Positions 1 to 64,000 of a stretch of DNA of 64,000 nt are shown piece by piece. The position numbers and the translations under genes are program-made. Positions within the stretch are counted from its first letter, which is position 1. Each line of letters starts with the position of its first letter. The notes beneath the pieces were generated by a model. It saw only the letters and a list, made by a program, of their open reading frames with translations, was not told the origin of the DNA and did no database searches. Where the stretch lies: positions 30,464 to 94,463 of the forward strand of contig DVHG01000002.1 of assembly GCA_018712345.1 (NCBI GenBank), in the 5' to 3' direction. This DNA comes from Candidatus Onthovicinus excrementipullorum (GTDB taxonomy: Bacteria > Bacillota > Clostridia > Oscillospirales > Acutalibacteraceae).

Positions 1-608
1 AACCGCTTCACCTCATCCACAACCTGCTGCGTCAGATTCAGGCGGCCGTCGTACATCGTCAGCAGCACGCCCTCCGTGTCCAGCGCGGGGTTATAGAGGC
101 GGCGCACCTGCCGAACGGTGTTGATGAGCTGCGAGAGGCCCTCCAGCGCATAGTACTCACACTGGATCGGGACCATAAACGTATCGGAGGCGCACAGCGC
201 GTTGATTGTAATCAGGCCGAGGGAGGGCGGGCAGTCGAGGAGGATAAAGTCGTAATCCTCCCGAATGCTGCCAAGCGCATACTTCAGCCTGGATTCCCGG
301 CGGTCGGCGTCTGCCAGCTCCAGCTCCGCCCCGGCGAGATCAATGTTGGCGGGCAGGATGTCCACCATCTGGTACATGCTGTGAACGATTGCCTGGGCCG
401 CCGGCGTGTCATTGATGAGAATGTCATAGGTGGAGTAGTGGATGGATTTTTTGTTGACGCCCATACCGCTGGTCGTATTCCCCTGGGGATCGATATCTAC
501 CAGCAGGGTGCGGAACCCGCGTGCGCCGATGGCTGCAGCCAGATTGACGGCTGTGGTCGTCTTGCCGACCCCGCCCTTTTGGTTGACGATTGAAATGATT
601 TTGCCCAT
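1..608 (-). CDS. parA: ParA/Soj chromosome partitioning ATPase (partial, runs off left edge)
   Basis: Reverse complement from 608 reads MGKIISIVNQKGGVGKTTTAVNLAAAIGARG...LLVDIDPQGNTTSG (deviant Walker A KGGVGKTT); adjacent to parB and a parS site. Confidence 0.95.
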   Translation of the reverse strand, partial: MGKIISIVNQKGGVGKTTTAVNLAAAIGARGFRTLLVDIDPQGNTTSGMGVNKKSIHYSTYDILINDTPAAQAIVHSMYQMVDILPANIDLAGAELELADADRRESRLKYALGSIREDYDFILLDCPPSLGLITINALCASDTFMVPIQCEYYALEGLSQLINTVRQVRRLYNPALDTEGVLLTMYDGRLNLTQQVVDEVKR

Positions 609-690
609 ATTGTGCCCCCTGTCTTGATACGCCCGGGACAGCGCCCGGGCGGCTGAATTTTATTGTACCACAGACCGGGGTAAAAGTAAA

Positions 691-706
691 TGTTTCACGT
701 GAAACA
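691..706. promoter_or_regulatory. parS centromere-like site, TGTTTCACGTGAAACA
   Basis: Exact 16-bp palindrome matching the ParB/Spo0J parS consensus, located between parA and parB. Confidence 0.95.
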
Positions 707-715
707 TGAAAAAGA

Positions 716-744
716 GAAAAAGCAGGCAAAACGCCTGCTTTTTC
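716..744 (-). terminator. Rho-independent terminator-like hairpin downstream of parB
   Basis: GAAAAAGCAGGC-AAAAC-GCCTGCTTTTTC; perfect stem with A/T tracts on both sides. Confidence 0.65.
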
Positions 745-808
745 CCGGATATGGGGTGTGAGAGAAAGATATGGCGGACAGCGGGTGGATGGGCCGCTGT
801 CCGTATGC

Positions 809-1669
809 TTAACGGCTGCCAGTCCTCAGAGAGGGCTCGCGGCCGGAAGCCGGCATGCGGTAGGCGACGGCCTTTGGGATGCGGACCGTGTAGGTGATGA
901 AGTTTTCATCCTCCGTCTTTTCACTGTCCGCCTCAATACCGGACCGGCGCATCGTATCGATAGCGTGTCCAATCGTATTGAGGAAAATACGCACGTCGCG
1001 GAACAAAAAGCGCACGTTTTTGTTTTTGTGCGCCTTTGGGGCCAGGCGGGATGCGATGAGCTTTTCCGTCTGGGAGACATTCAGGTCGTCACGGATCACC
1101 TGATCGAGGACTTCCTGCCGCTCCTTTTCCTGATCAAGCTTCAGCAGTGCACGCGCGTGGCGTTCCGTCAGGCCGGCGCGTTCAATCTGGGCGCACATTC
1201 TGGGGGAGAGGCGGAGGAGACGCAGCTTGTTGGAGAGGGTGGACTGCGCCTTGCCCAGCCGCAGGGCCATTTCCTCCTGCGTGAGCCCGTAGTGGTCCAT
1301 CAGGCTCTCGATGGCACGGGCCTCCTCAAAGAAGTTCAGGTCCTCCCGCTGCAAATTTTCAATCAGGGCAAATACGGCGGACTGTTCACTCCGCGCCCGG
1401 ATCACGATGCAGGGGATCGAACTCATCCCAATCATTTTGGCGGCGCGCAAACGCCGTTCCCCGGCAATGAGCTCATATCCACCGGCCTCCCGTGTGCGGA
1501 CACTGACGGGCTGAAGCATCCCGTTCTCATGGATGCTCTGTGCCAGCCCCTCCAGCTCGTCCATTGAAAAGCGGCGGCGCGGCTGATCCGGATTTGGATA
1601 AATCTCATCCCGCGGGATCATCAGAATGCTCCCCGCCGCGGGAGGAAGCGATTTCTTTTCATGCACCAT
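809..1669 (-). CDS. parB: ParB/Spo0J chromosome partitioning protein
   Basis: IPRDEIYPNPDQPRRRF...LIAGERRLRAAKMIG...ALIENLQREDLNFFEEARAIESLMDHYGLTQEEMALRLGKAQSTLSNKLRLL. Confidence 0.96.
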   Translation of the reverse strand: MVHEKKSLPPAAGSILMIPRDEIYPNPDQPRRRFSMDELEGLAQSIHENGMLQPVSVRTREAGGYELIAGERRLRAAKMIGMSSIPCIVIRARSEQSAVFALIENLQREDLNFFEEARAIESLMDHYGLTQEEMALRLGKAQSTLSNKLRLLRLSPRMCAQIERAGLTERHARALLKLDQEKERQEVLDQVIRDDLNVSQTEKLIASRLAPKAHKNKNVRFLFRDVRIFLNTIGHAIDTMRRSGIEADSEKTEDENFITYTVRIPKAVAYRMPASGREPSLRTGSR

Positions 1670-1787
1670 AATAAAAGCCCTCCGTAAAAGTGGTGACGGA
1701 ACCTCGCCCTATTCCAAGGATAGCACGAATATTCCAAAAGTCCAGCATTTTACGTCGGGCAAAAGGGACGGGGATCGACACAGCGTG

Positions 1788-2525
1788 TCAGGAACCGATT
1801 TTTCGTTTGGCGATCTGTGCCGAAGGGCGCGGGTATTTTGGCGGAGTGTGCGATGTTTTTTCAACGGTCAAAATGTTCCGTTCCGCCGATTCCCCCAGAG
1901 TGAAATGATGAAACGCAATTTTTCCGCCGCCCAGCCGGGAGACGGCGGGGCGGGCCGCCTGCAGTTCATTTTCTGCGTCCGGCCCTTTCATGGCGGCAAA
2001 AATCCCGCCGATGCGGGTGAACGGCAGGCAGTATTCGCACAGCGTGTCCATCGCGGCGACGGCTCTGGCGGTCACAAAGTCAAACTGTTCGCGGTAATCC
2101 GGCCTGCGGCCGAGTTCTTCCGCCCGGGCGTGGACTACATCGGCGTGCAGTCCCAGTGCGTTTAAAACATCCTGAATGAACCGCAGCTTTTTCTGTGTGG
2201 AATCGAGCAGGGTCCATTTCAGGTCCGGACGGGCGATCAGCAGCACCAGCCCGGGGAAGCCGGCACCTGTTCCCACGTCAATGCAGCGGGCGCCCTGTGG
2301 GATATCCACCGCTGCGAGAACTGTCAGACTGTCCGCGAAGTGCTTGACAGCGATCTCCGCAGGCTCTATGATCGCCGTCAAATTGACGCGGGTGTTATAA
2401 TCGATCAGCATTTCGGCATAGCGGTCAAGCCTTTCGATTGCCGTTTCGTCAATTAAAACGCCCAAATGTGATAGAGCCTGAAGCAATGTTTCACGTGGAA
2501 CAATCATGTCAAAACTCCTGTTCAT
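1788..2525 (-). CDS. rsmG: 16S rRNA (guanine527-N7)-methyltransferase RsmG (GidB)
   Basis: YNTRVNLTAI...DSLTVLAAVDIPQGARCIDVGTGAGFPGLVLLIARPDLKWTLLDSTQKKLRFI; syntenic with mnmG. Confidence 0.96.
   Translation of the reverse strand: MNRSFDMIVPRETLLQALSHLGVLIDETAIERLDRYAEMLIDYNTRVNLTAIIEPAEIAVKHFADSLTVLAAVDIPQGARCIDVGTGAGFPGLVLLIARPDLKWTLLDSTQKKLRFIQDVLNALGLHADVVHARAEELGRRPDYREQFDFVTARAVAAMDTLCEYCLPFTRIGGIFAAMKGPDAENELQAARPAVSRLGGGKIAFHHFTLGESAERNILTVEKTSHTPPKYPRPSAQIAKRKIGS
2487..2502 (-). promoter_or_regulatory. Second parS site (TGTTTCACGTGGAACA; minus strand TGTTCCACGTGAAACA) inside the 5' end of rsmG
   Basis: Minus strand matches the TGTTNCACGTGAAACA consensus. Confidence 0.88.
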
Positions 2526-4389
2526 TCCGGATGGACCGGAGAAAGATTAACAATACGGAAATATCGGCGGGCGTCACACCGGAAATACGGGAGGCCTGGC
2601 CCACGTTTTCCGGGCGGATCCGCGCGAGCTTTTCCGCGGCCTCCAGCCGAAGGCCGGTGACCTGTTCATAGCGGATGGAGGCGGGGATCCGCTGAACCTC
2701 CAGCCGGCGCATCTCTGCGATCTGCGCCTCCTGACGGCGGATGTATCCCTCATATTTGATCTGCGTCTGGACCTGCTCCGTCACCTCGGCGGGCAGGGGA
2801 GGACGGCTGCTGTCAAAGGGGGTCAGCATGTTATAATCGACCTGTGGGCGGCGCAGCAGCTCCGCCGCTGTAACCCCGGAGTGAACCGGGGCTGTGCCGG
2901 CCTGCTCAAGCATTGCGTTGAGCGCGTCGCTCGGGGGGAGCACCGTGTTGCGGACGCGCGCGCTTTCGCGCTCAATCTGCTCCCGCTTTTTTAAAAAACG
3001 AGCCCATTTTTCATCGCTGATCAGCCCCAGCTCACGCCCATACGGAGTCAGGCGCAGGTCGGCATTATCCTGCCGCAGGACAAGGCGATACTCCGAGCGG
3101 GAAGTCATCATCCGGTACGGGTCGGAGCAGCCCTTGGTGACGAGATCATCAATCAGCGTGCCGATGTAGGAGGAGGCCCGGTCAAGGATGAAGGGCGGTT
3201 TGCCCTGCACCTTGCGCGCGGCGTTGATCCCGGCGATCAGTCCCTGGGCGGCTGCCTCCTCATATCCGCTTGATCCGTTGAACTGCCCGGCGCCGAACAG
3301 CCCCTCAAAGTCCAGAAATTCCAGCGAGGGACGCAGGGCGAGCGGATCCACGCAGTCGTACTCGATGGCGTATGCCGCACGCATGACCTGCGCGTGTTCC
3401 AGGCCGGGGATCGTGTGCAGAAAGGCGAGCTGGACGTCCACAGGGAGGGAGGAGGAGAGGCCCTGCAAATACATCTCACTCGTGTTCAGCCCGCACGGTT
3501 CAATAAAAATCTGATGGCGCTCCTTGTCCGAAAAACGGACGATTTTATCCTCGATGCTGGGGCAGTAGCGCGGCCCGACCCCCTCGATTTTTCCGCCGTA
3601 GAGCGGGGAGCGATGCAGATTTTTCAGGATAATATCCTTTGTCGCCTGATTTGTATAGGTGATGTAGCAGGAACGCCTGTTGGCGATCTGCGTTGTTTCA
3701 TAAAAGGAGAACGGGACGATGTGCGCATCCCCGGGCTGCACCTCCGTCTTCTCAAAGTCAATGGAGTTACCGTTGACGCGCGCGGGGGTGCCCGTTTTAA
3801 ATCGGCGTACCGGAATGCCAAGCTCCCGTAGGGACTGCGCCAGCGCCGTAGAGGGGAACATGCCGTCCGGTCCGCTCTCATAGGAGACATCGCCGATATA
3901 CACACGCCCCGCAAGGAAGGTCCCCGTCGCCAGTACCACGGCCTGTGCCGTGTAGCACTCCTCCAGCCGTGTCCGCAGCTCCCAGCCGCTGTCCGTACGC
4001 CGCAGACTGACGATCTCCGCCTGTTTGAGCGTAAGGTTTGCGGTGTTTTCCAGCGTGTACTTCATCTCCGCCGAATAGGCGCGGCGATCGATCTGCGCAC
4101 GCAGACTGTGGACTGCGGGGCCTTTGGACAGGTTGAGCATCCGGCTCTGGATGGTGTTCCGGTCCGCCGCGATGCCCATCTGACCGCCCAGCGCGTCAAT
4201 CTCCCGCACCAGGTGCCCCTTGGAGGTGCCGCCAATAGAGGGGTTGCATGGCATATTGCCTACCCAGTCCAGATTGATGGTGAATACCGCTGTACTGGCG
4301 CCCAGCCGTGCGGCGGCAAGGCCCGCTTCAATCCCGGCATGTCCAGCGCCAATGACGGCTATATCGTATGTTCCAGCAAAAAATTCCAT
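2509..4389 (-). CDS. mnmG: tRNA uridine-5-carboxymethylaminomethyl modification enzyme MnmG (GidA)
   Basis: MEFFAGTYDIAVIGAGHAGIEAGLAAARLG...NPSIGGTSKGHLVREIDALGG; ORF extends to 4443 but MEFFAGTYD at 4389 is the likely start. Confidence 0.97.
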   Translation of the reverse strand: MEFFAGTYDIAVIGAGHAGIEAGLAAARLGASTAVFTINLDWVGNMPCNPSIGGTSKGHLVREIDALGGQMGIAADRNTIQSRMLNLSKGPAVHSLRAQIDRRAYSAEMKYTLENTANLTLKQAEIVSLRRTDSGWELRTRLEECYTAQAVVLATGTFLAGRVYIGDVSYESGPDGMFPSTALAQSLRELGIPVRRFKTGTPARVNGNSIDFEKTEVQPGDAHIVPFSFYETTQIANRRSCYITYTNQATKDIILKNLHRSPLYGGKIEGVGPRYCPSIEDKIVRFSDKERHQIFIEPCGLNTSEMYLQGLSSSLPVDVQLAFLHTIPGLEHAQVMRAAYAIEYDCVDPLALRPSLEFLDFEGLFGAGQFNGSSGYEEAAAQGLIAGINAARKVQGKPPFILDRASSYIGTLIDDLVTKGCSDPYRMMTSRSEYRLVLRQDNADLRLTPYGRELGLISDEKWARFLKKREQIERESARVRNTVLPPSDALNAMLEQAGTAPVHSGVTAAELLRRPQVDYNMLTPFDSSRPPLPAEVTEQVQTQIKYEGYIRRQEAQIAEMRRLEVQRIPASIRYEQVTGLRLEAAEKLARIRPENVGQASRISGVTPADISVLLIFLRSIRNEQEF

Positions 4390-4484
4390 TAAACTTCCCG
4401 CCTGTATCATTATAAAATGGACTGTGCTGCCCGTATCGCACAATGAAATGCTGAATCGCCGGATTCAGTCCATTGTTTTCAGAG

Positions 4485-5855
4485 CTATTTCCCAACGCAG
4501 AATTTTGAAAACACCTCGTCAACCACGGCCTCGCCGGCCCGTTCGCCTGTGAGTTCCATCAGGGCGGACAGCGCATCCTGAATGCATACCGTCACCGCAT
4601 CCAGCGTGACGCCCGCGGTCAACGCGTCCAGCGCCTCCCGTACGGCCGTCCGGGCGCGGTTGCAGCAATCACGCTGGCGGTCGCTGATCAGCAGGGGAGC
4701 GCCGGTATCAAATCCGGCGGTGCCAAGGGCGCGTGCGATGGCGCGCTCAAGTTCGGCGGCGCCTGTGCCGTCCGTGGCGCAGATTTCCGCGCAGCAGGGA
4801 ATCTTTTCCCGAATGGGGGCAAAGTCAATCGCCGGAGCCAGATCGGACTTGTTGATCACGGCCACAGCCGTCCGCGCGGCACACAGGCTCAGTAATTGAT
4901 AGTCTTCTGCGTCGAGCGGGCGGGAGCGATCGAAAACGGCCAGGATAAGCTGCGCCTCCTCCAGGCGCCCGCGCGCCCGGTCCACCCCGATCTTTTCAAC
5001 CGGATCGGGCGTGTCGCGCAGGCCGGCCGTGTCGGCGAGACGGAGCGTCACACCCGCCACCTGGACAGTCTCCTCCACGATGTCACGCGTTGTCCCGGCG
5101 ATGTCGGTCACGATGGAGCGCTCCTCGCCGGAGAGCAGATTCATCAAAGCAGACTTCCCCACGTTGGGCCGCCCCGCAATCACGGTAGTGACACCCTCCC
5201 GAATCAGTTTTCCGGTATCAAAACGGGCAAGCAGATTTTCCAGGTCCGCCAGCGCCTCTTCCAGTGTCTGCTGTACCTGTTCCGGGCGCAGTTCGGGGAT
5301 CTCGTCCTCCGGGTAGTCGGCAAAGGCCGCCAGATGTGCGGCGAGCGCCAGCAGGCTTTCCCGGACCCCGGAGAGATCCCGGCTCAGCCGCCCGCCGAGC
5401 GTACCCAGTGCGGCCCGTGCTGCAGCCTGACCCTGGGCGGAAATGATCTGCATCACGGATTCAGCCTGCGCCAGATCCATTTTCCCGTTGAGGAAGGCGC
5501 GCTTTGTAAACTCGCCGGCCTGTGCGGGCGTGGCGCCGGCGTCAATCACACAGCGCAGTACGCCGCGCGTGACAGCCTGACCGCCGTGGCAGGAGAGCTC
5601 TACGACATCCTCACCCGTATAGCTGTGCGGCGCGCGGAAAATAAGAGCCACTGCCTCATCCACCGCTTCGCCGGTGACTGGCTCACAGACCATGCCATGC
5701 ATGGCGGTGTAGCCGGCCGCCTCTGAAAGGGACCTGCCCGAGGAGGCGCGGAATACGCGTGCCGCAATCTGGAGTGCCTGCCCGCCGGAAATTCGAATTA
5801 CACTGATGGAGCCCTCGCCGGCCGGTGTGGCCACGGCCGCGATTGTATCTGCCAT
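4485..5855 (-). CDS. mnmE: tRNA modification GTPase MnmE (TrmE)
   Basis: MADTIAAVATPAGEGSISVIRISG...GRPNVGKSALMNLLSGEERSIVTDIAGTTRD...C-terminal FCVGK. Confidence 0.97.
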   Translation of the reverse strand: MADTIAAVATPAGEGSISVIRISGGQALQIAARVFRASSGRSLSEAAGYTAMHGMVCEPVTGEAVDEAVALIFRAPHSYTGEDVVELSCHGGQAVTRGVLRCVIDAGATPAQAGEFTKRAFLNGKMDLAQAESVMQIISAQGQAAARAALGTLGGRLSRDLSGVRESLLALAAHLAAFADYPEDEIPELRPEQVQQTLEEALADLENLLARFDTGKLIREGVTTVIAGRPNVGKSALMNLLSGEERSIVTDIAGTTRDIVEETVQVAGVTLRLADTAGLRDTPDPVEKIGVDRARGRLEEAQLILAVFDRSRPLDAEDYQLLSLCAARTAVAVINKSDLAPAIDFAPIREKIPCCAEICATDGTGAAELERAIARALGTAGFDTGAPLLISDRQRDCCNRARTAVREALDALTAGVTLDAVTVCIQDALSALMELTGERAGEAVVDEVFSKFCVGK

Positions 5856-5889
5856 AAAAACCTCCTGTCAGCGGCTAAAGCCGCACAGC

Positions 5890-5910
5890 AAAAAGGCGGG
5901 TTTCCCCGCC
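5890..5910 (-). terminator. Rho-independent terminator-like hairpin
   Basis: Minus strand GGCGGG-GAAA-CCCGCC-TTTTT. Confidence 0.55.
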
Positions 5911-5926
5911 GGACGCCGGATGCGGC

Positions 5927-6520
5927 TCAGCGGACAAAACCCGCCGCGTCGATCTGACGCTTTACATACTCACTGAATGTCTCGTAAATCTGTGTGCCGA
6001 GCGCGCGGATCTGCTCATTGGTCTCCATGTCACAGAGCATGGCAAACGCCTTCCCGATATTGGCGCCTGTATTGCCTCCCTTGCGCAGCTCCAGGTAGTA
6101 AAAAGTAAACGCGCCGCCGTCAGAAATATTGCTGTAGAACTCCGGCGCGCGGACCATCAGCTTTTCATAAAAGGCGTTGATCGCCGTAGTTGCCAGCAGC
6201 TGATTGGGGATCAGCGCGTGCATACCGGACTCTGCGGTAAACGTGGCCAATACCCGGATTTGATAAAGAATCTCCGGATCGTTGGCATATTTGCCGGAAA
6301 GAGCCTCCAGCTCCCCATCGCAAGGAGCAAGCTGTGACAGCGCGGAGCCGAGCAGGCATGCGCGGCGGCTGTTCCCATTGCGGCGCTGGGCCATCATCTC
6401 ATCAGCCAGGCGCCGCAGATCGTCATCTGTCCGGCGTTCCTCCAGCTTCTCGTCCCGTTCCGGGTCAAAAATCTTGATATCTTCATCTGCGTTCATCAGC
6501 TTCACCTGCCCTTTATCCAT
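5927..6520 (-). CDS. Hypothetical protein
   Basis: MDKGQVKLMNADEDIKIFDPERDEKLEERRTDDDLRRLADEMMAQRRNG...; intact ORF overlapping the PHP gene stop; no family recognised. Confidence 0.75.
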   Translation of the reverse strand: MDKGQVKLMNADEDIKIFDPERDEKLEERRTDDDLRRLADEMMAQRRNGNSRRACLLGSALSQLAPCDGELEALSGKYANDPEILYQIRVLATFTAESGMHALIPNQLLATTAINAFYEKLMVRAPEFYSNISDGGAFTFYYLELRKGGNTGANIGKAFAMLCDMETNEQIRALGTQIYETFSEYVKRQIDAAGFVR

Positions 6521-7391
6521 TCGCTGCCGCTTTTTTCGCCGCGGCAGCCTCCCTGCGTTTCTTTTTGGTCTTATAATTGAGCAGTGCGTCCAGCTCCGTC
6601 TCTCCGAGTCCGTAGGAACCGACGGCGACCTTTCGCTTATTATACATGCCGTGGAAGTCACTGCCGCCGGTGACCAGCAGGCCGTGTGCAGCGGCATAGG
6701 AGCGCAGCATATCCGTCTGCTGTCTATCGGCCGACGGGTGATAGACCTCAATCCCGTCCAGGCCGAGCGAAACGAGCTCTTCCATCACACCGATGCTGTC
6801 GTATTCATACGGATGGGCCAGTACGGCGATGCCGCCCGCCTCATGGATTTCACTGAGGACCTCCCGGCAGTCCGGATACCGGATGGGGACTTTAATATTA
6901 TGCTCACCAGGGTGAATGAACAGTTCGTCAAACAGTTCGCCGAAGATGGAGTCCGCGATGCCGGCATCCATCAGGGCGTGCATGATGTGCTGCTTGTAAA
7001 TATTAGTGCTGCCCGCAGTGCTGCGCAGGATAAACTCCGGCGGCAGATTAAAGCGTTTGGCGGCCCGCAGAACCATATACTGCCCGGCGCGCCGTCGCGC
7101 GACAGAGATGCGCTTGCACAGCCCCTCCAGACGGTCCGGGTGATCAGCGAGATAGCAGAGGAGATGCACATTGCGCCCCGTCTCCGGGTCCGCCGTGGAC
7201 AACTCCACACCGGGAATCACATTTACACCGTGGCGCTGGCCGATCACCTTTCCGCGCAGCGTCGCGGCCATGGAGTCATGGTCCGTGATGCCGATCACCG
7301 AAACACCCGTGCTGGCAGCAAGGGTGATCAGCTCCTCAATCCCAAGGGAACCGTCCGAAAGTTTTGTATGGCAGTGTAAATCCGCAAACAT
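6513..7391 (-). CDS. PHP-domain metal-dependent phosphoesterase
   Basis: MFADLHCHTKLSDGSLGIEELITLAASTGVSVIGITDHDSM...GGIAVLAHPYEYD...TGGSDFHG. Confidence 0.93.
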   Translation of the reverse strand: MFADLHCHTKLSDGSLGIEELITLAASTGVSVIGITDHDSMAATLRGKVIGQRHGVNVIPGVELSTADPETGRNVHLLCYLADHPDRLEGLCKRISVARRRAGQYMVLRAAKRFNLPPEFILRSTAGSTNIYKQHIMHALMDAGIADSIFGELFDELFIHPGEHNIKVPIRYPDCREVLSEIHEAGGIAVLAHPYEYDSIGVMEELVSLGLDGIEVYHPSADRQQTDMLRSYAAAHGLLVTGGSDFHGMYNKRKVAVGSYGLGETELDALLNYKTKKKRREAAAAKKAAANG

Positions 7392-7554
7392 CTTCTCACC
7401 ATCCGTTTTTTAGGCAGACCTGCTCAATATAGAATCATTATCAAGTTTATTATACGCCTTTTTTTTATTTTTCGCAAGGCAAACCCCTGTACACCTTGCA
7501 AAATTGTGAAAACAGCCCCTTGCCGAGGGCACAGCGGGGACAGGATTGGCAGAA

Positions 7555-7584
7555 AATATAAAAACCCGCTCCGGGAAAGAGCGG
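7555..7584 (-). terminator. Terminator-like hairpin downstream of U32 peptidase gene
   Basis: Minus strand CCGCTC-TTTCCCG-GAGCGG-GTTTTTAT. Confidence 0.5.
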
Positions 7585-7656
7585 ATTTACGAATATATTT
7601 GGCAGGGTTGGGCGTTTTTAGACGAAGCGCCAGGACGAGCGTTTTTGAGCGCCGGG

Positions 7657-9732
7657 TTACACCTGGCGGTAGAAGAGACCGCGGGTGAATGCACCCGCAG
7701 GCCTGTCCACAGGACAGCCATCCAACGCCTGCGCGTACTTTGCAGTAATTTCCTGGACCTCTACCGGCGTCTCCCCGGTAAAATAGAGGAGGAACGCATC
7801 CGCACGGCGCAGCTCGCCGAGTTTGTCCTCCATCCGCAGGGGGACACAGTTGAGGATATCATTGCAGGGGTTTTTAAAGCACTCCACCGGGAAGCGGCAG
7901 CCCTTTCGGTCTGTGATGAAGCGGGTCTCCGGCGTGCAGGCGGCGCAGGTCCTGCCGTTTTTCAGCGGGCAGTTGCGTACGCTCATCACTGGGAGACGGC
8001 CATAGGCAAAGACGCCCGTCGGAATTCCGGCACCCAGATGATTGAGCGCCGCGGCGTTGATCTCAGGGGAGAGTACGCAGGCCGAGATGCCGAGGCGCTC
8101 GGCTTCCCGCAGGGCAAATGTGTTGCAGATATTCAGCCCAAATCCGCCGAGCACCCGCATACCGCATTCCTGTGCCAGACGCACGCCGTCCAGAGTGCCG
8201 GCAAAGGCCTCGCGGACCCCCAGGCGGTACAGGCGGCGCAGGCGCTCCGCGACACGCTCTTCAATTCCGAACAGGCCGCGCGGGATCTCCGCACAGACTC
8301 CGGCGGGCAGGTCTGCAAAGACCTCGTCCGGGAAATGGCAGGGGAGAATGAGCTTTTCCACACAGCTCGGGAGCGATTGCGGAATTTGCGCCCGGTCCGC
8401 GGCGCGCAGCCAGAGCCGCTGACGGGCGGTGCGCTGATGCGGCGGGATGTGGAGATCGACGGGAGAAAACAGGATGGAATCACGTGCGCCCAACTGCCGT
8501 TCCAGCGCCTCAAAGGCGCGGCGGCGCAGGGCGTTGAGCTCCGACAGGGGAAAACTCAGGCCCTCCCCCACTTGAATGGAAATTTGACCGGGGGAAAAGA
8601 TCGTCCCGCCGCACTTTTTCAGTTGCGCCTCCGCCCGCTCCGGCGTCAGTGCCACCCTGAGCGCGGGTTCCGGGAGGGTCCCGGACGCGATTCGGACGCT
8701 TTTCCCGCCCGCCGAAGCCTCCAGCACGGCGGGAGCATCCGCGTGCAAAATCAGATGCAGATCCACGCTGTAGCGTGGCCGCTCTTTTTCATAGAGCTTT
8801 TTCAGTTCCCGCAGCACCGGGGGGGAGCCTTCGGCGTCCTCTTTCCGGCGGGTGCCGAACATCTCACGGCCCGGCTTCCCCTCCAAATATCCTTTGGTAA
8901 AGCCGGAGCGGGAAAAAACCGTGCGCAGGGTATTCATATCGGCGGGACACAGCCGCCCTTCCAGTGATTTAACACAGGCATCCACGGCGGCCGCCACGTA
9001 CTCCGGGCGTTTCATGCGCCCTTCAATCTTAAATGAGTCCACGCCCATTTTTTCAAGCACACCCAGCTCGTCCAGTACAGAGAGGTCTTTCAGGCTCAGA
9101 TCATGCCCTGTCCCGCCGGGAACGGAGAAAGGCAGGCGGCACGGCTGGGCGCACGCGCCGCGGTTGCCGCTGCGCCCGCCGATCATCGCGCTCATGTAAC
9201 ACTGGCCGGAAACGCACATGCACTGGGCGCCATGAACAAACACCTCGATTTCAATATCCTCCTGCAGTGCCCGCTCCAGCTCCTTTTCGCTCATCTCTCG
9301 CGCAAGCACCGCCCGGCAAAAGCCCATGTCCTTTAACAGGCGCAGTCCCGCCCGCGTATGCACGGACATCTGTGTGGAGGCGTGGATTTCCATCCCCGGG
9401 GCGGCCCGCCGCACCAGCGAAATTAGGCCGATATCCTGCAAAATAAGCGCGTCTATACCGATGGCACAGGCGCGCTCCAAGCACCTCTCCGCCTCGGGAA
9501 GCTGAGCGTCGGAGAGAATTGTATTGAGTGTCAAATAAATTTTTACGCCGCGAGTGTGGCAGTATTCGGCGGCCGCTTTCAGCTCCTCGTCACTGAAATT
9601 CCCTGCCCGGACGCGGGCATTCAGTGCTTTGCCGCCCAGGTAGACCGCGTCTGCCCCGGCACACACGGCGGCCCGCAGCGCCTCCGGAGACCCGGCGGGG
9701 GCGAGAATCTGGGCGCGATGGGAATGCTCCAT
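7657..9732 (-). CDS. Peptidase U32 family protein (DUF3656-type long form)
   Basis: ILAPAGSPEALRAAVCAGADAVYLGGKALNARVRAGNFSDEEL...MSVSGQCYMSAMIGGRSGNRGACAQPCR. Confidence 0.94.
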   Translation of the reverse strand: MEHSHRAQILAPAGSPEALRAAVCAGADAVYLGGKALNARVRAGNFSDEELKAAAEYCHTRGVKIYLTLNTILSDAQLPEAERCLERACAIGIDALILQDIGLISLVRRAAPGMEIHASTQMSVHTRAGLRLLKDMGFCRAVLAREMSEKELERALQEDIEIEVFVHGAQCMCVSGQCYMSAMIGGRSGNRGACAQPCRLPFSVPGGTGHDLSLKDLSVLDELGVLEKMGVDSFKIEGRMKRPEYVAAAVDACVKSLEGRLCPADMNTLRTVFSRSGFTKGYLEGKPGREMFGTRRKEDAEGSPPVLRELKKLYEKERPRYSVDLHLILHADAPAVLEASAGGKSVRIASGTLPEPALRVALTPERAEAQLKKCGGTIFSPGQISIQVGEGLSFPLSELNALRRRAFEALERQLGARDSILFSPVDLHIPPHQRTARQRLWLRAADRAQIPQSLPSCVEKLILPCHFPDEVFADLPAGVCAEIPRGLFGIEERVAERLRRLYRLGVREAFAGTLDGVRLAQECGMRVLGGFGLNICNTFALREAERLGISACVLSPEINAAALNHLGAGIPTGVFAYGRLPVMSVRNCPLKNGRTCAACTPETRFITDRKGCRFPVECFKNPCNDILNCVPLRMEDKLGELRRADAFLLYFTGETPVEVQEITAKYAQALDGCPVDRPAGAFTRGLFYRQV

Positions 9733-10109
9733 TACTTTTTCATACCGCCCGTCAGCTTGACGCGCAAATCCTGATTCTCGCGGTTGAGGCGCTCAACCTC
9801 CTTGCGGGCGACCTCTGTCTCCAGCTTGGCGCGGTTATAGTCCTCCACATAGCCGCGGATCTGGCTGCGGAGGTTGTCCGCGCTTTCCTCTGACTTTTTG
9901 TACGAGTCGGCGTATTCCAGCGCGGCGAGCACGGCCGCCTGCGTTACGGAAAGATAGGAGTTCTCTTTGAGCGCGCGGCGGATCTTTTCGTCCAGATCGG
10001 CGCCCAGCTCCTGTGTATATTCCGGTGAATCGTCGGTTACGATACTGTAATCCACGCCGGCGATATTCAGCTTGACTCTGTTTTTCTCCATTTTATCCAC
10101 ACCTCGCAC
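9732..10109 (-). CDS. zapA: Cell division protein ZapA
   Basis: EKNRVKLNIAGVDYSIVTDDSPEYTQELGADLDEKIRRAL...SVTQAAVLAALEYADSY. Confidence 0.88.
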   Translation of the reverse strand: MRGVDKMEKNRVKLNIAGVDYSIVTDDSPEYTQELGADLDEKIRRALKENSYLSVTQAAVLAALEYADSYKKSEESADNLRSQIRGYVEDYNRAKLETEVARKEVERLNRENQDLRVKLTGGMKK

Positions 10110-10291
10110 AATTATCCATTGTATTTATTATACTATAACAGGGCGATAAAGAAAAGAGGATTTTCACAGAAAAACAGCCCTAAATTGCCTGCGGACAGCA
10201 TAATGGGGTGGACATTTGTCAAAAATTGTTATAAACTTAAAAGGAAACCCTCGGGCCGCAGCGGCCTGATCTGAAACAAGGAGGCGCATGG

Positions 10292-12715
10292 TTGATGGAG
10301 ACGAAAGCGATCACATCAAAACAGGCGGATGAATACATCGTCAATAAACTTTCCCACTATTTTGGGGTATCTCCCATAGAGGCGACGAATGAGCAGTTTT
10401 ATCAGGCTACGGCCATGATGCTGCGTGACATCCTCCAGCAAAAGCGTAAGAATTTTGAGGCCGAGGCAGCCAAGACCCCGAGCTGTAAAAAAGTCTATTA
10501 CCTGTGCATGGAGTTCCTCATGGGCCGGTCCCTGAAGAACAACCTTTATAATCTTGGCTGTACACAGGCAGTGGAGGCTGCCCTCGCCAAGCATGGCATT
10601 AAGCTTGAAACGCTCTATGAGTGCGAACCGGACGCGGGCCTCGGTAACGGTGGGCTGGGCCGTCTGGCCGCCTGCTATCTGGACGCCCTCGCGCACGGCG
10701 GCTATCAGGCCACCGGCTACAGTATCCTGTACGAGTACGGATTTTTCCGCCAGAAGCTCGTTGACGGCTGGCAGACGGAGCTGCCCGATTTCTGGCTGCC
10801 GGGCGGTGAGGTCTGGCTCGTTCCGCATGAGGAGAAGAGTGTTGAAGTCCATTTTGAGGGCTATATCGATGAGTCGTGGGATGGGACCTATCACCACGTG
10901 GAGCACAAGGGGTATACGCCCATCACGGCTGTGCCGTATGACATGTATGTCTCTGGTAAGGGCGGTAAGGGCGTGAGCGTCCTGCGTCTGTGGAAGGCCA
11001 GCTCTCCGGGGCTGGATATGAACCTCTTCAATCAGGGCGACTACATGCGCGCCATGGAGCGCAATGCCATGGCGGAGGTTATCAGCAAGGTGCTCTATCC
11101 GGATGACAACCACCCGGAGGGCAAGAGCCTGCGCCTGCGCCAGCAGTACTTCCTGGTGTCCGCCTCCATGCAGGATATTGTCCACCGCCACCTGCACCAC
11201 AATCCGACCATGGATAACTTCTCCGATAAAACGGCCATCCATATCAATGACACGCATCCCACGCTGGCTATTCCGGAGCTGATGCGCATCCTGCTTGACG
11301 ACTGCGGATACGGCTGGGATGACGCATGGCGCATTGTCACCAATACCGTGGCGTACACCAACCACACGGTCATGCGCGAGGCGCTTGAGTGCTGGCCGGA
11401 GGACCTGTTCAAGCGTCTGCTGCCGCGTGTGTATCAAATCACGCGGGAGATCGACAACCGCCTGCGCTCCTTTGTCTGGGGGGCCACGCATGATGCCGGC
11501 GTTGTGGAAAACACGGCCGTCATCTCCGGGGGCGTCATCCGCATGGCGAACCTCTGTGTGGCGGCCAGCCACCATGTCAACGGTGTGTCTGCTCTGCACA
11601 GCGAAATCCTCAAAAAGACCGTGTTCAGCGATTTCTACCGCCTCACGCCCATGAAATTTACCAATGTCACCAACGGCATCGCCTCGCGCCGCTGGCTCTG
11701 CCAGGCCAATCCGCGCCTGACCGCGCTGGTCACGGAGCTGATCGGGGACAAATTTGTGGACGATCTGGATGAGCTGAAAAATCTGAAGAAATTTGCGGAT
11801 GACAAGTCCGTGCTCGACCGCATTGGTGAGGTCAAGCTCCAGAATAAGGAGGATCTGGCGGCGCTGATCTATAAAAATACAAAAATTCAGGTGGAGCCCA
11901 CCTCCATCTTTGACGTACAGATCAAGCGCCTGCACGAGTACAAGCGGCAGAATATGAACGCCCTGCGCATCCTCATGCGGTACCGCGCCATTAAGGCCAA
12001 TCCGAACGCAGGCTGGATCCCGCACACCTATATCTTCGGAGCCAAGGCGGCCTCCGGCTACTTTATGGCCAAGAAGATTATCTCCTTTATCTGTGCGATT
12101 GCGGACCTCGTCAACAGTGATCCGGAGGTCAGCAAGTATATGAAGGTGGTCTACATGGAGGACTACAACGTCACCATGGCGGAGCACCTGATGCCCGCCG
12201 CGGACGTCAGCGAGCAGATCTCCCTCGCCGGGACGGAGGCCAGCGGCACCAGCAACATGAAACTGATGCTCAACGGTGCGATCACCCTCGGTACGCTTGA
12301 CGGTGCAAATATCGAGATCAAGGAGATGGTCGGGGATGAGAATATCTTCATCTTCGGCATGACGACGCCGGAGGTCGATCAGCTCAAGCGCAACGGCTAC
12401 AATCCGCACCAGTATTACCTCAACAACCTCGCCGTGCACGATACGATTGACGCCGTCAACCGCGGGCTGCTGGGTAAGGATTTCCACGAGGTCATTCAGG
12501 GCCTGTCCATCACGGACCCCTACATGGTCATGGCTGATCTGGACAATTACTGCCAGGCGCACAAGCGCATTGAGCAGGCGTGGCAGGACCGAGACCGTTG
12601 GAACAGGATGTCCCTGATGAATACGGCCTGCGCCGGTCCGTTCTCCGCCGACCGCGCGGTGGAGGAGTACGCGCGCAACATCTGGCACACCAAGCCGGCC
12701 AAAGTCGGCAAATAA
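10292..12715 (+). CDS. glgP: Glycogen/maltodextrin phosphorylase
   Basis: KKVYYLCMEFLMGRSLKNNLYNLG...ECEPDAGLGNGGLGRLAACYLDALA...EASGTSNMKLMLNGAITLGTLDGANIEI. Confidence 0.97.
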   Translation: MMETKAITSKQADEYIVNKLSHYFGVSPIEATNEQFYQATAMMLRDILQQKRKNFEAEAAKTPSCKKVYYLCMEFLMGRSLKNNLYNLGCTQAVEAALAKHGIKLETLYECEPDAGLGNGGLGRLAACYLDALAHGGYQATGYSILYEYGFFRQKLVDGWQTELPDFWLPGGEVWLVPHEEKSVEVHFEGYIDESWDGTYHHVEHKGYTPITAVPYDMYVSGKGGKGVSVLRLWKASSPGLDMNLFNQGDYMRAMERNAMAEVISKVLYPDDNHPEGKSLRLRQQYFLVSASMQDIVHRHLHHNPTMDNFSDKTAIHINDTHPTLAIPELMRILLDDCGYGWDDAWRIVTNTVAYTNHTVMREALECWPEDLFKRLLPRVYQITREIDNRLRSFVWGATHDAGVVENTAVISGGVIRMANLCVAASHHVNGVSALHSEILKKTVFSDFYRLTPMKFTNVTNGIASRRWLCQANPRLTALVTELIGDKFVDDLDELKNLKKFADDKSVLDRIGEVKLQNKEDLAALIYKNTKIQVEPTSIFDVQIKRLHEYKRQNMNALRILMRYRAIKANPNAGWIPHTYIFGAKAASGYFMAKKIISFICAIADLVNSDPEVSKYMKVVYMEDYNVTMAEHLMPAADVSEQISLAGTEASGTSNMKLMLNGAITLGTLDGANIEIKEMVGDENIFIFGMTTPEVDQLKRNGYNPHQYYLNNLAVHDTIDAVNRGLLGKDFHEVIQGLSITDPYMVMADLDNYCQAHKRIEQAWQDRDRWNRMSLMNTACAGPFSADRAVEEYARNIWHTKPAKVGK

Positions 12716-12813
12716 GTCGCTGTCATCAGCGCCGGATACGTCCCGAAGCCGGTTTACCCTGTGCTCCGGGGCGTTTCATCATAGTCATTACTTTTGCGAA
12801 GGGAGGGCCGGCG

Positions 12814-14676
12814 ATGCCCGACTGCGTCTATAACGCCCGCGATCTGCGGTATAAAAGCAAATTCGGCGCCGTCTCCGCTGGGGAGGAGCTGCACTTTTCC
12901 ATTGCGCTGGAGCGGCAGATCCATTGCTCCGCGGCCTTCCTCGTCATCCGGGAGGATTCCCGGCCGGAGGAACAGTATATCCCCATGTATTGGAGCGGGA
13001 TGAACGGTCCGGACGGCGAGTGGTGGAGTATCAGCTACGCCGCGCCCGTACCGGGCCTCTACTGGTACCGCTTTGAGTATGATACCCCGTGGGGACGTGG
13101 CCGCATCCTGTGCGGGGAGCGGGAGACCGGGACTGCGGACGGGAACGTGATGTTCCAGCTCACGGCTTTTGACCCACACTTTCGCACGCCGGACTTTTTA
13201 AAGGGCGGCGTGATGTACCAGATCTTTCCGGACCGGTTCAACTGCTCCGGCGCGCCCAAGCAGAATGTGCCGGAGGATCGCATCCTGCGCACAGACCGTG
13301 AAAATCTGCCGGAGTTCCGCCCAGACGCACAGGGCATTGTGCGCAACAATGACTACTTCGGCGGGGATTTGAAGGGCATCGAGGAAAAGCTTGACTACTT
13401 AAAATCCCTCGGCGTGACCTGCCTGTATTTAAATCCCATCTTTGAGGCTCACTCCAACCACCGGTACAACACGGCGGACTATACAAAAATTGACCCGCTC
13501 CTCGGAACGCAGGCGGATTTTGAATCCCTCTGCCAGGCGGCGCACGCGCGCGGGATTTCCATCCTGCTCGACGGCGTGTTCAGCCACACCGGGTCGGACA
13601 GCGTCTACTTTAACCGTGAAGGGCGGTATGGTGCGGGCGGCGCCTATCGCGATGCAAATTCCCCCTACCGCAAGTGGTATGATTTTAAATCCTGGCCCAA
13701 TGATTACGCCAGCTGGTGGGGGATCGACACCCTGCCGCAGGTGATCGAGGAGCAGCCGGATTATCTAAACTACATCACCGGACCCGGTGGCGTGCTGGAA
13801 CAATGGATGCGCGCCGGGGCGGACGGCTGGCGCCTGGACGTGGCCGACGAACTGCCCGACGGCTTCCTGGATGCCCTGCGGGAGCGGGTCAAAGCCGTCA
13901 ACCCGGACGCCGTCATCATCGGGGAGGTCTGGGAGGACGCCTCCAACAAGTGCAGCTACGGGCAGCGGCGGCGCTACCTGCTGGGAAAACAGCTCGACAG
14001 TGTGATGAATTACCCGTTCCAGAACGCAGTGCTCGACTATATTGCCACCGGCAACGCGGACGGCTTCTGTGACCGGATCCTGACGGTGCTCTCCCACTAT
14101 CCCAAGCAGGTGGTGGATGTACTGATGAACTCCATCGGCACGCACGATACGGCGCGCGCCATCACCGCCCTTGCCGGGGAACCCTGCGGCGGCCGGGGCC
14201 GCGACTGGCAGAGCGAACACTGCCTCCTACCGCCGGAGCGCCGGGCCTACGGCGTCACCCTGATGAAACTCGCGGCCGTTTTACAGTTCACCCTGCCCGG
14301 CGTGCCGTGCATCTACTATGGCGATGAGATCGGTATGGAGGGGTACGGCGACCCGTTCAACCGCAGGTTTTACGACTGGGCGCACGCGGATGAGGAGCTG
14401 CGCGGCTGGTACCGCGCCCTCGGCAAACTCCGCCGCGAGTATCCCGTGCTCAGGGACGGCGCGTTCGTCGAGCTCTCCTCCGGCATGGGCTGCGTAGCCT
14501 ACGTACGGGAGAAAGGGGACCAAAAGCTCGTCGTGATCGTCAACCGGAATGACAGCCCCATGGATTTCTACTTCCATCCGCAGTATTATGGCTTGCAGAA
14601 GATTATCGGCCATACGCCGGAACTCGACCGCGTGCATCTGGACCCGCTGTCCTGTGCAGTGCTGGCTTCTCCATGA
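12814..14676 (+). CDS. GH13 alpha-amylase family (neopullulanase/alpha-glycosidase-like)
   Basis: GGVMYQIFPDRFN...YLNPIFEAHSNHRYNTADY...DGWRLDVADELP...IIGEVWEDA...NSIGTHDTAR; ATG 12814 after GGGAGGG. Confidence 0.93.
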   Translation: MPDCVYNARDLRYKSKFGAVSAGEELHFSIALERQIHCSAAFLVIREDSRPEEQYIPMYWSGMNGPDGEWWSISYAAPVPGLYWYRFEYDTPWGRGRILCGERETGTADGNVMFQLTAFDPHFRTPDFLKGGVMYQIFPDRFNCSGAPKQNVPEDRILRTDRENLPEFRPDAQGIVRNNDYFGGDLKGIEEKLDYLKSLGVTCLYLNPIFEAHSNHRYNTADYTKIDPLLGTQADFESLCQAAHARGISILLDGVFSHTGSDSVYFNREGRYGAGGAYRDANSPYRKWYDFKSWPNDYASWWGIDTLPQVIEEQPDYLNYITGPGGVLEQWMRAGADGWRLDVADELPDGFLDALRERVKAVNPDAVIIGEVWEDASNKCSYGQRRRYLLGKQLDSVMNYPFQNAVLDYIATGNADGFCDRILTVLSHYPKQVVDVLMNSIGTHDTARAITALAGEPCGGRGRDWQSEHCLLPPERRAYGVTLMKLAAVLQFTLPGVPCIYYGDEIGMEGYGDPFNRRFYDWAHADEELRGWYRALGKLRREYPVLRDGAFVELSSGMGCVAYVREKGDQKLVVIVNRNDSPMDFYFHPQYYGLQKIIGHTPELDRVHLDPLSCAVLASP

Positions 14677-14699
14677 CCGTTTAACAAAGGAGAAAAAAC

Positions 14700-15485
14700 A
14701 TGAATCCTTTTCCGCTCCTTCAGCAGATTCTCCTACACTATCAAAAAATACTGGGCAGACACCTCACAGGGTTTTACGTCCATGGTTCCATTGCCTTCGG
14801 CTGTTTTCGCTGGAATCAAAGTGATATCGATTTTATCGTCACTGTCGATCAGGTGCCCACTCTGGCCGAGAAGGAGGCACTGATCCGGTGTCTGCTGGAC
14901 TGCGAAGAGCAGTGCCCGCCCAAGGGGGTGGAGATGAGCGTAGTGCTGGATCAGTACTGCCGCAACTTTATGTATCCCACGCCGTTTGAATTGCACTATT
15001 CCATCACACACCGGGAACGATGTCAGGCGGATTTCACATCTTATTGCCGGACTATGCACGGCACAGACCCCGATCTGGCGGCACATTTTGCCGTGATCCG
15101 CAAAGCGGGGATTATACTGTATGGGACACCCATCGCAGAGATGTTCGGTCCCGTCCCTCGTGAGGACTATCTGGACAGCATCCTGCGCGATGTTCAGGAT
15201 GCGGAAGCGGAGATCGAAAGGGCTCCTGTCTATCTCACCCTGAACCTTTGTCGTGTGCTGGCTTACATGCGTAAGGGAAAAATTTTCTCTAAGGAGCAGG
15301 GTGGTGAATGGGGACTCAAAAACCTGCCGGCCGAATATATACCTATGATCCGGTCTGCACTGGACGCCTATTCGGGAAAGAAAACCTTTTGTGGTGAGCC
15401 CCGCTCTCTGCACCGTTTTGCCTGCGATATGCTCCGCGAAATCCGGGCGGAATCCCCCGAAAAAGCGGAGTGGGCCGGGAAATAA
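14700..15485 (+). CDS. AadA/ANT-like nucleotidyltransferase (aminoglycoside adenylyltransferase-type fold)
   Basis: GFYVHGSIAFGCFRWNQSDIDFIVTV (GS-x10-DxD nucleotidyltransferase motif) plus C-terminal helical domain (LNLCRVLAYMRKGKIFSKEQGGEWGLKNLP). Confidence 0.8.
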   Translation: MNPFPLLQQILLHYQKILGRHLTGFYVHGSIAFGCFRWNQSDIDFIVTVDQVPTLAEKEALIRCLLDCEEQCPPKGVEMSVVLDQYCRNFMYPTPFELHYSITHRERCQADFTSYCRTMHGTDPDLAAHFAVIRKAGIILYGTPIAEMFGPVPREDYLDSILRDVQDAEAEIERAPVYLTLNLCRVLAYMRKGKIFSKEQGGEWGLKNLPAEYIPMIRSALDAYSGKKTFCGEPRSLHRFACDMLREIRAESPEKAEWAGK

Positions 15486-15539
15486 TTAGGTGGGGTGTTC
15501 ATTCGTTTTAGTCCAATGGATTACGGATATTGGTTTGTA

Positions 15540-15820
15540 CAATCTCTCTGGCTCCTCTGTGTAAGGGGGCCCTGACAGGGAAAACATCCGCGAAAGCGGA
15601 CAAAAGGCGCACCGCCTGTGGAGCAGAAGCTGAATGACCGTTAGGTCGGTTACAGGTTACAGGGAAAAGGTCTGTAAAAGCAATTGGTTTTCAGCCGACA
15701 ACCCTTCAGTCGCGCATCCGCGCGCCAGTCTCCCTTGCACAGGGAGGCCTTGTGTAGGCACAGGGCGGCGGTCTGTATACACCCGTAGGGGGAGGGAACG
15801 CTGCCTTCAGCGTTCCATTG
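15540..15820. repeat. Intergenic repeat-like/MITE-like mosaic with several small hairpins
   Basis: Degenerate inverted pair ggctcctctgtgtaagggggccctg (15550-) versus reverse complement of cccttgcacagggaggcc (15731-); hairpins TCCGC-GAAA-GCGGA (15587-15600) and GGAACGCTG-CCTT-CAGCGTTCC (15795-15816); no coding support. Confidence 0.45.
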
Positions 15821-15858
15821 ATCAGAGCCCTATCAAAAACTGGGGAGGCATATCGGCT

Positions 15859-16341
15859 ATGGACTGCACTTTTCGAACGCCGGAGGGGCGCTTTAATTAC
15901 CGGGCGACCGCCGTGATTATCAGCAGAGGGAACCTGCTCGTTATGCGGGACGAGTTTTGCACGCACTATTATCTGCCCGGGGGGCGGATCCGTCTGCACG
16001 AGACGGCCCGGGATGCAGTTCGCCGTGAACTCTGGGAGGAGCTGAACATAGAGGCGTCTGTAGTCCGTCCGCTGTGGCTGAATGAGAACTTTTTTACACT
16101 GGATCCATCCGGAGAGCGTGTACACGAGATGGGAATCTATTTTTTGACCGATGTCTCCGAATGCGCCCTGCCCGGCCCGGAGAATTTACCCTTTTCCATG
16201 GATGAGGATGGAAGAAGCAACACCTTTTTCTGGCTCCCATTTGGAGAACTGAAAAGTGTGGAGCTGTATCCGCTTTTTATCAGGGAGCGGATTTTCACCC
16301 TGCCGGAGCAACTGGAAATGATCACCGAAATCGAGCCTTAA
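15859..16341 (+). CDS. NUDIX hydrolase
   Basis: LPGGRIRLHETARDAVRRELWEELNIE (Nudix box Gx5Ex7REUxEE); start ATG 15859. Confidence 0.92.
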   Translation: MDCTFRTPEGRFNYRATAVIISRGNLLVMRDEFCTHYYLPGGRIRLHETARDAVRRELWEELNIEASVVRPLWLNENFFTLDPSGERVHEMGIYFLTDVSECALPGPENLPFSMDEDGRSNTFFWLPFGELKSVELYPLFIRERIFTLPEQLEMITEIEP

Positions 16342-16360
16342 CGGAACAGGAGAATATGCT

Positions 16361-17029
16361 ATGACGCCTTCCTTGAAAAAGATCGAAAAACGCACGCAGT
16401 ACGATCTGGTCAAGCGGACCAAGAGGGAAAATTTCCGCCTGCTCAACCAGCGGTACGCACGGTGTGGCCAGACGGTCCTGCTCGGCGACTCCATCACGGA
16501 GATTTTCAACTGGTACGAGCTGTTCGAGAGCTTTATCCGCGAGACGGGGCAGGCCGTCTACAACCGCGGCATCAGCGGCGATACGAGCGACCGCCTTTTG
16601 GAACGGCTGGAAATCAACGCTCTGAATATCGCCCCGCGCAATCTGGTGCTTCTGATCGGCACAAATGATCTGGGCGTTGGGGCTCCTATCTCTTTTACCG
16701 TGGGAAATGTGGAAAAAATTTTGCGGCGGTCACGGGAATCACTGCCAAAGCTGAACATCGTCCTGCAGGCCGTCTATCCGGTCAACAAACACCTCAGCCG
16801 TGACGCCCGATACATGGTTGGCCGGCGGGAAAACGCGGTCATCGCCCGGATCAACGCGGAGCTGCGGCCGCTGGCGGCACAGTTTAATGCGCATTGGCTC
16901 AATCTGACGGGTCCGCTCTCCGACGCTCAGGGAAACCTGTCCGGAGAATATTGCTACGACGGGCTGCATCTGAACGCACGCGGTTTTGAGATTGCTGCGC
17001 AGGGGATTATTCCCCTGTTAGATCGGTGA
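16361..17029 (+). CDS. SGNH/GDSL-type hydrolase
   Basis: TVLLGDSITEIFNW...YNRGISGDTSDRLLERL...LLIGTNDLG...YDGLHLNARGFEIAA (blocks I, II, III, V). Confidence 0.93.
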   Translation: MTPSLKKIEKRTQYDLVKRTKRENFRLLNQRYARCGQTVLLGDSITEIFNWYELFESFIRETGQAVYNRGISGDTSDRLLERLEINALNIAPRNLVLLIGTNDLGVGAPISFTVGNVEKILRRSRESLPKLNIVLQAVYPVNKHLSRDARYMVGRRENAVIARINAELRPLAAQFNAHWLNLTGPLSDAQGNLSGEYCYDGLHLNARGFEIAAQGIIPLLDR

Positions 17030-17076
17030 GTGCCCTTTAGAATAATAAAAACTGATTGAAAGATTGAGGAATCCTT

Positions 17077-19251
17077 ATGAACCAGTTGGGAGAAAAATCT
17101 ATCGTTGCTGCGCTTCAACAGGAGCTGTCCATTCAAAAATGGCAGGTTGAGGCGGTCATCAAACTCATTGACGAGGGGAACACCATCCCGTTCATCGCGC
17201 GCTACCGTAAGGAGGCCACCGGTAACCTGAACGACGAGACGCTCCGCGCCTTTGACGAGCGGCTCCGGTACCTGAACAATCTCTGGGACCGCAAGGAGAG
17301 CGTCCTCGGCTCCATTGACGAGCAGGGGAAACTGACGGACGAGCTGCGGGCGCAGATTCTGGCCGCCGCCACACTGGTGGAGCTGGAGGATTTATACCGC
17401 CCGTATAAGCAGAAACGGCGCACCCGCGCCTCTATCGCCCGGGAGCGTGGTTTGGAGCCGCTCGCGGAGCTGATCCTGCTCCAGCAGACGCAGCGCCCGC
17501 TCATCCAGGAGGCGGAGGCGTTTGTCGACCCGGAAAAGGATGTCCCCGATGCGCAGGCGGCCATTGCCGGTGCACAGGATATCATCGCGGAACAGATTTC
17601 CGACAATGCCGACTACCGCAAGTGGATCCGCAACCGGACGGCGTCCGCCGGAATCCTGACCACGACGGCGAAGGACGCGGAGACTTCCAGTCCCTATGAA
17701 ATGTACTATGACTTTTCCGAGCCGCTCAAAAGGATGGCAGGCCACCGCGTGCTGGCCGTCAACCGCGGCGAAAAGGAAAAAATTCTCTCCGTCAAGATTG
17801 ACGCGCCGGAGAATGAGATTTTAACTTATCTCAAAAAGCGCTTGATCCGGCACGATAATCCGAATACCACGCCCGCCATTGAGGCGGCGCTCGCGGACGC
17901 CTATAAGCGTCTCATCGCCCCGTCTATCGAGAATGAGCTGCGCGGGGAGCTGACCGACCGTGCGGAGGAGGGGGCTATCCGCGTGTTTGCGGAGAATTTA
18001 AAACAGCTCCTCATGCAGCCGCCCATCAGCGGCAGAGTCGTCCTCGGGTGGGACCCGGCATTCCGCACCGGGTGCAAGCTGGCGGTCGTCGACTCGCTGG
18101 GCAAGGTGCTCCATACGGTCGTCATCTATCCCACAGCCCCTCAGAATAAGGTTCAGGAATCCATCCGCACGTTAAAACAGCTGATCTCAAAATACAAGAT
18201 CGACCTGATCTCCCTCGGCAACGGCACGGCGTCCCGCGAGTCGGAGCGCGTGATCGTGGAGCTTTTACGGGAGACAGACCGCCCTGTGCAGTACGTCGTT
18301 GTCAATGAGGCGGGGGCGAGCGTCTACTCCGCCAGTAAACTGGCCACGGAGGAGTTCCCCACCTTTGACGTGGGACAGCGCTCGGCTGTCTCCATCGCGC
18401 GGCGGCTTCAGGACCCGATGGCGGAGCTCGTCAAAATCGATCCCAAGTCCATCGGCGTGGGCCAGTATCAGCACGACATGAACCAGACGCGGCTGACGGA
18501 GACGCTCACCGGCGTGGTGGAGGACTGCGTTAACCGCGTGGGGGTGGATCTGAACACCGCGTCTGTATCCCTGCTCTCCTATGTCTCCGGAATCAGCAAG
18601 CCGGTCGCCAAAAATATTGTGACCTACCGCGAGGAGCACGGACGGTTTCAGACACGGCGGGAACTGCTCAAGGTGCCCAAGCTCGGGCCCAAGGCGTTTG
18701 AACAATGCGCCGGATTTTTGCGTATTCGGGAGGGGAAAAATCCGCTTGATTCCACCGGCGTCCACCCGGAGAGCTACGGTGCCGCTGAGCAGCTGCTCCA
18801 AAAGACCGGGCACACCGCTGCCGATTTAAAGCACGGAGGCATCCCGGGCCTGACCGTCAATGGGCCGGAGCTGAGTGCGCTTTCATCGGAGCTGGGCGTG
18901 GGTGAGATCACACTGCGGGATATCATTGCTGAGCTGAATAAGCCGGGCCGCGACCCGCGCGCGGATATGCCCAAGCCCATCCTGCGCAGCGATGTGCTGG
19001 AGCTGAAGGATCTGAAGCCCGGCATGGTGCTCAAGGGTACTGTGCGCAATGTGATTGACTTTGGCGCGTTTGTGGATATCGGCGTGCATCAGGACGGCCT
19101 GGTGCACATCTCTCAGCTGGCGGATCGGTATGTCAGGCATCCGCTTGATGTCGTGAAGATCGGCGATATTGTGGACGTCAAGGTGCTGGATGTGGATCCC
19201 GTTAAAAAGAAGATCTCCCTCACCATGCGCGGGATCAAGGCCGGGAAATAG
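17077..19251 (+). CDS. tex: Tex family RNA-binding transcription accessory protein (C-terminal S1 domain)
   Basis: IPFIARYRKEATGNLNDETLR...GWDPAFRTGCKLAVVD...C-terminal GMVLKGTVRNVIDFGAFVDIGVHQDGLVHISQL. Confidence 0.97.
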   Translation: MNQLGEKSIVAALQQELSIQKWQVEAVIKLIDEGNTIPFIARYRKEATGNLNDETLRAFDERLRYLNNLWDRKESVLGSIDEQGKLTDELRAQILAAATLVELEDLYRPYKQKRRTRASIARERGLEPLAELILLQQTQRPLIQEAEAFVDPEKDVPDAQAAIAGAQDIIAEQISDNADYRKWIRNRTASAGILTTTAKDAETSSPYEMYYDFSEPLKRMAGHRVLAVNRGEKEKILSVKIDAPENEILTYLKKRLIRHDNPNTTPAIEAALADAYKRLIAPSIENELRGELTDRAEEGAIRVFAENLKQLLMQPPISGRVVLGWDPAFRTGCKLAVVDSLGKVLHTVVIYPTAPQNKVQESIRTLKQLISKYKIDLISLGNGTASRESERVIVELLRETDRPVQYVVVNEAGASVYSASKLATEEFPTFDVGQRSAVSIARRLQDPMAELVKIDPKSIGVGQYQHDMNQTRLTETLTGVVEDCVNRVGVDLNTASVSLLSYVSGISKPVAKNIVTYREEHGRFQTRRELLKVPKLGPKAFEQCAGFLRIREGKNPLDSTGVHPESYGAAEQLLQKTGHTAADLKHGGIPGLTVNGPELSALSSELGVGEITLRDIIAELNKPGRDPRADMPKPILRSDVLELKDLKPGMVLKGTVRNVIDFGAFVDIGVHQDGLVHISQLADRYVRHPLDVVKIGDIVDVKVLDVDPVKKKISLTMRGIKAGK

Positions 19252-19337
19252 AGGGTTCCCTCCTGAAAAATGCAGGGGAAAAGGGCTGGTTGGATACACT
19301 TCATAAAAAATATATACAATTTTTTTTATTTTTGTGC

Positions 19338-19366
19338 TTGACAAAGCGTAAAAAGGTCGATATAAT
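19338..19366 (+). promoter_or_regulatory. Consensus sigma-A-type promoter upstream of the LacI regulator: TTGACA-17 nt-TATAAT
   Basis: TTGACA 19338-19343, TATAAT 19361-19366, spacer exactly 17 nt. Confidence 0.9.
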
Positions 19367-19377
19367 GGAGTCACAGG

Positions 19378-19397
19378 TTGAGTAATCGTTTACTCAA
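19378..19397. promoter_or_regulatory. LacI-family operator, TTGAGTAATCGTTTACTCAA
   Basis: 20-bp near-palindrome immediately after the promoter; one base different from the operator at 20641. Confidence 0.88.
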
Positions 19398-19428
19398 TAA
19401 AAGGCGGAAAAAGTCGGAGGAAAGTTTA

Positions 19429-20433
19429 TTGAAACCCAAAAACGTGTCCATTCAAAAAATATCGGAGGTTACGGGCGTTTCGGTAGCCACAGTATCCCGC
19501 GTCATCAATAACAACGGCCGCTTTTCCAAGGAGACGGAGCGTCGTGTAAAAAAGGCGTTGGAGGAGTACCACTATACGCCCAACCTTGCGGCCCGTGGGC
19601 TGCGGACAAAAAGGATTCCCACAGTGGGCGTAATTGTCCCCGATATTACAAATGAGTACTTTGCCCGCATTACGTTGAGCCTGCAGGAGAGGCTATTCAA
19701 GGCAAATTATTCCACGATCATCTGCAATACCAACGAGAATGCGGAGATTGAAAGCCGCCACCTGGAAATGCTCCTGTCCCAACAGGTGAGCGGGATGATC
19801 TATATTTCCGGAACACCGCAGGATCTCAGCCGCCTTTCCCATCTGCCCTCTGTATTTATCGACAGAGAACCCCGGCTTCCAAAAGGAGAGGGGAAATATC
19901 TGCTGATAGAATCAGATCATTATCAGGGCGGTTTTTTAGCAGGGCAGGAGCTGCTGAATCAGGGCTGCCGGGAAATTGCCATGCTGAAATACCGCAGCGA
20001 CATCTCCTCTCATAACAGCCGCGAGCAGGGATTCCGTAAAGCACTGGAGCAGGCAGGCAGGAGCGCGGACGACTTGACAGTTCGCATTGTGCAGCAAGTC
20101 GGTGTAGAGGAGGGATTTCGCCAGACGCAGGCGCTGCTGGAATCCGTGGCGTTTGACGGCCTGTTCTGTACGGCGGATGCGCTTGCGGTAGGCGCAGTCT
20201 ACGCGTTGAAGGAAAGGGGCCTGCACATCCCCGAGCAGGTGAAGCTGGTCGGGTATGACGATATTTCGATCGCGCAGTACGGCGTGGTGCCCTTAACCAG
20301 CGTGCATCAGTCCATGGAGGGTATTGGACAACTGGGGGCAGATGCGCTGTTGCAGATCATGAACGGTGAAGAACCGAAGGAGCGGCATTTGCTTCTGCCG
20401 GTACATTTGATCAGAAGAGAATCTTCTGAATAA
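19429..20433 (+). CDS. LacI family transcriptional regulator
   Basis: VSIQKISEVTGVSVATVSRVINNNGRFSKETERRVKKALEEYHYTPNLAARGLRT; in-frame TTG at 19429 with GGAGG 8 nt upstream. The ORF-track start at 19378 lies in the operator. Confidence 0.93.
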   Translation: MKPKNVSIQKISEVTGVSVATVSRVINNNGRFSKETERRVKKALEEYHYTPNLAARGLRTKRIPTVGVIVPDITNEYFARITLSLQERLFKANYSTIICNTNENAEIESRHLEMLLSQQVSGMIYISGTPQDLSRLSHLPSVFIDREPRLPKGEGKYLLIESDHYQGGFLAGQELLNQGCREIAMLKYRSDISSHNSREQGFRKALEQAGRSADDLTVRIVQQVGVEEGFRQTQALLESVAFDGLFCTADALAVGAVYALKERGLHIPEQVKLVGYDDISIAQYGVVPLTSVHQSMEGIGQLGADALLQIMNGEEPKERHLLLPVHLIRRESSE

Positions 20434-20640
20434 AAGATCTACAAACACGCCGCGTTTTCTCTGGTCAGGAGAGGGGGCGTTCACCAGCTACCGGACATGC
20501 CCCTGCTTGCGCCGTTGATTGCGGCGGAAGGGGCTGGCGGTTCCATAAAAGACGGCAGAGAATGCAGATCGCCCTGTGCGGAAGAGAGGATTCTGTTTTT
20601 AATAAAAATTGGCAGCGTAGGGAATTTCTTTTTTTGACTT

Positions 20641-20660
20641 TTGAGTAAACGTTTACTCAA
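20641..20660. promoter_or_regulatory. LacI-family operator, perfect palindrome TTGAGTAAACGTTTACTCAA
   Basis: Perfect 20-bp palindrome upstream of the epimerase gene. Confidence 0.92.
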
Positions 20661-20688
20661 CTTTGAGGAGTGAGGAGGGATCTCAGCG

Positions 20689-21369
20689 ATGACTTGCTTT
20701 TCCGCGTCCCTGATGTGTGCGGACTGGCTGCATATGGAACGGGATTTAAACATTTTGAATAAATCCTGCCAGATGCTGCATGTCGACATTATGGACGGCC
20801 ACTTTTGCAAAAGCCTGTATCTGTCCCCTGCGTTTATTGCATCAATCCGCAGCGCGACGGACCTTCCCGTGGAAGCGCATTTGATGGTAGAGCATCCGGA
20901 GGACTTTATTGAAGAGACGGCGCGTGCGGGAGCGGATTATATCTCCCTGCATGCGGAGACCATTGAACGTCAGGCCTTCCGTCTGATTGACGCCATCCAC
21001 TCCATGGGGTGCATGGCGGGTGTCGTGCTCAGTCCGGCCACGCCGTTTTCCGCCGTGGAACATTATTTGGACCGGCTGGATATGGTTACGGTGATGACCG
21101 TGGACGCCGGGTTTGCGGGGCAGGCGTTTGTGCCGGAGATGCTGCCCAAAATCAGGCAGGCGGTGCAATGGAAACAGATGCACGGGCGGAATTATTTCGT
21201 ACAGGCGGACGGCGCAGTGAATAAGAACACTTACGGCGCGCTGGCCCAAAACGGGGTTGACAGCTATGTGCTGGGCAGCAGCGGATTGTTTGGGCTGAAT
21301 AAAGATCTGTCTGCTGCCTGTGAACAGATGAAGGCGGAATTTGCCGCGGCCACACAGGGGAAGAGGTGA
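20689..21369 (+). CDS. Ribulose-phosphate 3-epimerase family, D-allulose-6-phosphate 3-epimerase (AlsE)-like
   Basis: SLMCADWL...HVDIMDGHF...LYLSPAFI...AHLMVEHPEDFI...ETIERQAFRLIDAIHSMG...VTVMTVDAGFAGQAFVPEML...GSSGLFG; MTVDxGFAGQ resembles AlsE more than the Rpe-type VNPGFGGQ. Confidence 0.88.
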   Translation: MTCFSASLMCADWLHMERDLNILNKSCQMLHVDIMDGHFCKSLYLSPAFIASIRSATDLPVEAHLMVEHPEDFIEETARAGADYISLHAETIERQAFRLIDAIHSMGCMAGVVLSPATPFSAVEHYLDRLDMVTVMTVDAGFAGQAFVPEMLPKIRQAVQWKQMHGRNYFVQADGAVNKNTYGALAQNGVDSYVLGSSGLFGLNKDLSAACEQMKAEFAAATQGKR

Positions 21370-21372
21370 GAT

Positions 21373-22302
21373 GTGATGGAATGGGAAAAAGCCTGTATCG
21401 GTGTTGATGTCGGTGGGACCTATATCCGCGTCGGGGCCTTGACGGGGAACGAGACACCGCTCTATTTTGAAAAGCTGCCGCAGAGCAGAGTGTTTAAAGG
21501 GCGCTGCCCGCCGGAGCAGCTCGCAGATTTCCTGAAGGATTATATGCGGCGCAACGGCCTGACAGCGGAAAATACCGGCGCCTGTGCGGTGGGGATGCCC
21601 TCCTCCATTGATCAGAACAAACGCAGAGTGCTCTCCACACCCAACATCCCGCGGTTTGAAAATGTGGATCTGGCCGATCTTCTGGAGCGGCAGCTGGGGC
21701 TGCCGGTGTTTCTGGATCGGGATGTCAATATGATTTACCGGCATGACCGACTGCTGCTGAAGTTACCGCGCACCGGGATCGGGATTGGCTGTTATTTCGG
21801 CACCGGAATCGGGAATGTGGTAGAGGTTGACGGGAGACTCCTTCACGGGAAAAATGGCGTGGCCTGTGAGTTGGGCCATGTGCCTGTGATGGGCAGGGGG
21901 GAACCCTGTGGCTGTGGAAATCCGGGGTGCTATGAAAATTATGCATCCGGCCGATATATCGCGCGCCTGTGTAAAGAGGCTTATCCGGGGGAATCTGTAT
22001 ATGAGGTCCTGACGCGCCACCGCGAGGATCCCTGTATCCGGGAGTTTATTGATAATATCGCCGTGGTCATCGCGACGGAGGTTAATATTTTTGATCCGCA
22101 CTATGTCATTCTGGGCGGCGGGGTGCTGATATCGCGGGGGTTCCCGCAGCAGGCACTGATGGAAGCGCTGCATGGGCATGTTCGCAAGCCGTATCCCGAT
22201 CAGGGGCTGACGGTTTATTTCTCAAAAAACGCCGACGAGAGCGGCGTGATCGGAGCGGCGCTCTACGCCCGCTCCCGGCTGGAAGGAGGAGAGGCAATAT
22301 GA
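21373..22302 (+). CDS. ROK family sugar kinase, allose kinase (AlsK)-like
   Basis: CIGVDVGGTYIRVGAL...STPNIPRFENVDLADLLERQLGLPVFLDRDVN...ELGHVPVMGRGEPCGCGNPGCYENYASG...ILGGGV. Confidence 0.88.
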   Translation: MMEWEKACIGVDVGGTYIRVGALTGNETPLYFEKLPQSRVFKGRCPPEQLADFLKDYMRRNGLTAENTGACAVGMPSSIDQNKRRVLSTPNIPRFENVDLADLLERQLGLPVFLDRDVNMIYRHDRLLLKLPRTGIGIGCYFGTGIGNVVEVDGRLLHGKNGVACELGHVPVMGRGEPCGCGNPGCYENYASGRYIARLCKEAYPGESVYEVLTRHREDPCIREFIDNIAVVIATEVNIFDPHYVILGGGVLISRGFPQQALMEALHGHVRKPYPDQGLTVYFSKNADESGVIGAALYARSRLEGGEAI

Positions 22303-22763
22303 TTGCGCTGGCCAGCGATCATATGGGCCTGGCGCTGAAACAGGCGCTTTTGGACCATCTGGAACAAAAGGGCGTTCTCTGTCGGGACTATGGAACCTTT
22401 GATATGCAGCGCTGCCATTACCCGGAATATGCGCTGGCCGCCGCCAGGGCGGTATCGCGCGGGGAATGCCGGGCAGGAATCCTCTGCTGCGGAACGGGCG
22501 TTGGAATGGCAATTGCCGCCAACAAGGTGCACGGGATCCGCTGTGTTGTCTGCAGCGACTGTTATTCGGCAGTGCTTTCCAGGCAGCATAATAACACCAA
22601 TATGCTTGCATTGGGCAGTCAGGTGGTAGGGCCCGGGCTCGCAAAGCAGATTGTAGATGCCTGGCTGGCTGCTGAATTTGAAGGGGGCAGGCATCAGATC
22701 CGTTTGGATCAGATCAGGGCTATTGAAGAGGGCAGAGAGATCTCTCCGCCGGAAAGGGGATGA
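22299..22763 (+). CDS. rpiB: RpiB/LacAB family sugar-phosphate isomerase (ribose-5-P or allose-6-P isomerase)
   Basis: IALASDHMGLALKQAL...CRAGILCCGTGVGMAIAANKVHGIRCVVCSDCYSAVLSRQHNNTNMLALGSQVVG. Confidence 0.93.
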   Translation: MIALASDHMGLALKQALLDHLEQKGVLCRDYGTFDMQRCHYPEYALAAARAVSRGECRAGILCCGTGVGMAIAANKVHGIRCVVCSDCYSAVLSRQHNNTNMLALGSQVVGPGLAKQIVDAWLAAEFEGGRHQIRLDQIRAIEEGREISPPERG

Positions 22764-24355
22764 GGGCCTTGTCGGAAGTTCTTCTTTCTATGGAGCATAT
22801 TACCAAGGTGTATCCGAACGGCTTCATCGCCAATAAGGATGTCTCCCTCTCCGTCCGTCAGGGAGAGATCCACGCGCTGTCCGGCGAAAACGGAGCTGGC
22901 AAGAGCACCCTGATGAAAATTCTTTTCGGCGAAGAGCAGGCAGAGCAGGGGAAGATCTTTTTTAAAGGAAAAGAGATCAGGCCGGAAAATTCAATCTCGG
23001 CCATCAAAATGGGAATCGGCATGGTCCATCAGCATTTTATGCTGGTGCCGTCCCTGACGGTGGCGGAGAATATCGTCCTCGGGATGGAGCCCGGCCGCTT
23101 TGGCCGTTTTGACCGCCGTGCCGCACTGCGCATGGCGCAGGAGATTACGGAAAAATACAAATTTCAAATCAATCCAAAGGAGCGGGTGGAGAATCTCGCC
23201 GTGGGCGATAAGCAGAAGGTGGAGATCCTCAAGGCCCTTATCCGCGGTGCTGAGCTCCTGATTCTGGATGAGCCGACCGCCGTGCTGACTCCGCAGGAGA
23301 CGGAAGAGCTCTTTGTGCAGATGGAGCGCCTGCGGGAAAAGGGACATACGCTGATTTTTATTTCCCACAAGCTGCGTGAAATCAAGCAGATCTGTGACCG
23401 GATCACCGTGCTGCGCGCAGGAAAAACGGTTGGCGTCGCCAATGTGGCGGATCTGTCGGAGGCCGAGATCTCACGCATGATGGTTGGCCGGGATGTCATG
23501 CTTCAGGTCACCAAAGAGAAGGCCAAGCCTGGGAAAACAGTTTTACAGGTGCGGGATTTGAATTTATCCGGGCGCCCCGACGGAAAAACGATTTCATTTG
23601 ACCTGAGGGCCGGAGAAATTCTCGGCATCGCCGGGGTTGAGGGGAACGGGCAGAAAGAGCTGGCGGACTATATTTCCGGTATGCGGACCTATTCCCAGGG
23701 ATCCATTCGCCTGAATGGGAAAGAGATCCGGGGCCTGTCCGTGCGAAAAATCCGCGAGCTCGGGCTCTCACATATCTCAGAGGACCGGATGTCCTACGGC
23801 TGCTCGGCGGATGCGAATGTGGAGGAGAATCTGTTCTCCACCTCAATTTACCGTAAAAAATATTCCAGAGGTCTCCTCCTGCGCAAAAAACTGTTGGATT
23901 CTGAAAGCGACCGATTGATTCAGGAATATCACATCAAATGCAGCGAGAAAACTGAACCGGTTCGCATGCTTTCAGGCGGGAATATACAAAAGGTGGTGGT
24001 AGCAAGAGAGTTCAGCGGAGATATTTCCCTGATATTGGCCAATCAGCCAACCAGAGGAATCGATGTGGGCGCAACGGAATTTATTCGCAATAAGCTGATA
24101 TCCCTGCGTGATCAGAGGGTGGCGGTGCTGCTGATTTCGGCGGATCTCAACGAGGTGCTGGAGGTTTCGGACAGTATTCTGGTTTTCAGCGGGCACGGTA
24201 TCAGCGCGTATTTCCCGGATGCGTCTCAGGTTCGGGAGGAAGTCCTGGGCGAATATATGCTGGGCATACGGCAGATGGATGCACAGCAGATTGGAGGTGT
24301 TGTCTATGAAAAGCAGACGGGAGAACCGGCGTCCGCTGACCAACCGGCAAATTGA
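22760..24355 (+). CDS. ABC transporter ATP-binding protein, BMP/nucleoside-uptake type (NupO-like, two NBDs)
   Basis: LSGENGAGKSTLMKILFGEEQAEQGKIFFKGKEIRP...DEPTAVLTPQETEELF; second NBD GIAGVEGNGQKELADYISG; ATGA overlap with rpiB. Confidence 0.93.
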   Translation: MRALSEVLLSMEHITKVYPNGFIANKDVSLSVRQGEIHALSGENGAGKSTLMKILFGEEQAEQGKIFFKGKEIRPENSISAIKMGIGMVHQHFMLVPSLTVAENIVLGMEPGRFGRFDRRAALRMAQEITEKYKFQINPKERVENLAVGDKQKVEILKALIRGAELLILDEPTAVLTPQETEELFVQMERLREKGHTLIFISHKLREIKQICDRITVLRAGKTVGVANVADLSEAEISRMMVGRDVMLQVTKEKAKPGKTVLQVRDLNLSGRPDGKTISFDLRAGEILGIAGVEGNGQKELADYISGMRTYSQGSIRLNGKEIRGLSVRKIRELGLSHISEDRMSYGCSADANVEENLFSTSIYRKKYSRGLLLRKKLLDSESDRLIQEYHIKCSEKTEPVRMLSGGNIQKVVVAREFSGDISLILANQPTRGIDVGATEFIRNKLISLRDQRVAVLLISADLNEVLEVSDSILVFSGHGISAYFPDASQVREEVLGEYMLGIRQMDAQQIGGVVYEKQTGEPASADQPAN

Positions 24356-25421
24356 AAACCGCTTTACACTGATCCGCACGCTGGTGGCGGTCGGCATTGC
24401 GCTGATATGCTGCCTGGCCCTGATTTTACTGGTCAGCGAGGAGCCGCTCCAGGCGTTTGTTTCCTTTTTGACCGGGCCGCTGGATCCTCCCAAAAACTTG
24501 GCCACTGTTCTGCAGACGGCCGCTCCGCTGATCTTTTCCGGCCTCGCGGTGAGTATCATGTTCAGCTGCAATCAGTTCAATTTGGCCGGAGAGGGAGCGT
24601 TTTTCCTCGGGGGACTGGCAGGCAGTGCAGTAGCTGTAAAGCTGGTGCTGCCCTATGTGGTGCATCCGATCGTCGCCCTGCTGGCAGGCGGACTGGTGGG
24701 TGGAATAGTATGTGCCATCCCGGGCCTGCTCAAGGTGAAGCTTGGCGCTACCGAGGTTGTCTCCTCCCTGATGCTCAACTACGTTGTGTTGTATTTTGGG
24801 GTCTATTTGCTCAACTACTTTCTGCTTGATCCATCCGCGGGGTTCCCGGCCACGGAGCGGCTGCCCGATACCGCGCGATTGGAGTCACTGATCCCCAAAA
24901 CCAATTTCCATATAGGCATCATTCTCTCCTTTGTGCTGTGCGTGGTCATGTATTTCTTCCTTTACCGCAGTAAGTACGGGTATTCAATCCGCATGGTGGG
25001 GCAGAACGAAAATTTTGCCCGTTACTCGGGGATCAAGGTGGGCGCTACGATCATGATGGCGCAGATAATCGGCGGCATCCTCGCCGGTGTCGGCGGGGCC
25101 AGTGAAGTGCTGGGTGGGTATACGCGCTTCCAATGGGTCGCGCTGCCGGGCTATGGATTCGACGGCGTCATCGTGGCCATTCTGGCCGGCAACAATCCGC
25201 TGCTCGTACCGCTGGGAGCCGTGTTCCTTGCCTATCTGCGCGTGGGGGCGGACATCATGTCCCGCCGCAGCGATGTGGCGACTGAAGTGCTGGCAATCGT
25301 GCAGGGGGCGATCATCCTCCTCGTGGCGGCCAAGCTGTTCTTAAAGAACATCAAGCACAAATACATTGTGGCCAACGCGACCAAACTGGAGGCCATGAAA
25401 GGAGGGGAGGAGCATGAATGA
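24306..25421 (+). CDS. ABC transporter permease (NupP-like)
   Basis: Multi-TM; GLAVSIMFSCNQFNLAGEGAFFLGGLAGS...GATEVVSSLMLNYV; start MKSRRENRR at 24306. Confidence 0.9.
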   Translation: MKSRRENRRPLTNRQIENRFTLIRTLVAVGIALICCLALILLVSEEPLQAFVSFLTGPLDPPKNLATVLQTAAPLIFSGLAVSIMFSCNQFNLAGEGAFFLGGLAGSAVAVKLVLPYVVHPIVALLAGGLVGGIVCAIPGLLKVKLGATEVVSSLMLNYVVLYFGVYLLNYFLLDPSAGFPATERLPDTARLESLIPKTNFHIGIILSFVLCVVMYFFLYRSKYGYSIRMVGQNENFARYSGIKVGATIMMAQIIGGILAGVGGASEVLGGYTRFQWVALPGYGFDGVIVAILAGNNPLLVPLGAVFLAYLRVGADIMSRRSDVATEVLAIVQGAIILLVAAKLFLKNIKHKYIVANATKLEAMKGGEEHE

Positions 25422-26367
25422 TATCCTCAGTTCCATTTTTTCGACAGATTTTGTCTACTCCTCCCTGCGGCTGACGACGCCAGTTTTGTTCGCAGCACTG
25501 GCAAGCCTGATTGCGGACCGTGCGGGAATCATCAATATCGGGCTTGAGGGAATCATGCTGTTTTCCGCATTGACCGGTGTGATCGGGAGTGCTTACAGCC
25601 AGAGCCTCTTTGTAGGGTTGCTCTGTGCCGTGGGAACAGGGGTGCTGATTGCGTTCATCATGGCCTACTTTTCCCTGACACTGCACGCGGACATCACCCT
25701 GGCAGGTGTGGCCGTAAATCTGGTGGCAACGGGCGGAACCGTCTTTGTGCTCTATTCCATCTGCGGGGATAAGGGCGTCTCCACCTCCCTGAACAGCCTG
25801 GTGTTCCCAACCGTGGAAATCCCGCTGCTCAAGGATATCCCGGTGCTGGGGAACATCTTGTCCGGGCACAATGTGCTGACATATGTCTCCCTGGTGATGG
25901 TGGTTGTGGTGTGGTTCTTTATGGAGAAAAGCAAGCTGGGGCTCCGGATCCGGGCCGTCGGGGAAAACGAGAACGCGGCCAAGAGTGTCGGGATCAGCGT
26001 GGTGCGCATCCGGTACCTTGCACTGATACTCAGCGGTGTTCTCGCCTCACTGGGCGGCGCGTTTCTCTCAATGGGCATGCTCACCTATTTCTCTAAGAAC
26101 ATGAGCGCTGGCCGTGGGTTTATCGCACTGGCGGCGGAGGCGCTGGGCCGCGGCGGCGCCGTGGGGACCTTTTTCTCCTCGCTGGTGTTTGGCTGTGCGG
26201 AGGCGCTGTCCGTATCCCTTCAAGGGGTAGGGCTCCCGCCCCAGTTCGTTCAGATGGTTCCCTATGTCACTACAATATTGGGACTGGTTATCTACTCGGC
26301 ATTGAGAAAGAAGCAGCAAAAAAGTCTGCATCAATTGTATAAAAAAAGAAAGAGAGGTTTACGATGA
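25414..26367 (+). CDS. ABC transporter permease (NupQ-like)
   Basis: LRLTTPVLFAALASLIADRAGIINIGLEGIMLFSALTGVIGS...RAVGENENAAKSVGISVVRIRYLALILSGVLASLGGAFLSMG. Confidence 0.93.
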   Translation: MNDILSSIFSTDFVYSSLRLTTPVLFAALASLIADRAGIINIGLEGIMLFSALTGVIGSAYSQSLFVGLLCAVGTGVLIAFIMAYFSLTLHADITLAGVAVNLVATGGTVFVLYSICGDKGVSTSLNSLVFPTVEIPLLKDIPVLGNILSGHNVLTYVSLVMVVVVWFFMEKSKLGLRIRAVGENENAAKSVGISVVRIRYLALILSGVLASLGGAFLSMGMLTYFSKNMSAGRGFIALAAEALGRGGAVGTFFSSLVFGCAEALSVSLQGVGLPPQFVQMVPYVTTILGLVIYSALRKKQQKSLHQLYKKRKRGLR

Positions 26368-27464
26368 AAAAATTAGTTGCGCTGCTATTGGCAGCAGGAA
26401 TGATCCTGGTGGCTTTTGCGGGATGTACAAAGGAAAATCCTAACACCAGCGGTACGTCCGGAACAGATGACAAGGTAAAGATCGTTCTCCTGATCAACGG
26501 TACACTCGGGGATAAGTCGTTCTTTGACTCGGCGAAAAACGGAATGGACCTGATCCAGGAAAAATATGGCGATCGCGTAGAGACTCAGACCGTGGAAATG
26601 TCCTATGACGCCACAAAGTGGACGCCCGCGCTGATCGAGTTTTCCGAGGATGAGGAAACGGACATCATTATCAGCGGAACGTGGCAGATGGTCGACCGCG
26701 TAATTGAAGTGGCCCCGGACTACCCGGACAAGAAGTATATCGTATATGACGCGGAAGTCGATTACTCCGGCGGCCAATACCAGAATGTATACTCCATCAT
26801 GTATAAGCAGAATGAGGCGGCCTTCCTGGCGGGCGCCGCATCGGCCCTCGCCTCCAAGACGAACATGTTTGGCTTTGTGGGCGGCATGGATAATGTGACG
26901 ATCAACGATTTCCTGATCGGGCTTATCAGCGGCGCGCAGTATGTCAAGCCGGAGATGAAATTCACCTCTGCCTACATTGGCAATTTTGACGATGCGGTCA
27001 AGGCGAAGGAGATCACGCTGTCCCAGATCAACAATCAGAACGCGGACGTGGTCTATGGCTGCGCCGGACAGGCAGGGCTCGGTTCTATTGAGGCTGCTGC
27101 CGAAAAGGGCGTCTATGCGCTCGGCGGCGATGCCGACCAGGCAATGGCCTTCAAGGGCGTCGATGACGCGAAGGCACAGTGCATCATTACCTCTATCCTC
27201 AAGCGCGTGGATAATTCACTGCTCAAGGCGGTGAGCGAGAGCATGGAGGGTACGCTGCAGTGGGGCTCCTCCGGATCGTTTGGTCTGGCGGATGAATCTG
27301 TCGGGCTGGCAAAAAATGAGTACTATGAGAGCATCCTGACACAGGAGCAGCGGGACCAGATCGACGAGATTGAGCAGAAGATCATCGCCGGGGAAATCGA
27401 GGTTCCCACCGCGTTCGGGATGGACACCCAGCAGATCCAGGACTTTGTGGCTGCCGCCAAATAG
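26364..27464 (+). CDS. BMP family ABC transporter substrate-binding lipoprotein
   Basis: Lipobox LVAFAGC; LINGTLGDKSFFDSAKNGMDLIQEKYG...DIIISGTWQMVDRVIEVAPDYPDKKYIVYDAEVDYSGGQYQNVYSIMYKQNEAAFLAGAASAL. Confidence 0.94.
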   Translation: MKKLVALLLAAGMILVAFAGCTKENPNTSGTSGTDDKVKIVLLINGTLGDKSFFDSAKNGMDLIQEKYGDRVETQTVEMSYDATKWTPALIEFSEDEETDIIISGTWQMVDRVIEVAPDYPDKKYIVYDAEVDYSGGQYQNVYSIMYKQNEAAFLAGAASALASKTNMFGFVGGMDNVTINDFLIGLISGAQYVKPEMKFTSAYIGNFDDAVKAKEITLSQINNQNADVVYGCAGQAGLGSIEAAAEKGVYALGGDADQAMAFKGVDDAKAQCIITSILKRVDNSLLKAVSESMEGTLQWGSSGSFGLADESVGLAKNEYYESILTQEQRDQIDEIEQKIIAGEIEVPTAFGMDTQQIQDFVAAAK

Positions 27465-27512
27465 CGTCTCCCACATCAGGGTAGATAAAATGTATGAGAG
27501 GAGGCGGAGGCT

Positions 27513-28301
27513 CTGATTTCAGTTATATTTTGCTGTGGCGGGAGCAGGGGGGACCTGCTCACAGCCGCAGCCCTGCTTGACGAGCCGTCAATCACCTTGC
27601 AGGGTGTCGTGTTTTCCCCTGGGGAGGGGAGCGAGCCGAGCTTTTTTCAGGAGCTGTCCCTACTGCTCAACGGCAGTGCTCCGGCCGTAATTGCAAACAG
27701 GAGCCCCCTTTTCCAGCCGGATACGGCTAGGGAGGAGGAGACGAAACAGGGGCAACTTACGGCACTGGAGCTTTTGGAGCGGGCGGCCGGCGAGGGCGCC
27801 GCCGTCCTCTCCACCGGAAGACTGACGGAACTGGCTCTGTTTTTCCTGGCATATCCCAAGCAGGCCTGCCGCTTTTGGGGCATTTATGCTGCCGGCGGCG
27901 CGGTCTACGGGGGAGATCGGACTCCGGCGGCAGAGGCCTCCTTTTACGAGGACCCGGAGGCCGCGCAGATCATGGTTGATCATGCCGCGGGGATGCATCT
28001 TCTGCCGCTGGAGACGGCGGAAAAATGTACGGCGGTCCTGTGGGATCACCCGGTACCAGCTCCCGGCCTTGGTCTGATGCTTTGCATGATGGATCAGCAG
28101 GCGGTGCGGGAGGAGGAACACACCCTTCAGATTGATCTGGAAAGCGCCCTCTCCAGAGGATGCAGCGTGATCGACTGGCTGAACCGGGATAAACAGCTCC
28201 CCCGCCACCGAATCTGTGTGGACTTGGACAGCGCCCGTTTCCGCCCGTTGGCAGAGCGCGCCTGTACCCGCCTGACGAAAGGAGGCGGCCCGCGTGGATA
28301 A
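27513..28301 (+). CDS. Nucleoside hydrolase-like protein with degenerate N-terminal catalytic motif; start codon uncertain (CTG 27513, ATT 27516 or TTG 27597)
   Basis: Frame reads LISVIFCCGSRGDLLTAAALLDEPSITLQGVVFSP...AAVLSTGRLTELALFFLAYPKQ...FYEDPEAAQIMVDH...SRGCSVIDWLNRDKQLPRHRICVDLDSARF, co-linear with the intact downstream nucleoside hydrolase; no ATG in frame after the TGA at 27495. Confidence 0.7.
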   Translation: MISVIFCCGGSRGDLLTAAALLDEPSITLQGVVFSPGEGSEPSFFQELSLLLNGSAPAVIANRSPLFQPDTAREEETKQGQLTALELLERAAGEGAAVLSTGRLTELALFFLAYPKQACRFWGIYAAGGAVYGGDRTPAAEASFYEDPEAAQIMVDHAAGMHLLPLETAEKCTAVLWDHPVPAPGLGLMLCMMDQQAVREEEHTLQIDLESALSRGCSVIDWLNRDKQLPRHRICVDLDSARFRPLAERACTRLTKGGGPRG

Positions 28302-29241
28302 ACATCGGATCATTATTGACACGGACCCCGGAATCGATGACTTCTTTGCCATGATTCTGGCCGCGAGTGCGGAAAACCTGGAGATCCGGGGCGTTACGGC
28401 CGTAGCGGGGAACCAGGTGATGGAGAAGATCGCGGCTAATGCACGCGGAATCGCTCAGTTCCTCGGATGGGAGGTGCCGGTCTGTATCGGTGCGGACCGC
28501 CCACTCCTGATCCCGCAAATCACGGCCGCGCAGGTGCACGGTGATACGGGTCTGGGGAACTTCCCACTGCCCGAGCCAAAGCGCGATTTTGACGGGCGGT
28601 ACGCCTGGGATTTTATCCATGAGGAGGCCGTGGCCGCGGGCGGATCGCTGGAGGTGATCGCGATCGGTCCCCTGACCAATCTGGCGATTGCGCTCTGGAA
28701 ATATCCCGATTTAAGCAGGCTGATCCGGCGCCTTGTCATCATGGGCGGCTCCACCCAGTGGGGGAACAGAGGGGCCTATGGGGAATTTAACTTTTATGTG
28801 GATCCCCATGCGGCACAGGTGGTGTTCTCCTCCGGGATCCCCATTGAAATGGTGGGACTGAACGTCACAATGCAGACCGGATTGAGCGATGCTGAATTTG
28901 ACGAGCTGGCACAGCTGGGCGGCCCGAACCGGAAGGCGTACGCCGATTTGCTGGCCTTTTACCGCAACATCTACCGCGTCAACGACCTGGGCTTTCAGAT
29001 TGTGGCTATGCACGATTCGCTGGCAGTGGCCTATGCGATGGATCCCCAGGTGCTGGAGATGCGTGATGGCTTTGTGCAGATCGACTGCTCCACCGGCCCG
29101 TGCCGCGGGCGTTCCGTGGTGGACTGGGCGCATGAGCAACCCAACGCCCGGGTGGCCGTTGCGGTGGACAATCCCCGTTTTTGGCAGATGATAAAGCGCT
29201 CTCTGGAATATGATCCATCTGCCACGTCCGGGGAAAAATAG
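28294..29241 (+). CDS. Inosine-uridine preferring nucleoside hydrolase
   Basis: RIIIDTDPGIDDFFAMILAASAENLEIRGVTAVAGNQ...VIAIGPLTNLAIALWKYP...VIMGGSTQWGNRGAYGEFNFYVDPHAA...HDSLAVAYAMDP. Confidence 0.96.
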   Translation: MDKHRIIIDTDPGIDDFFAMILAASAENLEIRGVTAVAGNQVMEKIAANARGIAQFLGWEVPVCIGADRPLLIPQITAAQVHGDTGLGNFPLPEPKRDFDGRYAWDFIHEEAVAAGGSLEVIAIGPLTNLAIALWKYPDLSRLIRRLVIMGGSTQWGNRGAYGEFNFYVDPHAAQVVFSSGIPIEMVGLNVTMQTGLSDAEFDELAQLGGPNRKAYADLLAFYRNIYRVNDLGFQIVAMHDSLAVAYAMDPQVLEMRDGFVQIDCSTGPCRGRSVVDWAHEQPNARVAVAVDNPRFWQMIKRSLEYDPSATSGEK

Positions 29242-29282
29242 CACTGCATTAAAGAGGTGCCCCCCTTTTCAAATTATTATAG

Positions 29283-29337
29283 ATGAAAAATGGCATTCTC
29301 TGTCGTCCTTTTTGACGTCAGGAATGCCATTTTTCAT
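29283..29337. terminator. Long bidirectional terminator-like hairpin between convergent genes
   Basis: ATGAAAAATGGCATTC ... GAATGCCATTTTTCAT perfect 16-bp arms, further inner pairing CTGTCGTC/GACGTCAG. Confidence 0.75.
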
Positions 29338-29404
29338 ACCTGTGTTTTGCAGTTTTGCAAAAATCCACGTCCAATACTCAAAAGGATGCAACTGAATTGC
29401 GCTG

Positions 29405-29875
29405 TCACAACGTCCGCTCCATAACAAAATTGATCAGTGTGACGCCCGCGCGTTCCACTTGCTGCTCCCTGACTACGTGATAGCCGCGCCGTTCAAAGAA
29501 CGGGCGGGCGGTAATGGAGGCGTGTGTCGTCACCGCCGGTACGCCGAGCAATCGGGCATGTGCCTCCAGCGCGCCGCAGATCGCAGTGGCAACGCCGCAC
29601 CGCTGAAAATTTGGGTGGACATACAGCCGGTCCAGATACCCGTCCGCCGCCAGATCGCCAAAGCCCACGATCTGCCCCGCATGCTCGGCGATCCGCGTAA
29701 AATGCTCCCGCAGCGTCCGGTCCCAGCGTGCCCGGTCTATCGGGCCGGGCGCCCAGGCGTTGAGCTGCTCCGGGGAGTAGTCGGCCGCATTGACGGTGTG
29801 GACTGTGTCGTAAAACAGGCGCTCAAGTCCGTCCAGATCGCCGGAACGGTAATCACGCAGGATGATACTGTCCAT
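29405..29875 (-). CDS. GNAT family N-acetyltransferase
   Basis: AGQIVGFGDLAADGYLDRLYVHPNFQRCGVATAICGALEAHAR...FFERRGYHVV. Confidence 0.92.
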   Translation of the reverse strand: MDSIILRDYRSGDLDGLERLFYDTVHTVNAADYSPEQLNAWAPGPIDRARWDRTLREHFTRIAEHAGQIVGFGDLAADGYLDRLYVHPNFQRCGVATAICGALEAHARLLGVPAVTTHASITARPFFERRGYHVVREQQVERAGVTLINFVMERTL

Positions 29876-29901
29876 CTATTCTCCCCCCCCTTTCCGATCA
29901 A

Positions 29902-29938
29902 ACGGAAGCCGGGCGCGGAAACTGCGCCCGGCTTCCGT
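29902..29938 (-). terminator. Terminator-like hairpin (perfect 15-bp GC-rich stem) between two minus-strand genes
   Basis: ACGGAAGCCGGGCGC ... GCGCCCGGCTTCCGT; T tract is short. Confidence 0.5.
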
Positions 29939-29955
29939 GTCTTCCAGTGTTCAGC

Positions 29956-30894
29956 TTACAGCTCGTAGGTGTACTCATACCCTTCCACCCATTCGCTCTT
30001 TACAAAATTGCGCAGGCGGAGCACGACTTTGGTGTCATAGACCTCCATCTGCCATCCCATGCCGGCGTCCACCAGATCGCCGTAATTGCACTCCTCGCCA
30101 AAGCCGGGCACGTTGATGTAGGTGACGTTGTCCTCCTGTGCCAGTCCGTTGCCGTTTTCATAGATGCCCATGTGCAGATGACCGGAGAAGTAAAAGACCT
30201 CCGTCCCGCAGCTTTTCAGGATGCTGTCCAGCTCCTCGCCCTGCGGACCGACATTGCCCTCGGGCCATTTATGCTCAAATTTGCCTTCCAGAGGGTTGTG
30301 GTTAAAGACAAATGCGGGCTTTCCCGATGCCGCGGCATCGGCCAGTTCGTTTTTAAGCCAGTCGAGCTGCTCCGGGGAATGGTAGGCCTCCACTTTGCTG
30401 TCCTTTTCCGTAGCCATGACGATCAGCTTATAGCCGTTAATCTCCCGACTGAAATAGGCGTGCTCATTATCATAATCAAAAAATGCCCGGTTGTAGGCCA
30501 TGAAGCGCTTGTAATACTTCTCATACTTGTCTTCCTTGCACAGCTCGTGGTTTCCGGGGGCGATGAGCACATTGTCCACTGTCAGGTGCTTGCGCATCAG
30601 ACCGTACAGGAACATATACTCGATCTGCATGCCGTTCATGGTGTTGTCCCCCACCATAACCAGCGCGTCCACCGGCGTCTGTGCCCCTGAGATATCCAGA
30701 AAGGCACGCCCGTGATTTTCAAAGCGGGTTTTGTTGTTCCCTTCCATATGCCCGTCGGAGATGATGCTCACGTTCAGGCGGATATTGTCTGCCTCCTGTG
30801 CCGCCATCGCGTTGATTGTCACATCCCCGGCGGAAAAGATGAACAGCGTCAGAAAGGCGGCGATCACGCGCCGCAGCCAGTCAATTACAGCCAT
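29956..30894 (-). CDS. Exported calcineurin-like metallophosphoesterase
   Basis: N-terminal hydrophobic signal; SIISDGHMEG...DALVMVGDNTMNG...IAPGNHE...FVFNHNP...FSGHLHMG. Confidence 0.86.
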   Translation of the reverse strand: MAVIDWLRRVIAAFLTLFIFSAGDVTINAMAAQEADNIRLNVSIISDGHMEGNNKTRFENHGRAFLDISGAQTPVDALVMVGDNTMNGMQIEYMFLYGLMRKHLTVDNVLIAPGNHELCKEDKYEKYYKRFMAYNRAFFDYDNEHAYFSREINGYKLIVMATEKDSKVEAYHSPEQLDWLKNELADAAASGKPAFVFNHNPLEGKFEHKWPEGNVGPQGEELDSILKSCGTEVFYFSGHLHMGIYENGNGLAQEDNVTYINVPGFGEECNYGDLVDAGMGWQMEVYDTKVVLRLRNFVKSEWVEGYEYTYEL

Positions 30895-31061
30895 GCCCTT
30901 CCCTCCTTATTGATTTTAGAAAAATGCGATAGTTTATAACAGAATTACAATCAGATTATATCACATCTATATAAAAATGCAATAAAAATCTAGGGCAGAT
31001 CAGCAAAAAAGAGGGACACGCCAAATCCTAATCCGGCGCATCCCATCTGCCAGAGGGGAGT

Positions 31062-31565
31062 TTAAATGCTTTTTTCATCAAAATTGAGCGCGATGGTACT
31101 GTGTGTCCCCTGCAGGCGCGTGTATTTCACGCCCGCCGCATCAAGCATCCGCTTGGATGCCTTGACCCCTACGGTATCCGCATACTTGTCGGAAATATAA
31201 ATAATCTCCTGAATGCCGCTCTGGATGATCGCCTTTGCACACTCGTTGCACGGGAAGAGGGGCACATAAATCTTGCATCCGTCGAGCGGGCCGCCCGCAT
31301 GATTCAGAATGGCGTTGAGCTCCGCGTGGCATACATACGGGTACTTGGTCTCATACTCGTTCCCTTCACGGCTCCAGGGGAATTCATCGTCACTGCACCC
31401 GAGGGGGAATCCGTTATATCCAACGGACATGATCCTGTTGCGCCCGTTGACGATGCACGCCCCCACCCGTGTGTTCGGGTCCTTGCTCCGCAGGGCGGAG
31501 AGCAGGGCAATCCCCATAAAATACTCATCCCAGCTGATGTAGTCCTTGCGCTTTTCCATATCCAA
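31062..31565 (-). CDS. comEB: dCMP deaminase / ComEB-type cytidine deaminase
   Basis: DPNTRVGACIVNGRNRIMSVGYNGFPLGCSD...YVCHAELNAILNH...LFPCNECAKAIIQSGIQEIIY. Confidence 0.93.
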   Translation of the reverse strand: MDMEKRKDYISWDEYFMGIALLSALRSKDPNTRVGACIVNGRNRIMSVGYNGFPLGCSDDEFPWSREGNEYETKYPYVCHAELNAILNHAGGPLDGCKIYVPLFPCNECAKAIIQSGIQEIIYISDKYADTVGVKASKRMLDAAGVKYTRLQGTHSTIALNFDEKSI

Positions 31566-31889
31566 ACACCTCTTTCACGACAGACCATTATGAGACATCG
31601 CACGCATATTTTTGTGGTTCAAACAGGGCCTTTTCAGTTGCACGGCATTTTGTTATCCGGAAAAGAGTGGCCCCGGCGGCATATCACAAATGCGGTGTGC
31701 CGCTTTTTAATTATTGTACCATGAAATCGCGCCAAATGCAAAAGGGCAGTCGGTGTGCACAGCCGGGGAATATCACGCGGCATCATGTTTTTTACGCTGG
31801 GGGCAGTGATGGGCGGGCGGTGCGGCTCTTATGCAGAATGTAAAGTTTCCCCGCGCAATATTTTACGTGCATTTCACCTGTAAGTGTGA

Positions 31890-31895
31890 TATAAT
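31890..31895 (+). promoter_or_regulatory. Extended -10 promoter element (TGaTATAAT) upstream of secA
   Basis: TG at 31887-31888, TATAAT 31890-31895; -35 not convincing. Confidence 0.45.
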
Positions 31896-31957
31896 AATTC
31901 GAGATATTGCATTCTGTACGAACACGTCCGATTGGATGTTAATATGAGGTGAACAAA

Positions 31958-34702
31958 ATGGGTCTTGTTGAAAAATTGTTTGGCAACTATTCTAAAAAGG
32001 AAGTCAAGCGGATTCTTCCTTTGCAGAAAAAGGTGCTTGCCCTTGAAGAGGAATATTCCAAACTGACGGATGAGGAACTCAAGGCGAAGACGCCGGAATT
32101 CAAAGAGCGCCTGAAAAACGGCGAAACGCTGGACGACCTGCTGCCCGAGGCTTTTGCCGCCTGCCGCGAGGCTTCCTGGCGCGTGCTGGGCATGAAACCG
32201 TTTCCGGTGCAGATCATTGGCGGCATCATCCTGCACCAGGGCCGCATCGCGGAGATGAAGACCGGTGAGGGCAAGACGCTCGTCGCAACCCTGCCGGCGT
32301 ACCTGAATGCGCTTGCCGGTAAGGGCGTGCACATCGTCACCGTCAACGATTACCTGGCCCGCCGTGACTCGGAGTGGATGGGCAAGGTCTACCGCTTCAT
32401 GGGTCTGGAGGTCGGCCTGATTATCCACGAGCTCAATAACGATCAGCGCCGCAAGGCCTATCAGGCGGACATCACCTACGGCACCAATAACGAGATGGGC
32501 TTTGACTACCTGCGTGACAACATGGTCCAGTACAAGGAACTCAAGGTGCAGCGCGGCCATAATTACGCCATCGTGGACGAGGTGGACTCCATCCTCATCG
32601 ACGAGGCGCGCACCCCGCTGATCATCTCCGGCCGCGGAGAGAAATCCACGGACCTCTACCGTCAGGCCGACGCCTTTGCCAGGACGCTGAAAATGGTCAA
32701 GGTCGCGGAGCTGGACTCCAAGGAGGATGCGGAGAAGAGCATTGGCGGCGACGGCGATTATATTGTGGACGAGAAGGCACGTACTGCCACACTGACCCTC
32801 TCCGGCGTCAAGAAGGCGGAGAAATTCTTCAACGTTGAAAACCTTATGGATGCGGAGAATATGACGCTCCAGCACCACATCAACCAGGCCATCAAGGCGC
32901 GCGGCGTCATGCGGCGCGATATTGACTACGTCGTAAAAGACGGTGAGGTCCTGATCGTCGACGAGTTCACCGGACGTATCATGCTCGGCCGCCGTTATAA
33001 CGAAGGCCTGCATCAGGCCATTGAGGCCAAGGAGGGCGTCAACGTTGAGCACGAGTCCAAGACGCTCGCCACCATCACCTTCCAGAACTACTTCCGCCTG
33101 TATGACAAGCTGGCCGGTATGACCGGTACGGCCATGACTGAGAGCGACGAGTTCCAGGAGATCTATAAGCTTGACGTTGTGGAGATTCCCACCAATAAAC
33201 CCATGATCCGCATTGACCATGAGGACGTCGTCTATAAGACCGAAGAGGCCAAGTTCAACGCCGTCATTGAGCAGATTGAGGAGTGCCACAAAAAGGGCCA
33301 GCCCGTACTGGTCGGCACCATTTCCATTGAAAAATCCGAGCACCTGAGCGGACTGCTCAAGCGCCACGGGATTAAGCACGAGGTCCTCAACGCCAAATAC
33401 CATGAAAAAGAGGCCCAGATTATCGCGCAGGCCGGTAAATTCGGCGCGGTCACCATCTCCACCAACATGGCCGGACGCGGTACGGATATCATGCTCGGCG
33501 GTAACGCGGAGTATCTGGCCAAGGCGGAGATGCGCCGCATGGGCTTTGCGGAGGAGCACATCGCGGAGGCCACCGGCTTCGGCGATACGGCGGATCCGGA
33601 TATCCTCAAGGCGCGCGAGACTTTCACCGAGCTTGAGAAAAAATATAAAGAGCAGATTGAGCCGGAGGCGGAAAAGGTCCGCGCGGCGGGCGGCCTGTTC
33701 ATCATCGGTACGGAGCGCCATGACTCCCGCCGTATTGATAACCAGCTGCGCGGCCGTTCCGGCCGTCAGGGCGATCCCGGCGAGAGCCGCTTCTACCTCT
33801 CTCTGGAGGATGACCTGCTCCGCCTGTTCGGCGGCGAGCGCATGACCAGCCTGATGAATACCATGAACGTGGATGACGATACCCCGATCACCACGCGCAT
33901 GCTCACCAAATCCATTGAGAGCGCCCAGAAAAAGGTTGAGGCCAAAAACTTTGGCATCCGTAAGAACGTCCTGCGTTATGACGACGTCATGAACAAGCAG
34001 CGCGAAATCATATACAGCCAGCGCGATCAGGTGCTCAACGGCGAGGACCTGCGCGCGACAGTACTCAATATGATGGATGAGCTGATTGATGAATCCATTG
34101 ACTTCTACTTCCCGGAAAAGCTTGAAAAGTCCGACTGGAACGTGGACGGCTTCCGGGAGCGTTTCCTCGGCTGGCTGACCAAGCCGGAGGACTTCCGCGA
34201 TGGGGAGCTCGACCGGGAGAAGATCCGCCAGCAGGTCAAGGAATACGGCCACCTCGTCTATGAGAACCGCGAGAAGGAATTCGGCGCCCCGCTGATGCGC
34301 GAGCTTGAGCGCATGATTCTGCTGCGCAATGTTGACATGAAGTGGATGGACCACATCGACGCCATGGAGGAGCTCAAGCAGGGCATCGGCCTGCGTGCCT
34401 ACGGCCAGCAGGATCCCGTGGTAGCTTACCGGCTGGAGGGCTATGACATGTTTGACGAGATGACGGCCTCCATCCGCGAGGATACCGTGCGCCAGATGCT
34501 CACGGTCCGCATCCGCCGGCAGGAGGATGTCAAGCGCGAGCAGGTCGCAAAGCCGACCACCGAGTCCGGCGCCACGGATGGTTCCGAGAAAAACCGTACC
34601 GTCCGCAAGACAAAAAAGGTGGGCCGCAATGATCCGTGCCCGTGCGGCAGCGGGAAGAAGTACAAAAAGTGCTGCGGCCGCAACGCTGATCTGGAGGATT
34701 AA
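31958..34702 (+). CDS. secA: Preprotein translocase subunit SecA (with SEC-C zinc motif)
   Basis: [19 protein letters not shown]...[22 protein letters not shown]...[12 protein letters not shown]...C-terminal [26 protein letters not shown] 31958 after GAGGTG. Confidence 0.98.
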
Positions 34703-34716
34703 TTGTAATTGTCAAA

Positions 34717-34743
34717 AGGCGTGGAGTTCTGCACTCCACGCCT
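34717..34743 (+). terminator. Hairpin copy 1 after secA (no T tract)
   Basis: AGGCGTGGAG-TTCTGCA-CTCCACGCCT perfect 10-bp stem. Confidence 0.6.
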
Positions 34744-35018
34744 AATTCTATATATAAAGTTTTGGTATACAGGGAAATTACCGATTGCGCAACTCAGAGC
34801 GGACAGGGTGGGTAAATACATTTCTGACCATCAGTCAGAGTTCCCCAAAGGCAGCACAAGCATTAAAGCCTTCCTCCTGGAGGGGAAGAGGGCCCGCTTA
34901 CGGTGGATGAGGGGGCAGCGTTTTGCAGGGAGTACCTGTAAAAACAGGGGATCTATCGCCATCAGAGGGATCGCCTTTTGTACAGGGAAGTGCGGAACTA
35001 TGCCTTTTTGACAAGCTG
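34744..35018. repeat. Non-coding, dispersed-repeat-like insertion between two copies of a terminator hairpin
   Basis: Flanked by near-identical hairpins (34717-34743, 35019-35044); contains an aaagccttcctcctggaggggaag...ggtggatgaggg stretch resembling dispersed repeats I recall from Oscillospiraceae genomes; no convincing ORF. Confidence 0.5.
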
Positions 35019-35048
35019 AGGCGTGAGTTTTATGCTCCACGCCTTTTT
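35019..35048 (+). terminator. Hairpin copy 2 with T tract (probable original secA terminator)
   Basis: AGGCGTGAG-TTTTATG-CTCCACGCCTTTTT. Confidence 0.6.
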
Positions 35049-35085
35049 GCCTGTTTTCTATTGGGCCGGTCCGGCAGGAAAAATA

Positions 35086-36450
35086 TCATTTTTGGGCCAG
35101 TTCATACATGGCAGCGGTGGTAATCTGGAAGGACTGCATCAGCTTTTGAAGTTCGGCGCACTCATTGGGCTGGTGGATCACCTCCGGGTCACCGGGGAAT
35201 ACGGGCCCGAAGGCGACCATGTTCCGGAAAGACTTTGCATAGGTGCCGCCTCCGATGGCCAGCGGCTCCTCATGACGCCCTGTCTGTGCCTCATATACGG
35301 CCATCAGTTTGCACACAAGCTCCGAATCTTTGGACACGTACAGGATTGGGACCTGCCAGAATTTTTCTATTGCGAGTCCATACGCCTTCGCCGCCTGAAA
35401 GATCCGATCGCGCATTGCTTCGGGATCAGCGGTCTTTGGGTGGCGGATATCCAACGTAAAGGACATCCGGGCGCCGTCATAGTGTACGAGCCCAAGGTTG
35501 ACCGTCGTCTCCCCGGTCTCTTCGTCCCGGTAGCGGATCCCCAGTTTTTCGCCGTTTGTCTCCGTGCCCAGCTTTTCCAGAATAAAATCCATCATCCGCT
35601 GAAAATCGCCGCCAAAGCGATTCTTTCGCACCGCGCGAAACAGTCGAACCGCCGCATTAATCCCCAGCGAAGGCGTGCTGCCGTGCGCCCCCTTGCCCTC
35701 GGCCTCCACAATCGTTCTCCCATCTGATTTTTTAACACGGATGCCCGTACCCGGCTCCACGGAAAGGTCGCCCTCGACCTCCAGCCGGCAGCGGGGTGTG
35801 ACTACATTGGGCGCCGTGCCGCCTTCCATGCGGAGGACCCGGATCTGTCCATAGTCCCCCACCGCTCCGCCCAGAACGACATTGGTCGTCCCTTTTTCGC
35901 AAAAAATCAATGGATAGTCGGCATCCGGGGTAAAGCCAATCGTCGGCAGCTCGCCGCCGTGCTCAATATAGTATTTGACACAGCTGCAGCCGCACTCCTC
36001 GTCCGTGCCGAACATCACGCGGATTCTGCGATTGACCGGGAGACCCAAGTCACGGATGGCCTTCAGCCCGAAAATCGCACCGATCACAGGCCCTTTGTCA
36101 TCAAGCACACCGCGCCCGTAGAGTTTTCCGCCGTGGATCTCTGCGCCAAAGGGTGGGTATTCCCAGCCCTCCCCCGCAGGGACGACATCCAGGTGGCCCA
36201 GCACGCCGACCATTTCCGAACCGCTGCCGTACTCGATCCACCCTACACGGTGGTCAATATGGCCGGTGCGGAAGCCGAGCTGTTTTCCAAGGGCGAGCGC
36301 GTGATCCAGCGCGGCACGCGGTCCCTTTCCATACGGGGCGCCGGGTTCCGCCGCTCCACGGACGCTGTCAATCCTTACGGACTCCTGTATGGCCTGGATG
36401 ATCGCATCCGCTATCCCAAGAATGTGCTGATTTAAAGCTTCATATTTCAT
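35086..36450 (-). CDS. M20/Sapep-type dipeptidase (PepV-like)
   Basis: MVGVLGHLDVVPAGEGWEYPPFGAEIHGGKLYGRGVLDDKGPVIGAIFGLKAI...GTDEECGCSCVKYY; start MKYEALNQ at 36450. Confidence 0.94.
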   Translation of the reverse strand: MKYEALNQHILGIADAIIQAIQESVRIDSVRGAAEPGAPYGKGPRAALDHALALGKQLGFRTGHIDHRVGWIEYGSGSEMVGVLGHLDVVPAGEGWEYPPFGAEIHGGKLYGRGVLDDKGPVIGAIFGLKAIRDLGLPVNRRIRVMFGTDEECGCSCVKYYIEHGGELPTIGFTPDADYPLIFCEKGTTNVVLGGAVGDYGQIRVLRMEGGTAPNVVTPRCRLEVEGDLSVEPGTGIRVKKSDGRTIVEAEGKGAHGSTPSLGINAAVRLFRAVRKNRFGGDFQRMMDFILEKLGTETNGEKLGIRYRDEETGETTVNLGLVHYDGARMSFTLDIRHPKTADPEAMRDRIFQAAKAYGLAIEKFWQVPILYVSKDSELVCKLMAVYEAQTGRHEEPLAIGGGTYAKSFRNMVAFGPVFPGDPEVIHQPNECAELQKLMQSFQITTAAMYELAQK

Positions 36451-36620
36451 GGCTCCTGCTCCTTTTTTTGCGGGCAAACGCCGCATCTCTGTCCACTCCT
36501 TTTCAGTATACGCCGTTTTTGGCAGGATTACCAGCACTTTCCAGGTGACACGGCAGTGACGGCCCGCATATGTCAACTTTTTAAGTGACGGATCAGATTC
36601 ACTGTGGTGTGCAGAAAATT

Positions 36621-36638
36621 AAAAATCAATTGATTTTT
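36621..36638. promoter_or_regulatory. Perfect 18-bp palindrome AAAAATCAATTGATTTTT (possible operator)
   Basis: Perfect dyad in AT-rich intergenic region upstream of sialidase-like gene. Confidence 0.35.
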
Positions 36639-36858
36639 CTTCCTTTATTTTATATAGATTTTGAAAGTACTTTCCTGGTGCTGTGCTTATATGGATAAAA
36701 TTTCAGAAGCAATGTCAGAAGAAAATAATAATTTATGAAAGCGAAATCAGAATTTGTGAAACTTATTTATTGTTTCTATAAAACATGATAGAATTACCTT
36801 AATATAAAAATATGAGGAATTAGACGGCCTGGCCTTCAGGCGGAATCAGGAGAAACCG

Positions 36859-38163
36859 ATGCGATTTCAAACAGTTTTTGGCCCCGGGCTGGGAGGGCCG
36901 TCCAATTACTACCGGATCCCGTCCATGGTGACAACGAAGAACGGCACGGTGGTCGCGTGTGCGGATGCGCGGTACTGCTCCGGGATGGATAATCCCAACC
37001 GGATCGACAAGGTCGTCCGGCGCAGTACGGACGGCGGCAAAACATGGGGCGAATTTATCCTGGCGGTTCAGGAGCACGGGACAAAGCAGCTCAAATCCTC
37101 CGCCGCGATTGATCCCGTGATGACCTATGACGCGGAGCACGGGCGGATCTATCTCCACTACTCGCACACGCCTGCGGGGGTGGGCATCCGCAACAGCGTC
37201 TGTGGTGTCGGGGAGGATGCGGACGGGAACCGGATCATCCGGAGAGGATTGAAAAAGTATTTCCTCAAGGGCGGCGTGCTCTGTACGCTCTCCGGGGAGA
37301 AAACGCCTTACAGCGTCAGCCCGGACGGCGAAGTGACCGATGGCAAAAAGAGCTATGGGAACATCTATACCGGCGGCAAATTCCGGGAGGAGCACACCTC
37401 CACGCTGATGATGTGCTACAGCGATGATGACGGCCTCACCTGGTCGCGCCCCCGCTCGCTCAACCACCAGGTCAAGCACGCGTACATGAGTTTCATCGGG
37501 CCGGGGCCGGGCTGCGGGATCGTCATCAGCGGCGGTCCGTACCGCGGGCGCATCGTGGTACCCATTTATTACGGGACACGTAAGTTCCCGCTGCGCCTGT
37601 CCTGCTGCGTGATTTACAGCGATGATCAGGGGCAGACCTGGACCCTGGGTGAGACGCCGAATAACACACGCACTGTAGATGGCAAAAAGCTCAACAGCCG
37701 CACCATTAAAAACGATCAGATGCTCACGGAATCCCAGGTTATTGAGCAGCACGACGGCACACTCAAGTACTTCATGCGCAATCACGATCCGCGCCGCAGC
37801 GTAGCCGTCGCATACAGTAAAAACGGCGGGCAGAGCTGGGAGGACTTTGGCTGGGATGACAGCCTGCCGCAGCCCATCTGCCAGAGCTCCGTTCTCCGCC
37901 TGAGCGGACAGGAAAAGGACTATGTTGTATTTCTCAACCCGGCAGACCGCAAAAAGCGCTGCTGCGGGACGGTCCGGCTCTCCGAGGATGGCGGCGAAAC
38001 CTTCCCCTACCACCGTGTGCTGCGGGAGGAGGGGTTTGTCTATAGCGCGCTTACCCAGCTGCCAAACGGCAATATCGGCGCGTTGTTTGAGCCGGACACC
38101 AGTTGTGAAAAAATCGAGTTTGCGGAGCTTTCTCTCGCCTGGATCAGGGGCGAGGAGGATTGA
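36859..38163 (+). CDS. Exo-alpha-sialidase-like (GH33/BNR repeat) protein without signal peptide
   Basis: YYRIPSM near N-terminus; Asp-boxes STDGGKTW, SDDDGLTW, SDDQGQTW, SKNGGQSWE, SEDGGETF. Confidence 0.85.
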   Translation: MRFQTVFGPGLGGPSNYYRIPSMVTTKNGTVVACADARYCSGMDNPNRIDKVVRRSTDGGKTWGEFILAVQEHGTKQLKSSAAIDPVMTYDAEHGRIYLHYSHTPAGVGIRNSVCGVGEDADGNRIIRRGLKKYFLKGGVLCTLSGEKTPYSVSPDGEVTDGKKSYGNIYTGGKFREEHTSTLMMCYSDDDGLTWSRPRSLNHQVKHAYMSFIGPGPGCGIVISGGPYRGRIVVPIYYGTRKFPLRLSCCVIYSDDQGQTWTLGETPNNTRTVDGKKLNSRTIKNDQMLTESQVIEQHDGTLKYFMRNHDPRRSVAVAYSKNGGQSWEDFGWDDSLPQPICQSSVLRLSGQEKDYVVFLNPADRKKRCCGTVRLSEDGGETFPYHRVLREEGFVYSALTQLPNGNIGALFEPDTSCEKIEFAELSLAWIRGEED

Positions 38164-38212
38164 CCCAAGACCGAAAAAAACCCAAAACAGAACCTAAAAG
38201 AGGGGGAAGCAG

Positions 38213-40642
38213 ATGAATACTTCAGGTACATCATCGAAGATTAAGGGGCTGCTTACGGATATCAGGCTCTATTGGAATGAGGCGCCCAAAGGGCGGTACA
38301 TGTCCTTTAAGGAGATCGTGGCGTACGCCGGAGGCGGAGTTGGCGTCAAGTTCCTCTCCGTCATGGCGTTAAACGTCATCTTATCCACAACCAACGTCCT
38401 GATCGGTAACACGATCGGCATTCAGCCCACGGATATGTATATCCTGTACGTCATCTCCGTGCTGGTGAACATCCCGCTCTCCGGTGTCCGTGCCAATATC
38501 ATTGATAACACGCGCGGCAAAGAGGGAAAATACCGCCCCTACATTGTCAAGGCCGGCATCCCGAGCGCACTGCTGACGATTGCATTCGTCTGGTTCCCGT
38601 ATGATAAGCTGGACGGCCTGTTCGGCGGCGGGAATCTGTTTGGCCACAGCAAGGGTTACATCGCCACGTGTGTAGTTGTCCTGCTGTTCAACTTTGCGCA
38701 GAACTTCTTCTATTATTTCTTCTATGAGTCGTATGACAACCTGCTGCATGTCCTCTCCCCGAACTCCAAGGAGCGCACGGACGTCGCCTCCATCAAAGGC
38801 GTTGTCTACTCCATTGCGCCCTCCATTATGGGACTGGCTATGCCGCTGTTTGCCCAGTGGTTCACCAACAACAATATGTACGATATCCGGCTGTACCGGT
38901 ATGTCTATCCCCCGCTGTGCATCCTCGGTATCGTGCTGTGCATCGTGGTCTACGCCAACACGAAGGAAAAGATTGTCCAGGCCAAGACACACATCATTCA
39001 GATCAAGTTTATGGATTCCCTGCGAGAGGTTGTGCGCAACAAGTACTTCTGGGTGATCGCGCTGGCCGGCTGGCTCGGCTTCCTGGAGTCCGCCGTCACT
39101 ACCATGCTCCAGTGGCTGTATAACTACGGCGGCGTCTGCACCGGCGGGGAGTACTCGCTGATCACGCTCTTCTGCCAGACGGCCGGTTTTGTCGGCATGG
39201 TGGCATCCCCGTTCTGCATCCGCAAGTGGGGCAAGCGCGGCGTGCTGATTATGACCAATGTGCTCAACGTCGTTTTTATCGCTCTGATGTATCCGCTCAT
39301 GAACAGCCTGGCACTGCTGGTCATCTGCTTCTGGATGAACGCACTGATGAACGCCTTTGCCCAGATCCTGACCCCGACGATCCAGGCCGATATCCGCGAT
39401 TATCAGCAGTATGTCTCCGGAGAGCGCATCGACGGCATGTTCTCCACGATCACGGCGCTTGGCGGTGTTGTCACGCTTGCAACAAGCGGTGTTCTTCCGC
39501 TGCTGTACGAGAAATTCGGTATCAATGAGACGGTCGCACGGCAGGTTATGAGCGATTCCGCCGTCATGAACCGTGTTATGCCAGACGGGACGACGGTCGG
39601 CCAAGTCATCAACAACGCTATCGCGAGCGGCAGCGTGGACGTCTCCTATTTCTCCCTGTATGATCTGGATATCCTCTCCAGCATGGTTGGCATGCTGATT
39701 CTCGTCTCCGTCTTGGGCGCTGTGATCAACGTCATCCCCTATTTCTTCTATGACCTGACGGAGCTCAAGCAGCAGGGAATTATCAAAGTTCTCAAAATTC
39801 GCGCGTTCTTCGAGGACTTCGGGAACGACACTTTGAGCGACAGCAGTCTGGTTGAGGTTGTGGATATGGTCGACGAGGCCCACAGGCTGGAGAAAAAAAC
39901 ACCGGTAAAGCTTTCCAAGGCGGAGATCAAGGCGGCCCGCGCATTAAAGGATAAGGCAAAGGTGCGGGAGGCCAGAGCTGCCTACAAGGCTGCGGCGGAC
40001 CGCAATATGCAGATTAAGATCGCGCCCTTTGTCCTCAAGGAGATGAGCCGCTTTGAGAGTGAGCTCGGAAAGACGCAGATCTCCTGCGCCCAGAAAATTG
40101 TAGACGGCGGCCTTCCCGGTCTGGGTGCGGCCACAATTCAGGAGCTCAAGGCGGAGCTGCGCGGCGCAAAACGCCTCCCGCATAAGACGGAGGAGGAAAA
40201 AGAGCTGCGCAAGTATCTGATTGATTTTAACCGCAAGCGTCTGACTGCCCGCAAATACCAGCGGAAGTATTACGACGGCAAGGCGGAGCTTGAGTTCATG
40301 AGTAACGACAAGCTTGAGGAGCTGTTCGCCACGGAGGAGCAGTACAACGAGCAGGAGGAAGCGATCTACAAGAAGCTCTTCGAGGCCAAGGAGGCCGGAA
40401 ATAAGGCGGCCGTTAAGGCTGCAAAGGCCGATGTTAAAGCCATAAAGAAGAAGTTCGCTGCACTCAATCGTGCTATCCGCGATGAGCAGAATAACCACCT
40501 CTCCTTCAACCGGTCGGCAAAGCCGTGGCTGGATGCGGTTCGAATGCTCAAGCAGGCGGAGAATTACAGCCACTTTGAGGAGATCAAGGCCCGCTATCAG
40601 GAGGCCAAGGCTCATGTGGCCGCGGCGGAAGCCCTTCAATAA
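38213..40642 (+). CDS. GPH/MFS-type sugar transporter with ~280-residue charged C-terminal extension
   Basis: About 12 hydrophobic segments to ~NVIPYFFYDLTELKQQG, then a long Lys/Glu/Ala-rich predicted helical tail (KLSKAEIKAARALKDKAKVREARAAYKAAADRN...). Confidence 0.85.
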   Translation: MNTSGTSSKIKGLLTDIRLYWNEAPKGRYMSFKEIVAYAGGGVGVKFLSVMALNVILSTTNVLIGNTIGIQPTDMYILYVISVLVNIPLSGVRANIIDNTRGKEGKYRPYIVKAGIPSALLTIAFVWFPYDKLDGLFGGGNLFGHSKGYIATCVVVLLFNFAQNFFYYFFYESYDNLLHVLSPNSKERTDVASIKGVVYSIAPSIMGLAMPLFAQWFTNNNMYDIRLYRYVYPPLCILGIVLCIVVYANTKEKIVQAKTHIIQIKFMDSLREVVRNKYFWVIALAGWLGFLESAVTTMLQWLYNYGGVCTGGEYSLITLFCQTAGFVGMVASPFCIRKWGKRGVLIMTNVLNVVFIALMYPLMNSLALLVICFWMNALMNAFAQILTPTIQADIRDYQQYVSGERIDGMFSTITALGGVVTLATSGVLPLLYEKFGINETVARQVMSDSAVMNRVMPDGTTVGQVINNAIASGSVDVSYFSLYDLDILSSMVGMLILVSVLGAVINVIPYFFYDLTELKQQGIIKVLKIRAFFEDFGNDTLSDSSLVEVVDMVDEAHRLEKKTPVKLSKAEIKAARALKDKAKVREARAAYKAAADRNMQIKIAPFVLKEMSRFESELGKTQISCAQKIVDGGLPGLGAATIQELKAELRGAKRLPHKTEEEKELRKYLIDFNRKRLTARKYQRKYYDGKAELEFMSNDKLEELFATEEQYNEQEEAIYKKLFEAKEAGNKAAVKAAKADVKAIKKKFAALNRAIRDEQNNHLSFNRSAKPWLDAVRMLKQAENYSHFEEIKARYQEAKAHVAAAEALQ

Positions 40643-40652
40643 AGACAGTTTT

Positions 40653-40698
40653 AAAAGTGCATCCGGCTGGAGCTTCTTCGCCCGGATGCACTTTTTTT
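40653..40698 (+). terminator. Rho-independent terminator after transporter gene
   Basis: AAGTGCATCCGG ... CCGGATGCACTTTTTTT. Confidence 0.88.
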
Positions 40699-40720
40699 AA
40701 TAACCTTGCCATGCGATACG

Positions 40721-41134
40721 CTATTTTTCTGCCGCGTATGTCTTGTTTACCTCTATGCCGAATATATAGAATGTGCTGGAGGATTGATAAACGCGCCCTG
40801 TTCGTATATCCATATCATAATCCTGAACAGCTTCAAAGCCGATTCCATTAAATAACGGCGGGAACAGGTTCCGGTGCCTTTTATAGTCGATGCTCAGCAG
40901 GCTGAGCCATAAGATAATCAGGATCAAAACGATTTCCAGCAGAATCCTCAGGGGTCTTGATAATCTGGACAGCTGACATAATCTTATCATGCTATACAGC
41001 ATCGCCGCCAGACAGAGTGCAAATACGAGAAGCTCTCCCCAGCCGTACGGGCCCGTTAAAACGAATTTGTCTACGGCAATGATGGCCGCGCTCAGCAGGA
41101 GGATAAAACCATAGATCAGGCGTTTGCGTTTCAC
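40721..41134 (-). CDS. Hypothetical membrane protein
   Basis: Three hydrophobic segments, C-terminal soluble part; no family recognised. Confidence 0.65.
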   Translation of the reverse strand: MKRKRLIYGFILLLSAAIIAVDKFVLTGPYGWGELLVFALCLAAMLYSMIRLCQLSRLSRPLRILLEIVLILIILWLSLLSIDYKRHRNLFPPLFNGIGFEAVQDYDMDIRTGRVYQSSSTFYIFGIEVNKTYAAEK

Positions 41135-41404
41135 CCCACATCACCTCTCAGTATCAGGACTTAAATCATATCGCACAAGGTGCGGTGATCCCCCGCGGGA
41201 CGGTCCGCAAAAACGGGCAATACGCAGAACTTCCAAAGTGCAATAGGATTTTGTGATGGAATTACCGCAGCATTCTGTTCCGGGCTCAGAAGCATTGAGA
41301 AATTCCGTCCGTTCCTGCGGCCTTTGAAGTCCTGTGCTATATTGATTTAAAAAAGTACAGGGGGAAATCGTGATTTCTGAGACCGCACGAAAAAAATCGG
41401 GTAA

Positions 41405-41440
41405 AACATTGGGCTGTCGGTTTTCCGGCAGCCCTATGTT
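41405..41440 (-). terminator. Terminator-like hairpin downstream of DUF2804 gene
   Basis: Minus strand AACATAGGGCTGCCGG-AAAA-CCGACAGCCCAATGTTTT. Confidence 0.6.
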
Positions 41441-41445
41441 AATTT

Positions 41446-42465
41446 TTAATACTTATTATGAACCTTCTCAGCAAAGCACATGACGTCCTTGATCTCCAGC
41501 ACGGTTCCGTCATCCAGCGTGGCGCGGCCGCTCATGCGGCCAAAGACCTGGTGCTGATCTGTCTCCACGATCAGGGCGGAGAGCTTCGCCGCGCGGTCGA
41601 GCACCGGCACAAAGCCCATCTCGAACCGGCCGTCGCTCGAGGTGAAGGTCCACGGCTCCATATAGCTGTTCTCCGGGATGTTAAACGTCACATCGTCCAG
41701 CTTGTGGCATTTTCCGTCGTAAAAGAGCATGTTCTCCGTGGCGGCGGAAGTGTCCCCGAAGCCGTAGCCGATGTTGAAGCCAAAGGGCCTCCCGTTGACG
41801 AGCGTGTTGCCGGAGCCCCAGTACCATGTGTTATCATATGTCCACACGCCGCGCCCCCAGTCGAGCGTGCCGAAGTCCGTCATCGGGTCAAAGCGGTACT
41901 CCCGCCCGTCGAACTGGACAGCCCCCTCAGCGCGCATGCAGTTGATTTTCTGATTGTAGTAAAAGCACTTGTTTTTTCGGAACGGTGTTGCGATGACCAT
42001 GGTGTCCATGGGCGGCTGGTGCAGGGTGATATCGCAGATGAGGGGCTTGCCCTCAAAGAAGTTCTGAAACGTGCAGGTGATGTGCCGTTTCCCCTCCGAG
42101 GGGGAGAATTCCATCTGCAGCCGCTTGTCATGGTAGACAGTATTCCCGCTCGCCGAGGAGTAGGGCAGGCGGTACTTGCCCATGGGGAGGATGTTCAGAA
42201 TCGTCTCCGTGTGCTCCCACTTCTTTTCAAAGTCCAGGAGGGAGACGGACTGCAGGCCGATGTAGCCGTCGTCGGAGATGGTGAATGCAGCGCCGAACCG
42301 GTCATTCATCACCAGATAGTAGTCCCACTCCTTGATGCGCAGATAGCCGGCCTTGATCTTCGTCCGGTCGTACGTGCGTACCAACTGTTTGGACCAGCCG
42401 GGCTCGGCGATATTTCCGTTGGCATCCAGCAGGGGGCCGGGGGTTGTAACCTCGTGATTTCTCAT
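41446..42465 (-). CDS. DUF2804 family protein
   Basis: EVTTPGPLLDANGNIAEPGWSKQLVRTYDR...FDPMTDFGTLDWGRGVWTYDNTWYWGSGN...FNIGYGFGDTSAATENMLFYDGK. Confidence 0.82.
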   Translation of the reverse strand: MRNHEVTTPGPLLDANGNIAEPGWSKQLVRTYDRTKIKAGYLRIKEWDYYLVMNDRFGAAFTISDDGYIGLQSVSLLDFEKKWEHTETILNILPMGKYRLPYSSASGNTVYHDKRLQMEFSPSEGKRHITCTFQNFFEGKPLICDITLHQPPMDTMVIATPFRKNKCFYYNQKINCMRAEGAVQFDGREYRFDPMTDFGTLDWGRGVWTYDNTWYWGSGNTLVNGRPFGFNIGYGFGDTSAATENMLFYDGKCHKLDDVTFNIPENSYMEPWTFTSSDGRFEMGFVPVLDRAAKLSALIVETDQHQVFGRMSGRATLDDGTVLEIKDVMCFAEKVHNKY

Positions 42466-42525
42466 CTTTATCGCTCCTTCTGCTCCAATAATTCATACGG
42501 CCTGAGAAAAAGCCGATTGGGTCCG

Positions 42526-43527
42526 TTATTCCTTTTCCTGCGCCGGCTCCATGCGCCCATGGTTGTACAGGCGGCGGTTGTCCAGCGCCCACTGCCGCTG
42601 GGTAAAATCACCCTTTGGCACGGCGGAGACGGCGTGCGCGATCTCATAGATCCGCGCGTCAAGCATGTCGAGCTCAGAGAGGATCTCCGCTTCCAGGAAG
42701 GCGGGGTACTGTACCGCCCCGTACTCAGGCGTGCCGTGGTGAGAGAGGATCATGTGCTCCAGGAGGAGCGCTGTCTCCCGGTCGGTCCCCAGGCGCTCCG
42801 CAGTCTCATGCACAATCCCGGCCCCGCGCGCGATATGGCCCACCAGATTGCCCTCAAGCGTGTATTTTTCCGCAATGCCGGTGGCGTCCGCGTCAAACTC
42901 GTAGACCTTCCCGATATCGTGCAGGATTACGCCGCTGTACAGCAGGTCCGCATCCACAAAGGGATACTGTGCGCAGATCATCTGCGCCATGCGCAGGATG
43001 GAGAGCGTGTGGTACAGAAGCCCGCCCCGGATCGCGTGGTGGAGCTTAAACGCCGCTGGATAAAACAGCAGCCGTTCCCGGTGCTCACTGAGAATCGTGT
43101 TCACCAGATCCCGGAGTCCCGCATCGCGGAAGCCGGCCACGGCCTTTTCAATCTCTTCCAGCATCTGCAAGCCGTCCTCCGGTGCGCAGGGAATAAAGTC
43201 CTCCAGCCGCAGGCCGTCCTCGGGGGACACCTTGCGGATCCGGTCCACACGCAGCTGATCTTCCCCGTTAAAGGGCGAGATCGGCCCGCGCACCTTGATG
43301 AGATCATTGACGGAGACCGTGCCGTGGATCTCCTCGCGGTAGTCCCACAGCTTGGCGCCGATCTCGCCGCTCCGGTCTGCCAGCACCAGATCCAGAAAAG
43401 TAGATCCCTTGGATGTTTTTTTGATATTGACTGATTTTACCAGGCAAAATCCCTCATATACGCCGGCTGATTCTATGTAGCGAAAATTCAAAGTCTTTTC
43501 CTCCGGTTCCTCAGGTTCTGTCTCCAT
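42526..43527 (-). CDS. YhaM-type 3'-5' exoribonuclease (OB fold + HD domain)
   Basis: LVKSVNIKKTSKGSTFLDLVLADRSGEIGAKLWD...HHAIRGGLLYHTLSILRMAQ...GVILHDIGKVYEF...MILSHHGTPEYGAV. Confidence 0.92.
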   Translation of the reverse strand: METEPEEPEEKTLNFRYIESAGVYEGFCLVKSVNIKKTSKGSTFLDLVLADRSGEIGAKLWDYREEIHGTVSVNDLIKVRGPISPFNGEDQLRVDRIRKVSPEDGLRLEDFIPCAPEDGLQMLEEIEKAVAGFRDAGLRDLVNTILSEHRERLLFYPAAFKLHHAIRGGLLYHTLSILRMAQMICAQYPFVDADLLYSGVILHDIGKVYEFDADATGIAEKYTLEGNLVGHIARGAGIVHETAERLGTDRETALLLEHMILSHHGTPEYGAVQYPAFLEAEILSELDMLDARIYEIAHAVSAVPKGDFTQRQWALDNRRLYNHGRMEPAQEKE

Positions 43528-43648
43528 TATACCCCAATGGACGCCCGCCATCAAGCAAAAAAGCGCCCCGCTGAATGAAAGAACATTCGTGAGACAAAAT
43601 AGAGGATGGAAAAAATCACCGAATCATCGGGACAAAGGGGAAACGATC

Positions 43649-46600
43649 ATGCGCGGCACCTGTCAAACGAACCATACTGCTGGCCTCAGATCACAGCTGA
43701 AATCGGACCTGAAGGTCATCCGCTCCGCCTATCGTGTGGCGCAGCGGGAGCGGGAGGGGGGCGAGCTATCCCCCCGCACCGAATGGCTGACCGATCACTT
43801 CCACCGCCTGGAGCGAGAGGGGAGGGCCGCCCTGTGCGAGCTGGAAAATGTTCCACCGCTCCCGGAGCACAGCGGGAAAATTCGCATTTTTTCCCTGTGC
43901 CTCGGCCTGTGCGCGGAGGGCAGGCTGCCCAATCAGGAAACGCTTTGCCGCACACTGGCGGCGGAGCACCTGTCGGTGTGGGAGGTTCAGCTTTTGCCAC
44001 TGATGCTCCGCGCGGCGCTGATTCACCGTGCGCGTGAGAGCGTGGACGATCCCACCGGCACGGTGGAAAACACGGCCCGGTCCCTCCTCGCGCTTGATGA
44101 AATTGACTTTGAATCCGTCACGCAGGAGATCTGCGAGACGCAGCGGATCCTGATGCTTGATCCGGCGGGCATCTATCCCCGCATGGATCCGGATACGCAG
44201 GCGCATTACCGCGAGGACGTGGCCCGTCTGGCCGTCAGGCGCGGCGTTGGGGAGACACGGGTCGCGGCCGAGTTGCTGCGGCAGGCGCGCGAGGCCCCGG
44301 AGGGCCAAAACCACATTGGCTTTTTCCTGCGGGACAGCGCTGCCCGCGAACGGAAACGGCTGCGGGTGCGGGGAATTCTGTCGCTGGTACTGCCGCCCGT
44401 CCTGGCGCTGGGCACGGGGATTTTGTCCGCCGTGCTGTCCGGACGGTGGTATCTGGCCATCCTGCTCCTTCCGCTCCTGTGGGAGATCTTTCTCCATCCC
44501 ATGCAGGCTATTTTTACCCGCGGCGTGCGCCCCCGTCCACTGCCGCGCATGGCGCTCGACGGCGCCGTGCCGGAATACGCCCGGACGCTGATCGTGGTCT
44601 CCGATCTGCTCCCGGAGGCAGCGCGGGCCCCTGCTGCCGCCGCCCATCTGGAAGAGCTCTACCGCGCCAACAGGCAGGGGGCTGTGGAGATCCTGATGCT
44701 GGCCGATTATAAGAGCGCGGCGGAGCCCGTATGCCCGGCCGATGAGGCCGATTACAGCGCCATGAGGCAGGAGATTGACCGCCTGAACGACCGCTACTCC
44801 GGCGGCTTCCTGCTCGCGGTGCGCGACCGTACCTTCAGTGCGGCACAGGGCTGTTATACGGGCTATGAGCGCAAGCGCGGCGCCATCACCCAGCTTGTTC
44901 AGGCCATCTGCGGGGAGGCGGTCCCGGGGCTGCATCTGTCCGGCTGTACCGGCCACCTGCCCCAGGTGAAGTATTTGATCCTTCTGGACGCAGATACCGA
45001 TCTGCCCTTTAACACCGCGCTGGAGATGGTGCGCTGCGCCGTCCACCCGCTGAACCGGCCGCAGATTGATCCGCGCACACGTGCCGTCCAAAGCGGATAC
45101 GGAATTCTGGTGCCGGAGGTGGCGACTTCAATCGAATCCGCCCGGACCACGGGTTTTACGCGCGTCATGGCCGGGGCGGGTGGTGTGAGCTCCTATGATG
45201 TGGGCAGCAGCAATTTTTATCAGGACCTGTTTGGCCAGAGCATTTTCTCCGGCAAGGGGATTGTGGATGTGCACGCCTTCCATACCGTTATGCAGGACAG
45301 GATTGAGGAGGGGACCGTGCTCAGCCACGATGTTTTGGAAGGGGGGTTCCTGTGTGCAGGCTTCCTCAGCGGCATCTATGTGACGGACGCCTTCCCCACG
45401 CGGGAGGAGTCCTACCTCAAGCGGATGCACCGCTGGGTCCGGGGGGACTGGCAAAACGTCGTCTTTCTACGCCGCCATCCCTATGGCGCCGGGAGTGATA
45501 ATCCAGCAGGCGCGCTGACGAAATACCAGCTCTTTGACAATCTCCGCCGCTCGTTCACATCCGCTTGGATCTGGATCGCGTTGCTCGCCGCACCGTTCAT
45601 CGGCGGGGCGGCGGGGGCTATGCTCGCAGTACTTGCGCTGGTCACGAGTGCCGCTGGGGAACTGTTTGGCTGCGTCAGTGCGCTGCTGTGCGGCGGATTG
45701 CGCGCCTTTTCCGGCCGGTTTTACTCCCGGGTGCTGCCGGACGCCGCAGCAGATCTCGCGCGGGCGGGGGTGAAGATGATCTCCGCTGCACGTACGGGAT
45801 TCATCTGCCTGGATGCGATCGTCCGGGCTTTGTGGCGAACGGCCGTCTCCCGTAAAAAAATGCTTGAGTGGACCACCGCCGCGGACAGTGAAAAAAGTGA
45901 CTCACCCAAGCTCCGACCGCTGCTGCCCTCTCTGCTGACAGGGTTCTACTTGGCCCTATCACTGGAGTGGCCGCTGATCCTGATCGGTGTGACGCAGTGG
46001 GGAGATGTGTGGTTCGACCGGTGGAGTGCCAAGGCGCAGCCCGATGAGCGCTTAGGCGATCCCGTACTGCGGGAGTATGTCACCTCCTGCGCCGCAGCAC
46101 AGTGGCGGTATTATACGGAATATGTGACGGCGGCGGAAAACTACCTGCCGCCGGACAACGTGCAGGAGACGCCCGCCGCCCGTGTGGCGCACCGGACTTC
46201 CCCGACGAATATCGGCCTGATGATGCTGTGCACGCTCGCCGCGCGGGATTTTGGATTCATCGGCAGCGGGGAACTCTTCACCCGGCTGAACAACACGCTC
46301 TCCACCGTGGAACGGCTGGAAAAATACAGGGGGCACCTGCTCAACTGGTATGACACCCGGACGCTCCGCCCCATGAAGCCGGTCTATGTCTCCTCGGTGG
46401 ACAGCGGCAATTTCCTCGGCTGCATCACCGCGCTGCGCGCGGGGCTGGCGGAGTATGCGGCGGAGGAGCCGCGGCTGACGCAGCTGGCTGAGCGGCTGGG
46501 GCGCCTGGCCGCGGGGACGGATCTGTATTTTCTGTACCATGAAAAAAAGAATTTGTTCCACATTGGGTACGATGTCGAAAAGCAGGAACTTACTCCCTCC

Positions 46601-49600
46601 TGCTATGACCTGCTCATGAGCGAAGCGCGCCTGACGAGCTATTATGCCGTGGCCCGGCGGACCGTACCCAAAAAACACTGGGCCGCTCTGGGGCGCACCC
46701 TCGCGCGGGACGGTGCCTATGCGGGCCCTGTCTCATGGACGGGGACCATGTTTGAGTACTATATGCCGCATCTGCTCCTGCCCGCCTATGAAAACACGCT
46801 CCTCTCCGAGGCGCTCAAATTCTGCCTGCACTGTCATCAGGAGCGTGTGCGCGGCAGGGGGATCCCCTGGGGAATCTCAGAGAGCGGTTTTTACGCCTTT
46901 GACCCCGCGCTCAACTATCAGTATGAAGCGCACGGCGTACAGAAGCTGGGGCTCAAGCAGGGGCTGGATGACGATCTGGTCATCTCTCCCTATTCCACCT
47001 TTCTCACCCTCCCCTTTGCGCCGAAGGAGGCCTACCGCAACCTGAAGGAGATTGAGGATCTGGAGATGACAGGGCGCTGCGGCTTCTATGAGGCCGCGGA
47101 TTTTACACCGGGCCGTGTGCAGGGGCAGGACTACGCCGTGGTGCGCAGCTATATGGCGCATCATGTGGGGATGAGCATGCTCGCGTGTGTAAATACCGTC
47201 AGGGGGAATATTATGCAAAAGCGCTTTATGGCGGACGGGGACATGGCCGCCGCCAAGAGTATTTTGGAGGAGAAGGCACAGCAGGGAGCCGTGATTTTTG
47301 ACGATGTCCTGCGCGATCAGCCGCCCAAGAGGCCGGAGCAGCCCGACTCCGGCGCCGTGGACGTCTATCGGATCGACCGGGCGCGTCCGCAGACGGCGCT
47401 GCTGTCCAACGGGGAGTGGAACACCGTGGTGACCGATTCGGGCCTGAGCCGTTCCCTGTACCGCGGGGCGGAAATGACCTTTTCAGATGGGGACCTGCTC
47501 CGCCGGCCCTGTGGGATTTTCTGCGTCCTGCGGGCACAGGGCGTCCGGTTTCCGATCAATAAGGGGCTCGCCGCGGCGGACGAGGAGGCCGAGTATGAGG
47601 CGTGCTTTACGGCGGACCGCGCTGTGCTCAGTGCGGAGAAGAGCGCCGTGCGCGCCCGGATGGAGGTGCTCGTTCACCCGCGCATCCCCGGGGAGATCCG
47701 GCGCATCAGCATCAGAAACAGGCGCGGCGCACCGCTGAAGGGGAGTTTGGTGCTCTATCTGGAGCCTGGACTCGCCGCCGCTGCGGATGGACGTGCCCAC
47801 CCCGCCTTTTCGCGGCTGTTTGTCACCGTGGAGTATGACGCATCCCTGCATGCACTGGTGTACACCCGCCGGCCGCGCGGGGAGGAACCGCCGCTGAGTA
47901 TGGCTGTAGGCCTTGCGGACGGCGGGCCGCTCTCTTTTGAAACGGACAGGACGGCCTTGCTCCACCGTCCCGCGGGGATTTTTTCCCTGACGGGCGAAGA
48001 GCCCGCGTTCGGGAACACGCTTGGTGTCAAGGATGTGTGCGCCGCCATTCGGATCCCCTTTGAGGCGGCTCCCCGGGGATCGTTTCACACGGCGCTCGTG
48101 ATCACGGCAGCTCAGACGCCGCAGGAGGCCAAGCTCCGGCTGCTGCGGGCGAGGGCGGATGCACTTGGCACGGCTGGCGCGCCTGTCCCCTTTGCGCGGG
48201 ACAGTCTGGACGGGGTCCTCCTCTCCCAGATGCTGCCGCATCTGCTCTATACGGCACAGGGCGGGCCGGAGTATGACCGGGCCGCGGCGCAGCTCACGGC
48301 GGGACAGAGCGCTCTGTGGAGCACCGGAATCTCCGGAGACCTGCCAATTGTGCTCATGAGCCCGGATCCGGAGGACGACCGCCTGTCCGCCTGTCTCCGG
48401 CTCTGCAAACGGCTGGCCCTGTGCGGCCTCCCGTTTGATCTGGCCGTGATCGGTGCGGAGGACCGCTTTGACCGGACGGTCGATTTTGTACGCGACTGTG
48501 CACGGCGCTGCGGCTGCGCGGAGTTGCTCGGCGCCCGGGGAGGGATCCACCTGCTGTGCCGTGAGCGTACAGATCCCCAGGCGCTGCAGTGCCTGACCGC
48601 CGCGGCGCGGTATATTGTGCCGCAAGGGGCGGAGCGAATGCTGCTCCCGCTGCCCGAATTCGTCCCACTGCAGATCAGCCCGGTCCGCCCGTGTGAGATG
48701 GCGGCTGAGGAATCGCCCGTAGTACGTGTGGCGGGCGGTGCTTTCCGCGGCGGCGATTTTACCGTGACGGAGCGTCCGCAGATCCCATGGACCCACGTGC
48801 TCGCCAACGAGGCATTTGGCACACTTGTGAGCGATGCGGCCCTCGGATATACGTGGGCGGTCAATTCCCGTGAAAATAAACTGACCCCGTGGCTGAACGA
48901 CCCCTGCTGTGACAACCGCGGCGAGCTCCTCTTGCTGTCCACCGGCGGTACGGTCTATGACCTGCTGGACGGGGCGCGGTGCACCTTTTCGCCGGACGGG
49001 GTGTGCTGGAATGCCGAAGCTGGACCGTTTTCCACGCGGGTTTCCGTTACGGTTCCGGCGCGCGGTAGTGTCAAATATATTGACCTGCACATCCACAGCC
49101 GCTCAGATCGGGAGGAGACATTCACCTGTGCCTATTATACCGAACCCGTCCTCGGCGTTACCCGTGAAAACGCCCGTTTTATCCGCGCCCGCACGATGGG
49201 CGACGGCCTGCTGATGGAAAACCCCTACGGCTGTGCCGTACCCGGATTCCTGTGGCAGGGGATCGAAGGGGGGATCGGCTTTTACTGCTGTGACCGTGTC
49301 CGCTTCCTCTCCGGCGGGTGGGACGATCCGCGCCTGCTCCCGCTGACGGACCCGTGTGCGGCCGTGTGCCGGCAGGTGCAGATCCCGGCGGGAGGTACGG
49401 CTGAGCTCCACTTTTTCCTCGCTTTTGCACAGCGGGCGGAGGCGCTGCCCGATCTGGTACGCGAGAGCCGGGATCAGCACCGTGAGCCCCTCCCACTCTG
49501 CGTTGAGACCCCCGATCCGTTCCTGAATCAGATGATTAATGGCTGGCTGCCACATCAGATCCATGCCTGCCGGATTGATGCGCGCACCGGGTTTTACCAG

Positions 49601-50965
49601 TGCGGTGGTGCCTGGGGCCTGCGTGATCAGCTTCAGGATGCGGGCTCGCTCGTCCTTCTGGACAGTGCGCCGCTCCGTCGGCAGCTCCTGCGTGCATGCG
49701 CGCGCCAGTTCCCGCAAGGGGATGGCCTGCACTGGTGGCATGAGCTCCCGGCCGATGGCGGATCGGTCCGTGGGGTGCGTACCCGGTACAGCGATGACTA
49801 CGTGTGGATCGCCTATGAGACGGCACGCTACTGCCGGTGTACCGGCGACCTGGATTTCCTGAAAGAGTCCGTCCCCTATCTGGAGGGGGAAGAGCTGCGC
49901 GAGGAGGAAAAGGAGCGCTACTTCAGTCCCGCTCAGTCGGCGGAAGAGGGCAGTGTTTATGAGCACGCTGTCCGCGCACTTGAGCGCGCGCTGACCCTGA
50001 TCGGCCCGCACGGCCTGCCCCTGATCGGGGGCGGCGACTGGAACGACGGATACAACCGCATTGGGGAGAAGGGGCAAGGGGAGAGCGTCTGGCTGGCGCA
50101 GTTCCTCGCGCTGACGCTCGATGACTTTGCCCCGCTGTGTACCCACATGGGAGAGGAGTGGCGCTCCCGCCGATTCCGTGAGCAGGCGGATATCCTGCGC
50201 GCAAATGTGGAGGCAAACTGTTTTGACGGCGACCGGTATATCCGCGCCCTGTTTGATAGCGGTGAGGCGCTCGGCGCCAGGGGGCGCGGCGCATGTGCGA
50301 TCGACTCCCTCACACAGTCCTTTGCCGTGCTCTGCGGCCAGCGCGCTCAGGAGCGCCTCTCCCTCGCACTGGACACTGCCGTGCGGGAACTTTCCGATCC
50401 GCAGAACCACCTGATCCGCCTGTTCACGCCGCCGTTTGACGGCGACGAGGGGGCGCCAAACCCCGGCTATGTCGCGGCCTATCCCCCCGGAGTGCGCGAA
50501 AACGGCGGGCAGTACACGCATGCGGCCGTTTGGCTCTGCATGGCGCTGCTGCGTGCCGGGCGGACAGATGAGGGGTACAGCCTGCTCTGCCAGATCAATC
50601 CCGCCGCAATCTGTGCCGATCCGGAGGCGGCCAGACGATACCGGGCGGAGCCGTATGCCCTTGCGGGGGATGTCACCGCTAATCCACGCGCGCCGGGTCA
50701 GGCCGGGTGGACCCAGTACACCGGTTCGGCCGGCTGGTTCTATGTGACAGCGGTGGAGGAGCTGCTCGGCCTGCATCTGGAGGACGGCGTGCTCTGCGTT
50801 CACCCGCGCCTCCCCTCAGGCTGGGACGGATACACGGCCCATTACCGCTTTGGGAAAAATACGCGCGTACACCTTACAGTCCGCCGCGGGGACAGATCGG
50901 AAAACGACCCGATCCGCATCCCGCCGGACGGGGGAGAGCACCGGATCGTGATAACAATTTGTTAA
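43649..50965 (+). CDS. Very large GT84 / glycoamylase-like / GH94 protein (cyclic beta-glucan synthase NdvB-like)
   Basis: TM segments; ILLDADTDLPFNTALEMV, KRGAITQLVQAI, MHRWVRGDWQNV; C-terminal GH94-type VNSRENKLTPWLNDP...RDQLQDAG...LPLIGGGDWNDGYNRIG. Confidence 0.88.
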   Translation: MRGTCQTNHTAGLRSQLKSDLKVIRSAYRVAQREREGGELSPRTEWLTDHFHRLEREGRAALCELENVPPLPEHSGKIRIFSLCLGLCAEGRLPNQETLCRTLAAEHLSVWEVQLLPLMLRAALIHRARESVDDPTGTVENTARSLLALDEIDFESVTQEICETQRILMLDPAGIYPRMDPDTQAHYREDVARLAVRRGVGETRVAAELLRQAREAPEGQNHIGFFLRDSAARERKRLRVRGILSLVLPPVLALGTGILSAVLSGRWYLAILLLPLLWEIFLHPMQAIFTRGVRPRPLPRMALDGAVPEYARTLIVVSDLLPEAARAPAAAAHLEELYRANRQGAVEILMLADYKSAAEPVCPADEADYSAMRQEIDRLNDRYSGGFLLAVRDRTFSAAQGCYTGYERKRGAITQLVQAICGEAVPGLHLSGCTGHLPQVKYLILLDADTDLPFNTALEMVRCAVHPLNRPQIDPRTRAVQSGYGILVPEVATSIESARTTGFTRVMAGAGGVSSYDVGSSNFYQDLFGQSIFSGKGIVDVHAFHTVMQDRIEEGTVLSHDVLEGGFLCAGFLSGIYVTDAFPTREESYLKRMHRWVRGDWQNVVFLRRHPYGAGSDNPAGALTKYQLFDNLRRSFTSAWIWIALLAAPFIGGAAGAMLAVLALVTSAAGELFGCVSALLCGGLRAFSGRFYSRVLPDAAADLARAGVKMISAARTGFICLDAIVRALWRTAVSRKKMLEWTTAADSEKSDSPKLRPLLPSLLTGFYLALSLEWPLILIGVTQWGDVWFDRWSAKAQPDERLGDPVLREYVTSCAAAQWRYYTEYVTAAENYLPPDNVQETPAARVAHRTSPTNIGLMMLCTLAARDFGFIGSGELFTRLNNTLSTVERLEKYRGHLLNWYDTRTLRPMKPVYVSSVDSGNFLGCITALRAGLAEYAAEEPRLTQLAERLGRLAAGTDLYFLYHEKKNLFHIGYDVEKQELTPSCYDLLMSEARLTSYYAVARRTVPKKHWAALGRTLARDGAYAGPVSWTGTMFEYYMPHLLLPAYENTLLSEALKFCLHCHQERVRGRGIPWGISESGFYAFDPALNYQYEAHGVQKLGLKQGLDDDLVISPYSTFLTLPFAPKEAYRNLKEIEDLEMTGRCGFYEAADFTPGRVQGQDYAVVRSYMAHHVGMSMLACVNTVRGNIMQKRFMADGDMAAAKSILEEKAQQGAVIFDDVLRDQPPKRPEQPDSGAVDVYRIDRARPQTALLSNGEWNTVVTDSGLSRSLYRGAEMTFSDGDLLRRPCGIFCVLRAQGVRFPINKGLAAADEEAEYEACFTADRAVLSAEKSAVRARMEVLVHPRIPGEIRRISIRNRRGAPLKGSLVLYLEPGLAAAADGRAHPAFSRLFVTVEYDASLHALVYTRRPRGEEPPLSMAVGLADGGPLSFETDRTALLHRPAGIFSLTGEEPAFGNTLGVKDVCAAIRIPFEAAPRGSFHTALVITAAQTPQEAKLRLLRARADALGTAGAPVPFARDSLDGVLLSQMLPHLLYTAQGGPEYDRAAAQLTAGQSALWSTGISGDLPIVLMSPDPEDDRLSACLRLCKRLALCGLPFDLAVIGAEDRFDRTVDFVRDCARRCGCAELLGARGGIHLLCRERTDPQALQCLTAAARYIVPQGAERMLLPLPEFVPLQISPVRPCEMAAEESPVVRVAGGAFRGGDFTVTERPQIPWTHVLANEAFGTLVSDAALGYTWAVNSRENKLTPWLNDPCCDNRGELLLLSTGGTVYDLLDGARCTFSPDGVCWNAEAGPFSTRVSVTVPARGSVKYIDLHIHSRSDREETFTCAYYTEPVLGVTRENARFIRARTMGDGLLMENPYGCAVPGFLWQGIEGGIGFYCCDRVRFLSGGWDDPRLLPLTDPCAAVCRQVQIPAGGTAELHFFLAFAQRAEALPDLVRESRDQHREPLPLCVETPDPFLNQMINGWLPHQIHACRIDARTGFYQCGGAWGLRDQLQDAGSLVLLDSAPLRRQLLRACARQFPQGDGLHWWHELPADGGSVRGVRTRYSDDYVWIAYETARYCRCTGDLDFLKESVPYLEGEELREEEKERYFSPAQSAEEGSVYEHAVRALERALTLIGPHGLPLIGGGDWNDGYNRIGEKGQGESVWLAQFLALTLDDFAPLCTHMGEEWRSRRFREQADILRANVEANCFDGDRYIRALFDSGEALGARGRGACAIDSLTQSFAVLCGQRAQERLSLALDTAVRELSDPQNHLIRLFTPPFDGDEGAPNPGYVAAYPPGVRENGGQYTHAAVWLCMALLRAGRTDEGYSLLCQINPAAICADPEAARRYRAEPYALAGDVTANPRAPGQAGWTQYTGSAGWFYVTAVEELLGLHLEDGVLCVHPRLPSGWDGYTAHYRFGKNTRVHLTVRRGDRSENDPIRIPPDGGEHRIVITIC

Positions 50966-51070
50966 TTCGCCGCCAAAATCTGGAAAAGACGGCGCCGGCG
51001 TGTTATGATAGTATCAGCGGGCGGGACACCGCCCGCCGCCAAAATCATTGTAACGGAGGGATTTAAAAGG

Positions 51071-52360
51071 ATGGAACATCCCCTTTATCAGCGGGAGCTG
51101 GCCGACGGCGTGCGAATCGTCGGCGTGCAGACCTCCCGGTTCAAGACGCTGCGCGTGAGCGTCAGCTTTGCCGTGCAGCTGTGTGCGCAGACTGCGGGCG
51201 TCAATGCGCTCGTGATTTCAATGCTCCAGCGTTCGTGCGCCAGATATCCGGACTTTACTGCGCTTAACAAGCGCCTTGCGGAGCTCTACGGCGCCATCGT
51301 CTACGCCCGGATCACCAAGCAGGGCGACGCACAGGTGCTCACCCTGTATATCAGCACCGTAGACGACCGCTTTGCCCTGGAGGGGGAAAAGCTCGCCGAT
51401 GCGTGCGCGGGCCTGCTGTGCGATATGCTGTTTAACCCCGTGACGGAGGGCGGACTTCTGCCGGAACAGGCCGTGGAGATGGAAAAGCGCCTGCTCAAGG
51501 AGAAGATCGACAGTGAGCTGAGTGACAAGCGCCAATACGCGCTTGAGCAGTGCGAGGCCGCCATGTGCGCGGGAGAGCCGTTCGGCCTGAGCAAGTACGG
51601 AAAAGTCTCCGAGATCGACGCGATTACGCCGCAGATGGCGACGGACGCCATGAAAAAGCTGCTGCGCACGGCACAGGTGCAGATCAACGTGATCGGCTCC
51701 GCGGATGCGCAGGCCGTCGGTGAGCGGTTCCGGCGGGCGTTTGAGCAGCTTGGGCGCGATTACCGCCCGCTGCCGACGCCGGTGTTCGGCCAATTTTCCG
51801 GCACGGTGCGGGAGCAGGAGGAACGGCTCCCCGTCAATCAGGGCAAGCTGGTGCTCGGCCTGCGCACCGGAATGGAATCGCCGGCGGATCACGTTTACGC
51901 AAACGCCGTCATGACCGATATCTTCGGCGGCGGCCCGTACTCGCGCCTGTTCATGAATGTGCGTGAAAAGCTGAGCCTGTGCTACTACTGCTCTGCCCGC
52001 CTGACACGGCAGAAGGGTCTGATCTTTGTCTCCAGCGGTGTGGAGAGCGAAAACGCCGGCAAGGCGCGCGCGGAGATCCTCTATCAGCTCCAGGTTATGA
52101 AGGACGGCCGGTTTGAGGACAGTGAGTTTGCCGCCTCCGTCAAGGCGCTGTCCGATTCGGCGCGCAGCATGAACGATATGCCGGATTATCTGGACACCTG
52201 GTACACCCGCCAAATGACACTGGACGCGGTGGAGACGCCGGAGGATTACGCCCGCCAGATCTCCGCCGTCACCCGAGAGCAGGTGGAGCAGGCGGCACGC
52301 GGCGTGATGCTGGACACCGTGTATCTCCTGAAACCCAATGAAGAGGAGGCGCAGTCATGA
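51071..52360 (+). CDS. M16 peptidase-like protein lacking HXXEH (YmfF-like, probable inactive partner)
   Basis: M16-type architecture but GVNALVISMLQRSCARYPDFTALNKRLAELYGA replaces the HXXEH region; ATG 51071. Confidence 0.87.
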   Translation: MEHPLYQRELADGVRIVGVQTSRFKTLRVSVSFAVQLCAQTAGVNALVISMLQRSCARYPDFTALNKRLAELYGAIVYARITKQGDAQVLTLYISTVDDRFALEGEKLADACAGLLCDMLFNPVTEGGLLPEQAVEMEKRLLKEKIDSELSDKRQYALEQCEAAMCAGEPFGLSKYGKVSEIDAITPQMATDAMKKLLRTAQVQINVIGSADAQAVGERFRRAFEQLGRDYRPLPTPVFGQFSGTVREQEERLPVNQGKLVLGLRTGMESPADHVYANAVMTDIFGGGPYSRLFMNVREKLSLCYYCSARLTRQKGLIFVSSGVESENAGKARAEILYQLQVMKDGRFEDSEFAASVKALSDSARSMNDMPDYLDTWYTRQMTLDAVETPEDYARQISAVTREQVEQAARGVMLDTVYLLKPNEEEAQS

Positions 52361-53631
52361 ACAATATCCGTGAGATCAAAAATGAGGCGCTCGGGGAGCG
52401 CTACTTTGAAATCGATCATCCCAGCGGGCTGCGCATCTACGTGCTGCCCAAGGAGGGCTATTCCTCCGCCTACGCCGTGTTCGGCACGCGCTATGGCTCT
52501 GTGGACACCTGCTTCCGACTGAAGGGGGAGGAGCAGTTCACCGCAGTGCCGGAGGGGATCGCCCACTTTCTGGAGCACAAGCTGTTTGAGAGTGAGGAAC
52601 TCGACGCCTTTGAGCGCTACGCCAAGACGGGCGCGAGCGCGAATGCCTATACCAGCTTTGACCGGACGTGCTACCTGTTCTCCACCTCCGGGGACTTTGA
52701 CGCATCCTTTGAAATTCTGCTCGATTTCGTCCAGCACCCGTACTTCACCGCACAGACGGTGCAGAAGGAGCAGGGAATCATCGGGCAGGAGATCCGCATG
52801 TATCAGGATGAGCCGGGCTGGCAGCTGGAGTTCAACCTCCTGCGCGCGCTGTACCAGAAGCATCCCGTGCGGATTGATATTGCCGGCACGATTGACTCTA
52901 TCGCCCAGATCGATGATAAACTGCTCTACGCATGCTATGACCGTTTTTACAATCTGCACAATATGGCGCTCGCCGTGGTGGGCAATGTGACAGTGGACCA
53001 GGTGCTCAAAACGGCTGATAAGCTCTTAAATCCGTGTGAAAAGATTGAGATTGAGCGCAAATTCCCGGAGGAGCCTGCACAGGTCGGCCAGAAGCTCGTG
53101 GAGCAGAAGCTCTCGGTTGCTGTGCCGATGTTTATGCTCGGTTATAAGCAGGACTGCAAAACCACGGCGCGCCCGCTCGGCGAGCGCATTGCCATGTACA
53201 CCCTGCTGGAGGCGGCGGCGGGCGAGTCCTCCCAGCTGTACCATGACCTGATGACCCAGGGGCTCATCAGCCCCGGCTTCGGGAGCGAGTACTTTACCGG
53301 GCCGGGCTATGCCAGCGTATTCTTCGCCGGCGAGTCCACCAGGCCGCACGAGGCCGCAGAGGTGATCCGCACGGCGCTCACGGCCATCCGGAAGGACGGC
53401 GTGGACCCCGACGCGTTTAAACGCGCCAAAAAGCTGCTTTACGGCAGGGAAATTATGGGGTATAATGATGTGGACGGCCTTGCCAACAATTTGATCGACG
53501 CGCACCTGTGCGGGGAGCAGATCTTTGACCGGGCCGAGGGGTACCGGAATGTGACGATTGAGCAGGTCAACCGTGCGGCACAGGTGCTGGATGAGGAGTT
53601 CAGCGCGCTGTCCGTCATCCTGCCCGCCTGA
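52357..53631 (+). CDS. M16 peptidase (YmfH-like), zinc motif present
   Basis: VPEGIAHFLEHKLFESEELDAFERYAKTGASANAYTSFDRTCYLF (HFLEH). Confidence 0.93.
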   Translation: MNNIREIKNEALGERYFEIDHPSGLRIYVLPKEGYSSAYAVFGTRYGSVDTCFRLKGEEQFTAVPEGIAHFLEHKLFESEELDAFERYAKTGASANAYTSFDRTCYLFSTSGDFDASFEILLDFVQHPYFTAQTVQKEQGIIGQEIRMYQDEPGWQLEFNLLRALYQKHPVRIDIAGTIDSIAQIDDKLLYACYDRFYNLHNMALAVVGNVTVDQVLKTADKLLNPCEKIEIERKFPEEPAQVGQKLVEQKLSVAVPMFMLGYKQDCKTTARPLGERIAMYTLLEAAAGESSQLYHDLMTQGLISPGFGSEYFTGPGYASVFFAGESTRPHEAAEVIRTALTAIRKDGVDPDAFKRAKKLLYGREIMGYNDVDGLANNLIDAHLCGEQIFDRAEGYRNVTIEQVNRAAQVLDEEFSALSVILPA

Positions 53632-53670
53632 TCCTCCGGGCCGAATCATCTACCTTGGAGGATTGAGACC

Positions 53671-54738
53671 ATGGGAGACTTTACCACTGTTAACTTCCCC
53701 GGGCTGGGCTGGAGTCTGGATGTCCCATCCATTGCGGCGCAGTTCACCCTTTTTGGCCACGAGTTCACGATCAAGTGGTACGGCGTCATCATCGCGTTCG
53801 GATTTTTCCTGGCCGTGCTGTGGGGCGGCCATCTCGCCTATAAATGGAAGATGAGCATCGACAAGATGCTCGATGTGCTGATCTTCGGCACCATCGGCGG
53901 CATCCTCGGTGCGCGCCTCTTCTACGTGATCTTTGAATGGGATTATTTTTCCGCACACCCGGCGGATATCCTGAAAATCTGGGAGGGCGGCCTGGCAATC
54001 TACGGCGGAATCATCGGCGGCGTCATTGCGGCCTTCATCGTCTGTAAGTTTGACAAGCTTAATTTCTATAACCTGGCGGATATGGCGGGCATGAGCCTGC
54101 TCATCGGCCAGGGCATCGGCCGCTGGGGCAATTTCATGAACCAGGAGGCCTTCGGGTGCAACACCGACTTGCCCTGGGGCATGATCAGCGATAAGACAAC
54201 CGCCTATCTGCTCAGCCATGAGGCGGAGATTGAGGCGGGGGGCGTGATGGTGGATCCATACGCGCCGGTACATCCCACTTTCTTTTATGAATCGGTCTGG
54301 TGCCTGCTGGGCTTCTTTGTCCTGTGGCTGATCTGCGCTAAATTCCGCAAGTTCAGCGGCCAGATCGCCCTGTGCTACGGCATCTGGTACGGCCTGGAGC
54401 GCATGGTGGTGGAGGGCCTGCGTACAGACAGCCTCTATATTGGGAACACGAACATCCGCGTCTCCCAGCTGCTCTCCGCAGTACTTGTGGTGGTCTGCAT
54501 CGGGGTTCTGGTATACATGCTGATCCGGGTCAAAAAGCATCCCCGCCCGATTGAGGGCGTCGATTTCTTCCCCGAAGAGCCCAAAAAGGAGCCGAAAAAG
54601 AAGAAAAAGGCTGCGGCCGCGCAGGCTGTTGTAACAGACGCAGCGGAGCAGGAGGCCCCGGCGGATCAGGGAACGGCCCCCGCACCCACGGAGCCGGAAA
54701 AACAGGACGGAGGGAATACAGATGGCACAGATCATTGA
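53671..54738 (+). CDS. lgt: Prolipoprotein diacylglyceryl transferase Lgt
   Basis: IKWYGVIIAFGFFLAVLWGG...GGLAIYGGIIGGVIAAF...GQGIGRWGNFMNQEAFG...HPTFFYESVW. Confidence 0.96.
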   Translation: MGDFTTVNFPGLGWSLDVPSIAAQFTLFGHEFTIKWYGVIIAFGFFLAVLWGGHLAYKWKMSIDKMLDVLIFGTIGGILGARLFYVIFEWDYFSAHPADILKIWEGGLAIYGGIIGGVIAAFIVCKFDKLNFYNLADMAGMSLLIGQGIGRWGNFMNQEAFGCNTDLPWGMISDKTTAYLLSHEAEIEAGGVMVDPYAPVHPTFFYESVWCLLGFFVLWLICAKFRKFSGQIALCYGIWYGLERMVVEGLRTDSLYIGNTNIRVSQLLSAVLVVVCIGVLVYMLIRVKKHPRPIEGVDFFPEEPKKEPKKKKKAAAAQAVVTDAAEQEAPADQGTAPAPTEPEKQDGGNTDGTDH

Positions 54739-55576
54739 CGGAAAATCCGTGGCCGCACAGGTGCGCGCCGATGTGGCAGCGGAGGTGGCGCAGCTCAGGG
54801 AGCGCGGCATCACGCCCGGCTTGGCGGTCATCGTGGTGGGGGACGACCCGGCCTCGCGCATTTATGTCAATAATAAGAAGAAGGCGTGTGCAGAGGTGGG
54901 TATCTACTCGGAGGAGCACGCGCTCGCTGCGGACACCACGCTCGATGAGCTGATCGCACTTGTGCGCGCGCTTAACAGCCGGGGTGATATCAGCGGCATC
55001 CTCTGCCAGCTCCCTCTGCCGGACGGTCTAGACGAGCGCGCCGTCATTGAAAATATCGCGCCCATTAAGGATGTGGATGCGTTCCATCCCTCCAATGTCG
55101 GGCGGATCATGCTGGGGGACTATCACTTCCTGCCCTGCACCCCGGCCGGGATCATGGAGCTGCTGCGCCGTTATGATATTGATGTGGACGGCAAGGAGTG
55201 TGTCGTGGTCGGGCGGAGCAACATCGTGGGCAAGCCGATGAGCATGCTCCTGCTCCACAGCAACGGCACTGTGACCACGTGCCATTCCCACACCCAGGAC
55301 CTCAAATCCATCACCGCCCGGGCGGATGTTTTGGTGGCCGCTATCGGCAAGCCGAAGTTTATCACCGGCGATATGGTCAAGGAGGGCGCCGTGGTGATCG
55401 ACGTGGGCATGGACCGGGACGAGAATGGAAAGCTCTGCGGGGATGTGGACTTTGCATCCGTGGAGCCAAAGGCGTCATACATCACGCCGGTGCCCGGCGG
55501 TGTCGGCCCGATGACGATTGCCATGCTGCTGCAGAACACTGTCACCGCCGCCAAGATCCAGAATATGATCGACTGA
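54722..55576 (+). CDS. folD: Bifunctional methylenetetrahydrofolate dehydrogenase/cyclohydrolase FolD
   Basis: GLAVIVVGDDPASRIYVNNKKKAC...GILCQLPLPDGLD...VVGRSNIVGKPMSMLLLHSNGTVTTCHSHT...TPVPGGVGPMTIAMLLQNT. Confidence 0.97.
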   Translation: MAQIIDGKSVAAQVRADVAAEVAQLRERGITPGLAVIVVGDDPASRIYVNNKKKACAEVGIYSEEHALAADTTLDELIALVRALNSRGDISGILCQLPLPDGLDERAVIENIAPIKDVDAFHPSNVGRIMLGDYHFLPCTPAGIMELLRRYDIDVDGKECVVVGRSNIVGKPMSMLLLHSNGTVTTCHSHTQDLKSITARADVLVAAIGKPKFITGDMVKEGAVVIDVGMDRDENGKLCGDVDFASVEPKASYITPVPGGVGPMTIAMLLQNTVTAAKIQNMID

Positions 55577-55580
55577 TCTC

Positions 55581-55601
55581 CCGCCCGGTGCAGCCGGGCG
55601 G
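55581..55601 (+). terminator. Terminator-like hairpin after folD
   Basis: CCGCCCGG-TGCAG-CCGGGCGG followed by atttctgttt. Confidence 0.55.
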
Positions 55602-55626
55602 ATTTCTGTTTAGGGAGGAGCGCGCG

Positions 55627-55884
55627 ATGAATCCCGTTTCAAAAATACTGCTGATTTTTGCGCTGTGTGTACTGGCGGCGGCGCTGATTGCCGCGGCGGT
55701 CTATTATGTCCGCTTTTACAGATACAAGCACTTCCGCTGTCCCAAGTGCGGCCATTGCTTTAAGCCGCCGGTGCTGAGAATGATTTTCTCTGTCAACGCG
55801 GTGGATGGCAAGATTATCAAATGTCCCCACTGCGGGGAGCGGGAGTACATGGAGCCCGCCTGGGACGACGATGCCAAAGTGTAA
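55627..55884 (+). CDS. Small membrane-anchored zinc-ribbon protein
   Basis: One TM then CPKCGHCF...CPHCGE (two CxxC). Confidence 0.75.
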   Translation: MNPVSKILLIFALCVLAAALIAAAVYYVRFYRYKHFRCPKCGHCFKPPVLRMIFSVNAVDGKIIKCPHCGEREYMEPAWDDDAKV

Positions 55885-56069
55885 CAGTGCTGTATGTTTT
55901 ATAATAGAACGGCCCTGCGCAGCCGGGATTGAGTTCTGCTGCGCGGGGCGTTTCCATATGGACCTTCTATTTTTTCGGTATTCTGATTTTTGTATGTCCG
56001 GTGCCAGATTTTACATGTCTCTGGCAGAAAAAATCCTGTAAAATAGGAGTGTAAGGGGATGAGTAGCAC

Positions 56070-58520
56070 ATGAGAATTTATCAGAAAGACCGAAAGAATC
56101 CGGTCAGGCTCTTTGACGATCCGGCGGAGCTCACCGGGCTCAAGTGCGGGGCGGATTTTACCTTTGATGTGATGCGGGAGGAGTACTTCGTCGTTCAGCT
56201 GCTGCTGTGTGAGTGCTCCGGTGATTACGCGGTTTCCGTCTCCGGCATGGAGGGACGGGCCACCGTGTACAATACACAGGGGATCGATAAGTTCGGCCGG
56301 CCGTTCACCCGGAAATTCCACGCGGCCGCCGGGCAGATCAATCCGGTGTATATCGGCTTTGATTTTTCCGGCCTGCCGGCCGGGCAATATGAGGCATCGG
56401 TGCTGTTTGACGGCGCACAGCGGGAGACGGTTGCCCTGCATTTTCATGTATCCCAGGACGCTGTCCGGAATCACGGATACGAGGACCTGTGGAGGCTCTC
56501 CCGCCTCAACTGGCTCAACAGCACCCGGGCGCAGGACCATGCAGTAGTCCCGCCGTTCCTCCCCATCCGGACGGACGGCACGGAGATCGGTTTGCTGGGC
56601 CGAACGGTCACCCTCGGCCCGGACCTTCAGCTCCGCCAGGTGGAGAGCTTTTTTGATGAGGGCGTCTGCCTGCGAAATGAGCCGCAGCTCCGGCTGCTGA
56701 GGGCGCCGTCGTCTTTCCGGGTGGTGGGGGAGACGTTCACCTTTTCCGCTCCGGCGGTGAAAAATGATGGCGACTGTGCCATGCTCTCCGTAAAGGGGGA
56801 GAGCGAGCGGCTCACCGCAGACATCCGGCTGGAGGTCCGCTGCGAGGGGAAGCTCGAATATTTTATTGTGCTCACACCGCGGGAGGACTTTGACGCGCGC
56901 ACTGTGCTGAATGTCCCGTTTTCCGGGCAGGCGAGCGTTTACAATATGGGGCTGGGCAAGCGCGGCGGCTATTTTAAGGCGGTCGAGGTCCGGTGGGACG
57001 GCCTGCGCCATGACTGCCTGTACACCGGCACCGTCAATGCCGGGGCGATGATCCGGCTCAAGGCGGCGGATTACCGCACGCCGCTCGTCAACGTCTACTA
57101 TAAAAATCTGCCCATCCGGATCCCGGAGGATACGTGGGATAACCATGGCGCGGGAAGAATTGCGTCCACAAGCTCGCCGGAGGGGGCCGATTTTACGGCA
57201 GATGCGGGCAATATTCGCTACCGCGGCGGGGAAACATACACATTCCGGTACGAGGTCTTTCTCACCCCGTTCAAGCCGGTGGACTATCAGAAGCATTACG
57301 GCATACGGTACTATCAAAGCTATCACGTAGACGACCGCGAATACCGGCATCTGCGGCGGGCGGAAAAGGTAGGCTTGAACTATTTTAATGTCCACCACGG
57401 CAATTCCCTGCACCCGTATATCAACTACCCGTTTGTTGAGACGCGGCGGCTGAAAAAATTCATTGATACCGCCGCACAGAAGGGCATCGGCGTAAAGGTA
57501 TACTATACTGCGCGGGAGATGAGCAACCACACCGCGGAGCTCTTCTGCTACAAGGCGCTTGGGAATGAGATCATTTTCCAGCAGAAGGGGCAGGGGCTCG
57601 ATACATTTCAGGACCGCGCCTGGCTGCGCAAATACTTTGGAGAAAATATTATCCCCGCCTGGCAGGTCCACTATAAGAGCGGCCCGCATAAGGGGGATGA
57701 CGACATCGCCTTCATCATTCAGCCGGATTCCCGCCTTGAAAATTATTACATCGAGGGCCTCCAGTGGCTGGTGGGCCGCATGGGGATCAAAGGGATCTAT
57801 ATTGATGATACCTCCCTGGACGATGTGACGCTCCGACGGGCCCGGAAAATTCTCGACCGGACGGGCGGGCTGATCGATATGCACATGTGGAACCACGAGG
57901 AGGAACGCGCCGGGGACTGCGCCTGCATGAATATCTATACCAACATCCTCCCGTTTGTGGACAGCCTGTGGATCGGCGAGGGGTTTGACTGCCGCAGGCT
58001 CTCCCCGGACTATATCTTCACAGAGGTCAGCGGCCTGATGTACGGCAATATGAGTGAAATGCTCGAGGGCGGCGGCGATCCGTACGCGGGCATGCTCTAC
58101 GGTATGAACAACCGGTACGGCTGGCATGTTTTTAATGCGGACCGCATTTACAGGGTGTGGGACGATTTTGGCATTCAGGACGCGCGCATGCTCGGCTACT
58201 GGCACAGCGAGTGCCCCGTGCACACGGACAGCCCGGATGTCCTCGCCACTGTATATGAAAAAGAGGATGCCCTGCTGGTGGCTGTGTATAATTTTGCCGA
58301 ACAAAAGAAAAGGTTCCGCTATCAGCTTGATTTCGCCAGGATGCCGTTTGCCGCCTGTACGCTGGAAAAAATTCAGCTCCACTGGCGGGAGCGCCGCAGG
58401 ATTGCCCGGGCGACGCATCTGGACGGTGAAAACATTCTGCCCCCGCGCAGCGGTGTGATGTTCCTGCTGAAAAAAGCACAGGGGGAAACCGCCCGCCCGA
58501 TCGCCAACCATAAATTTTGA
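56070..58520 (+). CDS. Putative glycoside hydrolase-domain protein (DUF6067/GH123-like architecture, uncertain)
   Basis: N-terminal beta-rich region, then TIM-barrel-like YGIRYYQSYHVDDREYRHLRRAEKVGLNYFNVHHGNSLHPYINYPFVE...KGIYIDDTSLDDVTLRRARKIL...IDMHMWNHEEERAG. Confidence 0.65.
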   Translation: MRIYQKDRKNPVRLFDDPAELTGLKCGADFTFDVMREEYFVVQLLLCECSGDYAVSVSGMEGRATVYNTQGIDKFGRPFTRKFHAAAGQINPVYIGFDFSGLPAGQYEASVLFDGAQRETVALHFHVSQDAVRNHGYEDLWRLSRLNWLNSTRAQDHAVVPPFLPIRTDGTEIGLLGRTVTLGPDLQLRQVESFFDEGVCLRNEPQLRLLRAPSSFRVVGETFTFSAPAVKNDGDCAMLSVKGESERLTADIRLEVRCEGKLEYFIVLTPREDFDARTVLNVPFSGQASVYNMGLGKRGGYFKAVEVRWDGLRHDCLYTGTVNAGAMIRLKAADYRTPLVNVYYKNLPIRIPEDTWDNHGAGRIASTSSPEGADFTADAGNIRYRGGETYTFRYEVFLTPFKPVDYQKHYGIRYYQSYHVDDREYRHLRRAEKVGLNYFNVHHGNSLHPYINYPFVETRRLKKFIDTAAQKGIGVKVYYTAREMSNHTAELFCYKALGNEIIFQQKGQGLDTFQDRAWLRKYFGENIIPAWQVHYKSGPHKGDDDIAFIIQPDSRLENYYIEGLQWLVGRMGIKGIYIDDTSLDDVTLRRARKILDRTGGLIDMHMWNHEEERAGDCACMNIYTNILPFVDSLWIGEGFDCRRLSPDYIFTEVSGLMYGNMSEMLEGGGDPYAGMLYGMNNRYGWHVFNADRIYRVWDDFGIQDARMLGYWHSECPVHTDSPDVLATVYEKEDALLVAVYNFAEQKKRFRYQLDFARMPFAACTLEKIQLHWRERRRIARATHLDGENILPPRSGVMFLLKKAQGETARPIANHKF

Positions 58521-58571
58521 CGTGCATCAGTAACCGCCGCCCCGCCGGGCCATACTAACGGCGAGGTGATT

Positions 58572-59873
58572 ATGATGAAATCAATCTGGTCGGCCGGCAC
58601 CGAGCTGCCGCGCTTTAAAAAGCTGGACCGGGATATCCGGACAGACGTGCTGGTCATCGGCGGCGGCATCACGGGTATTCTGTGCGCCTGGGCACTCGGG
58701 CAGAAGGGGGTCCGCTGTACGGTTGCCGAGGCAAGGCGTATCTGCTCCGGCGTGACCCAAAACACAACGGCGAAAATCACGGTACAGCACGGGCTGATCT
58801 ATGACAGGTTGATCCGCCGCTTCGGCTCTGAAAAAGCTGCCCTGTACCTGAAGGCCAATCAGAACGCACTTGAAAAATACCGGGAGGCCTGCGCGGGGAT
58901 CGACTGTTCCTTTGAGGAGAAGGACGCCTTTGTGTATACGCGGGAGCACCCGGATCGGATTGAGCGGGAGGTTCACGCCTATGGGGCGCTGGGCTATCCG
59001 GCGGATGCGTCTGGAAAATTATCCCTCCCCTTCCCAACGGCGGGTGCCGTACGGGTGCCGGGGCAGGCGCAGTTTGATCCGCTGCGCTTTCTCAGGGGGA
59101 TTGCAGGTCCGCTGGAAATCTACGAGGACACGCCTGTACTGGAAATGCTCTCCCCGCATCAGGCGCGTACGCCGGACGGCATAATTACGGCTAAAAAGAT
59201 TATCGCGGCCACGCATTTCCCCTTTATCAATAAGCACGGGTTCTACTTTCTCAAGCTGTATCAGGCGCGCTCCTATGTGCTGGCGCTGGAAAACGCCGCG
59301 GATGTGCAGGGAATGTATATTGATGAGGCACAGGGCGGGTTCTCCTTCCGCAATGCCGGCGGCCTGCTGCTGTTGGGCGGCGGCGGTCATCGGACGGGAA
59401 AGGCCGGCGGCGGATGGACCACCCTGCGGCAAGCCGCTGCGCAGTTTTATCCGCAGGCGTCGGAGACCTTTCACTGGGCCGCCCAGGACTGCATGGCACT
59501 CGACGGCGTCCCGTATATTGGGCGGTACGCGCCTACCACACCGGATTTTTATGTGGCGACGGGCTTTAACAAATGGGGTATGACCTCGGCCATGGCCGCT
59601 GCCCTGATCCTGCGCGATCTGATCTGCGGGGAGGAGAACCCCTGCGCGGCGGTATTTGATCCGTCCCGCAGCATCCTGCACCCGCAGCTGGCTGTGAATG
59701 CCTTTGAGACGGCGGTCGATTTCCTGACCCCCACCCTCCGGCGCTGCCCGCACCTGGGCTGCGCACTCAAGTGGAATCCGCAGGAGCACTCGTGGGACTG
59801 CCCTTGCCACGGCTCCCGGTTCAGCGAGAACGGGGTGCTGCTTGACAATCCGGCCACAGGGAACATGAAATAA
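58572..59873 (+). CDS. FAD-dependent oxidoreductase (DAO family) with C-terminal Rieske [2Fe-2S] domain
   Basis: DVLVIGGGITGILCAWALGQKGVRCTVAEA...; C-terminal CPHLGCALKWNPQEHSWDCPCHGSRFSENG. Confidence 0.93.
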   Translation: MMKSIWSAGTELPRFKKLDRDIRTDVLVIGGGITGILCAWALGQKGVRCTVAEARRICSGVTQNTTAKITVQHGLIYDRLIRRFGSEKAALYLKANQNALEKYREACAGIDCSFEEKDAFVYTREHPDRIEREVHAYGALGYPADASGKLSLPFPTAGAVRVPGQAQFDPLRFLRGIAGPLEIYEDTPVLEMLSPHQARTPDGIITAKKIIAATHFPFINKHGFYFLKLYQARSYVLALENAADVQGMYIDEAQGGFSFRNAGGLLLLGGGGHRTGKAGGGWTTLRQAAAQFYPQASETFHWAAQDCMALDGVPYIGRYAPTTPDFYVATGFNKWGMTSAMAAALILRDLICGEENPCAAVFDPSRSILHPQLAVNAFETAVDFLTPTLRRCPHLGCALKWNPQEHSWDCPCHGSRFSENGVLLDNPATGNMK

Positions 59874-59916
59874 AACCGGTCGGGCAGGGCGCCCAATCCC
59901 GGTACTGAATCCGTTT

Positions 59917-59946
59917 AAAAAGGCGAACCCACAGGGTTCGCCTTTT
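59917..59946. terminator. Bidirectional terminator between convergent genes
   Basis: AAAAGGCGAACCC-ACAG-GGTTCGCCTTTT. Confidence 0.85.
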
Positions 59947-60603
59947 CTATCCGATAATTTTCAGCAGCTGTGCAAAGCTGTCTGCACGGTAAGTTGCGCC
60001 GGCCTGCTTCAATTCCTGCACGCCGCCGTAGCCGAACGTCAGACCGATACTGTCCATCCCGGCGCCGCGGGCGCCCTCAATATCGTGCAGGCGGTCCCCG
60101 ATCATGACACACGATTCCAGCGGAACCGGTGTGCCCAGCGCCTGCTCCAGGCGAGCGTGCGCCGTCTCGATTACCTCGGCCTTTTTGGTACGTGAGCCAT
60201 CCAGGCAGCTGCCGCACACGGCGTCAAAACAGTCAGCAATCTTAAAGTGCTCCAAAATCTGCCGCGCAAACACCTCCGGCTTGGAGGTGGCCAGAGCGAT
60301 TGCCCTGTCCCGCGCTTTCAGTTCTGCCAGCAGTTCGGGCACGCCGGGAAGGAGCGCATTTTCCCAGATACCGCGGTCCGCAAAATACTCCCGGTATTTC
60401 CCTACGGCCTCCATGGCCTTTTCCCGGTCAAAGCCGTAAAACTGCATGAACGATTCATGCAGCGGCGGGCCGATAAAGGGGATCAGCTCCTCCAGCTCCG
60501 CATGGATGCCATACGAGTCAAGCGCATAGGCGACGGAGTTGGTGATGCCCTCTTTGGGGTCTGTCAGCGTCCCGTCCAGGTCAAAAAAGAGATACCGGTA
60601 CAT
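59947..60603 (-). CDS. HAD family hydrolase (phosphoglycolate phosphatase-like)
   Basis: YRYLFFDLDGTLTDPKEGITNSVAYAL...IALATSKPEVFARQILEHF...CVMIGDRLHDIEGARGAGMDSIGLTFGYG; start MYRYLFF at 60603. Confidence 0.94.
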   Translation of the reverse strand: MYRYLFFDLDGTLTDPKEGITNSVAYALDSYGIHAELEELIPFIGPPLHESFMQFYGFDREKAMEAVGKYREYFADRGIWENALLPGVPELLAELKARDRAIALATSKPEVFARQILEHFKIADCFDAVCGSCLDGSRTKKAEVIETAHARLEQALGTPVPLESCVMIGDRLHDIEGARGAGMDSIGLTFGYGGVQELKQAGATYRADSFAQLLKIIG

Positions 60604-60724
60604 AAAATCTCCCCCCGTTCTCCGCGATTGTACCACAGCAGGGGCACAATCACAAGTACCATTAGTGGATTTGGCAAATTGTTTTTTTACAAGAACAACT
60701 CCGCCACCGTCTCGCAATGGCACG

Positions 60725-60792
60725 AGAGGACAGAAAGTACGTCATTTGTCAGGCAGTTTGTCCGACTTGATCCACAGGTATTTCTGTCCTCT
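60725..60792. repeat. Inverted repeat at the edge of the AT-rich island
   Basis: AGAGGACAGAAA (60725-60736) and TTTCTGTCCTCT (60781-60792), perfect 12-bp arms, 44-nt spacer. Confidence 0.6.
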
Positions 60793-60822
60793 TGGTCGTA
60801 TGTGGGAACATATCATATTATT

Positions 60823-62619
60823 TTAATCATAAATTCCTTTTCCGAGACAACATTTTTTAAACTTCTTTCCGCTACCACAAGGGCATGGATCATTTCTTCC
60901 TACTTTTTTCTTCTTTATATCTGTACTTTTGATACCTGGATACTCATATGGAATACCATGTTTTTCAAAATATATTTTATCGATAAGGCTTGGACCATTA
61001 GGTGGGAAAAAAGCCGCACTATCTTTTATATGTTCCTTCAATTGCGAATCCAAAAAATATCCTTCTATAACATCCAGCTCGTCAGAAGATAAAACATTGA
61101 CGTGATTCTCTATTCGCCAAACAAGATAGTCAATAAAGTCCTGTGCCCCTTTATATAAGTATTTCAAAATTTCAATTATATTTTCAAAATCATGCCAATT
61201 ACACACCCACGGATACGGCTCATCTACATCTTTCTCTAATATTAACGATGTATTTACTGCCAGACCACCAAATTGATTCAGGGTAAGCACCAGTGGCAAT
61301 ATAGTTTTCCGTGAGATGTTTTGAATTTGAAATTTATTATTTTTATTCTCATACAAAACTACATTGTTTTGCCTTTCAATAAACTTTTTCAGGGTGATTG
61401 CCTGTGCATAGGCACCCCCAATCCCACTGTCCGAATGAAAATGATCAGTAATGCGCGTATATGCTTTTTGAGGATTAAAAAATGGCTCTCTAACTTTAGA
61501 AGCCTTTACCTCCGCTATCAAAATATAATCATGAAACTCAATTAATAGATCATGTTCTTTCGTTCCCCTCTCTTCACACACATTTGTATGATATATTGCC
61601 TGATCTCCAAAAACTCTTTTGAAATAGTCAAGAAATTGATTTTCCACAATTTCAGCTTTAATTTTTTTATATTTATCTGCAAATTTATTCTTCGGATTTT
61701 CCAAAACTTCAGTTATATAATTATAAATTGCATTTAATAAAAACTGTGGATGAACGATAAATAAAGTTTCTCCTTCATCAATCCAACAAAGCGGATGCTC
61801 CGCAAATGGATTTTTCCCATTATAATATAAAAAATCTCTTGCTTTTCTGTACAGCCCAAAAATAGTTAATAGCTTTTCTCCTTTTTCTTTTCCAAACTTT
61901 TCTCGTACCTTTGATGCCTTTATTGAATTTATTCCATCCATTGCATTTTGAAAATTATCCCTTGCCGGGCCTTGAGCGAATGCCATTAATCGCTCAAACT
62001 CTTTTTCAACATCAACTGCATAAGGATTAAAAGAATTCAAAAAATCTTTTAGATTGTTAATCGCATATATAGACGAATCCATCGCATCTTGAAATTCATC
62101 ACATATCAATTGATAAAAGGCAATATAATCCTCAACCCTTAGCCCTGTCAGATTTTCCAATTCTGAATCAAAAGGATTATACAGTATTCTAAGCAAATCA
62201 ACCGTTTGCTCTACATACCTTAATATCCCTGTATCAAAATAAGATATAAACGCCTCCATAGATACCAAATTTCGCTTTATATCATTAGGATCTGACGTCT
62301 TATCAATATCAAGAAAAGTTTTTATATATTCCAAGGTTATTTCTTGTACATCATTTTCTAATTCATTGTATATTCCACTTTCTTCATCTTGCGTAATGTG
62401 CCCATTACTTTTATCATCTGTACTCATAAGTAGACCGGCTAAGTAAGTGTATTGCTTCTGTGGCGAAATAAGTTCTGTTTTATTGAATATATCCGATTGT
62501 TCAGCAAAGTCTTCTGCCCCATTTGCAAAAGTAATAAAATGAATTCCAATCATCCCTAACAAATCACGTGTACCGATATTTTCCAGTTTATCTTTTAATA
62601 CTTTTATCTTTTCCTCCAT
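60823..62619 (-). CDS. Putative PD-(D/E)xK nuclease-like protein with C-terminal SEC-C zinc motif
   Basis: [26 protein letters not shown] (D...ExK core) and C-terminal [22 protein letters not shown]; start MEEKIK at 62619 with AGGAGA RBS. Confidence 0.75.
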
Positions 62620-62692
62620 ATGTTTTCTCCTTGCCAATAACTACATATCTTATCTTCCTTTTTCAATGGAAACAGCAGTATGCCGGGATCAT

Positions 62693-63559
62693 TTATATTA
62701 CCTTGCTTCCAGCTTTCTGCTGATTTTCAAATGTACTCCAGATAAAATCAACAAATGTAATGCTACTTCCAACTGCCAGCTTCGCATGGCGTTCTTCCAG
62801 TCCTTGAAAAGATGCACTTTTCCCATGTCCGCTACCAAAGGGATTCCTGATCTCTGCCAACTTTGTCGGAATTGCCCTTAAATTTCCTAAAACGGCTTTT
62901 ATAGCATCTGCCCCCTGATCTGTCTCATGTATATTGGCTGGTAGCAAGCTCAATGCACTCATTACTTTATTGGTAAGCTGAGGTACATCGTCATTTTTAC
63001 TCCATTCAATACCTAACTCGTCCAAAATCGTTTTACAACAACTCTCTATAAGCTCTTTTGCAAGTCCAATAGCATTTGTTGGATTCGTTGACTGCATAGA
63101 AACCATTAACTCTATTTGCTGAGACATATATTCACTTGAAAATTTACCTTTCAAGTTATCGGCCGTTTTAGCAATAGCAGATGAACCGCCTTCCAATCTA
63201 TCTATAATAGTCTTACACTTTTTATAGATTCTTGCGTATCTTTCATCGTATCTTGAAATGCTACTTCCCCAATACAAATCATCCTCATAATTTTCATTGT
63301 ACTCATATTCCATATTCTCTTCATAATAGTGAAATAAATCAGAAAGCAACTTAAACCTATTCTCATCGGATGCACTATTCAAGTATGCTATAAGAGACTT
63401 TCCTTTTGAAAGACCATACTTCGCACATAACGCTTCTCCTATGCTGTTTGTTGTAAACACATCAAAATCATTAGTTGAGAAGTTTAGAACATATCCGCTT
63501 CTATTAAACAGCATCAGAAATGTTCCTTCTTCCTGTTTCGTTATTACGGCTCCTGTCAT
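62693..63559 (-). CDS. Abortive-infection C-terminal (Abi_C)-like / HEPN-like protein
   Basis: STNPTNAIGLAKELIESCCKTILDELG...LGNLRAIPTKLAEIRNPFGSGHGKSASFQGLEERHAKLAVGSSITFVDFIWSTFE; RNPFGSGH fits the R-x(4-6)-H HEPN-type motif. Confidence 0.8.
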   Translation of the reverse strand: MTGAVITKQEEGTFLMLFNRSGYVLNFSTNDFDVFTTNSIGEALCAKYGLSKGKSLIAYLNSASDENRFKLLSDLFHYYEENMEYEYNENYEDDLYWGSSISRYDERYARIYKKCKTIIDRLEGGSSAIAKTADNLKGKFSSEYMSQQIELMVSMQSTNPTNAIGLAKELIESCCKTILDELGIEWSKNDDVPQLTNKVMSALSLLPANIHETDQGADAIKAVLGNLRAIPTKLAEIRNPFGSGHGKSASFQGLEERHAKLAVGSSITFVDFIWSTFENQQKAGSKVI

Positions 63560-63575
63560 AATACACTTTCTCTCC

Positions 63576-63803
63576 TTATTTATTGCTACCTATTTTTATT
63601 TTATATCCATCCGGCAACACAAACGCCTGCTCATATCCAACATCCAACGCCTCTGCAATCTTCGCCATTTCCTCGGAGGATACGGTACCACGCTGCAGTT
63701 TTTTATTAAAATTCTGTGGAGTCTGTCCAATCCGTCTGCAAAGTTCCGCAAGGCTGATATTCATTCTGTCACACAATTCTCTGATCATATCCGATGTTGT
63801 CAT
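63576..63803 (-). CDS. XRE family HTH regulator
   Basis: MIRELCDRMNISLAELCRRIGQTPQNFNKKLQRGTVSSEEMAKIAEALDVGYEQAFVLPDG. Confidence 0.92.
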   Translation of the reverse strand: MTTSDMIRELCDRMNISLAELCRRIGQTPQNFNKKLQRGTVSSEEMAKIAEALDVGYEQAFVLPDGYKIKIGSNK

Positions 63804-63828
63804 TTTCCACCTCCATCAGCATAGTACA

Positions 63829-63857
63829 ATTATAAACCCTATGGTTGATAAGCACAA
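63829..63857 (-). promoter_or_regulatory. Promoter for the XRE/Abi_C/nuclease module (minus strand TTGTGC-17 nt-TATAAT)
   Basis: -10 TATAAT = 63834-63829, -35-like TTGTGC = 63857-63852, spacer 17; GGAGG before the ATG at 63803. Confidence 0.6.
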
Positions 63858-63887
63858 GCTACCTTCTTCAAAATTAACAGCCTATTA

Positions 63888-63922
63888 AAAAAGCACCTTG
63901 CAGCCATTTCAAAAGCCACAAG
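63888..63922 (-). terminator. Terminator for the gene entering from the right edge
   Basis: Minus strand GTGCCTTGTGGC-...-GCTGCAAGGTGC-TTTTTT; 12-bp stem using G-U pairs. Confidence 0.6.
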
Positions 63923-63943
63923 GCACCGCATTCATTCTATTAT

Positions 63944-64000
63944 TTACCTCTCCACATCCACCTTTGCCCCAGATTTGAACTCCACCTCAAACCGCTCATC
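63944..64000 (-). CDS. Partial CDS, C-terminus ...DERFEVEFKSGAKVDVER* (product unknown; possibly serine recombinase tail)
   Basis: Open frame from the window edge to TAA at 63944-63946, followed by a terminator-like hairpin. Confidence 0.5.
   Translation of the reverse strand, partial: DERFEVEFKSGAKVDVER

Follow-up and report, generated by a model that had tools for sequence, protein, structure and literature searches.

A probable autorepressed cargo slot in a prophage-like element, with an Abi_C/AbiJ-like gene and a rare SEC-C/PD-(D/E)xK nuclease-type gene

Organization of the xre-abi-nuc cassette

The window analyzed here is a 64,000-nucleotide stretch of DNA whose end is also the end of its contig. 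Three collinear open reading frames, xre, abi and nuc, were confirmed on its minus strand in a region where GC content drops from 52–61% to 34–38% at ~60.8 kb, as an earlier reading of the letters alone (the sequence-only reading) had described. The first gene, xre (63576–63803, minus strand), encodes a 75-aa Cro/C1-type helix-turn-helix protein that matches Pfam HTH_26 (8.5e-11), which bears out its assignment as an XRE regulator, and is proposed to be an autorepressor. It is separated by 16 nt from abi (62693–63559, minus strand), which encodes a 288-aa Abi_C/AbiJ-like protein that has an N-terminal domain of its own, and abi is separated by 73 nt from nuc. The latter, the 600-aa gene of the sequence-only reading, corresponds to an open reading frame at 60823–62637 on the minus strand. 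The gene is real, but its start is more likely the ATG at 62619, with a GGAG Shine-Dalgarno sequence, which gives a 598-aa protein (60823–62619, minus strand) with a helical N-terminal half, a PD-(D/E)xK-like core and a SEC-C tail. All three genes are under purifying selection, as their dN/dS values are low throughout, at about 0.2 or less (0.06–0.08 for nuc, 0.02–0.11 for abi and 0.04–0.21 for xre).

Upstream of the cassette, a terminator with a 14-pair stem and a T run (63892–63927, minus strand), which is kept in relatives, marks the boundary with a large serine recombinase gene that is cut by the contig end. The last 58 bases of the window (63943–64000, minus strand) encode the C-terminal 18 codons and stop of this recombinase (DERFEVEFKSGAKVDVER), and these 18 residues are identical to the ending of the recombinase of a related locus, L011, while the homologue in L004 carries Resolvase/Recombinase Pfam domains. 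On the other side, nuc runs into a conserved element end (about 60711–60824, minus strand) that is common to the window, L004, L005, L007 and L011, where it follows different cargo. The sequence beyond this end is divergent and represents the host or another insertion site. Just past it, at 59947–60723, lies a gene for a HAD-like phosphatase, the upstream region of which probably holds the insertion site.

A conserved promoter and operator-like palindrome

Upstream of xre, the related loci share a conserved terminator followed by a TTGT-type -35 element, a 17-nt spacer with a palindrome in it and TATAAT. The window has the same footprint, in which the cassette promoter TTGTGC-17-TATAAT (63829–63857, minus strand) carries the operator-like AACC-N4-GGTT (63835–63846) in its spacer. 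The composite AACCN4GGTTTATAAT occurs once in the 64 kb and in none of 100 shuffles, and it is also found before xre in related loci. Three symmetric forms of the palindrome, AACC/GGTT, AATC/GATT and AACT/AGTT, occur among 15 sites, and when the arms were re-paired at random, 350 of 20000 trials were at least as symmetric as the real set, which lends modest support to a predicted dimer-bound operator. That the three genes are transcribed from a single promoter, as the sequence-only reading suggested, is plausible given the conservation of TTGTGC-17-TATAAT and its preceding terminator in relatives. A generic consensus promoter scan was uninformative on this point (13 promoter-like matches vs 13.0 expected) and omits this promoter because its -35 element is weak.

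The Abi_C/AbiJ-like protein

The Abi_C domain of the 288-aa protein (PF14355, 9e-23) scores 80.6 bits and passes the gathering threshold of 24. Its RNPFGSGH motif, which had been read as compatible with a HEPN signature, corresponds to R238-NPFGSG-H245 (residues 238–245; 62825–62848, minus strand), and the R and H of this R-x6-H motif are invariant in all 10 of the diverse Abi_C proteins compared, which came from Clostridia, Listeria, Alphaproteobacteria, Streptomyces and one E. coli record. At the level of sequence, this reading of the motif holds. The AbiJ model of PADLOC (1.7e-12) covers residues 163–280 only and shows no full-length similarity to the protein. Because the model matches the C-terminal half only, the protein is filed as Abi_C/AbiJ-like rather than as AbiJ proper. 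Its N-terminal half matches nothing in Pfam or in the PADLOC AbiJ model. The AlphaFold model, built from a shallow alignment, is all-helical with a pLDDT of 54 that falls below 50 around RNPFGSGH, and because this model is weak the HEPN assignment rests on sequence. Taken together, the 288-aa protein is probably a HEPN-type Abi_C protein and a probable RNase.

The probable SEC-C/PD-(D/E)xK nuclease family

The 17-residue putative active-site stretch of the 598-aa protein corresponds to residues 356–372. The core residues E326, E355-H356-D357 and E370-V-K372 (61504–61644, minus strand) are invariant at E326, E355-H356-D357 and E370-x-K372 in all six intact homologues aligned, whose identity ranges from 84% down to 33%. 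A profile that included the SEC-C part was swamped by other SEC-C proteins, and this part was trimmed. The family profile matched YraN, a PD-(D/E)xK family, with a P value of 5.4e-4 and the core residues in register, and none of 200 column-shuffled profiles reached this score. Weak NERD matches were found in four of the six family members, the best of which (2.5e-4) stayed under the Pfam cut-off, and a comparison with a NERD-only profile was likewise weak, with three of 200 shuffles equally good. In an AlphaFold model from a shallow alignment (pLDDT 37), beta strands are placed at the core, where pLDDT is ~30–35. Based on the conserved core, the YraN profile match and the weak NERD matches, we suggest that the 598-aa protein is probably a PD-(D/E)xK-type nuclease, in keeping with the active-site layout and SEC-C motif initially noticed.

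The SEC-C zinc motif (60844–60897, minus strand; 7e-10) is the only part of the protein that Pfam, PADLOC, NCBIfam and PHROGs name, and its PADLOC matches are confined to SEC-C parts of unrelated models. The motif is missing from the Exiguobacterium homologue, so the SEC-C tail appears dispensable for membership of the family. Full-length homologues are rare: those of L004, L005 and L007 are ~82–84% identical to the 598-aa protein, those of L012/L098 61%, those of L013/L099 ~35% and that of an Exiguobacterium plasmid ~33%. A PDB sequence search with profiles of both effectors returned nothing convincing, scans of viral contigs with the nuclease as single sequence and as profile gave no match, and neither did a scan of phage records. 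The family was not found named in the open-access literature searched, and the homologue set points to a rare, unnamed and undescribed nuclease family.

Another protein of similar layout is encoded beyond the element end of L005 (L005:11296–12849). It is at least 517 aa long, with a helical N-terminal half and a D-x(n)-K nuclease-like core, and may be another large nuclease.

Associations of xre, abi and nuc in other loci

Given its 16-nt spacing, XRE-first order, HEPN RNase-type partner and location in an integrated element, the XRE-Abi_C pair could be a type II toxin-antitoxin module that retains the element in the genome, with the nuclease as a passenger. Homologues of xre, however, precede DNA methyltransferases in L089–L091 and L093, and also front a metallophosphoesterase (L086), an SMI1/HNH protein (L087) and a 238-aa protein with a GIY-YIG protein (L088/L101); the cargo names at L086–L091 and L093 were assigned by our own inspection of the sequences unless backed by a search. 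In these loci the operator accompanies the XRE family, and Abi_C occurs without XRE in L006, L047 and L100. Because the XRE family fronts many cargos and Abi_C exists without it, the XRE protein is not considered a dedicated antitoxin; a dedicated XRE-toxin pairing was not found, and we regard the toxin-antitoxin explanation as unlikely.

The sequence-only reading had instead proposed that Abi_C and the nuclease act jointly in one abortive-infection operon, either by pairing an RNase with a DNase or by coupling a sensor to an effector. The three genes keep the same order, orientation and close spacing in the window, L004, L005 and L007, and they persist jointly in these four element copies at 80–84% identity. 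Both abi and nuc are under purifying selection, and this co-retention makes a functional link between them possible. The sequence-only reading had not recognized the combination as a named system, and no PADLOC system model matched both genes. Conserved pairing in other genomes, on which the proposal hinged, is nevertheless largely absent beyond these four related copies. The nuclease is found without this Abi_C in three other element types: in L098 (20 kb examined) it comes after Tn554-type recombinases and before a SIR2-STAND gene, in L099 (20 kb examined) it follows the tnsABCD-like genes of a Tn7-like element, and in L046 (~6 kb examined on each side) it is on a plasmid, with no transposition genes close by apart from an IS3. 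Conversely, Abi_C is found but the nuclease is missing in L006, where Abi_C adjoins bSEFIR (1.1e-99), in L008, in L010, where a truncated copy lies in type I RM-like surroundings, in L011, the nearest element, which has other cargo in the place of the nuclease, and in L047 and L100, where it lies within type III RM loci. As each effector is found without the other elsewhere, the loci compared do not support a fixed pairing, and a dedicated two-effector system seems quite improbable.

Several features of these neighborhoods were also recorded. The type III RM loci (L100:4519–16031 and L047:1972–11979) contain a PLD-SNF2-type helicase, a DUF4391-like gene, mod, Abi_C and res, and L100 also has a PDC-S32-like gene, the product of which has an N-terminus resembling that of the Listeria Abi_C protein. 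Next after the nuclease, L004 (8585–10273) and L005 (8847–10478) have a SIR2 gene, which has a weak CAP12/Pycsar TIR-like match, and the SIR2-STAND gene of L098 differs from it in build; SIR2 may be a recurrent neighbor of the nuclease, hinting at a different partner. Broken copies of abi were found in L011 (6001–6846) and L102 (12950–13600), where they are split, and in L010 (6001–6412), where the gene is truncated, while an in-frame stop divides the nuclease copy of L004 (6721–8520). Such breakage is what one would expect of costly cargo.

That the nuclease is instead an element-maintenance enzyme aiding transposition or integration, as its position ~0.5 kb or less from Tn554-type genes in L098, ~80 bp past tnsD in L099 and near the recombinase in the element family of the window might suggest, is very improbable, given that its carrier elements use unrelated transposition chemistry, the related elements L008 and L011 lack it, its plasmid copy is remote from transposition genes other than IS3, and cargo often adjoins transposition genes anyway.

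A probable exchangeable cargo slot

The nearest relative, L011, and the window share 95% DNA sequence identity over 1280 bp, from the recombinase to abi. Past abi it carries another pair of genes, one with a weak match to MADS mad2 and one for a GmrSD_N/NsnA-like protein, followed by the same element end. Since L011 keeps both flanks and carries different cargo, the segment after abi has been swapped between near relatives. Variable defence-type cargo between conserved flanks is found in the window, L004/L005, L007 and L011. The cassette is immediately preceded by a recombinase or integrase gene in the window, L004, L007 (as a remnant), L008 (tyrosine type) and L011, and in L097 and L101 a serine recombinase gene immediately precedes the xre-family gene. 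Defence-type genes under XRE control had been correctly recognized in the window; their setting as mobile-element cargo beside a recombinase had been missed.

Upstream, both L004 and L011 carry genes for a holin, an amidase and a recombinase, as prophages do. A search of the assembly recovered neither the remainder of the window's recombinase nor the amidase of L011; as the rest of the element is absent from it, the prophage nature of the element is taken from these relatives. A search for the empty insertion site in the single same-genus genome gave no match to the flank. Based on these results, the locus is probably a cargo slot under autorepression, next to the integrase of a prophage-like element, with two independent defence genes in it.

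Proposed mechanism and significance

Gene order, motifs, conservation, cargo exchange and the operator-promoter are seen directly in the sequences, and from them we propose how such a cargo slot may work. By sequence, it consists of the recombinase end, the terminator, the promoter with its operator-like palindrome, xre, abi, a variable segment (here nuc) and the element end. XRE dimers would repress the operon that encodes them by binding the palindrome between the -35 and -10 elements. The Abi_C/AbiJ-like protein, as a HEPN ribonuclease, would be kept inactive as long as its N-terminal domain receives no sign of infection, such as one arising from phage; on receiving it, the enzyme would cut RNA and stop the cell in abortive infection. 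The nuclease would be a separate one-gene effector, in which the helical N-terminal half may sense or gate, the PD-(D/E)xK core may cut DNA and SEC-C may be a zinc-binding docking tail. The two effectors would share the slot and the operon without needing each other, and the element would benefit because its host is shielded from competing phages.

More broadly, we put forward tentatively, as a nearly balanced call that falls a little on the doubtful side, that the SEC-C/PD-(D/E)xK protein founds an undescribed one-gene anti-phage nuclease family in at least four kinds of mobile elements and that, in elements of Clostridia, the palindromic promoter together with xre flags a general plug-in site for defence genes. 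If so, the operator-promoter plus xre would serve as a signpost for finding swappable defence slots in gut Clostridia, which could be scanned for further unknown systems, and the nuclease would be a new effector that can be put to the test, with its catalytic residues already named. One conserved autorepressor would then serve many defence genes, which bears on how newly acquired toxic cargo is tamed by mobile elements.

Comparison with known systems

In C-protein/XRE-controlled restriction-modification operons, a small HTH gene comes first and the operator is palindromic. The cassette described here shares with them the HTH-first order and a palindromic operator-like site, whereas the predicted regulated cargo is Abi_C and the nuclease instead. 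NERD and YraN (UPF0102) nucleases have core residues E, (E)xD and ExK in register with those of the 598-aa protein, which differs from them in its length of ~600 aa, its long helical N-terminal half and its SEC-C tail.

AbiJ was classed as a HEPN family in a survey of HEPN proteins, in which its N-terminal domains were proposed as infection sensors and forms lacking these domains were found to be commoner in RM operons (PMC3710099). The 288-aa protein shares with AbiJ the C-terminal Abi_C (putative HEPN) region, the R-x6-H motif and a distinct N-terminal domain, and relatives in RM operons were also found among the Abi_C proteins here; it differs in its unmatched N-terminal half and its XRE-fronted operon.

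Finally, defence hotspots of prophages and satellites are a known general kind (Rousset et al., 2022; PMC9122126), and the slot resembles them in its variable cargo between conserved element features. Unlike them, this putative defence slot has its own autorepressor-type xre and a conserved operator-promoter, and it lies in elements of Clostridia that carry large serine recombinases; an xre-operator slot of this kind was not found named in the open-access literature searched. What is already known is thus the prophage defence hotspot, and what appears to be new is one undescribed nuclease family.
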